Shown in pieces: positions 1-64,000 of a stretch of DNA of 64,000 bases (position 1 is the stretch's first letter; the number at the start of each line of letters is the position of its first letter). The DNA comes from Bacteroidaceae bacterium (lineage in GTDB: Bacteria; Bacteroidota; Bacteroidia; Bacteroidales; Bacteroidaceae). The notes beneath the pieces are model-generated. The model saw nothing but the letters and a program-made list of their open reading frames with translations. It did no database searches and was not told the origin of the DNA. The position numbers and the translations under genes were made by a program. The stretch lies in the NCBI GenBank assembly GCA_017557635.1, contig JAFYYH010000003.1, positions 59,327-123,326 on the forward strand, given 5' to 3'.

Positions 1-414
1 ATTGAGTATGCCACGCATTCCGCGTGCCTGTCCAGTCGAAGCATCCTTGAGCACAAACGAGCCGTCGGCCTGTCCTGCCTCAACCTTGAGTTTCTGCTGC
101 TTGAGCAATTCGCCCGTGGGCGAGACAAGATCCACATACAGAACCTTACTCTGTGCTTCATTCAGAGTCGATGCATTGACCACGAATGCCTTGAACCAGA
201 TAGTCTCACCGGTATAGTATGACGTATTGTCGAACTGCAGATACACCTTCTCCTGTGGAAAGAGACTGTTGAACTGACGGATATTACCCGCAAAGCGCAC
301 AAGTTCGAGAGTCGGGTCTGCAGACTCATTCGTTTCCTGTACTTTACTATCCTTTGCATATACAGAGCAAAGAGACAGGACTGCGGTTAAGGTCAAAATA
401 ACAAGGTGTCTCAT
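1..414 (-). CDS. MG2/macroglobulin-like surface protein, N-terminal part (cut by window edge)
   Basis: An open frame of 138 codons begins at an ATG (complement of 412-414) and runs off the window without a stop. It starts with MRHLVILTLTAVLSL, a hydrophobic signal peptide, and continues with QEKVYLQFDNTSYYTGETIWFKA spread over the region, which is almost identical to residues 50-75 of the next gene. It is therefore the third member of a tandem array. The stop codon of the neighbouring paralogue lies 2 bp upstream of this start, so all copies are probably one transcript. The family is known in Bacteroidota as large secreted or surface proteins with a macroglobulin MG2-type beta-sandwich; the exact substrate is unknown. 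The C-terminal part cannot be judged here. Confidence 0.8.
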   Translation of the reverse strand, partial: MRHLVILTLTAVLSLCSVYAKDSKVQETNESADPTLELVRFAGNIRQFNSLFPQEKVYLQFDNTSYYTGETIWFKAFVVNASTLNEAQSKVLYVDLVSPTGELLKQQKLKVEAGQADGSFVLKDASTGQARGMRGILN

Positions 415-416
415 TA

Positions 417-3050
417 TTACCAGTTCTCATTAAGGACATAAGGCATACCGGACGCAGTGATACCGGCAGCGTTGATTGTGAACTTGCTTGTGAAGCTGTT
501 GTTGTAGAATTCCACCCGTGCATGGCCGTCTTCATCGGTTATCACGTTAGGGTTCCAGTAGATGGTGCGACGATAATCCACTTCACCGGCAATGGGACCG
601 TCCGGGTATGAGGGCGAGTAAAATTCATACGGACGGGAGTAGCAGTCTATGGTAGTTACACGCTTGTTTATATTGAACAACTCTTCCCTAGTGCTGATTT
701 CTTGGGGCTCCTTCATTTGGATATCCACCAGAAAATAACGCCAAGGATCTTCATATAAACCGATCAGTGGCTGCATACTCTTTTTAAAATAATCCAAATA
801 GAGAGGGCATAGATCCATGATATGCATCATCCTTAAGGGACGGTTATAAACCATTATGCTCTTGATATTCCTGGAGTCAATTTCTATAGGATGTTCATAT
901 ATCCCGTAATTCAAGAGCTTACTCGTATTGTGCACATAGATGAAAGATTTATACCCGTTGATATATTCAATTTCCGTACCATCATGAGTTAATTCCACAA
1001 AATAGCCTTTTTCAAGAAGATAGCCTAAAAGGTCTGTGGTATATTCCCCCTTATCCATTTCTATCTCAACATCCTTAACCACATCAAAAGCCTTGAAAGT
1101 GTAATAATCCATAATCAAACGGCTCTCTTCAATATCAACTTCGGGCAGGACGAAACCATTATCCTTACTGAATATGACTTCAAGATCTTCCTTCCGTGAA
1201 GATTTGCCTTTTTTATTTTTCTTGTCCGGAGGGGGCAGAAGACCGGTGAATATCATTTCCTGCGGCTGATATGCACGGATATCCGGAAACAGGGAACGGT
1301 CAAACACTATGCGGGCATCGGGGCCGATCAGGCTTTTTCTTTTGGGCTGGGCCTTGATGGCAAACTTGGCTTTGTCATATAAATCCGGCCCTATATCAAA
1401 TCCGAAATAGCCCGATGAATCCGTCGTGTATGAATAGGTCTCGCACAGAGTCTTGTCATCCGGTATGAGTGATGCCAGAACCTCTATGTTATTCAACGGT
1501 TTTTTACCCGATGAGCTCATGATCCAGCCGTTAACCGTAAGGTTCTCCTCTATACGATGCCTCTCGCGGAATTCCTTCTGTCCGGTCATGATCTGCCAGT
1601 CATAACGCTCCCAACCCTGTACCAGACAGAGCAGGTCCAATGCCTCATCGCGAATGGGATCATCCGAATCAAAATACCATGAAGGATTCTCAATGAAACC
1701 TTTCAGGTCCGATGACAGAAGCATGGATGTACGCAGGTCATCGGCCAAGGCATTGCTCTGTCCGCGCACATCACGGACCGACAGGCAGAACCGGTCACGG
1801 AAGGGATTGCCCCGTCCGTCCTTGAGTTCAAACTGGAACGTCACCATGTCAAAAGGCTCATACTTGTCCTTATCGGCAGAAACCTGGATTGTAGGTGTGA
1901 GGTCTGTTCCGCAGCGATGATAGAGTGAGCGGCTGGCATATATCATGCCGTCGGCACCGAAAAGATACAGTCTGCACACACCCTCCGGAACGCTTGTCAT
2001 GGAGAGAGACAAATCAACAGGCCGGGTTCCGGTATGTATGGTACGGAAATCAAAGAGTTCTCCCCTACAGGTCAGCGCCAATCCCACAGTCTGGTCTGCC
2101 AGATCCGGAGTACAGTCTATGCATAACTGAAGGGCATCAGCGTCGGATACATCGGCCCGGACAGTCAAGCCGCTCTCCGAGGCTCTTGGCAACTTGAATG
2201 ATTTTGACTCGCCGTCAACCGTCAATGTTACAGTATTCCTTCTGTTGTCAGGTGTGAACGTAAACCAGCCCATACCGTCGTGAACGGTACTGAAAGTTAT
2301 ATCAGTATCATCCAGAACGCCATCCGCATCAATGCCGAATCCGGTTTCATCGGTCACCTTAAAGGCAACACGGCAGGGTTTCCCCATAACCAGATGGCCG
2401 CCCTCAGGAAAGAATTCGCTGTTTATCGGGTTTAGTTCCTCTGTTTTGGGACGTAACTCCTCTTCGGTCTCATTCCATCTGAGTTTCCTGTTTCTTATGA
2501 CAGGAGGCTCCTCATAATAATCGCCATCGTTTTTAGGTTTCTCATAAACGGCAAACACGCGCGAAAAGATTGACTCCTCACCAAAGTTGAGCATATAATT
2601 GGTGTAGGCGCGAACCTCATAGAAGCCGCTGGGGTAATCAACCACGCCACGCATTTCACGAGCCTGCTCTGTCGATCCTTCCATCAGCACGAACAGTCCG
2701 TCGGCCTGTCCTGCCACAATCTTAAGTTTCTGCTGCTTGAGCAACACGCCTGTGGGCGATATCAGGTCCACATACAGCACCTTACTCTGCGCACGTTTAA
2801 GTGTCGATGCATTGACCACGAACGCCTTGAACCAGATTGTTTCACCGGTATAGTATGACGTATTGTCAAACTGCAGATACACCTTCTCCTGCTGGAATAT
2901 GCTGTTGAACTGGTGGATATTGCCCGCAAAGCGCATCAGGTCAGCTGTATAGCCGCCTGTATCGTTCGTCTCATGACCCTCTGTGTCCCTTGCGTTTGCA
3001 AGCGGGATCAGTAACAACAATGCCAAGGTTAAAGTAACAAGGCGTCTCAT
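417..3050 (-). CDS. MG2/macroglobulin-like surface protein (877 aa)
   Basis: A complete 877-residue protein with an N-terminal signal peptide (MRRLVTLTLALLLLIPLANA). The stretch at about residues 45-150, containing EKVYLQFDNTSYYTGETIWFKAF and YPSGFYEVRAYTNYM, is typical of MG2 (alpha-2-macroglobulin-type) beta-sandwich domains in Bacteroidota surface proteins. The C-terminus (DYRRTIYWNPNVITDEDGHA, then VEFYNNS...) is nearly identical to the upstream paralogue. No thioester motif (CGEQ) or TonB barrel is visible, so it is not a classical protease-trapping macroglobulin or a receptor. Gaps of 2 bp on both sides show tight operon packing and recent tandem duplication. Export and surface location are inferred; the function is unknown. 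Confidence 0.8.
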   Translation of the reverse strand: MRRLVTLTLALLLLIPLANARDTEGHETNDTGGYTADLMRFAGNIHQFNSIFQQEKVYLQFDNTSYYTGETIWFKAFVVNASTLKRAQSKVLYVDLISPTGVLLKQQKLKIVAGQADGLFVLMEGSTEQAREMRGVVDYPSGFYEVRAYTNYMLNFGEESIFSRVFAVYEKPKNDGDYYEEPPVIRNRKLRWNETEEELRPKTEELNPINSEFFPEGGHLVMGKPCRVAFKVTDETGFGIDADGVLDDTDITFSTVHDGMGWFTFTPDNRRNTVTLTVDGESKSFKLPRASESGLTVRADVSDADALQLCIDCTPDLADQTVGLALTCRGELFDFRTIHTGTRPVDLSLSMTSVPEGVCRLYLFGADGMIYASRSLYHRCGTDLTPTIQVSADKDKYEPFDMVTFQFELKDGRGNPFRDRFCLSVRDVRGQSNALADDLRTSMLLSSDLKGFIENPSWYFDSDDPIRDEALDLLCLVQGWERYDWQIMTGQKEFRERHRIEENLTVNGWIMSSSGKKPLNNIEVLASLIPDDKTLCETYSYTTDSSGYFGFDIGPDLYDKAKFAIKAQPKRKSLIGPDARIVFDRSLFPDIRAYQPQEMIFTGLLPPPDKKNKKGKSSRKEDLEVIFSKDNGFVLPEVDIEESRLIMDYYTFKAFDVVKDVEIEMDKGEYTTDLLGYLLEKGYFVELTHDGTEIEYINGYKSFIYVHNTSKLLNYGIYEHPIEIDSRNIKSIMVYNRPLRMMHIMDLCPLYLDYFKKSMQPLIGLYEDPWRYFLVDIQMKEPQEISTREELFNINKRVTTIDCYSRPYEFYSPSYPDGPIAGEVDYRRTIYWNPNVITDEDGHARVEFYNNSFTSKFTINAAGITASGMPYVLNENW

Positions 3051-3052
3051 TT

Positions 3053-6000
3053 TTACCAGTTCTCATTAAGGACATAAGGTATACCGGATGCAGTGATACC
3101 TGCAGCGTTGATTGTAAACTTGCGGGTAAAACTGTTGTTGTAGAATTCCACACGTGCATGGCCGTCTTCATCGGTTATCACGTTAGGATTCCAGTAGAGA
3201 GTGCGACGGTAATCCGGACTGCCTTCTATCGGACCGTCGGGATATACAGGGGCGTAGAACTGTACGGGCCGGGTAAAGCCTTTGACCGTTGTGGTGCGGC
3301 GGCCCAGGTTACGGATTTCATCATAGGACAGCAGTTCCCTATCCTCCTTGATCTTTATATCTACAAGATTATACCTGCTGGTGATATCATAATAAGCATT
3401 AGACAACCATGACAAATTGTTATGTTTACGGTGGTATTCCACCAAAAGGGGGGAGCAATCCACTATTTCCTGCAAATACATCGGGCGGTCAGAAATGATT
3501 ATGCTCTTTACATCAATCATATCAATCTGGAAAGGCTTGTCAAAAGGTTTTCCGTCCAACACCTTTTCATTATTATGAATGTAAAAGAATGCACTGATTT
3601 CCTGAACATCACTGTCACTGTTACCATTACCGTCTTCTTCCGAGGACTCCTCATTTGTGATATCAAAGGCGTCAGCATCACTTTCCTCGACTTCCCGGCC
3701 AAAACTGTCTTGCCCTGTATATCCTGCTCCTTCTTTGCCAAACCAATGCATCCTCAAACCTTTCTCGAGGAAATAGCCTAAGAGATCGGTGGTATATTCT
3801 CCCTGATCCAGTTCAAACTCCGCATCCTCCTCGGCCTCAAACGACGTAAAAGTGTCATAATCAATGAAGCGGCGCTTTTCGCCTTTTTCCTCAATATCAA
3901 CGTCATCTATCATTTTGCCCAGTCTGCGACGCTGAGCCGGAGTGAGGTCGAAATCAGTATAATCAACTTTATAGTCGTATGGGCGGCTGTTATTGTGAGT
4001 CAAGTCTGTCTCCTGTTTCAAGTATGGTCTTGGAACTGGTCGTTCTCCCCTCTCAAAACGGATACGCTTGCTCCTCTCCTGTTTGGAATCACCGTTATCC
4101 TTGGTCGACATCAGATTGATGCTGAACTTGCCCCTTCCGTAAAAATCGGACATGTCAAACCCGAAATAACCCGTAGAATCAGTCTGATAACTAAAACTTT
4201 CAAACAGTGTCTTGTCATCATCGGGAATGACATTTGCATAGACACCTATGCCGGATACAGGTTCACGCTTACTGTATGACAGAATCCAACCGTTCATGGT
4301 AAGGCCTTCCTCGATACGGTGTTTCTCCTCGAAATGAGCAAGTCCGGTCATAGTCTGCCATTCATAACGTTCCCAGCCCTGAACAAGGGTCAGCAGGTTC
4401 AAAGCCTCACGATGTTCCTCATCATCGGCCTCCAAATACCAGGCAGGGTCATGAATGTACCCCCTAAGGTCCGATGACAGCAGCAGATTGGTCTGCAGGT
4501 TATCGGTACGACCGCCACCGTAGTCCGTAGCATCACGAACCGACAGGCAGAACCTGTCGCGGAACGGATTACCCTCCTGGTCCGTAAGCGTAAGTTCTAT
4601 CACTTCCTTGTCGCAAGACTGTCTGGACATACTGTCGGTATTGAGTGTTATCGTTGGAGCGGTCAGGCTTCCGCTGCCGTGAAAAATGCTGCGCGATGAC
4701 AGGACCTTTCCTTCTTTATTGAACAGAGTCAAACGGCATACACCAATAGGCCAATCCGAGCAGTCTATATTCAACTGACTGTTCTCGACATCCCTTATCT
4801 CCTCAAAATAAATCACCTCACCACGGCAGGTTACAGCCAACGCAGTCTCTTCGCCTACCCTATCCTGTGTTCGCCAAATATTCAATTGCAGTTGTGAGTC
4901 AGAGAGCATATCCGAAATCATGGAATAACCACTGGATGCCAAATCCGGCAGCGGGAAACCCGACATACCCTTCCCTTCGTCACTTACATCCGGATAGAAA
5001 TACGCCCAATGATATCCTTTTGGGGTGACAATGAATGACCCCATTCCGTCATGTACAGTGTGCACGGAATCCAAAATGCCCGGTATCGAAAGGGTTCCCC
5101 CTATGCCGAATGCATCACTGCCGGTTGCCTTGAAAGCCACTCTGCAGGGCAATCCTACAACCCAATCGCCCCCCTCGGGATAGAATGTAACATTGATATC
5201 CTTATACTTATCGACGGTTTTACCTCGAATCTTCTCAACAAGAGGGTTATTCTGATTGCTCTCAACATGAGATCGGTTATACTCCCCCTCAAACTTGGGT
5301 TGCGTGTAGATGGGTATCACACGGGAGAATATTGCTTCAGGGCTGAAGTCCAGCATATTCTGTGTATATGCCCTTATCTCATAAAAACCGCTGGGATATG
5401 CCAAAATACCTGTTTTCTCGCGAGTCTGTGAAGTGCCGGCGTCAACCAGAGGTATCGCGCCGTCGGCCTGTCCCGCTTCAATCTTAAGTTTCTGCTGCAG
5501 TATAAGTTGCCCTGTAGGAGCCAGGAAATCCACATACAGCACACCGCTGGGTGCCCGTTCCAATGTCGTTGCGTGAGTGACAAAAGCCTTGAACCACATA
5601 ATCTCACCCTGAAAATAAGCCGGATTGTCAAACTCCACGTAAACCTTCTCCTGCGGGAACATACTGTTGAACTGACTGATGTTATCGGCAAATTTCATCA
5701 GTTCATCGACATAATCCGGAGATCCCGCCGGCCTGACCCTGATCGAATCTCCCGGCGGCAAGTAATCGTCGGGCAGACACGATGCGATTCTCCTCTTGGA
5801 TATATCGCCCGAAAAAAGAATGCTGTTGTCCCTTACTACACCCTCTTTGCTGAAAGAGCACTCATCATTCAGGAAAGTAATGCCGGACTCCGAATAACGG
5901 CGAAGGCCCTTTGCCGATTCTCCCAAATTCAACGGAGAACCGTCATTAAGATGATAATACTTAATCCAGAGTTTCCTGTCCTTTAAGCCACTCACCCTGA

Positions 6001-6940
6001 CAATACCGTCCTCCGTACCGGCAGAATACTCACTGACATTGATAGGCAGATTAGTCGGTATGTTCTTTTTGCCCTTCACAATATTTTCGGACTTTGTCAG
6101 AATGTATCCGTTCTCGGCCAATCTGTCTTGGGCAAAAGACTTAAGGAAGTGCTGGCTGGAGCCGTAATAAGCTTTCAACCTGTTCCGCTCAATACTCTTG
6201 GCCTGACGTTTGGATACGTCAGTGTAGGGCTTGTAGTAGTAATAGCCAAGTATATCACACTGACTTACGGCATTGGTCTGTTCAACTGTAAAGTTTACCA
6301 GATCCACATACACTTCATATCCAAGCAAAGGCAAATCAATTATAAGGGGTTCATATGCCCACGCCCTGAATACCTTTTTGACGACCTTTACAGTATCGAC
6401 ATATATTGAGGTATTACTCTGTATATCATTATAGACATTACGGCTTGAATAGAATGTCTTACCTATCCGCCTGGTGAAATAAGAGGTTTGATATGAGTTG
6501 TCAACCATAATGACATTCTCATTCCTGATGTGTGCCCTGCCACCCCATCTGTCATCGCCAAGAAACATCTCCTTGAAATACTCCAGATCCTCTTTCCTGA
6601 TCTTATTGGCCTTGCCCGATATCACTATCTCCGGCAACTCTTCATTAGCACTGAGCATGACCGTAAGACTACCGGGATTACGCTCCAGTTCCAAAGCCTG
6701 TGGCTGATAACCCACATAACTGAATACAACCGTTGCCGGGAAAAAAACATCATTCAGTTCAAACCGGCCGTCAAGACCGGTTGCAGTACCTTGTGTGGTT
6801 CCATTCACATACACAGTGGCCGATGCCAACGGCTCCTGCGTAAGGCTGTCAATAACAATTCCGCGAATAGTGCTCTGCCCAAACAGGGAAACGGGCATAA
6901 GAGCCAATAATGCAAGGGTTAAACTAACAAGGTTCCTCAT
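3053..6940 (-). CDS. CarboxypepD_reg-like plus MG2-like surface protein (1295 aa)
   Basis: The longest of the three tandem paralogues and the first in transcription order. After a signal peptide (MRNLVSLTLALLALMPVSLFG) residues 23-105 form a carboxypeptidase-regulatory-like domain (IRGIVIDSLTQEPLASATVYV...TATGLDGRFELNDVFFPATVVFSYVGY split here), the domain found at the N-terminus of many Bacteroidota outer-membrane proteins. Residues about 110-400 are a separate unrecognised region. From about residue 420 it follows the MG2-like architecture of the two downstream copies, ending in the same VEFYNNSFT...NENW tail. The shorter copies look like derivatives lacking the first 400 residues. An acidic, low-complexity segment (EESSEEDGNGNSDSD) interrupts the last third. 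No TonB beta-barrel is evident. The role is unknown; adhesion or substrate binding at the surface is only a guess. Confidence 0.8.
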   Translation of the reverse strand: MRNLVSLTLALLALMPVSLFGQSTIRGIVIDSLTQEPLASATVYVNGTTQGTATGLDGRFELNDVFFPATVVFSYVGYQPQALELERNPGSLTVMLSANEELPEIVISGKANKIRKEDLEYFKEMFLGDDRWGGRAHIRNENVIMVDNSYQTSYFTRRIGKTFYSSRNVYNDIQSNTSIYVDTVKVVKKVFRAWAYEPLIIDLPLLGYEVYVDLVNFTVEQTNAVSQCDILGYYYYKPYTDVSKRQAKSIERNRLKAYYGSSQHFLKSFAQDRLAENGYILTKSENIVKGKKNIPTNLPINVSEYSAGTEDGIVRVSGLKDRKLWIKYYHLNDGSPLNLGESAKGLRRYSESGITFLNDECSFSKEGVVRDNSILFSGDISKRRIASCLPDDYLPPGDSIRVRPAGSPDYVDELMKFADNISQFNSMFPQEKVYVEFDNPAYFQGEIMWFKAFVTHATTLERAPSGVLYVDFLAPTGQLILQQKLKIEAGQADGAIPLVDAGTSQTREKTGILAYPSGFYEIRAYTQNMLDFSPEAIFSRVIPIYTQPKFEGEYNRSHVESNQNNPLVEKIRGKTVDKYKDINVTFYPEGGDWVVGLPCRVAFKATGSDAFGIGGTLSIPGILDSVHTVHDGMGSFIVTPKGYHWAYFYPDVSDEGKGMSGFPLPDLASSGYSMISDMLSDSQLQLNIWRTQDRVGEETALAVTCRGEVIYFEEIRDVENSQLNIDCSDWPIGVCRLTLFNKEGKVLSSRSIFHGSGSLTAPTITLNTDSMSRQSCDKEVIELTLTDQEGNPFRDRFCLSVRDATDYGGGRTDNLQTNLLLSSDLRGYIHDPAWYLEADDEEHREALNLLTLVQGWERYEWQTMTGLAHFEEKHRIEEGLTMNGWILSYSKREPVSGIGVYANVIPDDDKTLFESFSYQTDSTGYFGFDMSDFYGRGKFSINLMSTKDNGDSKQERSKRIRFERGERPVPRPYLKQETDLTHNNSRPYDYKVDYTDFDLTPAQRRRLGKMIDDVDIEEKGEKRRFIDYDTFTSFEAEEDAEFELDQGEYTTDLLGYFLEKGLRMHWFGKEGAGYTGQDSFGREVEESDADAFDITNEESSEEDGNGNSDSDVQEISAFFYIHNNEKVLDGKPFDKPFQIDMIDVKSIIISDRPMYLQEIVDCSPLLVEYHRKHNNLSWLSNAYYDITSRYNLVDIKIKEDRELLSYDEIRNLGRRTTTVKGFTRPVQFYAPVYPDGPIEGSPDYRRTLYWNPNVITDEDGHARVEFYNNSFTRKFTINAAGITASGIPYVLNENW

Positions 6941-7034
6941 TGCAACACAGGATTATTTTCAATTAATTGATCCTATTGCAAAGAAAAACAAACTTGTCAA
7001 ATAAACAAAATATGTTTGGGGCTATTATTTTTTT

Positions 7035-8063
7035 TCAGCTTATTCCGCCTCGGATATTCTTATCCAGCATGCTCTTGACCTGAGCGTTGTCTTTGGTACC
7101 GCCCATCAGGAAAAAGAGTTTGGCAAGAGCGGCCTCGGTTGTCATGTCACCGCCTGACACTACACCTGCATCACGCAGGGCGCAGCCTGTAGCATACAGG
7201 TCCATGTTGACGGTACCTGCCAGACACTGGGTTACGTTCAGCAGAATCTTGCCCATGGCCGATGCCTCCCTCACAATCTGTATGAACCAGTCTTTTGAGA
7301 TGGCGTTGCCGGATCCATAGGTTTCGATTATCACGGCGCGGGTCTCGGGACCAAGCAGAATGTTACGCACCACCTGCGGAGTTATACCCGGATGCACCTT
7401 AAGGATTGATACGCGGGTATCGAGTTCGGTATGTATGGTGAAAGGTTTGCCTGTAGCAGGCGTGATCATCTTGTGATTATAGCGAATATCTATACCCGCG
7501 GTTGCCAGAGGCGGATAATTCGGCGAACGGAACGCATTGAACGATGTTGCATCGGCCTTGGTGCTGCGATTGCCGCGCAGCAGCTGTGAGTTGAAGAATA
7601 TGCAGACCTCAGGTACTACTGCACTGCCGTCAGGATTCTTGGCTACGGCTATCTCGACCGATGAGATCAGGTTCTCCTTACCGTCGGTACGGGGACGGCC
7701 CACGGGCAGTTGGCTTCCCGTAAAGATGACCGGTTTAGAGAGGTTCTCCAGCATAAAACTAAGGGCCGATGCCGAATAGGCCATTGTATCTGTTCCGTGA
7801 AGTATCACGAATCCGTCATAGTCATCATATCGGTCACGGATGATCTCAGCCAGGCGTATCCACAACGCAGGCTCTACATCGGACGAATCAATAAGCGGGG
7901 AGAATGTGTAGTGGTCAATACGGCATGTGAACTTGCTCAGTTCGGGCACAGACTCAATCAGTCCGTCAAAGTCAAACGGCATGAGCCTTCCGCGCTCATC
8001 CTCTTTCATGCCTATGGTACCGCCGGTATAAATGAGCAGTACCGATGAACCACCCTTAGTCAT
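7035..8063 (-). CDS. ansA: Type I L-asparaginase
   Basis: A 342-residue protein with the two catalytic threonine motifs of bacterial asparaginases: YTGGTIGM near residues 11-18 and LHGTDTMAYSASAL near residue 90. It hydrolyses L-asparagine to aspartate and ammonia. It lacks a signal peptide and has the length of the cytoplasmic type I enzyme (E. coli AnsA, about 338 aa) rather than the periplasmic type II. It lies 7 bp downstream of the Rid-like gene on the same strand, so the two are probably cotranscribed. The start at 8063 fits the family N-terminus. Confidence 0.93.
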   Translation of the reverse strand: MTKGGSSVLLIYTGGTIGMKEDERGRLMPFDFDGLIESVPELSKFTCRIDHYTFSPLIDSSDVEPALWIRLAEIIRDRYDDYDGFVILHGTDTMAYSASALSFMLENLSKPVIFTGSQLPVGRPRTDGKENLISSVEIAVAKNPDGSAVVPEVCIFFNSQLLRGNRSTKADATSFNAFRSPNYPPLATAGIDIRYNHKMITPATGKPFTIHTELDTRVSILKVHPGITPQVVRNILLGPETRAVIIETYGSGNAISKDWFIQIVREASAMGKILLNVTQCLAGTVNMDLYATGCALRDAGVVSGGDMTTEAALAKLFFLMGGTKDNAQVKSMLDKNIRGGIS

Positions 8064-8070
8064 AATCCTT

Positions 8071-9174
8071 TCAGTAAATTGCTATGCACTCCATCTCCAC
8101 GAGCCAGCCCGGACGGCAGACGGGAGCCTGCACGATTACGCGGGGACAGTCGGGGAAACGTTTGTCAAAAATATCCTTTACTACGGCGTAGTCGGCACTG
8201 TCACGCAGATAGACTGTCATCGAGCCCACCTGACCGAAACCGCATCCGGCTTCGGAGAGCAGGACCCCGACGTTCTCAATCATACGCTCCGTCTGGCGTA
8301 CTATGTCACCTTCGTAGAGGATCTTTCCGTTATTGTCTATGCTGGCCGTGCCCGATATGTATACGTGACTGCGGTCAGGATACTCCACCTTCGTGCCGCG
8401 CTCAAATCTTACTCCGTACTGTGAGGTCCGGTTCAGATGGCTTGCACCCTGGATATAGTCAACAAGCACGCCGGGACCCGAAACGGCGACGGCGTCAAGC
8501 ATCACCTTGCTGGCACAGTTCTCGGTGCGTCCTTCAATGCCGGTGCTGGCAATGAAATGTGTATCGGGAGTGAGTCCGTGACGGTCAAAAACCGTGTTAC
8601 GGCCGTCAACCACACCCTTATAGTTCACGTCTATGTTCTGTACAAAAAGCCAGGTGCGCATGCAGTTGGTCTCAAGAGTTAGCCCCTGAGCCTCAAGTCC
8701 CGAACTCAGTTCGTCCAGCAGAGCCACCGTCTGGTTGTATGAGCCGTCGGCACCGGAAACACCGCCCGTGTACCAGTATTCGTCAATACCCCTCTCGGTC
8801 ACCTTATGCATCCTGTCGCTTAAACGGCATATTGCGGCCGACTGCCTGCACCATACCATTGCGGCTATCTTGGTTCCGTTAAGAGGTGTCTGTCCTATGA
8901 TTGAAAGCGGACAGTCAAATACCATCCGTTTGAGGATAAGTTCAGTCTGGTTGGCCGGATCACTCACAAAAAAACGCATCAACACGGGAGTACCGTTGGC
9001 CTCCACCACATCCCGAAGGCTTTCCATTAGTGCATCGAGCTGTTTTTCAAAAGGCATCCTGAGATCAGTCAGTGACAGGACGGAGAAGGATTCCGTCTGG
9101 TCAGCCGCACCGTCACGTGTCCATTTTCCGGTACTTATCAGTATGTTCTTGTCAGTAAATGAAGTATAAAGCAT
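8071..9174 (-). CDS. Rid/YjgF-superfamily protein, double-domain type (367 aa)
   Basis: The C-terminal 120 residues (HVYISGTASIDNNGKILYEGDIVRQTERMIENVGVLL split, then PDCPRVIVQAPVCRPGWLVEMECIA) are a clear Rid/YjgF (UK114) fold signature: G-D-x-x-x-Q-T-x-x-x-x-x-N and the GWLVEMEC end. The N-terminal half (DGSYNQTVALLDELSSGLEAQG) looks like a degenerate second copy, an architecture shared with FkbO/Hyg5-type chorismatases and with uncharacterised Bacteroides proteins of this size. Rid enzymes deaminate reactive enamine/imine intermediates, which suits a partner of asparaginase, but the key residues of a chorismatase cannot be checked here. It is probably cotranscribed with ansA. The specific reaction is not assigned. 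Confidence 0.7.
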   Translation of the reverse strand: MLYTSFTDKNILISTGKWTRDGAADQTESFSVLSLTDLRMPFEKQLDALMESLRDVVEANGTPVLMRFFVSDPANQTELILKRMVFDCPLSIIGQTPLNGTKIAAMVWCRQSAAICRLSDRMHKVTERGIDEYWYTGGVSGADGSYNQTVALLDELSSGLEAQGLTLETNCMRTWLFVQNIDVNYKGVVDGRNTVFDRHGLTPDTHFIASTGIEGRTENCASKVMLDAVAVSGPGVLVDYIQGASHLNRTSQYGVRFERGTKVEYPDRSHVYISGTASIDNNGKILYEGDIVRQTERMIENVGVLLSEAGCGFGQVGSMTVYLRDSADYAVVKDIFDKRFPDCPRVIVQAPVCRPGWLVEMECIAIY

Positions 9175-9222
9175 CTGCTTTTATAATTATGCCGCGAATA
9201 TAACGTTTTTCGCCGTTCCCGC

Positions 9223-9253
9223 TTTGCTGAATGGAGCAAAAAGAATAAATTTG
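9223..9253 (+). promoter_or_regulatory. Bacteroides-type promoter of the C1 peptidase gene
   Basis: TTTG at 9223-9226 is followed after 19 bp by TAAATTTG at 9246-9253, an exact match to the Bacteroides sigma-ABfr consensus (TTTG, N19-21, TAnnTTTG). It leaves a leader of about 25 nt before the ATG at 9286. Confidence 0.7.
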
Positions 9254-9285
9254 GCATCACGAAAATCAAATAACTAGTTATAAGT

Positions 9286-10422
9286 ATGAAGAAATTATTC
9301 GTTATCGCTTCATTAGCCCTGGTATGCGCCGGCGTTTCGGCCCAGGATGAGAAGAAGGAAGAACCCAAAGGTTACGGATTCACAACCGTTGATTCACTTG
9401 CAATTACTCCGGTAAAGGATCAGGCCAGTTCAGGTACCTGCTGGTCATTTTCATCAATAGGTTTCTTTGAGTCAGAGCTGCTCCGTCTGGGTAAGGGTGA
9501 GCATGACCTGGCCGAGATGTTCGTAGTTCACAAGACAATGGAGGACCGCGCCAAGGCAGCCGTACGTCTGCACGGTGACATCGAGTTCGCACAGGGCGGC
9601 AGTTTCTACGATGTAGTTTATTGCTGGAAGAACTATGGTATGGTTCCTCAGGAGGTAATGCCCGGCATCATGTACAAGAGCGACCGCATCAACCACACTG
9701 AACTGACCGCTGTAGCCAAGGCTTACGTTGACGCACTGGCCAAGAGCAACCTTAAGAAACTGACCGATGTATGGCAGAAGGGATTCTCAGGAATCTACGA
9801 CGCTTACATTGGCGAGTGCCCCGAGAAATTTACTTACAACGGAAAGGAGTACACCCCCAAGTCATATGCAGAGTCACTGGGTCTGAACATGGATGATTAC
9901 GTATCACTGACATCATTCACACACCACCCCTTCTACGAGCAGTTCATCATTGAGATCCAGGACAACTGGCGCTGGGGTCTCTCATACAACCTGCCGCTTG
10001 ACGAGTTCATGGCCGTTATGCACAACGCCATCAAGAACGGTTACACATTCGCCTGGGGTGCCGATGTATCCGAGCCCGGATTCACCCGCGACAAGACCGC
10101 CCTGTGCGTAATTCCTGCCGATGATAAGGACAACAAGTATCTCCGTGAGCCCGTTGAGGAGAAGGAGATCACCCAGGAGATGCGTCAGGAGGGTTATGAT
10201 AACTGGGAGACCACCGATGACCACGGCATGCAGATTTTCGGTATCGCCAAGGATAAGAACGGCAAGGAATATTTCATGGTTAAGAACTCATGGAACACCA
10301 CTGCCGGCAACAACGGTATCTGGTATGCAAGCGATGCTTACGTTGCACTGAAAACCATCAACATTCTTGTTCACAAGGATGCACTGCCCAAGGACATAAA
10401 GAAGAAGCTGGGCATCAAGTAA
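9286..10422 (+). CDS. Secreted C1B peptidase, aminopeptidase C / bleomycin hydrolase family
   Basis: This is a papain-fold cysteine peptidase of the bleomycin hydrolase subgroup. The catalytic triad is visible: Cys in SSGTCWSFSS (about residue 47), His in TDDHGMQIFG (about residue 313) and Asn in VKNSWNT (about residue 335). VKDQASSGTCW is the family hallmark around the nucleophile. The first 20 residues (MKKLFVIASLALVCAGVSAQ) form a signal peptide, so it acts in the periplasm or at the surface, unlike cytosolic PepC. At 378 aa it is shorter than the usual 440-450 aa, as is common for Bacteroides homologues. It is a single-gene unit with its own promoter and terminator. Confidence 0.9.
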   Translation: MKKLFVIASLALVCAGVSAQDEKKEEPKGYGFTTVDSLAITPVKDQASSGTCWSFSSIGFFESELLRLGKGEHDLAEMFVVHKTMEDRAKAAVRLHGDIEFAQGGSFYDVVYCWKNYGMVPQEVMPGIMYKSDRINHTELTAVAKAYVDALAKSNLKKLTDVWQKGFSGIYDAYIGECPEKFTYNGKEYTPKSYAESLGLNMDDYVSLTSFTHHPFYEQFIIEIQDNWRWGLSYNLPLDEFMAVMHNAIKNGYTFAWGADVSEPGFTRDKTALCVIPADDKDNKYLREPVEEKEITQEMRQEGYDNWETTDDHGMQIFGIAKDKNGKEYFMVKNSWNTTAGNNGIWYASDAYVALKTINILVHKDALPKDIKKKLGIK

Positions 10423-10442
10423 TCCCGGAAAAATCCCGACAT

Positions 10443-10479
10443 AGAAAAAAGAGACGTCAACACGACGCCTCTTTTTTTA
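10443..10479 (+). terminator. Intrinsic terminator after the C1 peptidase gene
   Basis: AAAAAAGAG-A-CGTC pairs with GACG-C-CTCTTTTTT around a 5-nt AACAC loop and runs into a T tract. One A/C mismatch interrupts the stem. It lies 20 bp after the stop and before the recJ promoter. Confidence 0.75.
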
Positions 10480-10489
10480 TTTTATTTTA

Positions 10490-10497
10490 TATCTTTG
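10490..10497 (+). promoter_or_regulatory. -7 box of the recJ operon promoter
   Basis: TATCTTTG matches the Bacteroides -7 consensus TAnnTTTG. The -33 position falls in the T tract of the preceding terminator and has no exact TTTG. The leader to the recJ ATG would be about 75 nt. Confidence 0.5.
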
Positions 10498-10577
10498 CAT
10501 TTTAGCATAAATCAGTCTCTGAATATAGGGAGACTTTAAACTTCAACTCATGGATAAAATAAAAAATAACATATATA

Positions 10578-12311
10578 ATGAACTTCAGATGGAACTATGT
10601 GCCCCCCACCCCGGAGATGACAGAGGCAGCCAATGAGTTATCAAAGGCTGTCGGGATCAGTCCCGTCCTCTGCCGACTTCTGATAGAGAGAGGCATAAAA
10701 GACAAAACCGAAGTACAGAAATTTTTCAACCCGCAACTGAACGAACTGCTTGACCCTTGGCTCATGGATGACATGGACAAGGCGGTAGCCCGTATCAACA
10801 GCGCCATTGAGCGTGGCGAGCGCATTCTGGTTTACGGTGATTATGACGTTGACGGCACCACAGCCGTAGCGTTGGTTTACAACTTCCTTAAAAGGGATTA
10901 TGACAACCTGGACTACTACATTCCTGACCGTTACAACGAGGGTTACGGAGTGTCGGTACAGGGTGTTGACTACGCCTATGAGACAGGCGTAAAACTGGTT
11001 ATCGTGCTTGACTGCGGCATCAAGGCCATCCAGGAGATTGCCTATGCCAAGGAGAAGGGCATCGACTTCATTGTATGTGACCACCACGTACCTGATGACG
11101 AACTGCCCCCTGCCGTAGCCATCCTCAATGCAAAGCGATTTGACTCCAATTATCCGTTCAAGCACCTGTCGGGCTGCGGCGTGGGTTTCAAACTCATGCA
11201 GGCCTTCGCGCTTGACAACGGCATACCTTTCAGCGAACTGCTGCCCAGCCTGGATCTGGTTGCAGTGAGCACGGCATCGGACATAGTACCCATCATGGGC
11301 GAGAACCGTGTCCTGACCCACTACGGTCTGGAACAGCTCAACAGCAACCCCAGCACGGGACTCAAGGCCATAATCCAGGTCTGCAAACTGTCCGACAAGA
11401 CCCTTACCATCAACGATATCGTCTTCAAGATAGGACCGCGTCTGAATGCTGCAGGCCGTATGAGCAGCGGCAAGAAGGCCGTTGACCTTATGGTCGAGAA
11501 GGATCTGGGACGCGCACTTGAACTTGCCGAGAACATCGACAAGGAGAACGATGACCGCAAGAAGGATGACAAGGAGATGACCGAGGAGGCCAACAAGATT
11601 GTCACCAACCTTGAGGACGGCGAGAACCGCCACGCCATAGTACTCTACAACGCCGAGTGGAAACGCGGTGTGATAGGAATCGTGGCATCACGTCTGACCG
11701 AGGTCTTCTACAAGCCGGCTGTGGTTCTGACCAAGACCGGTGACCTGGCCACAGGATCGGCCCGTTCAGTATCCGGATTTGACGTTTACAAGGCCATTGA
11801 GAGCTGCAAGGACCTGCTGGAGAACTTCGGAGGACACACCTACGCAGCCGGACTCTCGCTCAAGGTGGAGAACGTGGAGGAATTCAAGCGCCGCTTTGAG
11901 GAGTATGTCTCAACCCATATCGAACCAGATCAGATTGAGGCATCGATCGATATAAACGCCGACCTGGACTTCAAGGACATCACACCCAAGTTCTTCCGTG
12001 ACTTAAAGAAGTTCCAGCCATTCGGCCCGGACAACAGCAAGCCTATATTCCGCACCCGCAATGTCTATGACTACGGTACCAGCAAGGTCGTAGGACGCGG
12101 TCATGAGCACATAAAACTCGAACTGATTGACAGCAAGAGCGGCCATCCGCTCAACGGCATCGCATTCGGTCAGAGTTCATACGTAAGCTATATCAAAACC
12201 AAGAAATCGTTTGATATCTGCTATACCATCGAGGAAAACAACTTCAAGCAGGGTGACGTTCTGCTCCAGATTGAGAGCATCAAACCCAACCAGCCTGAAC
12301 AAAAAGCCTGA
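10578..12311 (+). CDS. recJ: Single-stranded-DNA-specific exonuclease RecJ
   Basis: A 577-residue DHH-family 5'-3' exonuclease used in recombination and mismatch repair. The metal-binding motifs are present: VYGDYDVDGTTAVAL (about residues 88-102), LDCGI, and CDHHVPDDELPPA with the DHH triad (about 170-185). The DHHA1 motif GGHTYAAGLS follows at about residue 415, and the C-terminal OB-like domain is complete. The length is normal for Bacteroidota RecJ. recQ begins 9 bp after its stop, so the two recombination genes are cotranscribed. Confidence 0.96.
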   Translation: MNFRWNYVPPTPEMTEAANELSKAVGISPVLCRLLIERGIKDKTEVQKFFNPQLNELLDPWLMDDMDKAVARINSAIERGERILVYGDYDVDGTTAVALVYNFLKRDYDNLDYYIPDRYNEGYGVSVQGVDYAYETGVKLVIVLDCGIKAIQEIAYAKEKGIDFIVCDHHVPDDELPPAVAILNAKRFDSNYPFKHLSGCGVGFKLMQAFALDNGIPFSELLPSLDLVAVSTASDIVPIMGENRVLTHYGLEQLNSNPSTGLKAIIQVCKLSDKTLTINDIVFKIGPRLNAAGRMSSGKKAVDLMVEKDLGRALELAENIDKENDDRKKDDKEMTEEANKIVTNLEDGENRHAIVLYNAEWKRGVIGIVASRLTEVFYKPAVVLTKTGDLATGSARSVSGFDVYKAIESCKDLLENFGGHTYAAGLSLKVENVEEFKRRFEEYVSTHIEPDQIEASIDINADLDFKDITPKFFRDLKKFQPFGPDNSKPIFRTRNVYDYGTSKVVGRGHEHIKLELIDSKSGHPLNGIAFGQSSYVSYIKTKKSFDICYTIEENNFKQGDVLLQIESIKPNQPEQKA

Positions 12312-12320
12312 CAGGCAGCC

Positions 12321-14213
12321 ATGAACTACCTGGAGATACTCAAACAATACTGGGGTTACGACAGTTTCCGAGGCATACAGGAGCAGATAATCGAGAGCAT
12401 CGGCAGCGGCCGTGACACTCTCGGGCTCATGCCTACCGGAGGCGGTAAGAGTATCACATTCCAGGTTCCGGCACTTGCAATGGACGGGGTATGTCTAATC
12501 ATCACTCCGCTCATAGCCCTCATGAAAGACCAGGTCCGCAACCTGCGCGAACACGGCATCAAAGCCGCAGCCATTCATACAGGCATGAAACGTGACGACA
12601 TAATAGCCGTCATGGAAAACTGCATATTCGGCGGGTACAAGTTCCTATACGTATCGCCCGAGAGGCTTTCATCGGACCTTTTCCGCACCAAACTGCGTCA
12701 TGTGAAGATATGCCTGCTCACGGTCGATGAGTCACACTGCATATCCCAGTGGGGGTATGATTTCCGCCCCTCATACCTGAACATAGCCGATATCCGCAAG
12801 GAGCTGCCCGGCGTCCCCGTTCTGGCGCTTACCGCCACCGCGACCCCTCAGGTGACCGATGACATTCAGGACAAGCTGGGATTCAGGGAGAAGAACGTGA
12901 TCCGCATGAGTTTCTTCCGCGAGAACCTCTCATACGTGGTCCGCAAGACCGAGAACAAACTCCTGGAACTCAAACATATACTGGACCGTGTGCCCGGCAC
13001 CTCAATTGTCTACGTACGCAACCGTGCCGGTACAAAGGAGGTGGCCGATTTCCTCAACTCCGAGGGTATTCCCACCACATTCTACCATGCAGGTCTGGAC
13101 CAGGTGGTCAAAGACGAGCGACAGAAGGCCTGGACCCAGGACCGCTACCGTGTGGTTGTCGCAACCAACGCCTTCGGAATGGGTATCGACAAACCCGATG
13201 TCCGTACCGTCATACACATGGACATACCCAGTTCCATCGAGGCCTATTTCCAGGAGGCCGGACGTGCCGGCCGCGACGGAAAACGTTCATACGCCGTGCT
13301 GCTGCACTCACCCGGTGACAAACGCACCGTAAGCAAGCGCATCAGCGACAACTTCCCCAAAGAGGAGTTCATACGTGACGTTTACGAGAAGCTGGGCTTC
13401 TACTACGAGATGGCCGTAGGCGACGGCCGCGGCTGCACATACTCATTCTCACTGGGAGAATTCTGCAAGCAGTATTCGCTGCCCATCATCCCCACCGACA
13501 GCGCCCTGCACATTCTCACCAGAATGGGATACATCGAGTTCGTGGATGAGATGGACTATTCGGCCCGTCTGCTCTTTACCGCGGGACGTGACGACTTGTA
13601 CCGCATGCATCAGGACAAGGTGACCGACAACGTCATGAACATCATACTGCGTAACTACAGCGGCATATTCACTGACTACGCTTACATTGACGAGCACCTT
13701 ATCTGCTCACGCGCCGGAATAGACCGTGAGCAACTCTACACAACTCTCATGAACCTCCAGAGCCAGGGCGTGGTCCGATACGTCCCCGAAAGACGTACTC
13801 CCGTCATTACCTGGACACGTGAACGCGTTGACACACACCTTTTGCGTTTCGACCCAGAGGTCTACGCCATGCGCAGGGAGGAGTTCAAGGAGAGGATAGG
13901 TGCCATGATGGAATATGTGACACGTGAGACCGGATGCCGCAGCGCCATGCTGCTCAAGTATTTCGGCGAACACCAGAAAAAGCCCTGCATGTGCTGTGAC
14001 CTGTGCCAGGAGAAGGTTCAGGGAGAACTCACACGCGGAGAACGCGACGCCATAATGGGTGACGTGCTGGATACCTTCCACACCAACCCCGACAACCCTC
14101 AGAAAGTATACACCCTGCCCTACGACAGGAAGAAAATAGATATCGTCCTGCACCATATGGTTGCCGAAGGCCATATCCTGATGCGTGACGGAAATATATT
14201 TGCAAAGAAATGA
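12321..14213 (+). CDS. recQ: ATP-dependent DNA helicase RecQ (short, HRDC-less type)
   Basis: An SF2 helicase of 630 residues. Walker A is MPTGGGKSITFQVPAL (about residues 36-51), the DExH box is DESHCISQWGYDFRPSYL (about 137-154), and the helicase-C motifs FGMGIDKPDVRTVIH and QEAGRAGRDG are intact. The zinc-binding cysteines (CMCCDLC) sit late, near residue 560, followed by a short winged-helix-like end. No HRDC domain is apparent. This resembles the shorter RecQ paralogue many Bacteroides carry beside a longer one. It overlaps the next gene by 4 bp (ATGA), so their translation is coupled. Confidence 0.93.
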   Translation: MNYLEILKQYWGYDSFRGIQEQIIESIGSGRDTLGLMPTGGGKSITFQVPALAMDGVCLIITPLIALMKDQVRNLREHGIKAAAIHTGMKRDDIIAVMENCIFGGYKFLYVSPERLSSDLFRTKLRHVKICLLTVDESHCISQWGYDFRPSYLNIADIRKELPGVPVLALTATATPQVTDDIQDKLGFREKNVIRMSFFRENLSYVVRKTENKLLELKHILDRVPGTSIVYVRNRAGTKEVADFLNSEGIPTTFYHAGLDQVVKDERQKAWTQDRYRVVVATNAFGMGIDKPDVRTVIHMDIPSSIEAYFQEAGRAGRDGKRSYAVLLHSPGDKRTVSKRISDNFPKEEFIRDVYEKLGFYYEMAVGDGRGCTYSFSLGEFCKQYSLPIIPTDSALHILTRMGYIEFVDEMDYSARLLFTAGRDDLYRMHQDKVTDNVMNIILRNYSGIFTDYAYIDEHLICSRAGIDREQLYTTLMNLQSQGVVRYVPERRTPVITWTRERVDTHLLRFDPEVYAMRREEFKERIGAMMEYVTRETGCRSAMLLKYFGEHQKKPCMCCDLCQEKVQGELTRGERDAIMGDVLDTFHTNPDNPQKVYTLPYDRKKIDIVLHHMVAEGHILMRDGNIFAKK

Positions 14214-15262
14214 TTGAGATAGAGAAGATAGAAAACTGCTCCATGATTGCAGGTCCCTGCAGCGCCGAGTCTGAATCACAGGTACTGGAGTGCGCCCGCA
14301 GCCTTGCGAAGGCTGGAGTCAGGATATACCGCGCCGGAGTGTGGAAGCCACGCACGCGTCCCGGAAACTTTGAAGGCGCCGGCGAGTCCGCATTGGAATG
14401 GCTCAAAGCGGTCAAGGCCGAGACAGGAATGGCAGTAACCACCGAGGTTGCCAATGCCCGTCATGTCGAAGCCGCACTCAAAGCCGGCATTGACATGCTC
14501 TGGATAGGTGCCCGTACCACCACCAGCCCCTTTGCCGTACAGGAGGTGGCCGATGCCCTTCGAGGCACCGACATCCCCGTACTCGTAAAGAACCCCATCA
14601 ATGCGGAACTGGAACTCTGGATAGGTGCTTTTGAGCGTCTGACAGGTGCAGGCATCAAACGTCTGGCAGCCATTCACCGCGGATTCAGTTCATACTATGA
14701 GAGAATCTACCGTTACTCACCCGAGTGGCAGATACCAATCGAGTTGCGCCGCCGCATACCCGGCATCCAGGTAATCTGCGACCCCAGTCACATGGCCGGA
14801 CGCAGCGACCTTGTTCCCCATCTTGCCCAGATGGCACTGGACATGAATGCCGACGGTCTGTTCATAGAGGTACATCCCAATCCCGCCCAGGCCCTGAGTG
14901 ACAAGCAGCAGCAACTCACCCCGCAGCAGTTCAGTGAGATGAAATCAAAACTGATATTCCACCGTGAGCCCAAACCTGCAGACCTCAAGAAGATGCAGCC
15001 CTACCGCAACCAGTTGGATGACATAGACCTGCAACTCATTCAGGACCTTGCAGACCGTTTCAGCGTAACGGGACGCATCGGTGATTACAAGAACCTGCAT
15101 AACCTTGCCATACTCCAGCCCGACCGCTACAAGGCCATTTCAGATACACTTACGGAGAAGGGAAAGGAACTGGGACTTGACGAGGATTTCATCCGTCTGC
15201 TCTTTGAGACCATACATGCCGAGAGCGTACGTTGTCAGATTAACAAAAAGAACACGATATGA
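14210..15262 (+). CDS. Bifunctional DAHP synthase / type II chorismate mutase
   Basis: Residues 1-260 are a class I-beta (KDO8P-synthase-like) 3-deoxy-7-phosphoheptulonate synthase, with CSMIAGPCSAESE at the start, KPRTRPGNFEG and VICDPSHMAGR. Residues 265-350 (YRNQLDDIDLQLIQDLADRF, then RIGDYK) are an AroQ-type chorismate mutase. The fused enzyme catalyses the entry step of the shikimate pathway and the branch toward Phe/Tyr; the mutase domain commonly serves feedback control. Fusion in this order is typical of Bacteroidota. In many relatives it sits in a phe/tyr operon, whereas here it follows recJ-recQ with a 4-bp overlap and is itself overlapped by 4 bp by a lipoprotein gene. Confidence 0.93.
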   Translation: MIEIEKIENCSMIAGPCSAESESQVLECARSLAKAGVRIYRAGVWKPRTRPGNFEGAGESALEWLKAVKAETGMAVTTEVANARHVEAALKAGIDMLWIGARTTTSPFAVQEVADALRGTDIPVLVKNPINAELELWIGAFERLTGAGIKRLAAIHRGFSSYYERIYRYSPEWQIPIELRRRIPGIQVICDPSHMAGRSDLVPHLAQMALDMNADGLFIEVHPNPAQALSDKQQQLTPQQFSEMKSKLIFHREPKPADLKKMQPYRNQLDDIDLQLIQDLADRFSVTGRIGDYKNLHNLAILQPDRYKAISDTLTEKGKELGLDEDFIRLLFETIHAESVRCQINKKNTI

Positions 15263-15912
15263 AAAAGAGTTTATTGATTTTGATGTCAGCCATCGTACTG
15301 ACACTTTCAGCTTGCCAGAAAGAACCTGTCCGCGTAGCCTGTGTAGGTGACAGCATAACATACGGACACGGCATCAAGGACCGTGAACATGACGCATACC
15401 CCGGACTGCTCAGCACTATGCTGGGCGAGAAGTATGATGTCCGCAATTTCGGCGTCAGCGGCTCCACCACAATGATGGGAACCGATATGCCCTATATGAA
15501 CGAGCAGGCCTACAAGGATGCCCTGGCATTCAACCCCCAGATTGTCACCATCAAACTGGGAACAAATGACAGCAAGCCCTATAACTGGAGCGGACAGGAT
15601 CATTTCAAGAAAGATCTCAAGGATCTGATCGAGTCATTCCGCGCCCTGCCCTCCAAACCCGAGATATGGCTCTGCCTGCCCGTTCCGGCATACGGACATG
15701 CATGGAGCATCAATGACAGCGTAATCTACAACGGCGTCATTCCTTACATCAAGGAGGTTGCCAGCGAGGAGAACATCCCTCTGGTTGACCTGAACACCCC
15801 CATGCAGAATAAGCGTCAGTATTTCCCCGACACCATCCATCCCAACGAGGAGGGTCAGCAGATGATTGCCGAGGTCATTTTTAAGAACGTATTCGCCAAA
15901 AGAAAGAAATAA
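15259..15912 (+). CDS. SGNH/GDSL-family hydrolase lipoprotein
   Basis: A 217-residue SGNH hydrolase. Block I is VACVGDSITYGHG with the nucleophilic Ser, block II is the Gly in FGVSGST, block III is KLGTNDSKP, and block V is DTIHPNEEG with the Asp-x-x-His pair. All four catalytic blocks are present. The N-terminus MKKSLLILMSAIVLTLSAC has a lipobox, so it is an envelope lipoprotein, probably a carbohydrate or acyl esterase. It overlaps the DAHP synthase stop by 4 bp, an unusual partner for a cytosolic biosynthetic enzyme. Confidence 0.88.
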   Translation: MKKSLLILMSAIVLTLSACQKEPVRVACVGDSITYGHGIKDREHDAYPGLLSTMLGEKYDVRNFGVSGSTTMMGTDMPYMNEQAYKDALAFNPQIVTIKLGTNDSKPYNWSGQDHFKKDLKDLIESFRALPSKPEIWLCLPVPAYGHAWSINDSVIYNGVIPYIKEVASEENIPLVDLNTPMQNKRQYFPDTIHPNEEGQQMIAEVIFKNVFAKRKK

Positions 15913-15939
15913 ACCATAACAACCTTATTTGCAATAAAC

Positions 15940-16866
15940 ATGGAATCAATTCTCAAAATCGAGCATGTGTCCAAGACATACACCGGGCACAAGGCTCTTG
16001 ATGATGTATCGATGGAAATCCCCCGCGGCTCCATCTACGGTTTGCTCGGCCCCAACGGAGCCGGTAAGACCACACTCATCCGTGTGGTCAATCACATGAC
16101 TATACCCGATTGCGGTAAAGTATTTTTTGAAGACCATGAAATTACTGCCAATGACATATACCAGATCGGTTATATGCCCGAGGAGCGTGGCCTCTACAAG
16201 AAGATGAAGGTAGGTGAGCAGGCCGTGTTCTTTGCACGCATGCGCGGCATGAGCCGTCAGCAGGCCGTACGCAAACTGCACGAGTGGTTTGACCGCCTGG
16301 GACTCATCGACTGGTGGGACAAGAAGGTCGAAGACCTCTCCAAAGGTATGGCCCAGAAGGTGCAGTTCATTACAACAGTAGTCCATGAGCCCAAACTGCT
16401 CATCTTTGACGAGCCGTTCTCAGGTTTTGACCCCATCAACGCCAACCTGCTCAAGCAGGAGATCCTGGGTCTGCGTGACCGCGGTGCCACAGTGATTTTC
16501 TCAACCCACAACATGGAGTCTGTCGAGGAGATCTGCGATGACATCACACTCATCAACAAGTCCCACAACATCCTGTCAGGTTCAGTCGAGGAGATCCGTC
16601 GTAAGGCTGGAGGTAACACCTTCCAGGTACTTTACAGCGGCACTCACGAGGATTTCTGCGCCGCAGTCACCGGCAAGGCCAACCTCATCGGCCAGTCAGA
16701 AGGCGTGATTGGAGGTTACACCCAGCAGAAGATCCACATCCCGTCCGATGATGATGTACGTGAGGTCATCGGCTCTCTCAATGACAAAGTTAATTTGCGT
16801 TCTTTCCAGGAGATCATTCCCAGTATGAACGATATATTCATCCGTGCCGTCAACGGTACACTTTAA
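15940..16866 (+). CDS. ABC transporter ATP-binding protein (NatA-like)
   Basis: A 308-residue ABC ATPase: Walker A GPNGAGKTT (about residue 37), signature LSKGMAQKV (about 131), Walker B LLIFDEPFSGFD (about 152) and the switch His in STHNMES. The 80-residue C-terminal extension is typical of the DrrA/NatA subgroup that pairs with ABC-2 permeases. The permease starts 12 bp downstream. The substrate is unknown; Na+ export or peptide/drug export are the usual family roles. Confidence 0.9.
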   Translation: MESILKIEHVSKTYTGHKALDDVSMEIPRGSIYGLLGPNGAGKTTLIRVVNHMTIPDCGKVFFEDHEITANDIYQIGYMPEERGLYKKMKVGEQAVFFARMRGMSRQQAVRKLHEWFDRLGLIDWWDKKVEDLSKGMAQKVQFITTVVHEPKLLIFDEPFSGFDPINANLLKQEILGLRDRGATVIFSTHNMESVEEICDDITLINKSHNILSGSVEEIRRKAGGNTFQVLYSGTHEDFCAAVTGKANLIGQSEGVIGGYTQQKIHIPSDDDVREVIGSLNDKVNLRSFQEIIPSMNDIFIRAVNGTL

Positions 16867-16878
16867 ACAGGTACAACT

Positions 16879-18195
16879 ATGAGTAAGATAGGTCTTATTG
16901 TAGAACGTGAGTTTGCAGAGAGAGTACGCAAAAAATCATTTATCGTAAGTACTCTTCTCACACCGTTGTTTATGATTGCCATGATGGTTCTGCCCAGTGT
17001 CATGATGCTCAAGGGCAACTCAGACACCAAGAACGTTGTGGTTATAGATAATTCACCCGAGCAGTTTGTAGGCAAGCAGCTGACATCGGGCAAGACAGTC
17101 TCTTTCAATCTGCTCGAGCAGGGTGCCACACTTAATGCCGCCCGTATGCAGTATAGATCCGATTACGGCATTCTGGTGATTGGCAGCGACATCCTGGACA
17201 ACCCTCAGAACCTGCAGCTCATCCTGAATGACGCTTCATCAATGAGCGTTGAGGAGAGCATCCAGAACCAGATTCAGAGCATTCTGCGTACAGAGCGCCT
17301 CAAACGCTACAACCTTGAGAACATGGACCAGATCCTGGCCGATGCCAACGTACGCGTAAACGGACTCCAGACTCTCAAGAACAATGACCAGGAGGATGAG
17401 GAGAATATGGAGAAGACATCCACAACAGCTTCATGGCTGATGGGTCTTATACTCGGTATGCTGCTCTATTTCATCCTGATTGTTTACGGACAGCAGGTTC
17501 TGCAGTCAGTCATTGACGAGAAGCAGACCCGTGTGCTTGACGTTATGGTTACATCATGCACCCCGTTTGAACTTATGATGGGTAAGATTCTGGGTATCGC
17601 CGTAGTTGCCGCCCTCCAGATTGTAATCTGGGCAGTTCTGGTTATCGGAGCAAGTGCATTCGTCATGCCGCTTGTCATGGGTACCGCAGACGTGGAGGCT
17701 GCTACAGCCGCAGCAATGGCCACATCTGGTACTCCTGAGTTTGCAGGATTGCTGTCAAAGGTCACCAATGTAGGTTATCTGGCAGGTCTGTTCCTTGAGC
17801 TCCTGCTCTATATCGTAGGCGGATTCCTGTTCTACGCTTCAATGTACGCAGCCATCGGTTCAGCAGTTGACACTCCTCAGGATGCCGCTCAGTTCAACGG
17901 TATCATCATGATGCCGGTCATCGTGGCTATCATGGTTATGATGAGCGTCATGAACGATCCCAACTCCGACCTGGTATTCTGGTGCTCAATGATTCCCTTC
18001 ACATCACCTATCGTGATGATGGCCCGCATACCTTTCGGCATTCCCACATGGCAGGTTGTAGTATCACTCGTGGTACTCTTCATCTCATTCATAGCAATGA
18101 CATGGATTGCCGCCCGCATATTCCGCGTAGGCGTATTCATGCACGGCAAGAAACCCACCTGGAAAGACCTGGGTGCCTGGATCAAGATGAAGTAA
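16879..18195 (+). CDS. ABC-2 type permease (NatB-like)
   Basis: A 438-residue integral membrane protein. One membrane segment at about residues 18-42 is followed by a soluble extracytoplasmic domain (about 45-185) and then five or six membrane segments beginning at TASWLMGLILGMLLYFILIVYG. The motif DEKQTRVLDVMVTSCTPFELMMGKILG is the conserved coupling region of NatB/YhaP-type permeases. It forms the transporter with the ATPase immediately upstream. It ends 9 bp before a large perfect inverted repeat. Confidence 0.9.
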   Translation: MSKIGLIVEREFAERVRKKSFIVSTLLTPLFMIAMMVLPSVMMLKGNSDTKNVVVIDNSPEQFVGKQLTSGKTVSFNLLEQGATLNAARMQYRSDYGILVIGSDILDNPQNLQLILNDASSMSVEESIQNQIQSILRTERLKRYNLENMDQILADANVRVNGLQTLKNNDQEDEENMEKTSTTASWLMGLILGMLLYFILIVYGQQVLQSVIDEKQTRVLDVMVTSCTPFELMMGKILGIAVVAALQIVIWAVLVIGASAFVMPLVMGTADVEAATAAAMATSGTPEFAGLLSKVTNVGYLAGLFLELLLYIVGGFLFYASMYAAIGSAVDTPQDAAQFNGIIMMPVIVAIMVMMSVMNDPNSDLVFWCSMIPFTSPIVMMARIPFGIPTWQVVVSLVVLFISFIAMTWIAARIFRVGVFMHGKKPTWKDLGAWIKMK

Positions 18196-18203
18196 TCCTA
18201 GCT

Positions 18204-18264
18204 AGCACAAAAGGGACGGTTCTATCTGTGCTCGCAGCACAGATAGAACCGTCCCTTTTGTGCT
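18204..18264. repeat. Perfect 29-bp inverted repeat between convergent genes
   Basis: The left arm (18204-18232) and right arm (18236-18264) are exact reverse complements separated by only CGC. The core word is GGGACGGTTCTATCTGTG. The right arm reaches into the stop codon of the antiporter gene. It can act as a bidirectional terminator, but a 29-bp perfect stem without a proper T tract looks more like a REP/BIME-type palindrome. Confidence 0.85.
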
Positions 18265-20525
18265 TAATCCCACCACTCGCAGGCGGATTTCTCACCTGCA
18301 AGCCAGACTATATCGCCAGCTTTGAAGCGATAGTCCGGTTTGGGGTTCGTGGTTACCTGACCGTCGCTTACCACGCTTATCACCATACAGCCGTATGAGC
18401 GCATATCGGTCTCAAGCAGGGTCTTTCCGGTAAGCCACGAATCTTCCTTGAGCGTTATTGAATCCAACTGGAACTCACGCGGTGCAAGTGCATCGGCCGC
18501 GGGCTCCTGGACAAAGACGTTCTCATTCATATCCTTGCGGAACTCAGCCAACTGCTCCTTGGTGCCCACAGCCAGCAGTTTGTCATACGGGAACACCATC
18601 TCAGTTCCTGTAGGAATCATTATGGTGCGGCTTCCGCGTACAATCTTCACGATGTTCACGCCTGACTTATGGCGGAACGGAAGGTCACGCAACTGCTTGC
18701 CAGCGTAGAGTGAATCGGGCGAAATGGTAAGCATATCGGTCTTTACGTTGTAACGCGACATCTTGTCCGATACCTTTGATGTGACGGGAGCCATGCGGCG
18801 CTGCTGCTGTTCCTTCTCGTTCAGATTGGCCATGAAACGGTCCTCCACTATGGTGAACTTGCTGATTGAACGGCGGCCGATGAAGAAGAACGCCACGCCC
18901 GATATCAGAATCAGGAAGAAAGTCCAGAACGCCAGGTTGAAATGAGTTGCTATAACACTCAGAACGAATCCCATTGCAATCAGAATACGCAGCAAAGCCA
19001 GCGATATTACCGGCCATACGTTGGCCTGTCTGGCCTTGATGAGTTTGATTGATGAACGGTTTATCTCATCGCCCGAAATTGCTATGCCCACCAGGAACGG
19101 CGACATCACGACAAGCGTAACAATCACGCTTATGAGGTTGCGCACAAACGGAGACAGACCGTCCAGACGGCTTATGATGACCTTGTCAAGGAACAGGTGT
19201 GAGCCCAGGTCTATGGCTATCAGAATTACTCCGTAAAGCAGCACTCTAAGGGCCAGTTGTTTGATAAGACGTTTCCATTCGTTCTGCGCAGCGGCAGTAT
19301 TGTTACGCTCCTGGCTTGAGAATGAGTTAATCTTTGCCACGAACTGCTCGGGCAGTTTCTTGAGCAGATACTCGTAAGCCGGCGTACCCGCCTTTATCAT
19401 ATAAGGTGTGGTGAACGTGGTTATGACCGATACCGTGATGATGACCGGATAAATGAAGTCACGCATCACGCCCAGCGATACGCCCAGACCGGCAATGATG
19501 AATGAGAACTCACCCAACTGTGCCAGACTGAAACCGGCATGTACCGCATTGTCCAGGCCCTGACCGGCCAGAACGGCACCCGATGTTGAGCAGAACAGTA
19601 TTCCCAGCATGACCGTTATGGTCAGCACAAGTATAGTTCCCCAATGCTCGGCAATCACGTGCGGATCAACCATCATACCTACCGATACAAAGAATATGGC
19701 GCCGAACAGGTCCTTGATACCCTTGGTAAGATCCATTATATGCTCGCTCTCAAGCGTCTCGGCCAGTATGGAACCCATTACGAATGCACCCAGGGCCTCG
19801 GAGAATCCTGCCAGGCTGGCCAGTGACACCATCACAAAGCAGAGTCCCAGACTCACCAGAAGCAGTATCTCGTCATTGAGATACTTATGCGCTTTCTTGA
19901 GTATGGTGGGAATCATGTAGATGCCTATAAGGAACCAGAGTATCAGGAAGAACACCAGTTTTGCAAGTCCCATGAGCATCTCTCCGCCTGCGAATTTGTT
20001 TGACACCGCCATGGTGGAGAGCAACACCATGAGCACTACGGCAATGAGGTCCTCAAACACCAGTGCACCGAACACCAGCGGGGCGAACGGACGGTCCTTG
20101 TAACCCAGGTCATCATATGCCTTGATGATGATTGTGGTAGATGACATGGAGAGCATACCGCCCAGGAATATGGATTCCATGTTGCTCCAGCCTATGGCCT
20201 CGCCCACCAGGAAACCCAGTATGAACATGCCCACGCACTGCGTCATGGCGGTTATCAGGGCACTGCTGCCCACCTTGAGCAGTTTCTTGAAACTGAACTC
20301 AAGTCCCAACGCAAACAGCAGGAAGATGATGCCTATATCGGACCACTCCTTAACCTCGGCCGTGCTTGTGACCGTGGGGAAAAGACCCATGTGCGGTCCC
20401 ACCAGGAAACCGGCCACGATGTAACCCAGAATGAGCGGCTGCTTGAGTGCCTTAGATATGATGGTAAAAACACCGGCTGAAATAAGTATCAGCGCAAGGT
20501 CCTTTACAAGATTCGCTTCCTCCAT
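18264..20525 (-). CDS. CPA2-family cation:proton antiporter with two TrkA-C domains (Kef-type)
   Basis: A 754-residue protein from the ATG at 20525 (MEEANLVKDLALILISAG). I prefer this start to a longer frame because family N-termini begin here and the longer frame would overlap the divergent ABC gene. Residues 1-390 hold about a dozen membrane helices of the Na_H_Exchanger fold (SMSSTTIIIKAYDDLG, FVSVGMMVDPHVIAEH). More hydrophobic segments follow at about 440-590, and two TrkA-C/RCK-C-like domains lie at about 620-754 (RDLPFRHKSGVNIVKIVRG and KTLLETDMRSYGCMVISVV). No TrkA-N nucleotide domain is seen. It probably exchanges K+ or Na+ for protons. Confidence 0.88.
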   Translation of the reverse strand: MEEANLVKDLALILISAGVFTIISKALKQPLILGYIVAGFLVGPHMGLFPTVTSTAEVKEWSDIGIIFLLFALGLEFSFKKLLKVGSSALITAMTQCVGMFILGFLVGEAIGWSNMESIFLGGMLSMSSTTIIIKAYDDLGYKDRPFAPLVFGALVFEDLIAVVLMVLLSTMAVSNKFAGGEMLMGLAKLVFFLILWFLIGIYMIPTILKKAHKYLNDEILLLVSLGLCFVMVSLASLAGFSEALGAFVMGSILAETLESEHIMDLTKGIKDLFGAIFFVSVGMMVDPHVIAEHWGTILVLTITVMLGILFCSTSGAVLAGQGLDNAVHAGFSLAQLGEFSFIIAGLGVSLGVMRDFIYPVIITVSVITTFTTPYMIKAGTPAYEYLLKKLPEQFVAKINSFSSQERNNTAAAQNEWKRLIKQLALRVLLYGVILIAIDLGSHLFLDKVIISRLDGLSPFVRNLISVIVTLVVMSPFLVGIAISGDEINRSSIKLIKARQANVWPVISLALLRILIAMGFVLSVIATHFNLAFWTFFLILISGVAFFFIGRRSISKFTIVEDRFMANLNEKEQQQRRMAPVTSKVSDKMSRYNVKTDMLTISPDSLYAGKQLRDLPFRHKSGVNIVKIVRGSRTIMIPTGTEMVFPYDKLLAVGTKEQLAEFRKDMNENVFVQEPAADALAPREFQLDSITLKEDSWLTGKTLLETDMRSYGCMVISVVSDGQVTTNPKPDYRFKAGDIVWLAGEKSACEWWD

Positions 20526-20587
20526 AACCCTACTGTTTATCAGTACAAAATTACTACTTTGAGGGGAGTCCGTTAAGAAAATTCCGA

Positions 20588-20595
20588 TATTTTTG
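20588..20595 (+). promoter_or_regulatory. -7 box upstream of the B12-type ABC ATPase
   Basis: TATTTTTG matches TAnnTTTG. A TTTG lies at 20558-20561, but the 26-bp spacing is longer than usual. Only 79 bp separate the divergent starts, so there is no room for a riboswitch in front of this gene. Confidence 0.4.
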
Positions 20596-20604
20596 TAACC
20601 CGAT

Positions 20605-21435
20605 ATGAATATGAAACAGCCAACCATTCAGATAGAGTCGCTAAGCACGGGATACCGTAGCAAGAACAACGTCACCGTCGTTGCCCATGACATAAACGCC
20701 ACGATAAACGGTGGCGAGCTTACCTGCCTTCTGGGCCCCAACGGCGCCGGCAAGTCCACCCTGCTGCGTACCCTCTCGGCCTTCCTGCCGCCCGTCAAAG
20801 GTGACATAACCATCATGGGCCGAAACCTGCGCGACTACTCTGACCGCGAGCTGGCCAAGACCATCGGCGTGGTGCTCACTGAAAAGACAGACTTAAGGAA
20901 CATGACCGTCGAGGACCTGATAGGTCTGGGCCGAAGCCCGTACACCGGTTTTTGGGGAACGCTCCACAAACAGGACCGCGAGATCGTGGACCGCGCCATT
21001 GAGATGGTGGGCATAGAGCCTCTCCGGGGCCGCATGATACATACCCTGAGCGACGGCGAGCGTCAGAAAGTGATGATTGCCAAGGCATTGGCCCAGGAGA
21101 CTCCCGTCATATTCCTTGACGAGCCCACCGCATTCCTGGATTTCCCCAGCAAGGTTGAGATAATGCAGTTGCTTCATAACCTGTCACGTACCACAGGCAA
21201 GACCATATTCCTCTCAACCCATGACCTGGAACTGGCCCTCCAGATAGCCGATACCATATGGCTTATGGACCGCAATAAAGGTGTCATGATTGGAACGCCC
21301 GAGCAATTGGCCGCCGACGGTTCACTCAGCAGTTTCTTCACCCAAAGGGGAATAGAATTCAAAATACACGATGTGGACGGTTCGCTGTGCATCGTCCCCA
21401 AAATCAAAAAGTTGACATCCGAGGATATCATTTAA
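20605..21435 (+). CDS. ABC transporter ATPase, cobalamin/Fe-siderophore type (BtuD-like)
   Basis: A 276-residue ATPase of the FecE/BtuD/HmuV class: Walker A GPNGAGKSTLL (about residue 44), family motif LGRSPYTGFWG (about 111), signature LSDGERQKVMIAKAL and Walker B VIFLDEPTAFLD. It would energise a FecCD-type permease. No permease is adjacent; the BtuC-like permease is 14.5 kb downstream and the BtuF-like binding protein 5 kb downstream, so the three parts are split. It precedes the cobalamin riboswitch and is not controlled by it. The start could be 20605 or the ATG at 20611. Cobalamin as substrate is inferred from the neighbours; iron-siderophore or haem is possible. Confidence 0.82.
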   Translation: MNMKQPTIQIESLSTGYRSKNNVTVVAHDINATINGGELTCLLGPNGAGKSTLLRTLSAFLPPVKGDITIMGRNLRDYSDRELAKTIGVVLTEKTDLRNMTVEDLIGLGRSPYTGFWGTLHKQDREIVDRAIEMVGIEPLRGRMIHTLSDGERQKVMIAKALAQETPVIFLDEPTAFLDFPSKVEIMQLLHNLSRTTGKTIFLSTHDLELALQIADTIWLMDRNKGVMIGTPEQLAADGSLSSFFTQRGIEFKIHDVDGSLCIVPKIKKLTSEDII

Positions 21436-21445
21436 TATATATTAC

Positions 21446-21453
21446 TATCTTTG
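21446..21453 (+). promoter_or_regulatory. -7 box of the riboswitch-controlled operon
   Basis: TATCTTTG matches the Bacteroides -7 consensus and lies 10 bp before the riboswitch. No good -33 TTTG is present at 19-21 bp. Confidence 0.5.
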
Positions 21454-21462
21454 TCGCGTCTT

Positions 21463-21640
21463 GTTCCCATATTCCGTTCAGGAATATAGGATTAAAAGGG
21501 AATCAGGTGAAAGTCCTGAACAGACCCGCTGCTGTAAGCCCCAAGACAGGACTGTCCATTACCGCAAATGCCACTGCCCCCAAGGGTGGGAAGGCGGACA
21601 GACCGGGGTAAGTCAGAAGACCTGCAAGACGACATATGTG
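21463..21640 (+). ncRNA. Cobalamin (B12) riboswitch
   Basis: The conserved core is readable: GGGAATCAGGTGAAAGTCC (about 21498-21516), the GACCCGCTGCTGTAAG segment (about 21523-21538), the B12 box GCCACTGCCCC...GGGTGGGAAGGCGG (21570-21596), and the closing AGTCAGAAGACCTGC (21611-21625). Adenosyl- or methylcobalamin binding represses the downstream genes. Between its end and the ATG at 21685 a GCCGGGAC segment could pair with GACCGGGG inside the element, but I cannot decide between transcriptional and translational control. It governs the lipoprotein-BtuB-BtuG-BtuF genes. Confidence 0.95.
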
Positions 21641-21684
21641 TTATTAAACTGCCGGGACTCAGTAACTAACTAACTATAACAACA

Positions 21685-22518
21685 ATGAAAAAGGTATTAT
21701 CATTTGCTATGATGGCCCTCGCAATGGGCTTTGTTTTCGTATCTTGCGACGAAGAGAAATTAACTCCCGAGGAGGAGAAACCGGTTGTAACACCCAGTGA
21801 CTCAGCACAGGTAACTCCCGCTGACTCAACTCAGACAACTCCGGTTGACTCAGTTGTTCTCCACACTCTTTCAATGACGCTTCCGCAGGCCGATTCACTC
21901 TATCTGAGCACCGACACATCCTTAGTCGGCGGCTGGGGATACTATTACATTGACACCATCAGCGTCAATCCTTTCAAGCTGGTTCATTCAGTAGGAACTT
22001 GGGCAAGAGCCTTTGGTATGGGATTCACATACAGCAGCCTGACCGACACAGTTACACCCGGAAGCTCCAACAACTCAGCCATTACAGGATGCGGAGTCAG
22101 CACAAACGCCTATTTCACAGTTAATACCGGCGGTGACATGTATGGCATCGATACAGAGATCACCTTCGAGGGCGGTAAGGCTTACAAGGCTAAGGAGTGC
22201 TACGTAACAAACTCAACCTACGCATACCGCGCCATCAAGGATCAGAACGACGGCGGTTTCGGCGGAGTTAAGGAGTGGACTGCCGAAGACTCATTCACTC
22301 TGACCATCACCGGTTACAACGGCGCCACAGAGACCGGTCATGTTGATTTCAAACTGGCAGACGGTTTCAACATCGTTAAGACATGGGAGAAGGTTGACCT
22401 GTCAAGCCTTGGTGAAGTTACCACACTTCATTTCGGACTCACATCAACTGACAACGGACAGTACGGTATGAACACTCCTTCATACTTCTGCCTTGATCAG
22501 CTCACCGTAACCGAATAA
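21685..22518 (+). CDS. DUF4465-like surface lipoprotein of the B12 uptake operon
   Basis: A 277-residue protein. The N-terminus MKKVLSFAMMALAMGFVFVSC has a lipobox, followed by a Thr/Pro/Ser/Asp-rich linker with three imperfect TPxDS repeats (about residues 35-58). A globular beta-rich domain from about 80 (GGWGYYYIDTISVNPF ... FGMGFTYSSLTDT ... FCLDQLTV) resembles the DUF4465 fold seen in Bacteroidota next to B12 receptors. It is the first gene after the cobalamin riboswitch and its stop overlaps the receptor start by 1 bp. A cobalamin-binding or handling role at the cell surface is inferred from context. The domain name is from memory of the family pattern. Confidence 0.7.
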   Translation: MKKVLSFAMMALAMGFVFVSCDEEKLTPEEEKPVVTPSDSAQVTPADSTQTTPVDSVVLHTLSMTLPQADSLYLSTDTSLVGGWGYYYIDTISVNPFKLVHSVGTWARAFGMGFTYSSLTDTVTPGSSNNSAITGCGVSTNAYFTVNTGGDMYGIDTEITFEGGKAYKAKECYVTNSTYAYRAIKDQNDGGFGGVKEWTAEDSFTLTITGYNGATETGHVDFKLADGFNIVKTWEKVDLSSLGEVTTLHFGLTSTDNGQYGMNTPSYFCLDQLTVTE

Positions 22519-24518
22519 TGACCCGTAGCAATACATTTATTGCTTGTTTGACAGCAATCTGCACCCTGTGCCTCCCTGTTGAGGCACAGGGTCAGATTTT
22601 CTTTGACACTATCCGGACTGAGAACCTTCAGGAGGTTCCCGTCACAGCAGAGCGCACAGCCGGAGCGCGCTCCGTATCGGCCCAGAAGATTGCCGATACC
22701 CGACTCATGTCGGCCACCGGCTCACTTCAGGTATCCGATGTCATAAAATACTTCAGCGGAGCCACCGTCAAGGATTACGGAGGCGTAGGCGGACTAAAGA
22801 CCGTATCGGTAAGAGGACTCGGAGCATCTCACACCGCCGTTGCATATGACGGCATAATCATAACCGATAACCAGACCGGGCAGATTGACCTGGGCCGATT
22901 CTCGGCCAGCCAGGCCGGATCAGTCCGACTTGTAAGCGGTCCCGACAACGATATGCTGCAGACCGCCGCCATGGCTGCCCAGGCCGCTTCAATAACCGTA
23001 AGTTCCGTACGTCCGGAACTTGGCGGCAAGAAACAGGACACTAAGGCCGAACTCAAATACGGCAGTTTCAACACCCTGTCAGCACTGGCAAACACTGCAT
23101 TCCGTGCAGGAGAAAACAACACTATCCAGGCACAGGCCGAATGGCTTACCACAGAGGGCGCCTACCCCTACATACAGAAAAACGCAGAACACTCCACGGC
23201 AAAGACCCGTGACAATTCAGACGTACACCGTCTGCGTGCTGAGGCCGCATGGTTCAGCACACTTAACAGCAGCACAGACCTTACCGTAAGGGCCTACTGG
23301 TATCAGTCCAGACAGGGCCTTCCGGCCAACATACTTTACAATGACGAAGCCGCCGATGAGAGGCTCTGGAACCGTGAGGCGTTTGTACAGTCTTCACTCA
23401 AAAGCACTCCCGGCGATCGTCTGACCCTTAAAGTGAATGCCAAATACGGCATGACCCGCACCCGCTATCTCAATCCCCGCGTAAACAACAGGGATGGCTT
23501 TACCGACAACCGTTACATTGAGCAGGAGGGTTACCTGTCAGGCGTAGCGCTATACCGTTTTACTGATTATCTGACTGCATCGGCCGCACTTGACGGACGT
23601 CTGAGCAAGCTTGACGGAAACGGCACCAACCAGGCACACCCCACACGCGCCACGATGAATGCATCGGCCGCGGTCAAATATGCATCGCAGTCACTCATAC
23701 TTACCGGCCGCCTGAACTATGTGGGTACAACCGAAAGCACCAAGATACGCAAGGCAGCCGACAACTACAGTCATCTGTCACCCGTCATAGGCGCCAACTG
23801 GCTCGTATGGCCTGCAGCAGGACTGCACCTGAGAGCATCATACGTAAACACATACCGCCTGCCCACCTTCAACGACCTCTACTTTGAGCAGATAGGCAGG
23901 CGCGACCTGCGTCCGGAGAGAGCCGCGGTGACATCGGCCGGAATAGTATTTGAAAATGAGCTTCAGGCTCTGAGCATATCCTTCTATGCCGATGCCTACA
24001 ACAGCAGCGTACGTGACCGTATCCTTGCTGTTCCGGGCAAGAACACAGCCGTCTGGATGATGAAGAACATAGGCCATGTGGTGACGCACGGATTCGAGAC
24101 CGGCCTGGATGTTGTTAAGACAGAAGGCCGCATACGTCCCGCCGCCAAGCTGTCATACACCTACCAGCGTGCCATGGACAAGACCGACAGTCAGGGCACC
24201 ACCTGGAACCATCAATTGCCATATACCCCCAGGCACTCTGCATCGGCCGTAGCCTGGATAGAGACTCCGTATGTCAATGCCAGCTGCAACCTGATCTACA
24301 GCGGCAGGTATTTCAGCAACGGCTACAACGGGCCCGAATACAGCATGCCTTCTTATTACGAGCTGGGCTGTTCGCTGTGGAAGGCCATAAACCTGAAGAG
24401 TTGTTCATTAACCGTAAAGGGCGAGTGCATCAACCTGACTGATCACCGTTATGAACTTGTAGCCAACTACCCCATGCCGGGCCGCCAGTTCCGTCTAACT
24501 GTAACCGTTGACCTATGA
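22518..24518 (+). CDS. btuB: TonB-dependent cobalamin receptor, BtuB-like
   Basis: A 666-residue outer-membrane receptor. A signal peptide (about residues 1-25) is followed by a TonB-box-like region (LQEVPVTAERT), a plug domain (about 50-160 with VSVRGLGASHTAVAYDGIIITDNQTG split) and a 22-strand-type barrel ending in an aromatic-rich C-terminus (PGRQFRLTVTVDL). It lacks the N-terminal CarboxypepD_reg extension of SusC-type receptors. Control by a cobalamin riboswitch and coupling to a BtuG-like lipoprotein (4-bp ATGA overlap) make vitamin B12 or another corrinoid the likely ligand. Confidence 0.9.
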   Translation: MTRSNTFIACLTAICTLCLPVEAQGQIFFDTIRTENLQEVPVTAERTAGARSVSAQKIADTRLMSATGSLQVSDVIKYFSGATVKDYGGVGGLKTVSVRGLGASHTAVAYDGIIITDNQTGQIDLGRFSASQAGSVRLVSGPDNDMLQTAAMAAQAASITVSSVRPELGGKKQDTKAELKYGSFNTLSALANTAFRAGENNTIQAQAEWLTTEGAYPYIQKNAEHSTAKTRDNSDVHRLRAEAAWFSTLNSSTDLTVRAYWYQSRQGLPANILYNDEAADERLWNREAFVQSSLKSTPGDRLTLKVNAKYGMTRTRYLNPRVNNRDGFTDNRYIEQEGYLSGVALYRFTDYLTASAALDGRLSKLDGNGTNQAHPTRATMNASAAVKYASQSLILTGRLNYVGTTESTKIRKAADNYSHLSPVIGANWLVWPAAGLHLRASYVNTYRLPTFNDLYFEQIGRRDLRPERAAVTSAGIVFENELQALSISFYADAYNSSVRDRILAVPGKNTAVWMMKNIGHVVTHGFETGLDVVKTEGRIRPAAKLSYTYQRAMDKTDSQGTTWNHQLPYTPRHSASAVAWIETPYVNASCNLIYSGRYFSNGYNGPEYSMPSYYELGCSLWKAINLKSCSLTVKGECINLTDHRYELVANYPMPGRQFRLTVTVDL

Positions 24519-26440
24519 AAAGAGCCGCATACATATTCATAATCTCACTCCTGTGCCTGGTTTCATGTGATCCGGAACCGGTGCTCATTGGAGAGTCGCA
24601 GGCCATAGCAGATGCCGGACACACAGGCGTGTATGTGCTCTCCGAGGGGTTGTTCAACCTCAACAACAGCACCCTTTCATGGATTGACTTCAGCACCGGG
24701 CTTCCCGATTCATGGAGCGCTCCTACGGGCAATTCATATGACTGCTTCGAGAAGGTGAACGGACGCCGTCTGGGTGATACCGCCAATGACATACTGCTTT
24801 ACGGAAGCCGCCTTTACATTGCCGTAAACGTATCCAGCACCATTGAGATACTGGATGCCGCAACAGGACACTCCCTGAAACAGATACAGATGAGCCGTAA
24901 CGGTAATCCATCGGAACCCCGTTATATGACCGCTAACGGACACTATGTCTACGTTTGCAGTTTTGACGGAACCGTAACCCGCATTGACACCCTTACAATG
25001 AAGGCCGATGCCACCGTAACCGTAGGACGCAACCCCGACGGAATATGCTGCACGGCAGGCAAACTGTACGTATCCAACTCCGGAGGTCTGGATTTTGACA
25101 ATCCCGACAGCACCGTTTCGGTAATAGACCTTGCAACATTCAGCGAGATAAAGCGCATAAGTGTGCGCCAGAATCCCGGATCCATATATGCCGACGGCAA
25201 TCGCGTATACGTAGTGTCTCGCGGCATCTATGATTATGACAAAAACGATTATGACAGCCGCCTGCATTGCATCGACACCGAGAATGACCAGGTGATTGAA
25301 ACTTATGACATACCCATTCTCAAGATGGACCTGCATGACGGCCAGGCCTGGTTCTACGGATACGGCTCGGGAGGTACAATACAGATTCTGGACCTTGCAT
25401 CGGGCCGGATCATTGATTCGGACTTCATCACCGACGGAACAATCATTGAGCGTCCTTACGGCATAAAGGTGGAGCCCACATCACATAAGGTATATGTCTG
25501 TGACGCCGCCGATTACGTGACGCCGGGTTCGCTCTGTTGCTTTGCCCCCGACGGTCACCTGCTCTACCGCATACGTAACATAGGTATCAACCCCAACACG
25601 ATAGTATTCTGCGACGTACCGGTAACACTCAACGAATACCAGGGCGAGGTCCAGAATAAAAGTGACATAGACAGCGTATGCCAATACATGCCTGCTCCCG
25701 GCCAGTTTGTCGGTGAAATGCCCAAATATGAGGAAGGTGATGACTCCTTGAGCATGGCAGGCAAATGTCTGGAACTGTTGCAGAAAGGTGAGATGATAAC
25801 CCTTGGAGGATTTGGCGGGTACGTAACCGTAAGATTCAAACAGACCGTCCACAACCTGTCCGGTGCCGATTTCCGCATTGACGGCAACGCCTTTGAAGGC
25901 AGTTCCGAGCCGGGAGTGGTATGGGTAAGCGCCGATGTCAACGGAAACGGCAAGCCCGATGATCCCTGGTACGAGCTGTACGGATCAGAACAGGCGGCAG
26001 GACGCTCCACAAAAGGATATACCGTAACCTACACAAAACCATCGGCCTCAAACATGGACACCCCATGGACAGGCTCCGACGGACGCGAAGGAAGCATCCT
26101 CTACAACGCCTACCACGGTCATTACTACTACCCCATGTGGTACGATACTGCCACAAAGGCGTTCACAGGTACACTTCTGCCTGAGAACATGTATCAGGAG
26201 GGGACCAAATGGGTAATGTCATCATTTGAATACGGTTATGTGGACAACCTGTCCAACAGCCCTGAGAACTCATCGTTCGATATAGATCTGGCTCATGACA
26301 GCAACGGTTTGCCCGTTCATCTGGACAGCATCCGATTCGTGAGGATACAGTGTGCAGTCATAGGATGCAACCGTCTTACCGGTGAAGAGTCAACCGAAGT
26401 TTCAACCATTTATAATCTACACCCGGATGCAGATCAATAA
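24515..26440 (+). CDS. BtuG-like beta-propeller lipoprotein with a fused C-terminal surface domain
   Basis: A 641-residue lipoprotein (MKRAAYIFIISLLCLVSC lipobox). Residues about 30-370 form a YncE-type beta-propeller with repeated blades (RYMTANGHYVYVCSFDGTVTRID, NPDGICCTAGKLYVSNSGG, PGSIYADGNRVYVVSRG), the fold of BtuG, which binds B12 on the Bacteroides surface beside BtuB. Residues about 380-641 (LGGFGGYVTVRFKQ, GVVWVSADVNGNGKPDDPWYELYG) are a second domain that I know as a separate cell-surface protein in relatives. At about 640 aa it is much longer than a stand-alone BtuG, so this looks like a fusion. It overlaps btuB by 4 bp and the BtuF-like gene by 14 bp. Confidence 0.78.
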   Translation: MKRAAYIFIISLLCLVSCDPEPVLIGESQAIADAGHTGVYVLSEGLFNLNNSTLSWIDFSTGLPDSWSAPTGNSYDCFEKVNGRRLGDTANDILLYGSRLYIAVNVSSTIEILDAATGHSLKQIQMSRNGNPSEPRYMTANGHYVYVCSFDGTVTRIDTLTMKADATVTVGRNPDGICCTAGKLYVSNSGGLDFDNPDSTVSVIDLATFSEIKRISVRQNPGSIYADGNRVYVVSRGIYDYDKNDYDSRLHCIDTENDQVIETYDIPILKMDLHDGQAWFYGYGSGGTIQILDLASGRIIDSDFITDGTIIERPYGIKVEPTSHKVYVCDAADYVTPGSLCCFAPDGHLLYRIRNIGINPNTIVFCDVPVTLNEYQGEVQNKSDIDSVCQYMPAPGQFVGEMPKYEEGDDSLSMAGKCLELLQKGEMITLGGFGGYVTVRFKQTVHNLSGADFRIDGNAFEGSSEPGVVWVSADVNGNGKPDDPWYELYGSEQAAGRSTKGYTVTYTKPSASNMDTPWTGSDGREGSILYNAYHGHYYYPMWYDTATKAFTGTLLPENMYQEGTKWVMSSFEYGYVDNLSNSPENSSFDIDLAHDSNGLPVHLDSIRFVRIQCAVIGCNRLTGEESTEVSTIYNLHPDADQ

Positions 26441-27539
26441 GCAATTCTCAATCATAATACTGTCAGCGGCACTGCTCACGGCATGCAATAGCGGACACCA
26501 GTTCCATGCCGAGGGAGGCATCATGGAATACGCCAGCCACATAGTTGTGGACGAGAACCCCGACGGATTCACCGCGCATATAGCCAACCCCTGGAAAAAG
26601 AAGGCGCTGCTCCACTCCTACACTTTCAGCACAGTTGAGAGCACAGATTACAACTACACCCGCAACACCAACACCGTTCACATTCCCTTAAAGCGTGTCG
26701 TTGTAATGACCAACAGCCTGGCCCGCCTGATGGTTGAACTGGGCGCTGAGGACTGCATTGCCGGAGTATGCGAGCCCGAGTACATATCGGACAGCCTGGT
26801 ATGCTCACGCCTGGCCGACGGCACCATTGCAGACTGCGGCAACAGCATGTACCCAACCGTTGAGAAGATAATGGAACTCAAGCCCGACGCCATCATGGTT
26901 TCACCCTTTGAGGACAGCGGCTACGGCCAGCTGGAGAAACTGGGAATCCCCCTGCTTGAGTGCGCAGACTATATGGAAACCTCACCCCTGGCACGTGCCG
27001 AGTGGATAAGGTTCTACGGCCGTCTTTACGGAGTTGCCGCCCAGGCCGATTCCATGTTCGCAAAGGTCAGTCAGGAATATCTGGACCTGAAGGAGTTGGC
27101 ATCCAAAACCGTATCAAGACCCAGGGTAATGCTTGATACCCGCAACGGCTCGGCATGGTATGCGGCAGGAGGCGGCAGCACCATAGGACGTATGATAGCC
27201 GATGCCGGCGCAGAGTACATATTTGCCGACAATGACAACAGCGGATCAGTTCCACTGTCATTCGAGAGTGTCTTTGAGAGAGCACAGGATGCCGATGTCT
27301 GGCTGCTTAAGAACAGTTCCAAGAGCAAACTCACTTATAAGCTTCTGGAGTCCGATTACAAGCCGTATGCATCATTCAAGCCCTTCCGCGAGCGCAACAT
27401 CTGGGTGTGCGACGTAAATGAGGTTCCCTACTTTGAACTGACATCCTTCCACCCCGAGATGCTGTTGGGAGAATTCATATCAATCTTCCACCCGGAAATA
27501 AGAAGCGGATGGTATTTCTACCACCCGCTCGATGAATAA
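26427..27539 (+). CDS. ABC transporter substrate-binding lipoprotein, cobalamin type (BtuF-like)
   Basis: A 370-residue protein from the ATG at 26427, chosen because MQINKQFSIIILSAALLTAC is a proper lipoprotein signal whereas the upstream extension of the frame is not. The Peripla_BP_2 fold is shown by KRVVVMTNSLARLMVELGAEDCIAG, PTVEKIMELKPDAIMVSPF and the helix-linked second lobe (GGGSTIGRMIADAGAEYIF). It would capture corrinoid in the periplasm for a BtuC/D transporter. It is the last gene of the riboswitch operon; the matching permease is missing here and lies 8.4 kb downstream. Confidence 0.85.
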   Translation: MQINKQFSIIILSAALLTACNSGHQFHAEGGIMEYASHIVVDENPDGFTAHIANPWKKKALLHSYTFSTVESTDYNYTRNTNTVHIPLKRVVVMTNSLARLMVELGAEDCIAGVCEPEYISDSLVCSRLADGTIADCGNSMYPTVEKIMELKPDAIMVSPFEDSGYGQLEKLGIPLLECADYMETSPLARAEWIRFYGRLYGVAAQADSMFAKVSQEYLDLKELASKTVSRPRVMLDTRNGSAWYAAGGGSTIGRMIADAGAEYIFADNDNSGSVPLSFESVFERAQDADVWLLKNSSKSKLTYKLLESDYKPYASFKPFRERNIWVCDVNEVPYFELTSFHPEMLLGEFISIFHPEIRSGWYFYHPLDE

Positions 27540-27562
27540 CCAATTCTATTTACTTGGGACGC

Positions 27563-27958
27563 TTAGCAGCCCAGGATAAGTCTTGCAATTGTACGGTCAA
27601 CAGAAGCCTTGTACTTGCGTGACCATGTGCCTCCTATTGACATGAGGTATTCAAGTTCTGATGCAGGGATTATCTTCTCACCGTCAGTCTCTGCCGAGAA
27701 CTCTGCATTGAGATGTGACAGACTGCATGCAGCCTTGATGAAAGTCTTCATCTCGTCAGAGCATCCGGTAAACACTACAGTATCACCTCTGCGGAAGTCC
27801 TTTACCATAAGACCGTACGCCAACTTGCGTACCTGATCCTCAAATACACGCGCTGAAACGTTCATCCATACACCTTCAACGGGTGCAACAGGCTTCTCGT
27901 TTCCTATCAGAGACTTGATAGCTGACTGGTTGCAGTCGAAAGAACAAATGGTAGTCAT
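27563..27958 (-). CDS. Small protein of unknown function (131 aa)
   Basis: An intact 131-residue frame on the opposite strand to its neighbours. MNVSARVFEDQVRKLAYGLMVKDFRRGDTVVF is reminiscent of the start of AMP-binding (acyl-CoA ligase) enzymes, but the protein ends before any nucleotide-binding motif. Ten residues before its end it carries a basic segment (WSRKYKASVDRTIARL). A -7-like box TATCTTTG lies 36 bp upstream (complement of 27994-28001), which supports expression. It could be a conserved Bacteroidales orphan or a remnant; no function is assigned. Confidence 0.6.
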   Translation of the reverse strand: MTTICSFDCNQSAIKSLIGNEKPVAPVEGVWMNVSARVFEDQVRKLAYGLMVKDFRRGDTVVFTGCSDEMKTFIKAACSLSHLNAEFSAETDGEKIIPASELEYLMSIGGTWSRKYKASVDRTIARLILGC

Positions 27959-27993
27959 ATCTTAATTGCTTTATTTTCGTTTTGTTTTCGCCA

Positions 27994-28001
27994 CAAAGAT
28001 A
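27994..28001 (-). promoter_or_regulatory. -7 box for the 131-aa protein gene
   Basis: The complement reads TATCTTTG, an exact TAnnTTTG match, ending 36 bp before the start codon. No clear -33 box is seen. Confidence 0.45.
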
Positions 28002-28069
28002 TATCAACCATTCAATGGGTGAAAATAAAAGGGATATACACCCTATGCAAGTGACTAAATCCGATATTT

Positions 28070-28158
28070 GGGGGTTAAATTCAAAATACAGGGGTAAAAA
28101 TTCAGCATATTATTTTTCACCCCTCGCATTGCGGGACGAAATTTTACCCCTATATTTG
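28070..28158 (+). promoter_or_regulatory. Promoter and repeated GGGGTAAAATT-type sites upstream of the LytTR gene
   Basis: Four copies of a GGGGTnAAAwT word occur: two forward (28070-28081, 28091-28102) and two reversed (28112-28123, 28139-28150). The first three start about 21 bp apart, two helical turns. They are followed by TATATTTG at 28151-28158 with ATTG 19 bp upstream (28128-28131), a fair Bacteroides promoter. The arrangement suggests regulator binding over the promoter, possibly autoregulation. Confidence 0.55.
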
Positions 28159-28186
28159 CATCGGAACGCAATAATACTCAGTAATT

Positions 28187-29041
28187 ATGCACAAAATTCC
28201 CGATTCTTACTTTAAAGGCAACATGCTTGCCAGCTATATCCTGCTAATCCCCCTGTACGCCTTCTTCTTCCTTATAGGAGCACGTCCGTTCCATCTGGAC
28301 ACATTCATGAACGTAACACAGGACCAACTGGCGTTCAGATCGGCCATCATGGCATCAATTGAGATTGTGGTGGTGCTTATAAGCCGCCTCTCCATGCTTC
28401 TTACACGCAGCAAACACCATATTAATTATACGGGATTCGTTATATGGGAACTCCTGGAGGGCCTGGCCATAACCATGTTCTGCGCGCTCTTTGTATGGCT
28501 CATGGACCAGCGTACCATGCCCTATATTGAGTTGCTGCCCAAGATGTTCATCATAACATTCTCCATCCTGGTATTCCCGTACGTGATACTGGCATTGATT
28601 GCCGAGATTAAGGACCGCGACATCCGTCTGGCCAAGAATTCGGTAACGATTGAGAAATATGCCACCGGCCAGATAGGCCGTGAGGACAGCACCCTGCCCT
28701 TCCTGGATGACAAGAAGTCACTCAAACTAGCTGTAACCGCCAACGCAATACTCTACGTCGAGGCGGCCGATAACTACGTAAACATCTGCTATCTGAACAA
28801 TGACAAGCTGGTGCGTTTCCCGCTCCGCAGTTCCATGCGCTCCATAGAGCAGATCTGCGAGTCAAACAACATAGTCCGCTGCCACCGCTCCTACTACGTA
28901 AACCTGCGTAAGATCAGAGCCATCCAGAAAGGTCCCGACGGCCTGTTCGCGGAACTCACCTATGCAGCAGCTCCGCACATCCCTGTCTCCACCACCTACT
29001 CCGAGACGGTAACAGGAAAGTTCTCAACTCTGACAAACTGA
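28187..29041 (+). CDS. Membrane-anchored LytTR-family transcriptional regulator
   Basis: A 284-residue protein. Four membrane helices occupy residues 12-140 (LASYILLIPLYAFFFLIG, AIMASIEIVVVLIS, LLEGLAITMFCALFVWLM, MFIITFSILVFPYVILALIA). A short linker with a charged helix leads to a LytTR DNA-binding domain at about 185-280 (AILYVEAADNYVNICY ... RCHRSYYVNLRKI). There is no response-regulator receiver domain, so it probably senses a membrane or envelope signal directly. Its stop is adjacent to the stop of the convergent AraC gene. Confidence 0.88.
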   Translation: MHKIPDSYFKGNMLASYILLIPLYAFFFLIGARPFHLDTFMNVTQDQLAFRSAIMASIEIVVVLISRLSMLLTRSKHHINYTGFVIWELLEGLAITMFCALFVWLMDQRTMPYIELLPKMFIITFSILVFPYVILALIAEIKDRDIRLAKNSVTIEKYATGQIGREDSTLPFLDDKKSLKLAVTANAILYVEAADNYVNICYLNNDKLVRFPLRSSMRSIEQICESNNIVRCHRSYYVNLRKIRAIQKGPDGLFAELTYAAAPHIPVSTTYSETVTGKFSTLTN

Positions 29042-29950
29042 TTACTCGTCGCGATACTGCGTCGGCGTCTGCCCGGTGTGGTTCTTGAAGAACCTGAAGA
29101 AGAATGACTGGCTCGGGAAATTGAGACTGGCCGATATCTCCTTAATCGTCATGTCGGAGTGGCGAAGCATGTTCTTGGCATCAAGAATGAGCAGCTCGTT
29201 GAGCCATTCCGGAACCGAGCGTCCGCTTGCCTCCTTCACAATCTTGGAAAGATATTTTGGTGTCACGCACATCTTGTCGGCATAATAGCCCACCAGATGC
29301 TCGCGTGTATGGTCATTGATGGCCAGTTTTATGAACTGCTCCAGCATCTGGCGCTGCCGTGAGGTACGCACCGGAGTCTCCAAATCCTGGCGGCGCTTGG
29401 AATCGGCCAAAAATCCAGCAAACTGATAGAATACCGATGACACCAGACCGCCAATACTCTCCTTTATGAACTGCGGATTGGTCTTGGTAATGTCAAGCGC
29501 CAGGTTTACGTATTTATGAAGCATCTCGGTCTCATCGGCCGAAAGATGTATGCAAGGATCGCGCAGCACATCCATTGCCTCAATCAGGAACTTGCTGGGG
29601 TTGATTCCGATACTTGTTATAAAAGAGGTGGAAGCGCAGATAAGGGTCAGTCGCAGATGCTCAGTCTGTTCAGGTTCGGTTATCCTGACGATGTTTCCCG
29701 GAGTGAAAAGCAGCAGCGTTCCGGTAGTGAGATGGTAATCGGTCAGGTTTACGCTGCAGTCAACCGTTCCCTCTACGCAATAGGCTGCCACATAGCAGTC
29801 CACACGGAACGGGTATTTAAGGTGTACATACTCCGGTCTGTCCTGAAGACGGGATATGAAGAAGTCATCACCTATGCCAAGCGATATGCCGGACGGCACC
29901 ATCTGCCTGATTTTGGAAGGGGTAAGGAGCGTTTCCGAGTAGTGTTCCAT
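29042..29950 (-). CDS. AraC-family transcriptional regulator
   Basis: A 302-residue regulator. Residues 1-180 form a cupin-like sensing domain (GTVDCSVNLTDYHLTTGTLLLFTPGNIVRI), and residues about 195-302 contain the two helix-turn-helix motifs of AraC/XylS proteins (YYADKMCVTPKYLSKIVKEASG and MTIKEISASLNFPSQSFFFRFFKNHTGQTPTQYR split). It is divergent from the TolC-HlyD-ABC exporter operon, whose control is its likely job. Confidence 0.9.
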   Translation of the reverse strand: MEHYSETLLTPSKIRQMVPSGISLGIGDDFFISRLQDRPEYVHLKYPFRVDCYVAAYCVEGTVDCSVNLTDYHLTTGTLLLFTPGNIVRITEPEQTEHLRLTLICASTSFITSIGINPSKFLIEAMDVLRDPCIHLSADETEMLHKYVNLALDITKTNPQFIKESIGGLVSSVFYQFAGFLADSKRRQDLETPVRTSRQRQMLEQFIKLAINDHTREHLVGYYADKMCVTPKYLSKIVKEASGRSVPEWLNELLILDAKNMLRHSDMTIKEISASLNFPSQSFFFRFFKNHTGQTPTQYRDE

Positions 29951-29973
29951 CTCTGTTTTCTTAAATTTTGGCC

Positions 29974-30019
29974 CAAAAGTAATATTTTTAAATGGAATTA
30001 ATACCTATTTGTGGGTATT
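29974..30019. promoter_or_regulatory. Divergent regulatory region: araC -7 box and AATACC/GGTATT operator
   Basis: The complement of 29974-29981 reads TACTTTTG, a -7 box for the AraC gene. Just upstream, AATACC at 30000-30005 and GGTATT at 30014-30019 form a perfect inverted repeat around an 8-nt centre. Its position between the divergent genes makes it a candidate operator for the AraC regulator. Confidence 0.5.
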
Positions 30020-30078
30020 TTCTACCAAAAGATACAAACAGTGATGAAAAAGATTATCCGGGAACCCCTCTCTGGCAC

Positions 30079-30086
30079 TAATTTTG
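30079..30086 (+). promoter_or_regulatory. -7 box of the exporter operon
   Basis: TAATTTTG matches TAnnTTTG and lies 36 bp before the TolC-like start. No TTTG is found at the -33 position, which fits a promoter that needs an activator. Confidence 0.45.
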
Positions 30087-30122
30087 CAGCGCTTTTTAAA
30101 GGACAACAAAAACACAAAAGAT

Positions 30123-31640
30123 ATGAAACACATCAGTAGAATTCTTGGTATGGTCTGCATCGCAGCAACCCTTACGGTTACCCCTTGTTCCGCACAGACC
30201 GTACTGACACTTGAGGAGTGCAGGGCAATGGCTCTTGAAAACAACAGCCAGTCCAAGATAGCCCAGGAGAAGGTTGCCGCCGCCGAGTATGACAGCAAGA
30301 CCGCCCGAGCCAACTATCTGCCCAAGGTATCGGCCACAGCCCTCTACCTGCACAACAGCGAGAACATCAATCTCATCAGTGAGGAGCAGCAGAACTCCCT
30401 GTCACGCCTGGGAACATCGGTCTCCAATTCAACAAGCAAACTTATGACCGATCCCAACTTCCTGAACCTCTACATGACAGACCAGACTGTGAAGAACACC
30501 GTCAATTACATTGTTCAGAAGATGACGGCATCGGACGTTGAGGGTACCCTGAACCAGTTGGGCAAGGACCTCTCAGACGATCTGACACTTGACATCCAGA
30601 ACGTCTACGTAGGTGCCATCACAGTTGAGGAACCCATCTATGTGGGCGGCAAGATACGCGCATATAATAAGGTGGCCGCATACGCCAAGGAACTGGCCGA
30701 GACCCAACTGAGCGGTGAGGATCAGAAGGTGATTGTTACCGTCGATGAGGCCTACTGGCAGATTGTCTCAATCGCCAACAAACTGCACCTGACCGAGCAG
30801 TACGTTGACCTGCTCCGCCAGATGGACCAGAACGTTGAGATAATGAAACAGGAGGGCGTTGCAACCGCATCGGACCAACTCTCAGTCAGAGTAAAACTGA
30901 ACGAGGCCGAAATGAGCCAGATCAAGGCCCAGAACGGTCTGGCACTCTCCAAGATGCTGCTCTGCCAGCTCTGCGGAATGCCGCTTGACTCAGAGATCAC
31001 ACTTCAGGATGAACTCAACGAGACACTTGAGATTCCGGCCGATACGGTCATCTACACCCAGGAGGACCTCTACCAGAACCGCCCCGAACTCAAAAGCCTG
31101 GAACTGGCAGTGAACATGTATGACATAAAGTCCAAGATTGTACGCGCCGATTACCTGCCCACCGTAGCCCTGATGGGTAACTTCCTGGTTACCAACCCAT
31201 CGGCCAGCAACGGATTCGCCAATGACTTTCACGGAATGTGGAACGTAGGCGTGGTTGCAAAAATCCCCGTATACCACTTTGGCGAGGGAATGAACAAGTA
31301 CCGCAGAGCCAAATCGGACGTAATACTGACACAATACCAGCTGGAGGATGCCCGCGGCAAGGTTTCGCTGCAGGTCAACCAGTACGAGAAGAAGATTGCC
31401 GAGGCCGATTCACGACTGGAAATGGCACTCAAGAACATGGAGAACGCCGAGGAGAACCTGCGTGTGGCAAACATCGGCTTCAACGAGGGAGTCGTAGAGT
31501 CATCACTTGTGCTGGCCGCACAGACCGCATGGCTCAAGGCCCACTCCGAGGAGATTGATGCACGAATAGACCGCATCATGGCGACCGTCTATCTGCGTCA
31601 GGCAACAGGACAACTCAAATCAAATAAGGAAAACGAATAA
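30123..31640 (+). CDS. TolC-family outer-membrane efflux protein
   Basis: A 505-residue protein from the ATG at 30123, where a signal peptide begins (MKHISRILGMVCIAATLTVTPCSAQ). The longer frame from 30084 adds no signal-like sequence. Two OEP repeats are visible: long coiled coils at about 30-60 and 160-250 (VDEAYWQIVSIANKLHLTEQYVDLLRQMDQN split), and at about 280-505 (YRRAKSDVILTQYQLEDARGKVSLQVNQYEKKI split). It forms the outer-membrane channel for the HlyD and ABC-2 genes that follow, the next starting 11 bp downstream. Confidence 0.92.
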   Translation: MKHISRILGMVCIAATLTVTPCSAQTVLTLEECRAMALENNSQSKIAQEKVAAAEYDSKTARANYLPKVSATALYLHNSENINLISEEQQNSLSRLGTSVSNSTSKLMTDPNFLNLYMTDQTVKNTVNYIVQKMTASDVEGTLNQLGKDLSDDLTLDIQNVYVGAITVEEPIYVGGKIRAYNKVAAYAKELAETQLSGEDQKVIVTVDEAYWQIVSIANKLHLTEQYVDLLRQMDQNVEIMKQEGVATASDQLSVRVKLNEAEMSQIKAQNGLALSKMLLCQLCGMPLDSEITLQDELNETLEIPADTVIYTQEDLYQNRPELKSLELAVNMYDIKSKIVRADYLPTVALMGNFLVTNPSASNGFANDFHGMWNVGVVAKIPVYHFGEGMNKYRRAKSDVILTQYQLEDARGKVSLQVNQYEKKIAEADSRLEMALKNMENAEENLRVANIGFNEGVVESSLVLAAQTAWLKAHSEEIDARIDRIMATVYLRQATGQLKSNKENE

Positions 31641-31651
31641 AACATAAAGAT

Positions 31652-32644
31652 ATGGACAACAAGACTCAAAAAATGAACATCGTGCTGTCACTGACAGCAT
31701 TCGCGATTGTTGTAGCAATTGTTTGCACGGTTGGAATCTACACTTTCAACCACCGTGTTCCCGAGATTGTTCAGGGACAGGCCGAAGTCAGCGAATACCG
31801 TGTATCAAGCAAGGTTCCCGGACGTATCCTGGAGATCAGGGTACATGAGGGCCAGCAGGTAAAGGCCGGCGATACCCTGGCCATACTTGACACTCCTGAT
31901 ATCAACGCCAAGCAGGCTCAGGCAGAGGCAGTACTCAGTGCCGCAACCGCCCAGAACGCCAAGGCTCAGAAGGGTGCCCGCGAGGAGCAGATCCAGGGTG
32001 CATATGAACTCTGGCAGAAGGCCAAGGCAGGACTTGAGATCTACGAGAAGTCTTACCGCCGCGTTGAGAACCTCTTTGCCCAAGGTGTTGTAAGCGAGCA
32101 GAAGCGTGATGAGGCCAAGGCCCAATACGATGCCGCAGTAGCCACCGAGAGAGCAGCCAAGTCACAGTATGACATGGCCGTAAACGGAGCCGAGGAGGAG
32201 GTCAAGGAGATGGCCGCCGCCCAGATGCGTCAGGCTGAGGGTGTTGTAGCCGAGGTCAATTCATACATTGAGGAGACCGTTCTGACCGCATCACTTGACG
32301 GTGAGGTAAGCGAGATCTTCCCCATGATTGGTGAATTGGTTGGAACCGGCGCCCCCATCATGAACATAGCCGTAATGGACGATATGTGGGTGACATTCAA
32401 CGTACGTGAGGACCTGCTTCAGGACCTGACCATGAACGCAGTGCGTGACGCTTACGTCCCGGCATTGGACAAAACCGTCCCGGTTAAGGTCACATATATC
32501 CGCGACCTGGGTTCATATGCCGCATGGAAAGCCACAAAGGTAAACGGCCAGTATGACCTTAAGACCTTCGAGGTGCGTGCCGTACCGCAGGAGACCGTTG
32601 AGAACCTGCGTCCCGGAATGACAGTTATTATAGACCGTAAATAA
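31652..32644 (+). CDS. HlyD-family periplasmic adaptor (membrane fusion protein)
   Basis: A 330-residue adaptor. One N-terminal membrane helix (about residues 12-30) is followed by a lipoyl/biotinyl-like half (VSSKVPGRILEIRVHEGQQVKAGDTLAIL split), a coiled-coil hairpin (about 85-200, rich in Ala/Gln/Glu), the second lipoyl half (LTASLDGEVSEIFPMIGELVGTGAPI) and a beta-barrel domain. It bridges the TolC-like channel and the inner-membrane permeases. It resembles E. coli YhiI. It sits in a four-gene operon with gaps of about 10 bp. Confidence 0.92.
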   Translation: MDNKTQKMNIVLSLTAFAIVVAIVCTVGIYTFNHRVPEIVQGQAEVSEYRVSSKVPGRILEIRVHEGQQVKAGDTLAILDTPDINAKQAQAEAVLSAATAQNAKAQKGAREEQIQGAYELWQKAKAGLEIYEKSYRRVENLFAQGVVSEQKRDEAKAQYDAAVATERAAKSQYDMAVNGAEEEVKEMAAAQMRQAEGVVAEVNSYIEETVLTASLDGEVSEIFPMIGELVGTGAPIMNIAVMDDMWVTFNVREDLLQDLTMNAVRDAYVPALDKTVPVKVTYIRDLGSYAAWKATKVNGQYDLKTFEVRAVPQETVENLRPGMTVIIDRK

Positions 32645-32653
32645 CCCAAGGTT

Positions 32654-33826
32654 ATGTCTCAAATGAAGCAAGGATTCTGGGCAATAGTGAGGCGTGAGAT
32701 GCTGCGCATGACATCACGTCGGCTATATGGGCTGAGCATGTTCGCAGCACCGCTGTTCTGCTTCATCTTCTTTACCACCCTGATGAATGAAGGCCTGCCG
32801 CAAAGCCTTCCCGCCGGAGTGGTCGATGAGGACAACACCACAGTTTCAAGGTCAATCCTAAGGAACCTGGACTCATACCAGCAGACAGAAATCGTCAAGC
32901 AGTACGCCAGTTTTGCCGAGGCCCGCGAGGCCATGCAGAAGAATGAAATCTACGGATTCTTCTACATCCCCAAAGGCACCGAACTCAAGGCCTCCAGCCA
33001 GCAGCAGCCCACCATCTCCATCTACACCAACGCCACCTACCTCATCCCCTCTTCACTGCTCTACCGCGACATGAAGACAATGGCGGTAATGGCATCGGCC
33101 GCAGTTGGACGTGAGATACTGCTTGCCAAAGGCGCCAACATGGACCAGGCCATGGGATTCCTGCAGCCCATCCAGATGGACATGCACCCCCTTGGCAACC
33201 CCTGGCTCAACTACAACATCTACCTGAGCAACACCATGCTGCCCGCCGTGCTGGTGCTGATGGTGCTCCTGGTAACCTGTTTCTCAATACACACGGAACT
33301 CAAGGACGGAACCGCCGGCGAGTGGCTCAATATGGCCGATGACAGCATCCTCAAGGCCGTAAGCGCCAAACTCTTCCCGCAGACCATGGTGTTCTCGCTT
33401 ATGGCGGCAATCTATCTGGTACTGCTCTACGGATATCTGGGATTCCCCGCACACAACGGCTTCTGGCCCATGCTGCTGGCTGCTGAACTGCTGATTCTGG
33501 CATCGCAGGGATTCGCCGTGTTCATTGCATCGGCCATACCCTCATTGCGCTGGTCACTCAGCCTGTGCACCCTCTGGGGCGTGCTCTCCATCCCCATCAG
33601 CGGATTCTCATTCCCTGTTATGGGTATGCCCGCACCGCTGCAGGCCCTTTCATACCTCTTCCCGCTCAGGTACTACTTCCTGATTTACGTGGATCAGGCG
33701 CTGAACGGAATCCCCATGGTCTACTCCGCATGGTTCTACACCGCCCTGCTGCTGTTCTGCATATTGCCGCTCGTGGACATCCATCTGCTCCGCAAGGCGG
33801 CTCATGAATACACCTATCTACCTTAA
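32654..33826 (+). CDS. ABC-2 type permease 1 of the exporter
   Basis: A 390-residue permease with one N-terminal membrane segment (about 28-45), a long soluble domain (about 46-190) and a C-terminal block of five or six helices (AVLVLMVLLVTCFSIHTELKDGTAGEW and following). This is the YhhJ/ABC2_membrane_3 layout. SIHTELKDGTAGEWLN is the conserved cytoplasmic coupling region. No ATPase is encoded in the operon, so either an ATPase elsewhere is used or the pair works by another mechanism. Confidence 0.88.
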   Translation: MSQMKQGFWAIVRREMLRMTSRRLYGLSMFAAPLFCFIFFTTLMNEGLPQSLPAGVVDEDNTTVSRSILRNLDSYQQTEIVKQYASFAEAREAMQKNEIYGFFYIPKGTELKASSQQQPTISIYTNATYLIPSSLLYRDMKTMAVMASAAVGREILLAKGANMDQAMGFLQPIQMDMHPLGNPWLNYNIYLSNTMLPAVLVLMVLLVTCFSIHTELKDGTAGEWLNMADDSILKAVSAKLFPQTMVFSLMAAIYLVLLYGYLGFPAHNGFWPMLLAAELLILASQGFAVFIASAIPSLRWSLSLCTLWGVLSIPISGFSFPVMGMPAPLQALSYLFPLRYYFLIYVDQALNGIPMVYSAWFYTALLLFCILPLVDIHLLRKAAHEYTYLP

Positions 33827-33838
33827 AACATTGAAAGT

Positions 33839-35104
33839 ATGTGGATAAAAGATCTTCTTGACGTTACAGGAAAGGAACTCCGCAAAACGGTGTCCGATGT
33901 CGGCGTGCTGGTGTTCTTCATCATCGTGCCGCTGCTCTACCCCCTGCTCTACGCCTATCTGTACGGCGGTGAGGTGGTACGCGAGGTCCCCGTCGTAGCC
34001 GTCGATGACTGCCGCAGCACCACCAGCCGCGAGTTCCTGCGCAAGAGCGACGCCACTCCTGACCTCAAGATAATATCATATTGTGCCGATATGGAAGAGG
34101 CCCGTAATGTCCTGCACAACCATAAGGCCTACGGCATCATCCAGATTCCGTCCGAGTTTGAACGCACCCTGGCCGATGGCCGACAAGCCACCATCAACCT
34201 CTACTGCGACATGAGCGGACTGCTCTACTACAAGGCACTGCTGAGCGGCTGCACCATGGTTTCGCTCGATATGAACCGCGACATCCAGATGGTCCGCCTG
34301 TCAGGTATGTCGGACCGCGAAAAAGAGGTCATGACCATGCCGATAGAGAACGAATACGTGACCATGTTCAACCCCGCCAACGGATTCCAGGCATTCCTGA
34401 TACCCGCCGTGCTGATTCTGGTATTGCAGCAGACTCTGGTTCTTGGAGTAGCCATGATGGCCGGCACAGAGCATGAGCGCCGTCGCAAAGGAGAACTTAT
34501 ACTGGGTAATGAATACTCCAATCCTATCACCGTACTGGGCGGCAAGGCCCTAGCCTATCTGCTTGTCTACGGATTCACCGCAACCTACGTGCTCTGCATG
34601 GTTCCTTGGTTCTTCAACATGCCGCAACTCTGGCAGCTGCCCACTCTGGTGGCATTCATAGTACCGTTCCTGCTGGCAAGCATCTTCTTTGCCATCAGCA
34701 TATCGTTCTTTGTCACCGACAGGGAATCGTGCTTCCTGCTGTTCGTGTTCATATCGGTCCCCCTCATATTCATGAGCGGCATATCCTGGCCCACCTCCAA
34801 CATGCCTACCTTCTGGAGGCTCCTGGCCCAGATATTCCCCTCAACCCACGCCGTGAACGGATTCGCCCGAATCAACACCGCCGGAGCCCTGCTGCAGGAT
34901 GTACGTTATGAATCAATCGCCCTCTGGATCCAGACCGCCGTCTACTTCATGACCTCCCTCTTCATCTACGAGCGCCTCTACCGCTCCGACAAAATGCCCG
35001 GAGCCGAGTTCGTCAACGCCATGCGCTCCCGCATGTACAAAGACCTCCTCGAAGCCCGTCAGGACCTCAAGAAAATGGGTCGCAAAATAAAATCGAAATT
35101 GTAA
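33839..35104 (+). CDS. ABC-2 type permease 2 of the exporter
   Basis: A 421-residue paralogue of the preceding gene with the same layout: membrane helix at about 22-45, soluble domain at about 46-190, then five or six helices (AVLILVLQQTLVLGVAMMAGTEHERRR split). HERRRKGELILGNEYSNPITVLGGK is the coupling motif. The C-terminus is a basic cytoplasmic tail. The two permeases probably form a heterodimer. The gene ends 7 bp before repeat copy 1. Confidence 0.88.
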   Translation: MWIKDLLDVTGKELRKTVSDVGVLVFFIIVPLLYPLLYAYLYGGEVVREVPVVAVDDCRSTTSREFLRKSDATPDLKIISYCADMEEARNVLHNHKAYGIIQIPSEFERTLADGRQATINLYCDMSGLLYYKALLSGCTMVSLDMNRDIQMVRLSGMSDREKEVMTMPIENEYVTMFNPANGFQAFLIPAVLILVLQQTLVLGVAMMAGTEHERRRKGELILGNEYSNPITVLGGKALAYLLVYGFTATYVLCMVPWFFNMPQLWQLPTLVAFIVPFLLASIFFAISISFFVTDRESCFLLFVFISVPLIFMSGISWPTSNMPTFWRLLAQIFPSTHAVNGFARINTAGALLQDVRYESIALWIQTAVYFMTSLFIYERLYRSDKMPGAEFVNAMRSRMYKDLLEARQDLKKMGRKIKSKL

Positions 35105-35110
35105 TTTCCA

Positions 35111-35243
35111 GCCATACCTGTCACCACAACCCTTGTAGGGCCGATTCCCAGCAAGTATGGCAACAAAAATGCCCAAAATGGCTGATTTCACGGCCATACT
35201 TGCAGAAAACACGGTTAAAACACCGATGTTACGCAGGTATGGC
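35111..35243 (+). repeat. 133-bp MITE-like repeat, copy 1
   Basis: It is bounded by 10-bp perfect terminal inverted repeats (GCCATACCTG ... CAGGTATGGC) and contains an inner 11-bp inverted pair, GCAAGTATGGC (35151-35161) and GCCATACTTGC (35193-35203). The same 133-bp element occurs inverted at 39179-39311 with about 90% identity by hand alignment. It lies between convergent genes and encodes no protein. Confidence 0.85.
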
Positions 35244-35260
35244 CATTTTATAGAAAGAAA

Positions 35261-35293
35261 AAAGGGCTCCGAAACCGGGGCCCTTTCTTTTTT
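35261..35293. terminator. Bidirectional intrinsic terminator
   Basis: AAAGGGCTCC (35261-35270) pairs with GGGGCCCTTT (35277-35286) around a GAAACC loop, with one G-U pair. T-rich tracts follow on both strands. It serves the exporter operon on + and the DUF3237-like gene on -. Confidence 0.85.
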
Positions 35294-35304
35294 GCTGCGG
35301 GAGC

Positions 35305-35829
35305 TTATTTTACTCTCCAAACGTCCAGAGTGATGCCACCACCTGCACCACCGAAACCGGGCTGGCAGAGGAAGAGTGACTCATTCATCCAAGCGTACTT
35401 GCTGTCCTTGGGAGCCTCGAACTTGGGAGCGCAACGGAAATACATGCCGCCCTGGCCGCCCATCTTGATGATACCGTTGTTGCGAACGTGGATGGTTACA
35501 CCGTCATCGGTACGGATGCAGTAGATTGCCTCAACCTCGTTGCGGCCGTCAACTGCGAGCTGGTAATCGGCACCGCCGGGAAGAACCTCACCCTTGATGT
35601 TGGGACCCTCAAATGTTCCGCCGGTGATGGGGATGATGGTACGTGTGCCCTTGCCGTTGTCACCTGATGAATAGGCCTGGCCCAGGGTTACGTTCAGACG
35701 TACTACATATTCAAGTTCAGGAGCCTTGGGCTCGCCGTTCTGCTGCTGGGGAGCGCCGAAACCGAACTGTGCGTTTGCATTCACTGTGAAAAGAGCCATT
35801 ACGGCTGCTGCGAAAAGGAATTTCTTCAT
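35305..35829 (-). CDS. Secreted DUF3237-like protein
   Basis: A 174-residue protein from the ATG at 35829, where MKKFLFAAAVMALFTVNANAQ gives a clean signal peptide; the longer frame to 35976 overlaps the divergent gene and is rejected. The body (LEYVVRLNVTLGQAY, GTRTIIPITGGTFEGPNIKGEVLPGGADYQL split, EAIYCIRTDDGVTIHVRNNGII) matches the DUF3237 beta-barrel family, whose function is unknown. The tail is glycine-rich. It is located with the B12-type permease, esterase and metal exporter between the two 133-bp repeats. Confidence 0.85.
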   Translation of the reverse strand: MKKFLFAAAVMALFTVNANAQFGFGAPQQQNGEPKAPELEYVVRLNVTLGQAYSSGDNGKGTRTIIPITGGTFEGPNIKGEVLPGGADYQLAVDGRNEVEAIYCIRTDDGVTIHVRNNGIIKMGGQGGMYFRCAPKFEAPKDSKYAWMNESLFLCQPGFGGAGGGITLDVWRVK

Positions 35830-35910
35830 AATTGTAAGTATTAATTGTATGATGAATTCTGAATTGGGCCGAAAGTTATGCATAAAGTCCGTAATAACCG
35901 ACATGTTTGC

Positions 35911-35918
35911 TATTTTTG
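35911..35918 (+). promoter_or_regulatory. -7 box upstream of the BtuC-like gene
   Basis: TATTTTTG, identical to the box before the BtuD-like gene, lies 18 bp before the ATG at 35937. The short leader excludes a riboswitch. No -33 TTTG is evident. Confidence 0.4.
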
Positions 35919-35936
35919 TAGTCACATTGACACGTA

Positions 35937-38146
<2,210 letters not shown>

Positions 38147-38149
38147 GAG

Positions 38150-39193
38150 ATGATTGATATACTGACCGAATCGCTGCGCACCGCAGTCCTGGTAACGGGA
38201 CTTGTGGTGATAATGATGATGCTCATCGAGGTGTTCAACGTACGCTCCGACGGACGTATGTTCAGCGGCCTCAGGAACCACCGTGTGGGCCAGGTGCTGC
38301 TGTCGGCGGCGCTGGGTGCCGTACCCGGATGCATGGGCGGATTCGCGTCAGTATCTCTCTATACCCACGGCCTGATCAGTTTCGGCGCGCTGATTGCCAT
38401 GATGATTGCCTCATCGGGCGACGAGGCTTTCGTTATGCTGGCCATGTTTCCCGGCAAGTCTGCCTGGATTTTCCTGATTCTCTTTGTGGTTGCAGTTGCA
38501 GTAGGCCTGCTAGTGGATCTGTTCCGCAGCAAGTACGACGGCTGCCACTCCATGACTGTTCATGATCAGGACCTCGAGCCCCGTCACGAGCACAAACACG
38601 AGCGCCACTACGGCTGGAAACGCATCGTGATGTTCCTGGGCGTTGTGGTCTTTATGGGAGCATTACTCCTGGGCTGGCTTGAGGGTGATGAACCCGAAAC
38701 AACTTCCGGCGGTTTCAACCTCCTCTCAGAAGAGTGGATGTACTGGCTGTTTGCAGCACTGAGTCTTGCCGTACTGGGTATGCTGCTGTTTGCAGGTGAC
38801 CACTTTGTAGAGGAACACCTCTGGGAGCACATTGTAACTCATCACCTGCCAGGCATATTCCTCTGGACATTCGGCACAATCCTTATCTTAGGCATCCTTA
38901 TGTCCCATTTCGACATGGCATCCTGGATAAGTGACAATACAATCCTGATGATTCTGCTGGCCGCTGCCATCGGTATAATCCCCGAGTCCGGCCCGCACCT
39001 GGTGTTCGTATCACTCTACGCCGCCGGCGTAGTTCCGCTGCCTGTCCTCCTGGCAAGTTGCATCAGCCAGGACGGTCACGCCTCTCTACCCCTCCTGGCC
39101 GAGAGCCGCGGCTCGTTCCTTAAAGCCAAACTCATCAACGTAGTTGTGGCCGTTGTCATCGGCCTCATATCAAAAATGGCCATACCTGCGTAA
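38150..39193 (+). CDS. Putative 10-TM heavy-metal exporter (ArsP_2 / putative manganese transporter family)
   Basis: A 347-residue membrane protein with two halves of about five helices each, both carrying a related motif (AVPGCMGGFASVSLYTHGLISFGALIAMM in the first and IIPESGPHLVFVSLYAAGVVPLPVLLASC in the second, given here in part). The cytoplasmic loop at about 150-165 is histidine-rich (RHEHKHERH), consistent with metal binding. The last six residues (KMAIPA) and the stop codon come from the 133-bp repeat copy 2, so insertion of the element has set the C-terminus. It starts 3 bp after the esterase stop. Confidence 0.8.
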   Translation: MIDILTESLRTAVLVTGLVVIMMMLIEVFNVRSDGRMFSGLRNHRVGQVLLSAALGAVPGCMGGFASVSLYTHGLISFGALIAMMIASSGDEAFVMLAMFPGKSAWIFLILFVVAVAVGLLVDLFRSKYDGCHSMTVHDQDLEPRHEHKHERHYGWKRIVMFLGVVVFMGALLLGWLEGDEPETTSGGFNLLSEEWMYWLFAALSLAVLGMLLFAGDHFVEEHLWEHIVTHHLPGIFLWTFGTILILGILMSHFDMASWISDNTILMILLAAAIGIIPESGPHLVFVSLYAAGVVPLPVLLASCISQDGHASLPLLAESRGSFLKAKLINVVVAVVIGLISKMAIPA

Positions 39194-39311
39194 AAGTGGG
39201 TTTAAAACCGTGTTTTCTGCAAGTATGGCCGTAAAATCAGCCATTTTGGGCTTTTTTGCTGCCATACTTGCAGGGAATCGGCCCTACAAGGGTTGTGGCA
39301 ACAGGTATGGC
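39179..39311 (-). repeat. 133-bp MITE-like repeat, copy 2 (inverted)
   Basis: The same length and terminal repeats as copy 1 but in opposite orientation, with about 13 differences. It supplies the stop codon of the metal-exporter gene and ends 5 bp before the leuB stop, again between convergent genes. Shared sequence extends about 5 bp beyond the terminal repeat on one side (GGCCATTTT). Confidence 0.85.
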
Positions 39312-39316
39312 AATAA

Positions 39317-40375
39317 TTACCGCAGTATATAGTCAACGATCCACTGGCCGACCTCGCGGGTGCCGTACTTGGCTCCACCCTCTATTTGGATTTCGGGGGT
39401 GCGGACGTTGGCGTCAAGGGAGGCTTGGACTGCTTTGCGAATCAGTGCGCCCTCCTCGTTAAGGCCGAAATACTCATACAGCATAGCCACGCTCAGTATC
39501 TGAGCCAGCGGGTTGGCGATGTTCAGACCCTTGCCCTGCGGCCATGAACCGTGCACGGGCTCAAAGACGGGAGTGTGATCGCCGGTGGAGGCGCTGGGCA
39601 GCAGACCCATTGAGCCGGTTATGCAGGAGGCCTCATCGGTCAGGATATCACCGAATGTATTCTCAGTTACAATTACATCAAAGAATCGGGGCTCCTGAAT
39701 CATACGCATGGAGGCGTTGTCCACAAACATAAAGTCTGTGGTAACCTCAGGGTACTCCTTCATGATTTCCATTGCAACACGGCGCCACAGACGTGAGCTT
39801 GCCAGCACATTGGCCTTGTCCACAACGGTCAGGTGTTTCTTGCGGGCCAGAGCGTACTTGTAGCCTACGCGCAGTATGCGCTCCACCTCGGCGCGGCTGT
39901 ACAGGTTGGTATCAAACGCCTCATCAGTACCCTCTTTCTTGGGGCCGAAATACATACCGCCGGTAAGCTCGCGGATGCAGATGAAATCGGCACCCTGCAC
40001 AATCTCATCCTTAAGTGGTGACTTGTGTACCAGGCAGTCAAATGTCTCGATGGGACGGATGTTGGCGTACAGACCAAGTTTCTTGCGCATGGCCAGCAGA
40101 CCCTGCTCGGGACGTACCTTTGAGGCCGGGTTGTTGTCATACTTGGGATCACCCACGGCGGCAAACAGCACGGCATCGCAGTCCATGCATGTCTTGAAAG
40201 TCTCCTCGGGGAACGGGTCACCCACAGCGTCAATGGCGTGCGCACCGCAAATGGCCTCGCGGTACTCAACCTCATGTCCGAACTTCTGTGCCACAGCACT
40301 CATTACTGCAACACCCTGTTCCATTATCTCGGGGCCGATGCCATCGCCGGCCAAAACTGCTATCTTCAATTTCAT
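39317..40375 (-). CDS. leuB: 3-isopropylmalate dehydrogenase
   Basis: A 352-residue NAD-dependent beta-decarboxylating dehydrogenase: [18 protein letters not shown] at the start, [26 protein letters not shown], the Lys/Asp substrate region ([23 protein letters not shown]) and the cofactor motif [20 protein letters not shown]. Third step of leucine synthesis; it may also act on the citramalate-derived intermediate toward isoleucine. It overlaps the upstream fusion gene by 4 bp and is last in the leu operon. Confidence 0.96.
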
Positions 40376-42513
40376 AATGTCTCTATCTTATTCATCATTT
40401 TTACTGTAGCCTTGATAGCCGCCTCGGTCTGGTCGGCGTCAAGACCGCGTGTCTTGAACTCGGAACCCTTGAAGCTCCATGTGATTATGGTCTGTACAAA
40501 GGCATCGGTACGGCCTCCGGGCGGGATTGATACCGTATAGTTGGTCAGAACCGGGAAGGGTTTGTCCAGGCTGGCGTATATCTTGCGCAGCGCACGAACA
40601 AATGCATCGTACTGACCGTCACCGGTTGCTGCCTCCTGATATGCCTTGCCATCAATCTCAATCTTGACGGTTGCCTGCGGACGCAGACCCTGAGTCAGGC
40701 TAAGCGAATAGTTCAATATACGTATGCGCTGCTCCTCCTGTTCGTGGTGAAGAACATCATGAACAATGTAAGGGAGGTCATCCTGAGTAACCTGCTCCTT
40801 CTTGACACCCAGTTCAATGATCCTGTCAGTAACCTTGCGCATGGATTCCTCATCCAATTCAATGCCCATGGCCTCCAGATTCATCTGGATATTGGCCTTG
40901 CCGCTGTTCTTGCCCAGCGCATACTCACGCACGCGGCCGAAACGCTCCGGCAGCAGCGCATTATAGTAAAGGTTATCCTTCTTGTCACCATCGGCATGAA
41001 CGCCTGCACACTGGGTAAACACAAACTCACCCACCACAGGCATATTGTGCGGAATATGAATGCCGCTGTCCATCTCAACCTTACGGCTAACCTTGAACAG
41101 GCGGTTCTCATTAAGCCCCGTCTCAACGCCAATCTGGTCCTTGAGCACAGCCATCACGCTGCCCAGCGGCGCATTTCCGGCCCTCTCGCCCAGCCCGTTC
41201 ACGGTCACATGAAGACCCTTCACGCCGGCCTTCACAGCCGCATAGACATTGGCCACAGCCAGGTCATAGTCATTATGTGCGTGGAAATCAAAATGGATAG
41301 CAGGGTAACGCTCCACCATACGGCGGCAGTACTCCAGAGTAGTGTCAGGATTCAGAATGCCCAATGTATCAGGCAGCATCACGCGCTTTACAGGCATCCC
41401 CTTGAGCGCATCCATCAGGTCAAACACGTACTTGGGAGAGCGCTTCATGCCGTTGCTCCAGTCCTCAAGATAGACATTCACCTCCATGCCGCGGCTCACG
41501 GCGTACTCAACGGTGCTGCGGATATCGCGGATATGCTCATCGGCCGTCTTGCCCAACTGCGCGGTCACGTGCTTGAGGCTGCCCTTGCAGAGCAGGTTCA
41601 TTACGTGGCATCCTGCACCCAGAATCCAATCGGCCGAGCGGTTCTGGTCAACAAATCCCAGCACCTCAACGCGACCCAGAAGACCGTTGCGCTGAGCCCA
41701 CTCGGCAATGCCGCGCACGCACTCCTGCTCGCGGTCCGATACCATGGCCGATGCAATCTCCACGCGGTCAACGTTCAGGTCCGACAGCAGCGACTGGGCA
41801 ATGCTCAGCTTCTCCTGATTAGAGAAACTTACGCCCGATGTCTGCTCACCGTCACGCAGCGTGGTATCCAGAATCTCAATGTAGCGACCGCGAATGGCAC
41901 GGCCCTCATAAGCCTCGATGTCACTCTTGCGGCTCAGCAGGTAATCAATATCGTCAAAGCCGTTCAGAAGGCAGTGCTTCTTATAGGCGTCAATCTCAAA
42001 CTTCTCACTGTGACCGGTTGCCAGATTGGTAACGGTCTGACTCTCCAGATCCACCCTGACAACGCTACCGGCATCCTTCTTTATGCTTGCAAGCAGCTCG
42101 TCACGGAACTTGGTGCTCACGGTAACCGGCAGCACAAAGCAGTTCAGCAGGTTTCCGCGATGGATATCGGCAAAACGGTCCGATATCACCACCCTAATAC
42201 CGTATCCGGCAATAGCCCATGCGGCATGCTCGCGGCTTGAACCCGATCCCCAGTTGGTGCCGGCCACCACAATCTCATGGCAGCCCTTGCTGGGACGCTC
42301 GCTGTACTCGGGACGGTTCAGCACAAAGTCACTCTTGGGAGTGCCATCGGCCCCGAAACGCAGGTCATGCATGAATGCATCACCAAAATAGCCCAGGTCA
42401 CGGGTGGTGGCAGACATGTATCGGGCCGGTATGATAAGATCCGTGTTACAGTTGTCTATGTTGATTGGAATGCAGGTTGATTCCACTATGCTCATTTTCT
42501 TTTCCATAGTCAC
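40372..42513 (-). CDS. Fusion of isopropylmalate isomerase small subunit (LeuD) and a citramalate/isopropylmalate synthase-type enzyme
   Basis: A continuous 713-residue frame. Residues 1-200 are LeuD ([40 protein letters not shown]). From about residue 208 a second complete enzyme begins ([23 protein letters not shown] split), with the HMGL-like catalytic barrel and metal-binding [12 protein letters not shown] (about 412). A LeuA-type regulatory dimer domain follows at about 570-713. The second part resembles the citramalate/alpha-isopropylmalate synthase found next to leuD in Bacteroidota, normally as a separate gene of about 500 aa. No stop, frameshift or start-like break was found at the junction. 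The citramalate route would give 2-oxobutyrate for isoleucine. Confidence 0.88.
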
Positions 42514-43904
42514 AAGAGTTTACGGGGGTCAGTTATAACACCTGTCACGGCGCTTGCAGCAACAGTCAGAGGGCTGGCCAGCACCGTTCTGGCGCCGGGT
42601 CCCTGACGGCCCACAAAGTTACGGTTGGAGGTCGATATGCAGAGTTTTCCTGCGGGAACCTTATCGGGGTTCATAGCCAGGCAAGCGGAGCATGAAGGCA
42701 GACGCAGTTCAAAACCGGCCTCCTCAAGCACCTTGTCCAGACCCTCCTCAATGATTTGCTTACGAACGGCCCACGAACCCGGAACCAGCCAAGCCGTCAC
42801 ACCGGGAGCCTTGCGTCGGCCCTGAACCACGCTTGCAAAAGCGCGAAAATCCTCAATGCGGCCGTTGGTGCAGGCACCCAGGAAACACCAGTCAATTGGC
42901 GTACCCTCCAGTTTCTGTCCGGGCTTGAACTGCATGTAGTCCAGCTGGACCTTCAACTGCTCACGCTCCTGCTCCGAAACTGATTCATAAGTGGGGACCC
43001 ATCCGTCCACCGCAATACCCGCACCCGGATTGGTACCGTAGGTAATACGCGGTGCAATGTCATCGGCATAATATGTAACCTCCTTGTCAAATACTGCGTC
43101 ATCATCGCTGCGCAACTGGCTCCACTGGCGCACGGCGACATCCCAATCGGCCCCCTTGGGAGCATACTCGCGACCCTTCAGATAGGCAAACGTAGTCTCA
43201 TCGGGGGCAATCAGACCGGCACGGCTGCCCATCTCGATAGAGAGATTTGACAGCGTCAGGCGGCCCTCCATGCTCATATTGCGAATAACCCGTCCGGCAT
43301 ACTCAACAGCATATCCCGTCGCACCCGAAGTAGTCATCTGAGCCATGATATAGAGCGCCACGTCCTTTGCGGTCACGCCCTTACCGAGCTCACCCTCTAT
43401 ATTGATGCGCATGGTCTTGGGCTTGCGCTGCAGTATGCACTGTGAAGCCAGCACCTGAGCGACCTCGGATGTGCCTATGCCCATTGCGATTGCACCAATT
43501 GCACCGTGGGTCGATGTATGCGAATCGCCGCACACAATGGTCATGCCCGGCAGTGAAAGGCCCTTCTCCGGACCCACCACATGAATGATTCCGTTATCGG
43601 GACTGCCCAGACCAAAGCACCTTATACCAAACTCACGGCAGTTCTTCTCAAGAGTCTCAACCTGCTTGCGGCCCACCGGATCATCAATGCGGTCGGCGCA
43701 GTCAGACTGCGTATTATGGTCAGGCATTGCAACCACACGCTCCGGACGCAACACGCCGCAACCCTTTTCACGAATGGTATCGAACGCCTGCGGGGTTGTA
43801 ACCTCGTGGCAGTACAGACGGTCTATGTACAACTGTGTGGGACCGTCGGGGATTGCCTGCACTACATGCGCATCCCATATCTTGTCAAACAGCGTCTTGC
43901 CCAT
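42510..43904 (-). CDS. leuC: 3-isopropylmalate dehydratase large subunit
   Basis: A 464-residue aconitase-family protein. The [4Fe-4S] cysteines are in [15 protein letters not shown] (about 346) and [14 protein letters not shown] (about 406-409). [15 protein letters not shown] and [20 protein letters not shown] are family motifs. It isomerises 2- to 3-isopropylmalate with the LeuD part of the next gene. It overlaps leuA by 20 bp and the LeuD fusion by 4 bp. Confidence 0.97.
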
Positions 43905-45411
43905 CGTTCTCCGGTCTGAATTTGTTTATGCAATCTATATACGCCTCCACGCTGGCGGTAACGATATCCGTATCGGATCCGAAACCGTAATAGAGGTGGT
44001 TGTCATTCTCAACCTGCATGTGCACCTTACAGGCATCATCTGAGCCCTTGGAGAGAGCCTGGATGGTCATCTCCTTAAGTGTCATGGTGCGCTTTATGAT
44101 CTTCTTGAGTGCCTTGATGGATGCATCCAGCGGTCCGTTTCCGGTCGATGAAGCGTCAAACATCTCGCCGTCCACGCTCAGACGTATCGTAGCATCAGGC
44201 ACGACACCCTTACCCGTAGTAACCTCCAGAGCCTCCAGACGGACATGTTTCTTGGCCGATAAGTCCGCACCGGCAAGCATCAGGATATCATCATCGTTCA
44301 GCTCCTTCTTCTTGTCGGCAAGCTTGAGGAACGCCTCATATATGCGGTTCATTGCAATGGCATCAACCTTTATGCCAAGTGCAGTGAGACGATGCTTGAG
44401 TGCTGCACGTCCAGACCTTGCGGTCAGTACTATATTTGCCTCTTCAAGGCCGATATCCTTGGGATCGATGATCTCATATGTGCTGGTGTTCTTGAGCACG
44501 CCGTCCTGATGTATGCCGCTTGAATGGGCAAACGCGTTTCGGCCCACAATGGCCTTGTTGAACTGCACCGGCATGCTCATGAGTGATGATACCAGACGGC
44601 TGGCGGCGGTTATTCTCTGGGTGTTGATTCCGCACTCATACGGTAAGCTATGATGGCACTTGAGTATCATTGCAATCTCCTCAAGTGATGTGTTTCCGGC
44701 TCTCTCGCCCACTCCGTTTATGGTAACCTCAACCTGACGGGCTCCGTTCAGGATTCCGCTCATGGTATTGGCGGTAGCCATACCCAGGTCATTATGGCAG
44801 TGTGTAGAGAGTATGGCCTTTCCGTTGGCCAGACCATCTACATGCTCCATCAGGTACTTTATCTTGGCTCCGAACTCATCGGGCAGACAGTAACCTGTGG
44901 TATCGGGTATGTTTATTATGGTGGCGCCGGCCTTGATGGCAGCCTCGGCCACACGTGCCAGGTATTCATTATCAGTACGGCCGGCATCCTCGGCGTAGAA
45001 CTCCACCTCACAGCGCTTGGACGCTGCATACTTTACGGCTGCCACGGCACGCTCCAGGATCTCCTCACGTGTGCTGTTGAACTTGTATCGGATGTGTTCA
45101 TCACTGGTACCTATTCCGGTGTGGATTCGCTTTAGCTTGGCGTACTGCAGGGCTGCAGCGGCGGCGTCTATATCGGCCTCAACCGCACGGGTCAGGGCGC
45201 AGATAATGGGGTTCGATACCGCTTTTGAAATCTCAACTACTGAGTTGAAATCACCCGGGCTGCTTACCGGGAATCCCGCCTCAATCACATCCACGCCCAG
45301 CTGCTCCAATTGGCGAGCCACCTCAATCTTTTCGATCGTGTTCAACTGGCATCCCGGGACCTGTTCGCCGTCCCGGAGTGTAGTGTCAAAGAAAATGATC
45401 CTGTCTGACAT
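43885..45411 (-). CDS. leuA: 2-isopropylmalate synthase
   Basis: A 508-residue enzyme for the first committed step of leucine synthesis. [16 protein letters not shown] at the start, [14 protein letters not shown] for metal binding, [13 protein letters not shown], and the C-terminal regulatory dimer domain (about 370-508, including [19 protein letters not shown]) identify it. It is the first gene of the operon and lies 31 bp after the attenuator hairpin. The length is normal. Confidence 0.96.
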
Positions 45412-45440
45412 TTTGTATAATTAGTTAATGTTGGTCAAAC

Positions 45441-45476
45441 AAAAAAGCCTCTCTCACATCTGTGAGAAAGGCTTTT
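45441..45476 (-). terminator. Attenuator (leader terminator) of the leu operon
   Basis: On the minus strand AAAAGCCT and TCTCACA pair with TGTGAGA and AGGCTTTT around a GA loop, giving a stem of about 17 bp, followed by a run of T. It lies between the leader peptide stop (45508) and leuA (45411), which is where a transcription attenuator belongs. Confidence 0.88.
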
Positions 45477-45507
45477 GCATTTATTCCTATTGTTTCAGAT
45501 ATATGCG

Positions 45508-45573
45508 TCAGGCTTCCTCACACCGGCAGTCCGGAATGATAATGGAAATAATAATGAAGCCCTGCAGTCGCAT
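45508..45573 (-). CDS. Isoleucine-rich leader peptide of the leu operon (21 aa)
   Basis: The frame starts at an ATG (complement of 45571-45573) and reads MRLQGFIIISIIIPDCRCEEA, then TGA; seven residues in the middle hold six Ile codons (ATT ATT ATT TCC ATT ATC ATT). An AGAAAGA stretch lies 4-5 nt upstream of the start. It sits between a Bacteroides promoter and a strong terminator hairpin. Ribosome stalling at the Ile codons when charged tRNA-Ile is scarce would favour readthrough into leuA. The Ile content fits the presence of a citramalate-type synthase in the operon. Confidence 0.8.
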   Translation of the reverse strand: MRLQGFIIISIIIPDCRCEEA

Positions 45574-45606
45574 AAATCTTTCTAGTCGTTTTCTCTTAAA
45601 TCGGCG

Positions 45607-45637
45607 CAAAGATAAACACACAAATCAAAACGAACAA
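45607..45637 (-). promoter_or_regulatory. Promoter of the leu operon
   Basis: The complement of 45607-45614 reads TATCTTTG (-7). A TTG-containing -33 box lies 20 bp further upstream (45635-45638). The transcript would start about 25 nt before the leader peptide. Confidence 0.65.
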
Positions 45638-45653
45638 CTTATCATCCGATTTT

Positions 45654-45685
45654 TTTGTTTTTCATGATTACATTATATATCTTTG
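45654..45685 (+). promoter_or_regulatory. Promoter of the hipBA-peptidase-kinase-PqqD-ABC operon
   Basis: TTTG at 45654-45657, 20 bp, then TATCTTTG at 45678-45685 is a perfect Bacteroides promoter. It is divergent from and almost adjacent to the leu promoter. The leader to the hipB ATG is about 30 nt. Confidence 0.75.
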
Positions 45686-45722
45686 TAATTGATAATATTT
45701 GATTCTTTTACTAATAGATTAA

Positions 45723-46061
45723 ATGGATACAAATAATATATTATCACTTCTTGACGAATATGTTATGGAATCGGCCGATGATATAGCAATCAAAATGGCA
45801 CATGATTTCAGGAACAGAAGAATCGAGAAAAACCTGACCCGTGAACAAATTGCAGAGCAGGCACAGGTTGCCGTCAGCAACATAGTACGCTTTGAGCAGA
45901 AGGGTCTTATCTCATTAAAGAATCTGATAGCCATTGCAACGGTTTTGAATTACACATCTGAGATAAAGAGTATATTCCAAACCCCCAAATATGCAACCAT
46001 GGAAGAGTTGACACAGATACGTCGCAACACCGGCAAGAAGAAAGCCCATAAAATAGTATGA
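45723..46061 (+). CDS. hipB: HipB-like HTH antitoxin/regulator
   Basis: A 112-residue XRE-type helix-turn-helix protein (NRRIEKNLTREQIAEQAQVAVSNIVRFEQKG, about residues 27-57, split). It is followed after 4 bp by a HipA-like kinase, so it is the expected HipB antitoxin and autorepressor. The N-terminus (LLDEYVMESADDIAIKMAHDF) is a helical extension and the C-terminus is basic. As first gene it may regulate the whole downstream six-gene operon. Confidence 0.87.
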   Translation: MDTNNILSLLDEYVMESADDIAIKMAHDFRNRRIEKNLTREQIAEQAQVAVSNIVRFEQKGLISLKNLIAIATVLNYTSEIKSIFQTPKYATMEELTQIRRNTGKKKAHKIV

Positions 46062-46065
46062 CCGC

Positions 46066-47169
46066 ATGGACAGACTTACAGTGAAATACCACGACCGTAC
46101 AGTGGGAACGCTCTCACTTACCCCCGACAATAAGCTGTGCGCATTTGAATATGACAACAGCTGGTTGGCCGACGGATTCAGCATTTCACCTTTGGAATTG
46201 CCTTTGCGTCAAGGATTGTTTATTGCCAAACCGCAACCTTTTGGTGGTAATTTTGGCATTTTTGAGGATAGTCTGCCCGATGGTTACGGCCGGTACCTGC
46301 TTCATAAGGAGTTGATGCGCCAAGGCATCAATGACTCAAACCTTTCATCTATTGACCGCTTGAGTATGGTTGGAACTAACGGGATGGGCGCTTTGACCTA
46401 TCATCCACAGACAAATATCCATCTGGAAAACCAGAACCTTGATTTCGACCTGCTGCAAGCCAAGGCACTTGAAGTTCTCAAGGAGAAGCAGGACACTGAT
46501 GCAGGACTGCTTTTATACAACAGCGGCAACAGTGGCGGCGCTCGCCCCAAAGCAGTTTTCAGCGATGTACACGGTCATTGGCTTGTCAAGTTCCGTCACA
46601 CATATGACCCTCTTGACATGGGCCGTCAGGAATATCATTACAACGAGATAGCCCGCAAGTGCGGCATTCAGGTTCCTGATTTCAGGCTAATAAACGACAA
46701 GTATTTTGCTACGCGCCGTTTTGACATCGGACCGGATAACCAACGGATTCATACCGCCACTGCCGGCGGACTGTTGTGTGTGTCAATGTCAGCACCCGTA
46801 CTTGACTATAACAATCTACTTGCACTGACCGGATATCTGACCCAAAACCCGTATGATGTGGAACAGATGTTCAGGCGCATGGTATTCAACTATCTGACAC
46901 AAAACAAGGATGACCATAGCAAAAACTTCAGTTTCATCATTCAGTGCACAGACAATGGCCAATACCGCTGGCACCTTGCGCCCGCTTATGACCTGACTCT
47001 ATGTACCGAAGGATACAACGGAGAGCATGCCACCTCGGTGAACGGGACAGGACATCCTGCTCTTGATGATTTTGTAGCAGCAGGAACCAGAGTCAAGATA
47101 AAAAAACAACGTTGTCTGGAAATATACGATGAGATATACTCATCTTGCGGAGACATTCTATCCATATGA
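46066..47169 (+). CDS. hipA: HipA-like serine/threonine kinase toxin
   Basis: A 367-residue single-chain HipA. An N-terminal HipA_N-type domain (GTLSLTPDNKLCAFEYD ... GFSISPLELPLRQG ... FGIFEDSLPDGYGRYLL) leads to the kinase domain. The P-loop-like GNSGGARPKAVF is at about 153, the catalytic Asp region NKDDHSKNFSF at about 279, and the metal-binding APAYDLTL at about 306. E. coli HipA phosphorylates GltX and causes persistence; the target here is unknown. The stop codon overlaps the next start (ATGA), coupling the kinase to a peptidase-PqqD-exporter cassette, which is not usual for hipBA. Confidence 0.9.
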   Translation: MDRLTVKYHDRTVGTLSLTPDNKLCAFEYDNSWLADGFSISPLELPLRQGLFIAKPQPFGGNFGIFEDSLPDGYGRYLLHKELMRQGINDSNLSSIDRLSMVGTNGMGALTYHPQTNIHLENQNLDFDLLQAKALEVLKEKQDTDAGLLLYNSGNSGGARPKAVFSDVHGHWLVKFRHTYDPLDMGRQEYHYNEIARKCGIQVPDFRLINDKYFATRRFDIGPDNQRIHTATAGGLLCVSMSAPVLDYNNLLALTGYLTQNPYDVEQMFRRMVFNYLTQNKDDHSKNFSFIIQCTDNGQYRWHLAPAYDLTLCTEGYNGEHATSVNGTGHPALDDFVAAGTRVKIKKQRCLEIYDEIYSSCGDILSI

Positions 47170-47612
47170 CCGATGAGATTATCATAAAAGAGGCTGTCCG
47201 ATTGGTAGCAGACGGAGTAAGCGTAACCTTCCCGGTTAAGGGACGGAGCATGATTCCGTTTATAATAGGCGGGCGAGAAAGCGTAATCCTGCAGCAGCCC
47301 GCAAATCTCAAGGTCGGGCATGTGGTTCTTGCTCGGGTTGGCCCGGAGCGATACGTAGTTCACCGCATAATACGAATCAGTCCCGATGGACGAATTACCC
47401 TTATGGGAGATGGAAACATTCGCGGCACCGAAAACTGCAAAGAAAAGGATATCTTGGCCCGCGCCACCCATGTGGTTGATTCACAGGACAGGCGGCGTCC
47501 TTTGGATTCACGCGGACAACTGTTTAAAGCCAAGATATGGTTTTTTATCCGCCCTTTGCGCCGATATCTGCTTGCCGGTATGCGTTTACTCAAACCAAGT
47601 ATCTATAAATGA
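47166..47612 (+). CDS. S26-type (SipW/ER-like) signal peptidase-like protein
   Basis: A 148-residue protein from the ATG at 47166, chosen for its 4-bp overlap with hipA; an upstream ATG at 47145 is possible. Box B is VKGRSMIPFI with the catalytic Ser (about residue 28), box D is RYVVHRIIRI (about 62-71) with His in the place of the usual Lys, and box E is LMGDGNIRG. A Ser/His dyad is the mark of SipW/Sec11-type enzymes. There is no N-terminal membrane helix; the C-terminus is basic and partly hydrophobic (IRPLRRYLLAGMRLL). It could remove a leader peptide. It overlaps the kinase gene by 4 bp. Confidence 0.85.
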   Translation: MTDEIIIKEAVRLVADGVSVTFPVKGRSMIPFIIGGRESVILQQPANLKVGHVVLARVGPERYVVHRIIRISPDGRITLMGDGNIRGTENCKEKDILARATHVVDSQDRRRPLDSRGQLFKAKIWFFIRPLRRYLLAGMRLLKPSIYK

Positions 47613-48475
47613 AAGGAACCCAATATTACATAGTAGCTGAGCATACTTTCTGTGTTAAAGCGGCAGATAGCATTCTGGCGCTGATGCAGAACTATGAGCC
47701 TTTCAGAACTGCCCCGATTGAGGATCTCCTTTTTGGACTTACCGTGACCAACGGAAGTCCAGTTGACTACATCGAGGAGTGGCGGCAGGATGAGGAGGGA
47801 CAGGATACCATCTGCGGACATACGGAGCAGGGAGAACCTGTGTTTGAGTTCCGGTTTGGCGGCAAGACTGCGGGATGGCTGGTCTGCGTGCCGGGATATC
47901 GCAGTGCAACACTGCATTTGAGCGGATTCCAGACCAAGGCCGCACTTGACAACTCCCTGATGATACAGTTTGCAATGGCATCGGCCTGCTTGGAAACAGT
48001 ACTGTTCCATGCGGCTGTGGTGAGTCTGGATGGACGCGGATATATGTTCCTTGGCAAGAGCGGTACAGGCAAAAGTACACATGCAAGACTATGGCTGCAG
48101 AACATACACGGCACTGAACTGATGAATGATGACAACCCTGCCGTACGTATCAAGTCCGATGGCACCGCTGTGGTCTATGGCACTCCTTGGAGTGGCAAGA
48201 CCCCATGCTACCGCAACATATGCGCTCTGATAGGCGGAATTGTGCTGCTCAGTCAGGCACCTTACAATAAGATTGTACGACTGAACGGCATAGGTGCTTA
48301 CGCAGCAGTTGTACCCAGCATATCGGGTAAACGCTGGGATTCACGCATTGCCGACGGCCTGCATGAGACTGAAAACATGCTTGCCAGCAGCATACCGGTA
48401 TGGCATCTGGACTGCCTGCCCGATGCTAATGCCGCTCTGATTTGTAAAGAAACAGTAACACAAGATAGGAAATGA
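47609..48475 (+). CDS. HprK-like P-loop kinase of a peptide-modification cassette
   Basis: A 288-residue protein. The C-terminal half has FLGKSGTGKSTHARLW (about 147-162), the GxSGxGKS P-loop of HPr kinase, and MNDDNPAVRI (about 171-180), equivalent to the downstream Asp region. The N-terminal 130 residues are unrecognised. Homologous kinases in lasso-peptide clusters such as paeninodin phosphorylate the precursor peptide. No PTS system is near, so a role on HPr is unlikely. It has 4-bp overlaps with the genes on both sides. Confidence 0.8.
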   Translation: MKGTQYYIVAEHTFCVKAADSILALMQNYEPFRTAPIEDLLFGLTVTNGSPVDYIEEWRQDEEGQDTICGHTEQGEPVFEFRFGGKTAGWLVCVPGYRSATLHLSGFQTKAALDNSLMIQFAMASACLETVLFHAAVVSLDGRGYMFLGKSGTGKSTHARLWLQNIHGTELMNDDNPAVRIKSDGTAVVYGTPWSGKTPCYRNICALIGGIVLLSQAPYNKIVRLNGIGAYAAVVPSISGKRWDSRIADGLHETENMLASSIPVWHLDCLPDANAALICKETVTQDRK

Positions 48476-48741
48476 AGATAAAGAAAGGATTTGTGCTGCG
48501 CACCGTGTGCGGCGAGAACGTGATAGTGGGTGAAGGCCTTGATGCAATCAATTTTGGCCGCATGCTCTGCCTCAACGAAACTGCCGCTTTCCTCTGGAAA
48601 AAGGCAATGGAATACGGTGACTTTACGGCCGATGACCTGGCTGGCGCACTTTGTCAGGAGTATGACGTGGATCAGGCTCAAGCGCTTAATGACGTAAAGG
48701 AAACTCTGGACAACTGGACTAAACTGGGAGTAATGGAATGA
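48472..48741 (+). CDS. PqqD-like RiPP recognition element protein
   Basis: An 89-residue protein with the PqqD fold pattern: an N-terminal beta segment (KIKKGFVLRTVCGENVIVGEG), LNETAAFLWKKAME at about 34-47, then helices with FTADDLAGALCQEYDVD and a final LDNWTKLGVME. PqqD domains bind the leader peptide of ribosomally made, post-translationally modified peptides and present it to the modifying enzymes. It overlaps the kinase and exporter genes by 4 bp each. Confidence 0.87.
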   Translation: MKIKKGFVLRTVCGENVIVGEGLDAINFGRMLCLNETAAFLWKKAMEYGDFTADDLAGALCQEYDVDQAQALNDVKETLDNWTKLGVME

Positions 48742-50357
48742 AATATTCAAGCTGGATATGGCGTAACACACAAGGTATCCGCCTTAACACCGCGGTACGA
48801 ATTGTGACAGGCACAGCACAGGTTGCCATGGGTCTTCTCATGGTATGGCTGAGCCGCCGTTTCATAGACGAGACCATCCACACCGGATCTGCCCATGACG
48901 TAACAGTCATGATCATCTGGCTGGTGCTGACCGTAGTTGGCGGAGTGCTGCTGCGTCAGGTCTATTTCCTGCTCACCACCAAGGCAAGCATCCGCCAGAC
49001 CAACGCCATCCGTCTGCGCATGTTCAGCGGACTGTTCCGCCGCCAGCTTTACGACGAGAAAGAGATACACTCGGGTGACATAAGTTCCCGCCTTACCAAG
49101 GATATCGAGGTCGTGTCCGATACCACTACCGATACCCTGCCCCAGATGTGCATCACCTGCATCCAGCTGATAGGTGCATTCCTGCTGCTGCATTACTTTG
49201 ACCGCTGGCTTGCCTGGGCCCTGCTCATAATGACTCCGCTTGCCATAATAATGGCCAAGTTTATAGGCCGTAAACTGCGTCAGATGACGCTTGACATACG
49301 TCAGGACGAGAGCCGAATCCAGATGCAGGTTCAGGAGGGCATGGAGAACAACGCCGTACTGCGCGCCATGGGCAGCCAGGAGTGGATGACCGGCCGCCTG
49401 GACACCATGCAGCGGCAGCTCAAAGGCAACATAATGCGCCGCACCCGCTTTACCATAATGATACGCATCATCATGGGCTGCGCATTCGGCCTGGGTTACC
49501 TCACAGCCTTTATCTGGGGAGGACTCCAGTTACGCGCCGGAGCAATCACGTTCGGTGTCATGACCTCATTCCTGCAACTTGTAGGCCAAATCCAGCACCC
49601 CGTAATGCAACTGCTCAACCTTGTCCCGCAAGTGATACACTCCACCGCCAGCATAGACCGCCTCATAGAACTTGAAAGCCTTGAATCAGAGGCCGATGCA
49701 TCCACGCTGCACCCCACCCTGAGCGGCATCAGATTCAACAACGTAAGTTTCAAATACGCCGGCGGTGACCGTCAGATACTCTCAGACTTTACACATGATT
49801 TCCGTCCCGGCACCAAGACAGCCCTGATGGGTGAGACCGGCATAGGCAAGACCACACTGTTCCGCCTCATGTTAGGCTTCATCAGCCCCCAGAGCGGCAC
49901 CATAACGCTTTACGGAAATGACGGCATCACCATGCCCGCAGGCTCCACCACCCGCCCCGACTTTGTATTCGTACCCCAGGGCAACACCCTTATGAGCGGT
50001 ACCATCCGCTTCAACCTGCAGGTGGCCAATCCGGAGGCATCGGACCAGGAGCTTTTACAAGCGTTGCATACCGCCTGCGCAGACTTTGTACAGGAACTCC
50101 CCGACGGTTTAGATACAGTTCTTGGTGAGCGAGGCACCGGACTCAGTGAAGGCCAGGCCCAAAGAATAGCAATAGCCCGAGGCCTACTGCGCCCGGGCTC
50201 CATATTGCTTCTTGATGAGATAAGTTCATCACTCGATGCCCCCACCGAGGCCGAGCTCTACGCCCGCCTCTTCAAGGCCTATCCGCAAAAAACAATGATT
50301 TTCATCACCCACCGCGAGGCCGTCACCGCCCTTTGCGATGAAACTCTGACACTTTAA
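48738..50357 (+). CDS. ABC exporter with fused membrane and ATPase domains
   Basis: A 539-residue MsbA/LmrA-type half transporter. Six membrane helices lie in residues about 15-300. The nucleotide-binding domain at about 330-539 has Walker A GETGIGKTTLFRLM, signature GLSEGQAQRIAIARGL, Walker B ILLLDEISSSLD and H-loop ITHRE. There is no C39 peptidase domain, so leader cleavage would fall to the S26-type peptidase upstream. Last gene of the hipBA operon. An AT-rich higBA promoter follows at once. Confidence 0.9.
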   Translation: MKYSSWIWRNTQGIRLNTAVRIVTGTAQVAMGLLMVWLSRRFIDETIHTGSAHDVTVMIIWLVLTVVGGVLLRQVYFLLTTKASIRQTNAIRLRMFSGLFRRQLYDEKEIHSGDISSRLTKDIEVVSDTTTDTLPQMCITCIQLIGAFLLLHYFDRWLAWALLIMTPLAIIMAKFIGRKLRQMTLDIRQDESRIQMQVQEGMENNAVLRAMGSQEWMTGRLDTMQRQLKGNIMRRTRFTIMIRIIMGCAFGLGYLTAFIWGGLQLRAGAITFGVMTSFLQLVGQIQHPVMQLLNLVPQVIHSTASIDRLIELESLESEADASTLHPTLSGIRFNNVSFKYAGGDRQILSDFTHDFRPGTKTALMGETGIGKTTLFRLMLGFISPQSGTITLYGNDGITMPAGSTTRPDFVFVPQGNTLMSGTIRFNLQVANPEASDQELLQALHTACADFVQELPDGLDTVLGERGTGLSEGQAQRIAIARGLLRPGSILLLDEISSSLDAPTEAELYARLFKAYPQKTMIFITHREAVTALCDETLTL

Positions 50358-50359
50358 AA

Positions 50360-50403
50360 ATATTCGCAAAATTTGCGAATATCAAATTATTATATTTCCT
50401 TTG
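50360..50403 (+). promoter_or_regulatory. Palindromic operator overlapping the higBA promoter
   Basis: ATATTCGCAAA and TTTGCGAATAT form a perfect 11-bp inverted repeat with a 1-nt centre (50360-50382). The TTTG of the right arm (50372-50375) is also the -33 box, 20 bp before TTCCTTTG at 50396-50403. HigA binding here would shut the promoter. Confidence 0.75.
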
Positions 50404-50423
50404 CACAGTAATAATACAAGAAC

Positions 50424-50735
50424 ATGGAGATCACATTCGAAAAAAGTTATCTGCGTGAGCTATTTTACGATGGCCAGACTAATGATAAACAACATTGGTA
50501 TCAGCCTCAAATTGTAAAGAAGTATATCCGGGTAATTAATATACTTGACTCAGTGGATAAACCTACAGATTTATTCAGATATAAATCTCTACATTATGAG
50601 AAATTGGTGGGTGACAAATCCGGATTAGAGTCAGTTCGAGTGAATGATCAGTATAGGATTGAATTTAAGACATCTTCAAAAGGAGAGATAACAATCTGTA
50701 GTATTACAGATTTGTCAAATCATTACAAGAAGTAA
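50424..50735 (+). CDS. higB: HigB-type mRNA interferase toxin
   Basis: A 103-residue RelE-superfamily toxin of the HigB (plasmid maintenance killer) branch: the central KSLHYEKLVGDKSGLESVRVNDQYRIEF and the C-terminal ICSITDLSNHYKK with the conserved His fit. The toxin-before-antitoxin order is typical of higBA. It has its own palindromic promoter. Confidence 0.88.
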   Translation: MEITFEKSYLRELFYDGQTNDKQHWYQPQIVKKYIRVINILDSVDKPTDLFRYKSLHYEKLVGDKSGLESVRVNDQYRIEFKTSSKGEITICSITDLSNHYKK

Positions 50736-50753
50736 TAACTAAAAAGCAGATAT

Positions 50754-51065
50754 ATGGGAAACTTAGGATATGGAGCATTCCCCACGCACCCTGGAGAGGT
50801 GCTCAAGGACGAGATTCTGGAGCGTGGCATCACCCAGCGACAGTTGGCTGACAGCATGGGACTAACCTATTCTGTAGTCAATGAGATCCTTAACGGACGC
50901 AGGCCACTGACTGCAAAAACAGCCCTTATGTTTGAGGCCGTTTTAGATGTGCCTGCAGACTCTCTAATGTATCTGCAGACCAAATACAACATGCAGACAG
51001 CAAGAAAAGACTCATCAGTATTAGATAGTCTTAAGAAACTGAGAAAAATTGCTGCCGTATTCTGA
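50754..51065 (+). CDS. higA: HigA-type HTH antitoxin
   Basis: A 103-residue XRE-family protein beginning with the HigA signature (AFPTHPGEVLKDEILERGITQRQLA split) and a helix-turn-helix at about 25-55 (QRQLADSMGLTYSVVNEILNG). It neutralises HigB and represses the promoter by the upstream palindrome. It starts 18 bp after higB. Confidence 0.92.
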   Translation: MGNLGYGAFPTHPGEVLKDEILERGITQRQLADSMGLTYSVVNEILNGRRPLTAKTALMFEAVLDVPADSLMYLQTKYNMQTARKDSSVLDSLKKLRKIAAVF

Positions 51066-51088
51066 AATAGACATCTGCACTATTAAAT

Positions 51089-51127
51089 ACTGCCGCCAGT
51101 TCCATGACTTGTGGAGCCGGCGGCAGT
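51089..51127. terminator. Long hairpin between convergent higA and the adhesin unit
   Basis: ACTGCCGCC (51089-51097) pairs with GGCGGCAGT (51119-51127), and pairing continues inward for about five more bases with one mismatch. T tracts are weak on both sides. It probably terminates both units. Confidence 0.6.
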
Positions 51128-51165
51128 TGTATTAATGACACAGGGAAACGATACTATTGTGTCGT

Positions 51166-51297
51166 TTAATTAAACAAATCATCATAATTCCATACGTCTT
51201 CAGAATCCCCACTACCAATAAGGATTCCCTTTGTCATTTCCAGGTTAATAACCTCCGTTACGGGCTTGCTGTATATCTTCTTTTCCATAGTCGTCAT
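51166..51297 (-). CDS. 43-residue peptide with YxKP motif, coupled to the adhesin
   Basis: The ATG (complement of 51295-51297) overlaps the adhesin stop as ATGA. An alternative start is 51288. It reads MTTMEKKIYSKPVTEVINLE, then MTKGILIGSGDSEDVWNYDD, then LFN. The first half (YSKPVTEV) resembles the start of many short Bacteroidota peptides of unknown function; the second half has a GSG turn and an acidic, aromatic tail. It has no signal or membrane segment. YxxP is also the leader motif read by recognition proteins in some lasso-peptide clusters, and a PqqD cassette lies 0.8-4 kb away, so a precursor role is possible but untested. Confidence 0.7.
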   Translation of the reverse strand: MTTMEKKIYSKPVTEVINLEMTKGILIGSGDSEDVWNYDDLFN

Positions 51298-54200
51298 TTC
51301 TTAATCATGATTGTTTTACCATTGTGTATATACAGTCCCGGAGCGATTGGCTCAGTCTCCAGCAGGCGACCGTTCATGTCATACCACGTATTAATATCCA
51401 TCTCACCTGTTACCGTATCAAGTGTTCCCACAGCAGTAACCGTTCCGCCGGCACTAACCAGCCTTACAGTTATGCGGCTGGGCACCTCTGTATCAGTGCC
51501 GATAGCACCAAGGGCCGATGCCCGCATCGGAGCCCGCTGTGCTCCGTTCTTATACGTCAGGTAACAGCGCATGGGCGGAACGCTTGCACCCTCCTTGGCA
51601 TGCACAAACTGTCCAGCCTCGACATCATGTCCGTCAACTGTCTTGCTCTTGGAAGCAAAACCGTAGATATGACCCGTCATAGGCTCCGTACCGTAAGTAA
51701 GGTTTGTATAGGTACCGGTAAACGTCCAGTCGCCACTGGTGGTAGCTAGTCCGCCCGATACGTCATAACCGGCCGTACCGTGGAACAGTACAGGTACGCT
51801 GCCTGAACCCTCCGGCAGGAACAGATAAGGTTTGTTGGCAACAGTAGCTGTAACCTCATTCATTGTAGCCACCCAACCGTCAACAGCGTCATAAGTCACA
51901 TCCACAAACTCATACACCTTACCGCCCTCAATTTTCGTCAAGGCAAACGGCAGGCAGATGGTCGATGCCTTGCCACCCGTGAACTCACGGCGGAAGGCTA
52001 CCTTGCCGCTCAGGTTGCTGGGCACCGTCTCCGACTCGCTCAGGATTGTGGCAGCCACAGCACCTTCAGGATATTTATTATTATTGATGTCACTTGTGCC
52101 TACACCCACGCTCGTGGCATTCGAAACACCACCTATAGTGCAGTTATAGTAGTAGTTGGTGTTGAGGGTGCCACCATTATTGGTGTCATTGCGGCCTGCT
52201 ATGGCCCCCTTGCTGCCGACATTTGGAATGGTGGCACCTATTGCAAGGCAGCTGCTGACAGAACCCCTATTTTGTCCTACGATGCCGCCGAAATGACTAC
52301 CGCTTACCCCATTGCCGACAATGATAGTAGCCGAACTGGTGCCGTTTGATACATTACCGTCATTTTGTCCTACGATGCCGCCGTAGTTGTCACATCCCGT
52401 CAGGTTATCAGCGACGGTGAGTACAGCCTGGCTAGTGCAGTTTATGACAGTGCCGGAGCATCCCACAATGCCACCGTGATCGTCGGCATCGCTGACCACC
52501 GTATGAATGGCAACGTTACCGTCTACGTGGCAGTTATTGACAGTGCCTATGAGTTGGTTGGTGTCAGTAAGATATCCCACGATGCCGCCAACATAATATT
52601 TACCTGTGATACGTGCATCGCTCAGGGTCACGTTCTTCACGGTGCCCCTTGCATAGCCGAATAGTCCCTGACTGTTATCGTTACCTTTATATATACGTAT
52701 GCCGCTGATGGTGTGTCCATCGCCATCAAAGGTGCCCCAGAACTCTTTACCAAATACGATGCCGATTGAGGTGTAGTTGTTTTCGGTGCTGGTGGCATCA
52801 TTCCAGTCAGTTGTGTGGGCATAGGTGATATCATTGCCCAGCTTGAAGAACTTGCCATCGAATTTATCGGCGGTGTAGCCGTCGATGCCGTTCACGTTCT
52901 TGGCGAGCAGGTCGAGGCCGGTGGTGCTGGTGATGATGTAAGGATGCTCCTCACTACCGTCGGCAGCAGGGTTGTTGGTAATGCCCCACACATCAGTAAT
53001 ACCACTGACGGAAGCATCGCAGGCAGGCATTTTGAAGGTGTAAGTGTCGTTGCTATAGGTGACAGCAATGTCGTTGTTGTTGGCATCCTTTACTTTAATG
53101 TCAAGGACATACCCCCGAGGAATGCTGCCGTTGTATGTAAAAGAGACATTGGTGTTGCTGGCGTAGTAGGTGTCAGAACCGATGGTGACGCTCTCTCCTG
53201 AGGCAGTAACGCCATCAGCGAGAGTGAGGCTATGGACGCTGCGGGCACCGTTGGGGTCGACACTGCCGTTACCCACATTGGTGGTGTTGCCACCCACGGT
53301 GCAGTTGAGATAATAGTTGGCGGTTAAAGTGCTGCCGGCATTCACGCCTACTATTGCGCCCCTACTTGATACAGCCGGAATGGTAACACCTACTGCAAGG
53401 CAGTTGCTGATTGTGCCACCTCTGGCATATCCCACAATACCGCCGACTTCTCTCCAGCCTGTCAGTCCGTTTGAATCCATGAAGGTGACCGAGCTGGTAC
53501 AGTTCGAGACGGAGCCTTTGCTTGCTCCCGCAATGCCGCCATGACTTTCGGCAGAGTTTACCACAGCTTGGATGGTGACGGTACCGTCAACGTGGCAATT
53601 ATTGATAGAACTAATTGGGCCGTTGTCGTAGTAGGTGAGAAAACCCACTATTCCGCCAACATCCTGTTTACCTATAATGTGGGCATCACTTAGGGTCACG
53701 TTCTTCACCTTGCCTCCAATCACATAGCCGAACAGTCCCTGGAAATTGCTTTCACCTTTGTAAATGCGTATGCCACTGATGGTATGGTCTTTGCCGTCAA
53801 AGGTGCCGCGGAAACAATAATTCTGTGAGGCACCGATGGCGGTGTAGTTGTCCTCCGTGTCAGCACCTTCTTCGTTGGCTTCTTTGTGGATATAGGTGAT
53901 GTCGGCACCCAGCTGGAAGAAAAAGCCATTTGGATGTTCGTTGTCAGCACCATATCCCATACCGCTGTTCACGCGGGTGGCCAGCAGGTCGAGATCTCTT
54001 GTGGTGGTGATATTGTAAGGATGCGCCTCGCTGCCGTCGGCACCGTCAGGGATGCCCCAAACATCAACAATGATAGAGGCCTCGCCGTTTCCATTCAGAT
54101 ACACACCACATTCGCTGCTGTTATCACAGGTGAAGTTCGCAACCGTTCCATTGCCGTTGAGACCGCTGGTAAACACACCGGTATTGTCCTGCATTCTTAC

Positions 54201-57200
54201 GCCGATGCAGGCCCCAGTTGTCAACGCGCCGGTGACGGTGATGACCTTGCCGCTTGTCAGGTATACATTGTTCGCCTTGCTGGCAGTACTATTCGTATTG
54301 CCGGTGATGACGGGGTTGCCGCTGATATTGAATGTGCCGTCATTATAAACACCACCACCATATTCTGCGTTGTTGCCGGTGATTGTGCCGCCGGACATAG
54401 TGAATGTGCCTGTGTGGTACACATATACGCCACCGCCAGGTTTGGTGGTGGTATTGCTGATAATATTTCCACCATTCATGATAAGCGCACCCCAAACATA
54501 CACACCGCCACAATTATTCTTGCTGTTGCCACCGGTAATTGAACCGGTATTGGAGTCGCTGCTATCGTTGATTGTCAGCGTGCCGTCTACCCTAATTACA
54601 TGACCATTGTTCGCAGCCGCAGTAAGATTGCGATTGATGGTATGGCCGTTAAGGTCCAGTGTGACAGTCTTGTCGTTGGGGACATACAGGTAGGTATCCG
54701 TCTCTGTAGCAGTGATGTCATACGGCAGGGTGAACGTACCGCCGTTTTGCATGGCGGCGTTGAGGCTTGCCCACGTCATGGCAAAGGTCGCGCTGACCAT
54801 AATGTTTGAAGCGGGCATGGTGAAGGAATAGACGCCCTCGGACGGGGTGATTTCATGATCGGTGCCGTCGTTGTAGTTTACCGTGTTGATGGCATAGCCC
54901 GCATTCGGGGTGACGGTGAGGGTGACGGTCTGGCCTGCAACAGCGTTCGCAAGGCTGGCGGTTACGGTGCCGTGCTCGATGCTCGGATCAATGGTCACGG
55001 TATATGCCGTGGCCAAAGCGGCTTCGCCGTTGTCCGCGACAATACCGTAGCCGATTCTGTCCGAGAAGAACACCGCCAGGACCGCCTCGTCGTCAGCAAA
55101 GGTGCCGCCGTAGGTGAAGGTGCCGGTGAGATCGTAGGATGCAACGCCCATGCGCGCCCCAGCCGTCAGCAGTCCGCCCACGGTGATAAGATTGCCCGTA
55201 TTCAGATATATGTTGTCGGCCAAATCGTCGTACACGTTGGTGTTGCCTGTCACGGCGGGCCCGCCGCTTATGGCGAAGACGCCGTCGTTTAAGAACACGC
55301 CGCCGCCCTTGCCGTTATTGCCAAGGTCCGCAGTGTTGCCCGTTATCGTGCCGTCTGTCAGGTTGAAACTACTGCCGCTGGAAGAGATATATACGCCACC
55401 GCCCTTTCGCGCCGCGTTGGTGGAGATGACGCCGCTCTCCTGGTTGAAGGTGCTGTTGCCGGACACATAAACGCCGCCGCCGTTGTTTGCGGTGTTGCCC
55501 GTTATTGTGCCGCCCGTCATGGTGAACGTGCCGCTGGCCGAAATGGTGCCGCTCAGATAAACGCCACCGCCGGAAATGGTCGCGGTGTTGTCCGTTATTG
55601 TGCCGTCCGCCATGGTGAGGATGCCGCTGCTTACATATATGCCGCCGCCGTTACGCGCATCGTTGTCCGCAATCTCACTGTCCGTCAGGGTGAAGGTGCT
55701 GCGATAAACGTACACACCACCGCCCTGAATTTTTGCGGTGTTGTCCGAAACTGTGCCGCCGGTCATGGTGAAGGTGCTGCCGGTATAGGCATATACGCCG
55801 CCGCCATCGGATTTTGCGACGTTGCCCGAGATCGTGCCGCCGGTCATGTCGAAGAAACTGTTGGTGTTCACGTAAACGCCGCCGCCATAAGTTCTTGCGA
55901 CGTTGCACGAGATCGTGCCGCCGGTCATGTAGAAGCGTCCGTTTTCCACGTAAACGCCGCCGCCATAGCCTGCGCCATTGCCTATGATGGTGCCGCCCTC
56001 CAGAGTGACGCTGGGGAATGCGTTGCTGCCGCCGTATATATACAAGCCGCCGCCTTTGTCGCTGCTATTGCCGCGGGTGATGATGCCGCCGGTGATGGCC
56101 GTGCCGCTGTGGACGGCGTTCGGGTCGCTGTCTCTCACGGTCAGATTGCCGATTGCCCTGATAACGTAGCCGTCCGTCTTCGCCTCCGTCAGATTGCGGT
56201 CGAGCGTAAAGCCGTTCAGGTCGAGGGTGACGTAACGGCCCGAGGGGATGGTCAGATAGCTGTCCGTTGCCTCGGCGGTGTAATCCTCGGTGAGGGTGAT
56301 GAGCGTCGGGAAATCCTCATCGGTGCTGGCAGCGGCGAACCGGCGATTGAGCCAATCCCATTTCGTTATCACTTCCGCGCTGACGGTGGCGTCGGCGGCG
56401 GACATGGTGAGCGTGGTGCCGCTGAGGGCTTGCGTGCCGACGCTGTAAACGACGATGTGGTTCGCGGGCACCGTGCCGGTGTAGCTGAGGGTGAAGGTGC
56501 TGCCGGCGGTGTAGTAGGTGGTGCCGCTGATGGTGACGCTCTCCACGGTGCCGGGGGTGGCGGTGATATCCGCGCCGAGGGTAAGGGCGTGGACGCTCTT
56601 GGCGCCATCGACGTCGTTGCTGAGGCCGGCGGTGCTGGTGCCGACGCCGATATTGGTGGTGGCACCGTTCACGCTGCAGGCGTGGTAGTAGTTGTTGCTG
56701 AGGGTGCCAGCAATGTTCTTTCCGACGATGGCTCCAGCATAACTATTGGCGTAGCTGTAGGAGAGGCCGGTGACGATGCAGTCGGAGAGGGTGCCGCCGG
56801 AGCTCTGGCCGGTGATGCCGCCCCTGTAACTTCCGCTCCCGTTCAGCACTGCGGCGCTGGTGCAGCCGGTGATGGTGCCGGTGTAGTTGTTGCCCGCAAT
56901 GCCGCCGTGGTAATTGCCGTTGCCAAGGATGTTGACGTTGGCGGTCACGTGGCAGTTCGCGATGGTTCCATGGCTATCGCCAGCTATACCGCCGACGCCC
57001 GTCTTGTTGCTGAAGATGCGGGCGTTGCTGAGGGTGAGGTCCTTCACGGTGCCGCCGGTGCCGATGTAGCCGAAGAGGCCCTGGCTGTCTTTGTTCTTCT
57101 GCGTGATGCGGATGCCGCTGATGGTGTTGCCGCCGCCGTCGAAGGTGCCTTTGAAATAATAGTTAGTATTGCCAGAGACTCCGCCGATGCCGGCGAAGTT

Positions 57201-59852
57201 GTTCTCCGTATTGCTGTCATCGGTGTTGTCCCAGTCGGTGCCGGAACTGTACTCGATGTTGCCGCCGAGGAGGAAGAACTTGCCGCTGAAGTCGTTGGCC
57301 GGGTAGCCGCTGACGGTGCCGTTGACGAGCGTGGCGAGCAGGTTGAGTCCGGTGGTGGTGCTGATGATGTAGGCGCGCTGTGCGGTGGTGCCGTCGTGGT
57401 CGGCGTCGGCGTGCCAGTGGGTGGCGTAGTCGGGGGCGGTGGCGGCGCTGACCTCGACGTCGGTGGCGGACATGGTGAGAGTGGTGCCGCTGAGGGTGCC
57501 GGCAGTGGCGCTGTAGTTGACCATGAAGCCGTCGGGCACGGTGGCGGTGTAGGCGAGGCCGACGGTCTGGCCCTCGCCGCTGTAGATGGTGGTGGCGGTG
57601 CCGTCGTTGTGGCTGAGGGCGGTGGTGCCGACGGCGGTGAGGCCGCTGACGTCGTAGACGGTCTGGGTGCCGCTGAGGGCGACGCCGGTGCCGAGGCTGA
57701 CGGTGCGGGCGCGGCGGGCGCCGTCGCGGTCGCTGCTGCTGCCATCTGCACCGACGCCGCCGAGGCTGATGGCGGTGTAGTAGTTGTTGGAGAAGACGCC
57801 GTAGTTGTATTCATCGTAGCCGATGATGGCGCCTTTCTTGTTGGCAGCGGTGACGGTGGTGCCGGCGTAGAGGCAGTCCTTGACGGTGCCGTGGTAGTTG
57901 TAACCCACGATGCCGCCGTAGTACTGGCAGTTGATCTTGCCATTCTTGCTGATGGTGGCGGCGCTGTAGCAGCCGATGACCTTAGCAGCATAATTTACGT
58001 TGTAACCCACGATGCCGCCGTGGTTGTGGGCATAGTTATTTCCGGCGTTGATGGTGACGGTGCTCTCAACGCGGCAGTTCTCCACGGTGCCGCCCCTGTT
58101 GTAACCCACGATGCCGCCGACTCTGCTACCGCCGGTGAAGATGCTGCTGGCGAGGACGACGTTCTTCACGGTGCCGTAGTCAGTAGAGTTTACATAATCT
58201 AGTCTGCAGAAGACGCCTATGTAGCCGTCGGCTTCGCGGCTGACGGTGATGCCGCTGATGGTGTAGCCCTGTCCGTCGTAAGTGCCGAGGAATTCGGCCT
58301 CGTCGCTGCCGCTGACGTAGTAGCCGATGGGCGTGTAGGTGCTGTCGCATGTGATGTCCTGCGTCTGCTGGAAGGTGAGGCCGCTGCAGGGGTTCTTGGC
58401 CGCGTTGACCAGGAGGGCGAGGTGGCGCAGGTCGGTCTTGGTGGCTATCTCGTAGGTGTTGGTGCCGAGGCTGTTGAAGTCGGCGGCGGTCCAGGCGTAG
58501 TCGTCGTCGAGGGCGGTGGCGAAGGCGTGGCTGACGGTGCCGCTGAGGGCGTTGCCGGCCAGGTCGGTGATGGTGCCGCTGTGGGCGGTGACGCTGAGGG
58601 TGCCGGTGGCGTCGCTGCCGATGGTGCCGCTGAAGGTGAGGACGTTGGTGCCGCTGCCGGCGCAGTAGCTGAGGGTGCCCCACGAGGTGGCGAGGGTGGG
58701 CGTGCCGCTGACGGTGACAATCTCGCTGAACGCCACGCTGACGTAGATGACGTTGCCCTTCTGGTGGCGCCCGCCGCTGACCTTGTAATTGCTGAGTACG
58801 GTGGGGGCGGTGGCGTCCACGGCCTGAATGTGGGCTTTGACGTTTTTGGCATACCATTCATCGTTGTCGGTGCCGCCGCCGCTGGCATTAAAGCGGACTA
58901 CGAGTGTGTTGAAGTCCAAAGGGAGGATGAGCCTGCCGTCGGTAGCGCGGCAGCTGGTGTTGAACTTTTGTGTGTAAAGCTTGTTGTCAACGCCATTGCT
59001 CCAGGCATTGGTCACCGTAGAGCAGTTGTTGCCCGCAGAAAGGACGGGGAAAGTGTATGCGGCGTAAGTGGTATTCTTGCCACCGGGGTCGTGGTCGAAG
59101 CCCGCCATGTAGCGTGAGAGGTTGATATTGCCAGGGTCACCGTTGCTGCAGTCTGAGCGGTCGTCGCATGTGCTGGTGTTATTGATGAGTACCTGTACGT
59201 ACTGGTAGCCGTTGTTCTTCTCCTTTGCGTCGAAACTCAGCGTTGAGCGCAACTGTGCACCGATGAGGGTGTAGTAGGCCACAGGAGCGATGCCGCTAAG
59301 ATTGTAGTAGCTTGAGCTGTTTATGTAATGAGGATTGTTGCCTTTGTTGTAGCCGGCATCGGAGTACTGAACCTCATCGGTGTAGATGGTGATGTCCTTC
59401 TCGGCAAACGCGCCGCTGCTGGGCACGCTGGTGCCATAGCTCCGGCTGCGGTCGCAGGATGCCAGGATGTCTCCGTTGCGATCCAGCACCTCGAAGCGGT
59501 AGCTGCGGGTGGTGCCGTTCTGATACTTGTAGGCATTGTCGCCGGGGTTGCTCTCGCTGATTGTGACGTCCTTGTAGGTGTCGTTGACATTGAAGGTCAC
59601 AGTGCCGGAGTAATTGCCGTTATAACCGGTGAAGTGAACGCCCGCAATGGCGGAGAGGCTTACTACGCGCCAGTCGATGGTCTCGCTGACGGCGGTGTTG
59701 CCCGTACGGGTGATGCGGAACGTGTTGTTGTTCTGTGGGCTCGACACCGTGAACGTGCTGGCTGCCCATACACTCTGCCCCGCCAAGAGCGCTGCTATCG
59801 TCAGCACCAGCGCGAGGACCCTATCAAACTTCTTGATACTTTTTAATTCCAT
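51294..59852 (-). CDS. Giant repeat adhesin with GLUG and polymorphic-membrane-protein repeats (2852 aa)
   Basis: Signal peptide at about 1-30, then a beta-sandwich region (31-345), an Ig-like/SwmB-type domain (about 350-445) and GLUG repeat blocks at about 460-700 and 810-1110 (GGIVGYN...GTVENC type). A beta-helix block of GGGVY repeats follows at about 1160-1590 (MTGGTISCN, VYVNTNS and similar). Next come an InlB-like module (about 1617-1680, IEHGTVTASLANAVAGQTVTL), a second GGGVY block (1694-1925), and two more GLUG blocks (1930-2600). The C-terminus (YDMNGRLLE...PGLYIHNGKTIMIKK) looks like a sorting domain of the type 9 secretion class. Base composition changes sharply along the gene. A surface adhesin is inferred; the ligand is unknown. 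Confidence 0.88.
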   Translation of the reverse strand: MELKSIKKFDRVLALVLTIAALLAGQSVWAASTFTVSSPQNNNTFRITRTGNTAVSETIDWRVVSLSAIAGVHFTGYNGNYSGTVTFNVNDTYKDVTISESNPGDNAYKYQNGTTRSYRFEVLDRNGDILASCDRSRSYGTSVPSSGAFAEKDITIYTDEVQYSDAGYNKGNNPHYINSSSYYNLSGIAPVAYYTLIGAQLRSTLSFDAKEKNNGYQYVQVLINNTSTCDDRSDCSNGDPGNINLSRYMAGFDHDPGGKNTTYAAYTFPVLSAGNNCSTVTNAWSNGVDNKLYTQKFNTSCRATDGRLILPLDFNTLVVRFNASGGGTDNDEWYAKNVKAHIQAVDATAPTVLSNYKVSGGRHQKGNVIYVSVAFSEIVTVSGTPTLATSWGTLSYCAGSGTNVLTFSGTIGSDATGTLSVTAHSGTITDLAGNALSGTVSHAFATALDDDYAWTAADFNSLGTNTYEIATKTDLRHLALLVNAAKNPCSGLTFQQTQDITCDSTYTPIGYYVSGSDEAEFLGTYDGQGYTISGITVSREADGYIGVFCRLDYVNSTDYGTVKNVVLASSIFTGGSRVGGIVGYNRGGTVENCRVESTVTINAGNNYAHNHGGIVGYNVNYAAKVIGCYSAATISKNGKINCQYYGGIVGYNYHGTVKDCLYAGTTVTAANKKGAIIGYDEYNYGVFSNNYYTAISLGGVGADGSSSDRDGARRARTVSLGTGVALSGTQTVYDVSGLTAVGTTALSHNDGTATTIYSGEGQTVGLAYTATVPDGFMVNYSATAGTLSGTTLTMSATDVEVSAATAPDYATHWHADADHDGTTAQRAYIISTTTGLNLLATLVNGTVSGYPANDFSGKFFLLGGNIEYSSGTDWDNTDDSNTENNFAGIGGVSGNTNYYFKGTFDGGGNTISGIRITQKNKDSQGLFGYIGTGGTVKDLTLSNARIFSNKTGVGGIAGDSHGTIANCHVTANVNILGNGNYHGGIAGNNYTGTITGCTSAAVLNGSGSYRGGITGQSSGGTLSDCIVTGLSYSYANSYAGAIVGKNIAGTLSNNYYHACSVNGATTNIGVGTSTAGLSNDVDGAKSVHALTLGADITATPGTVESVTISGTTYYTAGSTFTLSYTGTVPANHIVVYSVGTQALSGTTLTMSAADATVSAEVITKWDWLNRRFAAASTDEDFPTLITLTEDYTAEATDSYLTIPSGRYVTLDLNGFTLDRNLTEAKTDGYVIRAIGNLTVRDSDPNAVHSGTAITGGIITRGNSSDKGGGLYIYGGSNAFPSVTLEGGTIIGNGAGYGGGVYVENGRFYMTGGTISCNVARTYGGGVYVNTNSFFDMTGGTISGNVAKSDGGGVYAYTGSTFTMTGGTVSDNTAKIQGGGVYVYRSTFTLTDSEIADNDARNGGGIYVSSGILTMADGTITDNTATISGGGVYLSGTISASGTFTMTGGTITGNTANNGGGVYVSGNSTFNQESGVISTNAARKGGGVYISSSGSSFNLTDGTITGNTADLGNNGKGGGVFLNDGVFAISGGPAVTGNTNVYDDLADNIYLNTGNLITVGGLLTAGARMGVASYDLTGTFTYGGTFADDEAVLAVFFSDRIGYGIVADNGEAALATAYTVTIDPSIEHGTVTASLANAVAGQTVTLTVTPNAGYAINTVNYNDGTDHEITPSEGVYSFTMPASNIMVSATFAMTWASLNAAMQNGGTFTLPYDITATETDTYLYVPNDKTVTLDLNGHTINRNLTAAANNGHVIRVDGTLTINDSSDSNTGSITGGNSKNNCGGVYVWGALIMNGGNIISNTTTKPGGGVYVYHTGTFTMSGGTITGNNAEYGGGVYNDGTFNISGNPVITGNTNSTASKANNVYLTSGKVITVTGALTTGACIGVRMQDNTGVFTSGLNGNGTVANFTCDNSSECGVYLNGNGEASIIVDVWGIPDGADGSEAHPYNITTTRDLDLLATRVNSGMGYGADNEHPNGFFFQLGADITYIHKEANEEGADTEDNYTAIGASQNYCFRGTFDGKDHTISGIRIYKGESNFQGLFGYVIGGKVKNVTLSDAHIIGKQDVGGIVGFLTYYDNGPISSINNCHVDGTVTIQAVVNSAESHGGIAGASKGSVSNCTSSVTFMDSNGLTGWREVGGIVGYARGGTISNCLAVGVTIPAVSSRGAIVGVNAGSTLTANYYLNCTVGGNTTNVGNGSVDPNGARSVHSLTLADGVTASGESVTIGSDTYYASNTNVSFTYNGSIPRGYVLDIKVKDANNNDIAVTYSNDTYTFKMPACDASVSGITDVWGITNNPAADGSEEHPYIITSTTGLDLLAKNVNGIDGYTADKFDGKFFKLGNDITYAHTTDWNDATSTENNYTSIGIVFGKEFWGTFDGDGHTISGIRIYKGNDNSQGLFGYARGTVKNVTLSDARITGKYYVGGIVGYLTDTNQLIGTVNNCHVDGNVAIHTVVSDADDHGGIVGCSGTVINCTSQAVLTVADNLTGCDNYGGIVGQNDGNVSNGTSSATIIVGNGVSGSHFGGIVGQNRGSVSSCLAIGATIPNVGSKGAIAGRNDTNNGGTLNTNYYYNCTIGGVSNATSVGVGTSDINNNKYPEGAVAATILSESETVPSNLSGKVAFRREFTGGKASTICLPFALTKIEGGKVYEFVDVTYDAVDGWVATMNEVTATVANKPYLFLPEGSGSVPVLFHGTAGYDVSGGLATTSGDWTFTGTYTNLTYGTEPMTGHIYGFASKSKTVDGHDVEAGQFVHAKEGASVPPMRCYLTYKNGAQRAPMRASALGAIGTDTEVPSRITVRLVSAGGTVTAVGTLDTVTGEMDINTWYDMNGRLLETEPIAPGLYIHNGKTIMIKK

Positions 59853-59904
59853 TGTATATCTTTTTCTTTCTTATCGCATTATTAAATCTACAACAGCCGG
59901 ACAT

Positions 59905-59945
59905 AGATGTTGCATCTACGAACCATCTACGAATCATCTACGAGC
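59905..59945. repeat. Small palindrome and three tandem CATCTACGA repeats
   Basis: TAGATGTTGCATCTA is a perfect short palindrome, followed by CATCTACGA three times at about 11-bp intervals. It lies between the small membrane gene (overlapping its stop) and the adhesin start, so it may affect adhesin expression. No function is assigned. Confidence 0.6.
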
Positions 59946-60096
59946 CTTCAACCTTGTTTCTGCGCTCATCATCATCGGGCCAACGGAACTCATCAGGGTG
60001 CTCACGCATATACCTGGTGGCTTTGTACAGGCACCAGATAATGTAGCCCGCACTGAGTGCGAACACCACCGACATTATGATTTGCATTAAGTTCAT
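59938..60096 (-). CDS. Small single-pass membrane protein (52 aa)
   Basis: The frame from the ATG at 60096 reads MNLMQIIMSVVFALSAGYII, then WCLYKATRYM, then REHPDEFRWPDDDERRNKVEGS. One membrane helix (about 5-24) precedes a charged cytoplasmic tail. It is in the same orientation as the adhesin, 85 bp upstream of it, and follows a plausible promoter. Small membrane proteins of this shape are common in Bacteroidales but have no assigned role. Confidence 0.72.
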   Translation of the reverse strand: MNLMQIIMSVVFALSAGYIIWCLYKATRYMREHPDEFRWPDDDERRNKVEGS

Positions 60097-60140
60097 ACGG
60101 ATAATATCTGTAACTATTGAGCCTAAAATGAATTCGCCCG

Positions 60141-60243
60141 CAAAGGTTTATATTATAATATAAAAACACTTTCCTCTAACGGAAATTACCGTCAGAGGAA
60201 AGACATTTTTCTCTTAGAGGAAACTTTTTTCCGTTAAAGGAAA
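60141..60243 (-). promoter_or_regulatory. Four-copy TTTCCTCTAACGG array upstream of the adhesin unit
   Basis: Copies lie at 60170-60182 (+), 60189-60201 (-), 60211-60223 (-) and 60231-60243 (-). The three minus copies start 20-22 bp apart. The -7-like AACCTTTG (complement of 60141-60148) follows them in the direction of the small membrane gene. The first two copies face each other and can form a 13-bp stem that could instead terminate the toxin transcript. Confidence 0.6.
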
Positions 60244-60265
60244 AAATTTTTTAATAAACACTACC

Positions 60266-60577
60266 TCACTTGAGGTTGTAGGTTAGTGTATTCGGATCGC
60301 GCCGGACATCCCAGAAATCACTTATTTCTATACAATCATCAAGAATTCTATAAACCATTTTATTTAAATGTCCCACTACTATGCTTCGATAATTTGAAGG
60401 AAAATCAGATAGTAAGGGTTCTATCGGACCAAGACAAGGATTATTCTCAAGCAGCGTTCTTGTTTGTTTCAACTTGCTGACAAAGTTGTCTTTACTCTTT
60501 TTTCCAAATTCTTTATAGATATATCTGGTGGTTTCGCGAATCTGTTGTTTCGCGAAACAGGTCATGGTAGTTTTCAT
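60266..60577 (-). CDS. RelE/ParE-family toxin
   Basis: A 103-residue protein with the ParE/RelE layout: FAKQQIRETTRYIYKEFGKKSKDNF at about 8-32 (split), then NPCLGPIEPLL, YRSIVVGHLNKMVYRILDD and the C-terminal ISDFWDVRRDPNTL. It follows the antitoxin by 14 bp on the same strand. It probably inhibits gyrase or cleaves mRNA; which cannot be told from the sequence. Confidence 0.85.
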   Translation of the reverse strand: MKTTMTCFAKQQIRETTRYIYKEFGKKSKDNFVSKLKQTRTLLENNPCLGPIEPLLSDFPSNYRSIVVGHLNKMVYRILDDCIEISDFWDVRRDPNTLTYNLK

Positions 60578-60591
60578 TAGATTTTTACTGG

Positions 60592-60849
60592 TTAATGTTT
60601 TTCTTCAAGAGCAAACTCTTCTTCTATTTCACGGATAACATCATCAAATTCATATACACGTCCTTGGGTTGAATCCATTTCTGACTGTACAATGCGTGCA
60701 TGTAATTCTTCAATAGTATAAGGCTTAAGAGCCTGATCATTCTGTTCCTTGGCATATTCCTGAAGCCGCTCACTCAGCCAAATCATATTGCTGGAGCTGA
60801 GCGTGCCCTTAAGATAGTCAAGCAGGTTTTGTAGTGTTGCTGTGCTCAT
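60592..60849 (-). CDS. Antitoxin of the RelE/ParE pair
   Basis: An 85-residue acidic protein placed directly before the toxin gene. SSNMIWLSERLQEYAKEQN and YTIEELHARIVQSEMDSTQG resemble Bacteroidota antitoxins of the short helical type without an obvious HTH. The C-terminus (DVIREIEEEFALEEKH) is the likely toxin-binding part. Assignment rests on gene order and size. Confidence 0.75.
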   Translation of the reverse strand: MSTATLQNLLDYLKGTLSSSNMIWLSERLQEYAKEQNDQALKPYTIEELHARIVQSEMDSTQGRVYEFDDVIREIEEEFALEEKH

Positions 60850-60931
60850 TATCGTATTTGATTTTAATATGATGTTGCAATAATACAGTTTTCAAATGAT
60901 ATTTCCAAAACTAAAAAACTCCCCAATAATA

Positions 60932-62041
60932 TCACTCCTGAGATTTGAATGATGAGGGAGCGGGCTTGCCCTGTGATTGGAAGGCTTTGGCCATTGATGA
61001 GGGCGATGAGAATCCACACTGGTCGGCAATTACGTGCAGGCGCTCATCGGGGTTCTGGTGAATCAGGCTGATGGCGTGACGTACGCGATGCTGGCATATC
61101 ATATCGTAGAATGACTGGTAGCCGCTGCGACGGATAATCTCAGTTATGTATTTGGAGTTGGTGCCCAGTCGCTGTATCAGGATGTCAATTGTAATGTGCG
61201 GCTCGGTAAAGATGTGCTCTTTTATGAGCATATCCTCCAGTTTGTTGCAGAGTTCCTTGCTGCGCTTATCACTAAGACGGTAGGCTGCGTTGTCAGGCTG
61301 CTCCATCTGCTCAATTATCTCCTCCTCACGCTTGCTGAATGCCTTGCGCCAGGGGTTCAGGGTGAATATGCAGAACCAGACATTGGCAAATATAAAGATC
61401 AGGTCACGAACAAACTTGGCCCAGATATTGTCAAACCAGAAGTTTGTAAACAGCAGTACGCACACCAGCGTAGGCACCCACTGTATGTATTTGGCGAATC
61501 GGACCGGGAAGTCATCACTGTCAGAGTACGCGGCCTCATTCACCTGCTTGACCATTCGGCCTATACGCAGAGCCATCTTGAGGTTGAGCGTAAAATAGAA
61601 AAGGAATACAACCGATACTATTCCGAATACCCATGGACGGTAACCGTCCGGTAAGTTAATAAGATGAACTGCCTGCAGGAACAGCGGCAACAGAATTATT
61701 ACACCGGGAATGAATATGGTATATTCTCTCTTTCTGTGAACTGCGCGCGGGAAGAAATATTTCTCACACATTACCAGCATCTGGAGTGAGAAAATGAGTA
61801 CGCTGAAACTGTTCACGTAGAGCAGAGCATCAGGATTACCAATCTGAACCAGATACGGAATCTCAAGAATCTGTATCAGATAGATCAGACCCACTGCACG
61901 CTGCGCCGGGAATAACTCATGGAACTGCTCCCTGTAGGCTTTCGGACGGTAAAACCATTTAAGTATCCAGCCGTAGAGGTTAGTTACTATGAAAGTCAGG
62001 TTAGCGGTAAACAGAATCAGATATATAGTCCTCTCACTCAT
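60932..62041 (-). CDS. Membrane-anchored AraC-family regulator
   Basis: A 369-residue protein from the ATG at 62041 with an AAAAGGAT ribosome site just upstream. Six or seven membrane helices occupy residues about 5-230 (TIYLILFTANLTFIVTNLYGW, FGIVSVVFLFYFTLNL and others). A linker helix leads to an AraC-type HTH domain at about 265-369 (ITIDILIQRLGTNSKYITEIIRRSGYQSF split, HVIADQCGFSSPSSMAKAFQSQGKPAPSSF split). It probably senses an envelope signal and regulates nearby surface genes. It starts 8 bp after the MetH-activation gene's stop. Confidence 0.88.
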   Translation of the reverse strand: MSERTIYLILFTANLTFIVTNLYGWILKWFYRPKAYREQFHELFPAQRAVGLIYLIQILEIPYLVQIGNPDALLYVNSFSVLIFSLQMLVMCEKYFFPRAVHRKREYTIFIPGVIILLPLFLQAVHLINLPDGYRPWVFGIVSVVFLFYFTLNLKMALRIGRMVKQVNEAAYSDSDDFPVRFAKYIQWVPTLVCVLLFTNFWFDNIWAKFVRDLIFIFANVWFCIFTLNPWRKAFSKREEEIIEQMEQPDNAAYRLSDKRSKELCNKLEDMLIKEHIFTEPHITIDILIQRLGTNSKYITEIIRRSGYQSFYDMICQHRVRHAISLIHQNPDERLHVIADQCGFSSPSSMAKAFQSQGKPAPSSFKSQE

Positions 62042-62049
62042 AATCCTTT

Positions 62050-62742
62050 TCAAATTCGGCGTTTATAACAGTCTTTCTTATCGCAGATTCCACATGTGTA
62101 AGGCAGGTAACGCACTTCGGGGCCGATGCCAATGACACCGCTCACCGATTTCATGGGCAGCATCAGGCACGAGTCCGTAAGCTCAATGCCGCAGGGGTTC
62201 TTTTCGGGGAACAGGCTGAACAGTGCGGGTTGGGCCGATACGTGCCAGCCGCAATAACCCGGACTGAAGCGGTTGGTGCGCTTGAATCCTGACGGGTCTA
62301 TCTCTTTCTGGAGCACGGTCTCCATGTAATCGGCCACGCTCTCTACTATCTGGCTGCCTACACAGTCCATTGCGTAGGTCTGGAACATATCGTCACGACG
62401 CTTTACGGCATCCGTCCACTGGAAATAGCCGTTTCCGACGGTTGCCACGAATACGGCAAACTTCTGGGCTCCGCGCAGCTGGCGACAGATTATCTTGCCT
62501 GCATCAAACGTTACGGAGCCCTGTGGTCCCTGCAACGTGAGCTGCGTCATATCCTCAGATAGGCTGCCGTCAAGCAGGATATACTTGAACTGAGGGCGCA
62601 GGAACTGATATGACTCGCGCAACAGGAATTCAACGGCACGACGGGTCTCAGCGTCAGCCTCGCTGTCCTTGTACCCCATAAAGGAATAGACCTCCTTCAA
62701 GGGTATCTCAAGACGGTTCATGCTGAGCTGCTCCCAGGCCAT
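62050..62742 (-). CDS. Stand-alone methionine synthase activation domain protein (B12-dependent MetH partner)
   Basis: A 230-residue protein with the Met_synt_B12 signature: RTNRFSPGYCGWHVSAQ at about 165 (the SAM-binding RxSPGY motif) and SVSGVIGIGPEVRYLPY near the end. The C-terminal CGICDKKDC cysteines are typical of this short form. The domain normally ends MetH and binds SAM for reductive reactivation of cob(II)alamin. A separate copy may serve a MetH lacking it. The start could be 62742 or the ATG at 62721, which has a better ribosome site. It follows thrC by 3 bp. Confidence 0.85.
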   Translation of the reverse strand: MAWEQLSMNRLEIPLKEVYSFMGYKDSEADAETRRAVEFLLRESYQFLRPQFKYILLDGSLSEDMTQLTLQGPQGSVTFDAGKIICRQLRGAQKFAVFVATVGNGYFQWTDAVKRRDDMFQTYAMDCVGSQIVESVADYMETVLQKEIDPSGFKRTNRFSPGYCGWHVSAQPALFSLFPEKNPCGIELTDSCLMLPMKSVSGVIGIGPEVRYLPYTCGICDKKDCYKRRI

Positions 62743-62745
62743 TGT

Positions 62746-64000
62746 TTACTTTGATTCGTTAAACAGGAAGTTGCGGAAATCTTTGTAGTCTTTGCTAAGT
62801 TCCACGCTCTGCTTGGTGCCCTTCATAAAGGCCTGCAGGCGGGCGGGAATCTCAACATCACCGCCGGTAATGGCATCAACCTTCTCCTTGAATTTGGCGG
62901 GGTGTGCGGTCTCCAGGAACACGCCGTACTCACCGGGCTGCAGCTGCTCCTTGAGTGCGCGGTAGCCGCATGTTCCGTGCGGGTCAAGCAGGTAACCGGT
63001 TCGATTGTAGCACTCCTTAAGTGTCTCCTTGATCTGGTCATCGGTATAGGTTGCACCGCTTATATGGCCTGCAATATCCTTGTGTGAGCCGCCGTAAAGG
63101 GCAAGCACACGCGCAAAGTTGCTGGGATCGCCCACATCCATTGCGTTGGCCAGAGTCTGAACCGATGGTTTGGGGCTGTAAACACCGCTCTTAAGGTAGT
63201 TGTAGAATATGTCATTGGCGTTGTTGGCGGCAATGAAACGCTTTACGGGCAGTCCCATGAACCAACCGAACAGGCCGGCTGTGATGTTACCGAAGTTTCC
63301 GCTGGGCACGCAGATGACCAGGTTATCGGCCTTACCCAGACGCTTCATCTGAGCGTAGGCGTTGAAGTAGTAGAATGCCTGCGGCAGGAATCGGGCCACG
63401 TTGATTGAGTTGGCCGATGTCAGCTTCATGCGCTGATTGAGCTCGGCATCCATAAAGGCGTTCTTGACCAGAGCCTGGCAGTCATCGAACACACCGTCTA
63501 TCTCAACGGCTGTGATGTTGCGGCCCAGAGTGGTGAACTGGCACTCCTGGATGGGGCTCACCTTGCCTTTGGGATAGAGCACATACACATGTACGCCCTC
63601 TACGCCCAGGAATCCGTTGGCAACGGCGCTACCGGTATCGCCCGATGTGGCCACCAGCACATTGACCAGCTGTTTCTCCTCCTTGTTGAAGTATCCCAGC
63701 AGGCGTGCCATAAAACGTGCGCCTACATCCTTGAATGCAAGCGTGGGACCATGAAAGAGCTCCAATGAATAGATATTGTCTTCAACCTTGACAACGGGAG
63801 TCTCAAAAGCCAGAGTGTCATAGACAATGCGCTTAAGGTCATCGGCGGGAATATCCTCGCCAAAGAATGCCTTGGCAACCTCAAATGACATCTCCTGGAA
63901 TGTCATCTTGTCTATGTTCTCAAAGAACTCCTTGTCCAGCCTGTTAAGGCGCTCAGGCATGTAGAGACCGCGGTCAGGAGCAAGTCCGCGAACCACTGCG
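62746..64000 (-). CDS. thrC: Threonine synthase, 5' end beyond the window
   Basis: The visible 418 codons lack the usual first 20 residues or so (family start is about MKYYSTN...), so the gene continues past 64000. The PLP lysine lies in FHGPTLAFKDVGARFMARLL, and SGDTGSAVANGF and CVPSGNFGNITAGLF bind the cofactor. It converts O-phosphohomoserine to threonine, the precursor of isoleucine. Confidence 0.95.
   Translation of the reverse strand, partial: AVVRGLAPDRGLYMPERLNRLDKEFFENIDKMTFQEMSFEVAKAFFGEDIPADDLKRIVYDTLAFETPVVKVEDNIYSLELFHGPTLAFKDVGARFMARLLGYFNKEEKQLVNVLVATSGDTGSAVANGFLGVEGVHVYVLYPKGKVSPIQECQFTTLGRNITAVEIDGVFDDCQALVKNAFMDAELNQRMKLTSANSINVARFLPQAFYYFNAYAQMKRLGKADNLVICVPSGNFGNITAGLFGWFMGLPVKRFIAANNANDIFYNYLKSGVYSPKPSVQTLANAMDVGDPSNFARVLALYGGSHKDIAGHISGATYTDDQIKETLKECYNRTGYLLDPHGTCGYRALKEQLQPGEYGVFLETAHPAKFKEKVDAITGGDVEIPARLQAFMKGTKQSVELSKDYKDFRNFLFNESK

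Follow-up and report, generated by a model that had tools for sequence, protein, structure and literature searches.

The window, by which we mean the whole 64,000-nucleotide stretch analysed, comes from a Bacteroidaceae bacterium. On its plus strand, a match to a Bacteroidetes-type promoter pattern (TTTG-N20-TAnnTTTG, 45654–45685) stands in front of a hipB-like antitoxin gene (45723–46061), which is followed 4 bp later by hipA, encoding a HipA-family kinase toxin (46066–47169). Directly behind hipA are genes for an S26/SpI-like leader peptidase candidate (47166–47612), an HprK-like peptide serine kinase candidate (47609–48475), a PqqD-type RiPP recognition element (RRE; 48472–48741) and an MsbA-like ABC exporter (48738–50357); we refer to these last four genes as the cassette. 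ATGA overlaps join hipA to S26, S26 to HprK, HprK to PqqD and PqqD to ABC. The coordinates bear out the gene order, the four overlaps and the hipB–hipA gap given in the first-pass annotation. Beyond the cassette lie higB (50424–50735) and higA (50754–51065), also on the plus strand, which separate it from a short precursor gene (51166–51297) and a gene for a 2852-aa repeat protein (51294–59852), both on the minus strand.

Profile searches identified these proteins with differing clarity. The hipA product matched HipA_C (3e-42) and Couple_hipA, and the 89-aa PqqD protein matched PF05402 (PqqD, 3e-14); its top NCBIfam match was a lasso chaperone model, under the cut-off. The ABC protein has ABC_membrane and ABC_tran domains, none of its Pfam matches being to a peptidase domain, and matched TIGR02203 at 1.8e-69, under that model's cut-off. 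All matches of the S26 and HprK-like proteins fell under curated cut-offs (Peptidase_S24 and Hpr_kinase_C, 7e-4; for S26 also an archaeal signal peptidase model, 2.5e-5; for the kinase also HprK-related models). Their motifs were nonetheless invariant: Ser28 and His66 of S26 were unchanged in 27 aligned sequences (from 84 relatives), in agreement with the Ser/His dyad proposed earlier, and GxSGTGKST and NDDNP of the kinase were unchanged in 17 aligned sequences (from 106). PADLOC models gave generic ATPase matches only for the ABC protein, and weak matches for hipB and hipA.

The first-pass annotation described the unit without a substrate gene, having missed the precursor on the other strand. 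We consider this 40–43-aa peptide (51166–51297, minus strand), encoded opposite to the cassette, the likely cassette substrate. Translation may start at an inner ATG at 51288, giving MEKKIYSKPVTEVINLEMTKGILIGSGDSEDVWNYDDLFN, or at an overlapping ATG at 51297, which adds MTT; this first ATG overlaps the stop of the 2852-aa protein gene by 4 bp (ATGA). At E 1e-3, the draft genome of the window gave no family match other than this precursor. We collected 94 distinct peptides of this family, which share a leader of the form K..YxxP...V. A serine occurred 18–20 residues past the Tyr/Phe in 87 of the 94, versus 4–24 when the position was slid, a count that is partly circular because the peptides were found by a leader model that spans the Ser position. 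Leader changes were mostly synonymous and the core was variable, with 12 non-synonymous core changes, a number raised artificially by a length difference of one residue. A similar leader preceded Cys-rich cores in two cassettes that have radical SAM genes. Precursors were also found free-standing or behind other genes (among 20 precursor-context stretches, the wrong frame was picked in two, L276 and L278). None of the precursors and surface-protein tails tested scored above cut-off in NCBIfam or Pfam, and a literature text search found no occurrence of the precursor peptide strings.

Precursor and kinase co-occurred across genomes that are mostly drafts or MAGs and, where related, not independent. 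Among 251 genomes of the family, a precursor was found in 92 of 199 kinase-positive genomes versus 2 of 52 kinase-negative ones (p = 6e-10, kinship ignored). The kinase was present in 31 of the 37 genomes of the genus, the window's own included, and there the precursor occurred in 27 of the 31 versus 1 of the 6 without the kinase (p = 0.0016, kinship ignored). At the threshold used, it was not detected in 107 of the 199 kinase-positive family genomes or in 4 of the 31 from the genus. Within 107 non-redundant stretches selected for holding the kinase gene, many of them incomplete and all with crude gene calls, a precursor ORF was present in only 32; six loci duplicating other stretches (L031–L036) had been removed before this count. 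A plasmid-borne cassette was considered and rejected, the plasmid collection giving matches in three records at 29–42% identity.

The same 107 stretches allowed us to ask how hipBA relates to the cassette. The first-pass annotation had suggested that hipBA may take part in the pathway, with HipA modifying a peptide or HipBA protecting or controlling the producer. Several features of the locus speak for such a partnership. The ATGA overlap between hipA and S26 is present in both genomes that carry hipBA beside the cassette, and the sole upstream promoter match stands before hipB in both (the pattern matched twice in the window versus 0.31 expected, and two matches were reached in 4 of 100 shuffles). 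S26 precedes HprK in exactly these two genomes, versus 81 stretches with HprK first. Against it, hipA adjoined the cassette in only 2 of the 107 stretches, those of the window and its nearest relative (G024), and 17 HipA relatives located elsewhere (51–82% identity) did not adjoin cassette genes; 13 of these had a hipB-like gene in front, in neighbourhoods some of which stop at contig ends. We regard a functional partnership as highly improbable, and a conserved role of hipBA in the pathway as already largely refuted. The link had been expected to prove accidental if the block were common without hipBA and hipBA adjacent in this strain only; the conservation check found essentially this, with the block common without hipBA and hipA beside it in two genomes only.

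We concluded that hipBA is an incidental insertion, an ordinary toxin-antitoxin module outside the function of the cassette. In its HipA_C and Couple_hipA domains and its upstream HTH protein it resembles other HipBA modules, and it differs from them in that its presence at this locus is by chance. In the line leading to the window and G024, it would have inserted ahead of the cassette, to which it may now lend its own promoter; in 18 stretches from congeners, the 600 bp preceding the kinase gene contained no match to the pattern. A second toxin-antitoxin insertion, higBA, would have entered past the far end of the cassette, in the window alone; it was absent at the corresponding place in G024. 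ATGA coupling is common in cassettes without hipBA: the upstream gene ended in ATGA at 63 of 87 HprK–S26, 50 of 77 S26–PqqD and 33 of 72 PqqD–ABC junctions (counts that include the six repeated stretches and consider the end of the upstream gene alone). A toxin-antitoxin module can sit seamlessly inside another operon, which is a warning against taking ATGA coupling to hipA as evidence of shared function.

Kinase, discrete RRE, ABC exporter and [Y/W]xxP leaders are also found together in the paeninodin/Bsf phosphorylated lasso peptides, as described in the available text of PMC5067487 and PMC10368454, which reports phosphorylation of Ser3 in BsfA. Differing from those clusters, the window cassette has no macrolactam cyclase and no recognised B2 peptidase, with an S26 peptidase instead. 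A lasso system with its cyclase in trans would read the window precursor, ...MTK-GILIGSGD, as T(−2), G1 and D8; the peptide matched the paeninodin family model weakly (E 0.083, under cut-off), and YxxPxL also occurs in lasso leaders in the accessible part of PMC10368454. This reading is nevertheless very unlikely. The G1...D8 pattern is not conserved in the wider precursor family. PF00733, the model for the asparagine-synthetase-like macrolactam cyclase, had no match on the window's contig (C15), in line with the earlier statement that the unit lacks a lasso cyclase, and its sole match in the window's genome was a 594-aa frame on another contig (C13). It was also not matched at E 1e-5 in 8 of 27 genomes holding both kinase and precursor, some of them incomplete (G001, G009, G013, G017, G019, G021, G022 and G023). 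We rejected a cyclase in trans on this search.

A closer counterpart is the pathway for linear polyphosphorylated peptides (LPP), studied experimentally in the lpp cluster of Paenibacillus alginolyticus and published in 2026 (PMC13381572). As far as the available text of that paper goes, LPP precursors have a YxxP leader, are phosphorylated on Ser3 and are cleaved by SpI; the peptides are said to be restricted to Bacillota, and their role is called unknown. The LPP set of SpI-like peptidase, discrete RRE, HprK-like kinase and MsbA-like exporter, with no macrolactam cyclase, is matched in the window by LppB-, LppK- and LppD-like proteins and a candidate LppS-like peptidase, and the precursors likewise are short, with a YxxP leader, a Ser conserved close to the proposed cleavage site and a C-terminal part that varies. 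The composition had been thought to lack any described system; from what is available of PMC13381572, LPP matches the four-gene block. The precursor family and LPP together support the earlier view of a RiPP-type unit that probably works by phosphorylation and cleavage without a cyclase.

There are also differences from LPP, again as described in the available text. Its archaeal-type SpI/SipW-like peptidase, LppS, has a catalytic Ser, His and Asp; Ser28 and His66 are the candidate counterparts here, with no residue assigned to the Asp. In most precursors the Ser lies 19–20 residues from the Tyr versus 18 in LppA. The NTP transferase of the LPP core set was lacking in the window (tblastn with two PF14907 relatives as queries). 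Such a gene adjoins that of the kinase in some relatives from Prevotella and Fibrobacter, a point of likeness to LPP; its cluster lay beside 26 cassette stretches only, and the three members scanned were all PF14907. Finally, the systems considered here belong to Bacteroidota and Fibrobacterota rather than Bacillota, and their precursors are dispersed, many behind surface-protein genes.

We propose, with a probability of about 0.85, that the cassette is the Bacteroidota version of the LPP pathway, flanked by the insertions proposed above. The PqqD protein would bind the KxYxxP leader of the short precursor and so provide RRE guidance, and the conserved Ser, lying early in the variable core, would be phosphorylated by the HprK-like kinase. 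Cutting the leader a few residues ahead of this Ser would fall to the SpI-like peptidase, and the exporter would send the linear phosphopeptide out. The genes, the precursor family, its leader/core pattern, the co-occurrence and the bicistrons are seen in the sequences; phosphorylation, cleavage site and export we infer by analogy with LPP. The evidence points to a new LPP-like system in Bacteroidota and Fibrobacterota, whose dispersed precursors often follow surface-protein genes with a common C-terminal domain. In the available text of three rumen and Bacteroidales RiPP surveys (PMC7533575, PMC10352776, PMC13289728) we found nothing resembling such an arrangement. Because the precursors are now named and many are tied to surface-protein genes, their role becomes testable.

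The link to surface-protein genes is a genomic fact, and bicistrons like that of the window recur. The 2852-aa protein is probably secreted, carries Glug and InlB-type repeats, and ends in a conserved tail domain of about 63 aa (WYDMNGR...GLYIHNGK; 51300–51488, minus strand) that is common to surface proteins ahead of precursors. In the genus, tails scoring at least 80 bits had a precursor next in 27 of 33 cases and, away from the cassette, in 15 of 20; the latter count is the fairer, since most seeds of the precursor and tail models came from cassette-adjacent loci and scores are favoured there. No tail–precursor pair within 200 bp had any other arrangement. From the other side, 45 of 82 genus precursor hits lay directly behind a tail-domain gene, and 37 had no tail hit directly upstream. 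Among tail sites away from the cassette picked from longer lists, a likewise fairer sample, a precursor was next in 29 of 40 strong and 7 of 20 weak sites, about half of the strong ones being from the genus and recurring in the genus counts (two sites are exceptions: L215, a strong one, has its own cassette some 14 kb away, and weak site L259 is at a cassette locus).

Because the precursor is coupled behind the surface-protein gene, the two are probably made together, and they may act jointly outside the cell. One could read the small ORFs as accessory peptides that are cotranslated with the surface proteins and help them fold or be secreted, with the cassette acting elsewhere; the 45 hits behind tail-domain genes, including the 15 strong tails far from a cassette, fit this, as do the 107 kinase-positive genomes without a precursor hit. 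We find it very improbable, given a conserved leader with a variable core, a YxxP motif of the lasso/LPP type, the near absence of precursors from kinase-negative genomes, the precursors that stand free or behind other genes, and the Cys-rich cores on a like leader beside radical SAM genes. Returning to the LPP-like pathway, we tentatively raise a further possibility, which we hold to be rather doubtful: in gut and rumen Bacteroidota and Fibrobacterota, one cassette may serve many substrates, each precursor being dedicated to the preceding surface protein, and the exported phosphopeptide being joined to, or recognised by, its C-terminal domain. If true, the RiPP would be a cell-surface component or modification, not a free antibiotic or signal.

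The tail domain was also compared with the T9SS cargo C-terminal domains (TIGR04183), which likewise are short C-terminal domains on large proteins. The two differ in that TIGR04183 does not match the 2852-aa protein: none of its six matches at E 1 or better in the window's genome (G000) fell there, and we rejected this assignment. The T9SS protein SprA was present in all 37 genomes of the genus, the window's own included.

The order of six genes proposed in the first-pass annotation, with its four ATGA overlaps and the 4-bp gap between hipB (45723–46061, + strand) and hipA (46066–47169, +), was borne out on recheck, and a match to the promoter pattern was present ahead of hipB as described. 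The family matches were HipA with its N-terminal domain, an S24/S26 peptidase, an HprK-like kinase (the kinase, below), PqqD and an MsbA-like ABC exporter, the last four forming a cassette at 47166–50357 (+). What did not survive was the proposal that hipBA, a toxin–antitoxin pair, is a functional partner of this cassette. We sampled wide stretches around the kinase in genomes of the same genus plus 80 loci from named genome records, giving 107 non-redundant stretches, every one chosen for holding the kinase, with crude gene calls and many stretches incomplete. The kinase gene was found in 31 of 37 genus genomes, the window's own included. By these crude calls, the 107 stretches contained S26 in 85, PqqD in 90, ABC in 79 and all four genes in 65; the cassette is common without hipBA, and hipA was present in two, the window and its nearest relative (G024), whose kinase is the closest to the window's among those found (92% identity). 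In 11 congener stretches (L112–L116, L118–L123) the cassette adjoins leuA without hipBA, some with an extra gene or ORF between. None of 17 HipA relatives elsewhere (51–82% identity) lay beside S26, HprK, PqqD or ABC, several of these stretches stopping at contig ends, and a hipB-like gene preceded hipA at 13 of the 17 places. We concluded that hipBA at the cassette is incidental.

Gene order in the two hipBA genomes also stood apart: S26 precedes HprK in both, versus HprK first in 81 others and opposite strands in two; therefore, a local rearrangement accompanies the insertion. The hipBA promoter may by now drive the cassette, because the pattern precedes hipB in both genomes but 18 congener stretches show none in the 600 bp ahead of the kinase. 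A higBA pair (50424–51065, +) sits between the ABC and precursor genes in the window. It looks like a second insertion, because in G024 (stretch L111) the ABC and precursor genes meet directly at their 3′ ends.

When small ORFs flanking the cassettes were compared, one large cluster emerged (25 ORFs at 24 loci), and the eight members inspected were all of one type. A profile built on 14 motif-matching ORFs picked out the window's precursor (51166–51297, −; E = 1.5e-6), which was the sole precursor match at E 1e-3 across its entire draft genome; its first ATG shares an ATGA with the stop of a gene for a 2852-aa protein (51294–59852, −). Against three congener sequences differing in protein (two mutually identical), the first 23 codons carried 3–4 synonymous and 0–1 non-synonymous changes; past codon 23 the protein differs from all three, with zero synonymous changes counted. 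A fourth congener encodes an identical peptide with three synonymous changes, all in the leader. All 94 distinct peptides contained K..[Y/F]xxP (Tyr in 91, Phe in 3), most had [L/I][L/C] ahead of the core, and 87 had a Ser 18–20 residues past the aromatic, versus 4–24 at slid positions, a partly circular comparison.

Among 251 family genomes, the kinase was found in 199 and the precursor in 94. The kinase was present in 92 of those 94, and the precursor occurred in 2 of the 52 kinase-negative genomes. Within the genus, the precursor was found in 27 of 31 kinase-positive versus 1 of 6 kinase-negative genomes. Counting against a simple picture, 107 of the kinase-positive family genomes had no precursor match; the model may be missing divergent precursors, or the kinase may have other substrates. 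One single-contig genome (G255) had a single match to the kinase and eight to the precursor, the latter scattered along the chromosome, which is consistent with action in trans.

Many precursors come after genes for large, putative surface proteins with a common C-terminal domain of ~63 residues (the tail). A tail of at least 60 bits was found in 27 of the 107 cassette stretches, 26 of which also had a precursor ORF; six stretches had a precursor but no such tail. In the 37 genus genomes, 45 of 82 precursor matches had a same-strand tail match immediately upstream, no more than 200 bp away; no pair this close was arranged in any other way. There, a precursor came next after 27 of 33 tails of at least 80 bits, 7 of 8 at 60–80 bits, 6 of 16 at 45–60 bits and 5 of 35 below 45 bits; away from the cassette, this held for 15 of the 20 strongest tails. 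Among hand-picked tails that included other genera, a precursor came next for 29 of the 40 strong ones and 7 of the 20 weak ones. The pairing also occurred in Fibrobacter loci L069, L072, L074, L076, L077 and L085. In L077, L076 and L085, two or three unlike precursors stand in tandem after one tail protein. From the 37 precursor sites without an upstream tail match, 20 were fetched and 18 were readable: some followed proteins with a related yet different tail, some followed other genes, and some were isolated. Three congener loci (L274, L275, L285) carry near-identical precursors of one type (KKKEYAxPTTDVVEL...) without a tail-domain gene in front. The tail may be a type IX secretion (T9SS) signal, because the marker SprA was present in 37 of 37 genus genomes; a general T9SS tail model gave no match to the 2852-aa protein. 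Two congeners have an M6-type metallopeptidase gene with a like C-terminal domain ahead of the kinase (L113, 5822–7507; L116, 5399–7066), with a Pfam match for L113.

The nearest described system is that of the Linear Polyphosphorylated Peptides (LPP; PMC13381572, Nat Commun, May 2026), with a SpI-like peptidase, a discrete RiPP recognition element (RRE), an HprK-like kinase, an NTP transferase and an MsbA-like transporter, and no cyclase. Its precursor motif is YxxPxVLxHQxIxFETxxS; LppK phosphorylates Ser3, and LppS together with the RRE removes the leader (PMC13381572). The likeness reaches the leader sequence, with YEKPxMxVxxLQHQxxLLxxS in loci L051 and L059. From its sequence features we filed the window's cassette as LPP-like: it has most of the features tested, and the NTP transferase of the LPP set is missing from the window. 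LPP and paeninodins are confined to Bacillota according to PMC13381572, whose main text contains no word beginning with "bacteroid". Searches of an open-access library, with little subscription or bioRxiv content, turned up no publication describing such a system from Bacteroidota or Fibrobacterota.

The genes, the precursor family, the conservation of its leader, the co-occurrence and the bicistrons can be read directly from sequence. By analogy with LPP, the RRE would bind the precursor, the kinase would phosphorylate its Ser, the leader would be cut close to that Ser and the peptide would be exported. On the boldest reading, the phosphopeptide would end up as part of, or as a tag for, the surface protein encoded before the precursor.

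Near other cassettes, 26 neighbor genes (~370 aa) formed one cluster, and the three scanned all matched PF14907, a nucleotidyltransferase family. A radical SAM gene lies near the kinase in L086 (1002–2339) and L105 (1554–2906), with a PqqD gene between and, in L086, a second PqqD gene. The leader type may serve more than one chemistry, because the precursors at these two loci carry Cys-rich cores on a like KxFxxP leader. Locus L079 has a similar Cys-rich precursor; its 445-aa ORF, on the other strand, fell outside the radical SAM cluster.

A probable leuA-type operon attenuator (45438–45573, −) was spotted by eye in the window, with a leader peptide, MRLQGFIIISIIIPDCRCEEA (45508–45573, −), followed by a hairpin and a run of Ts ahead of leuA. 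Peptides closely resembling this leader peptide occur in 13 congener stretches.
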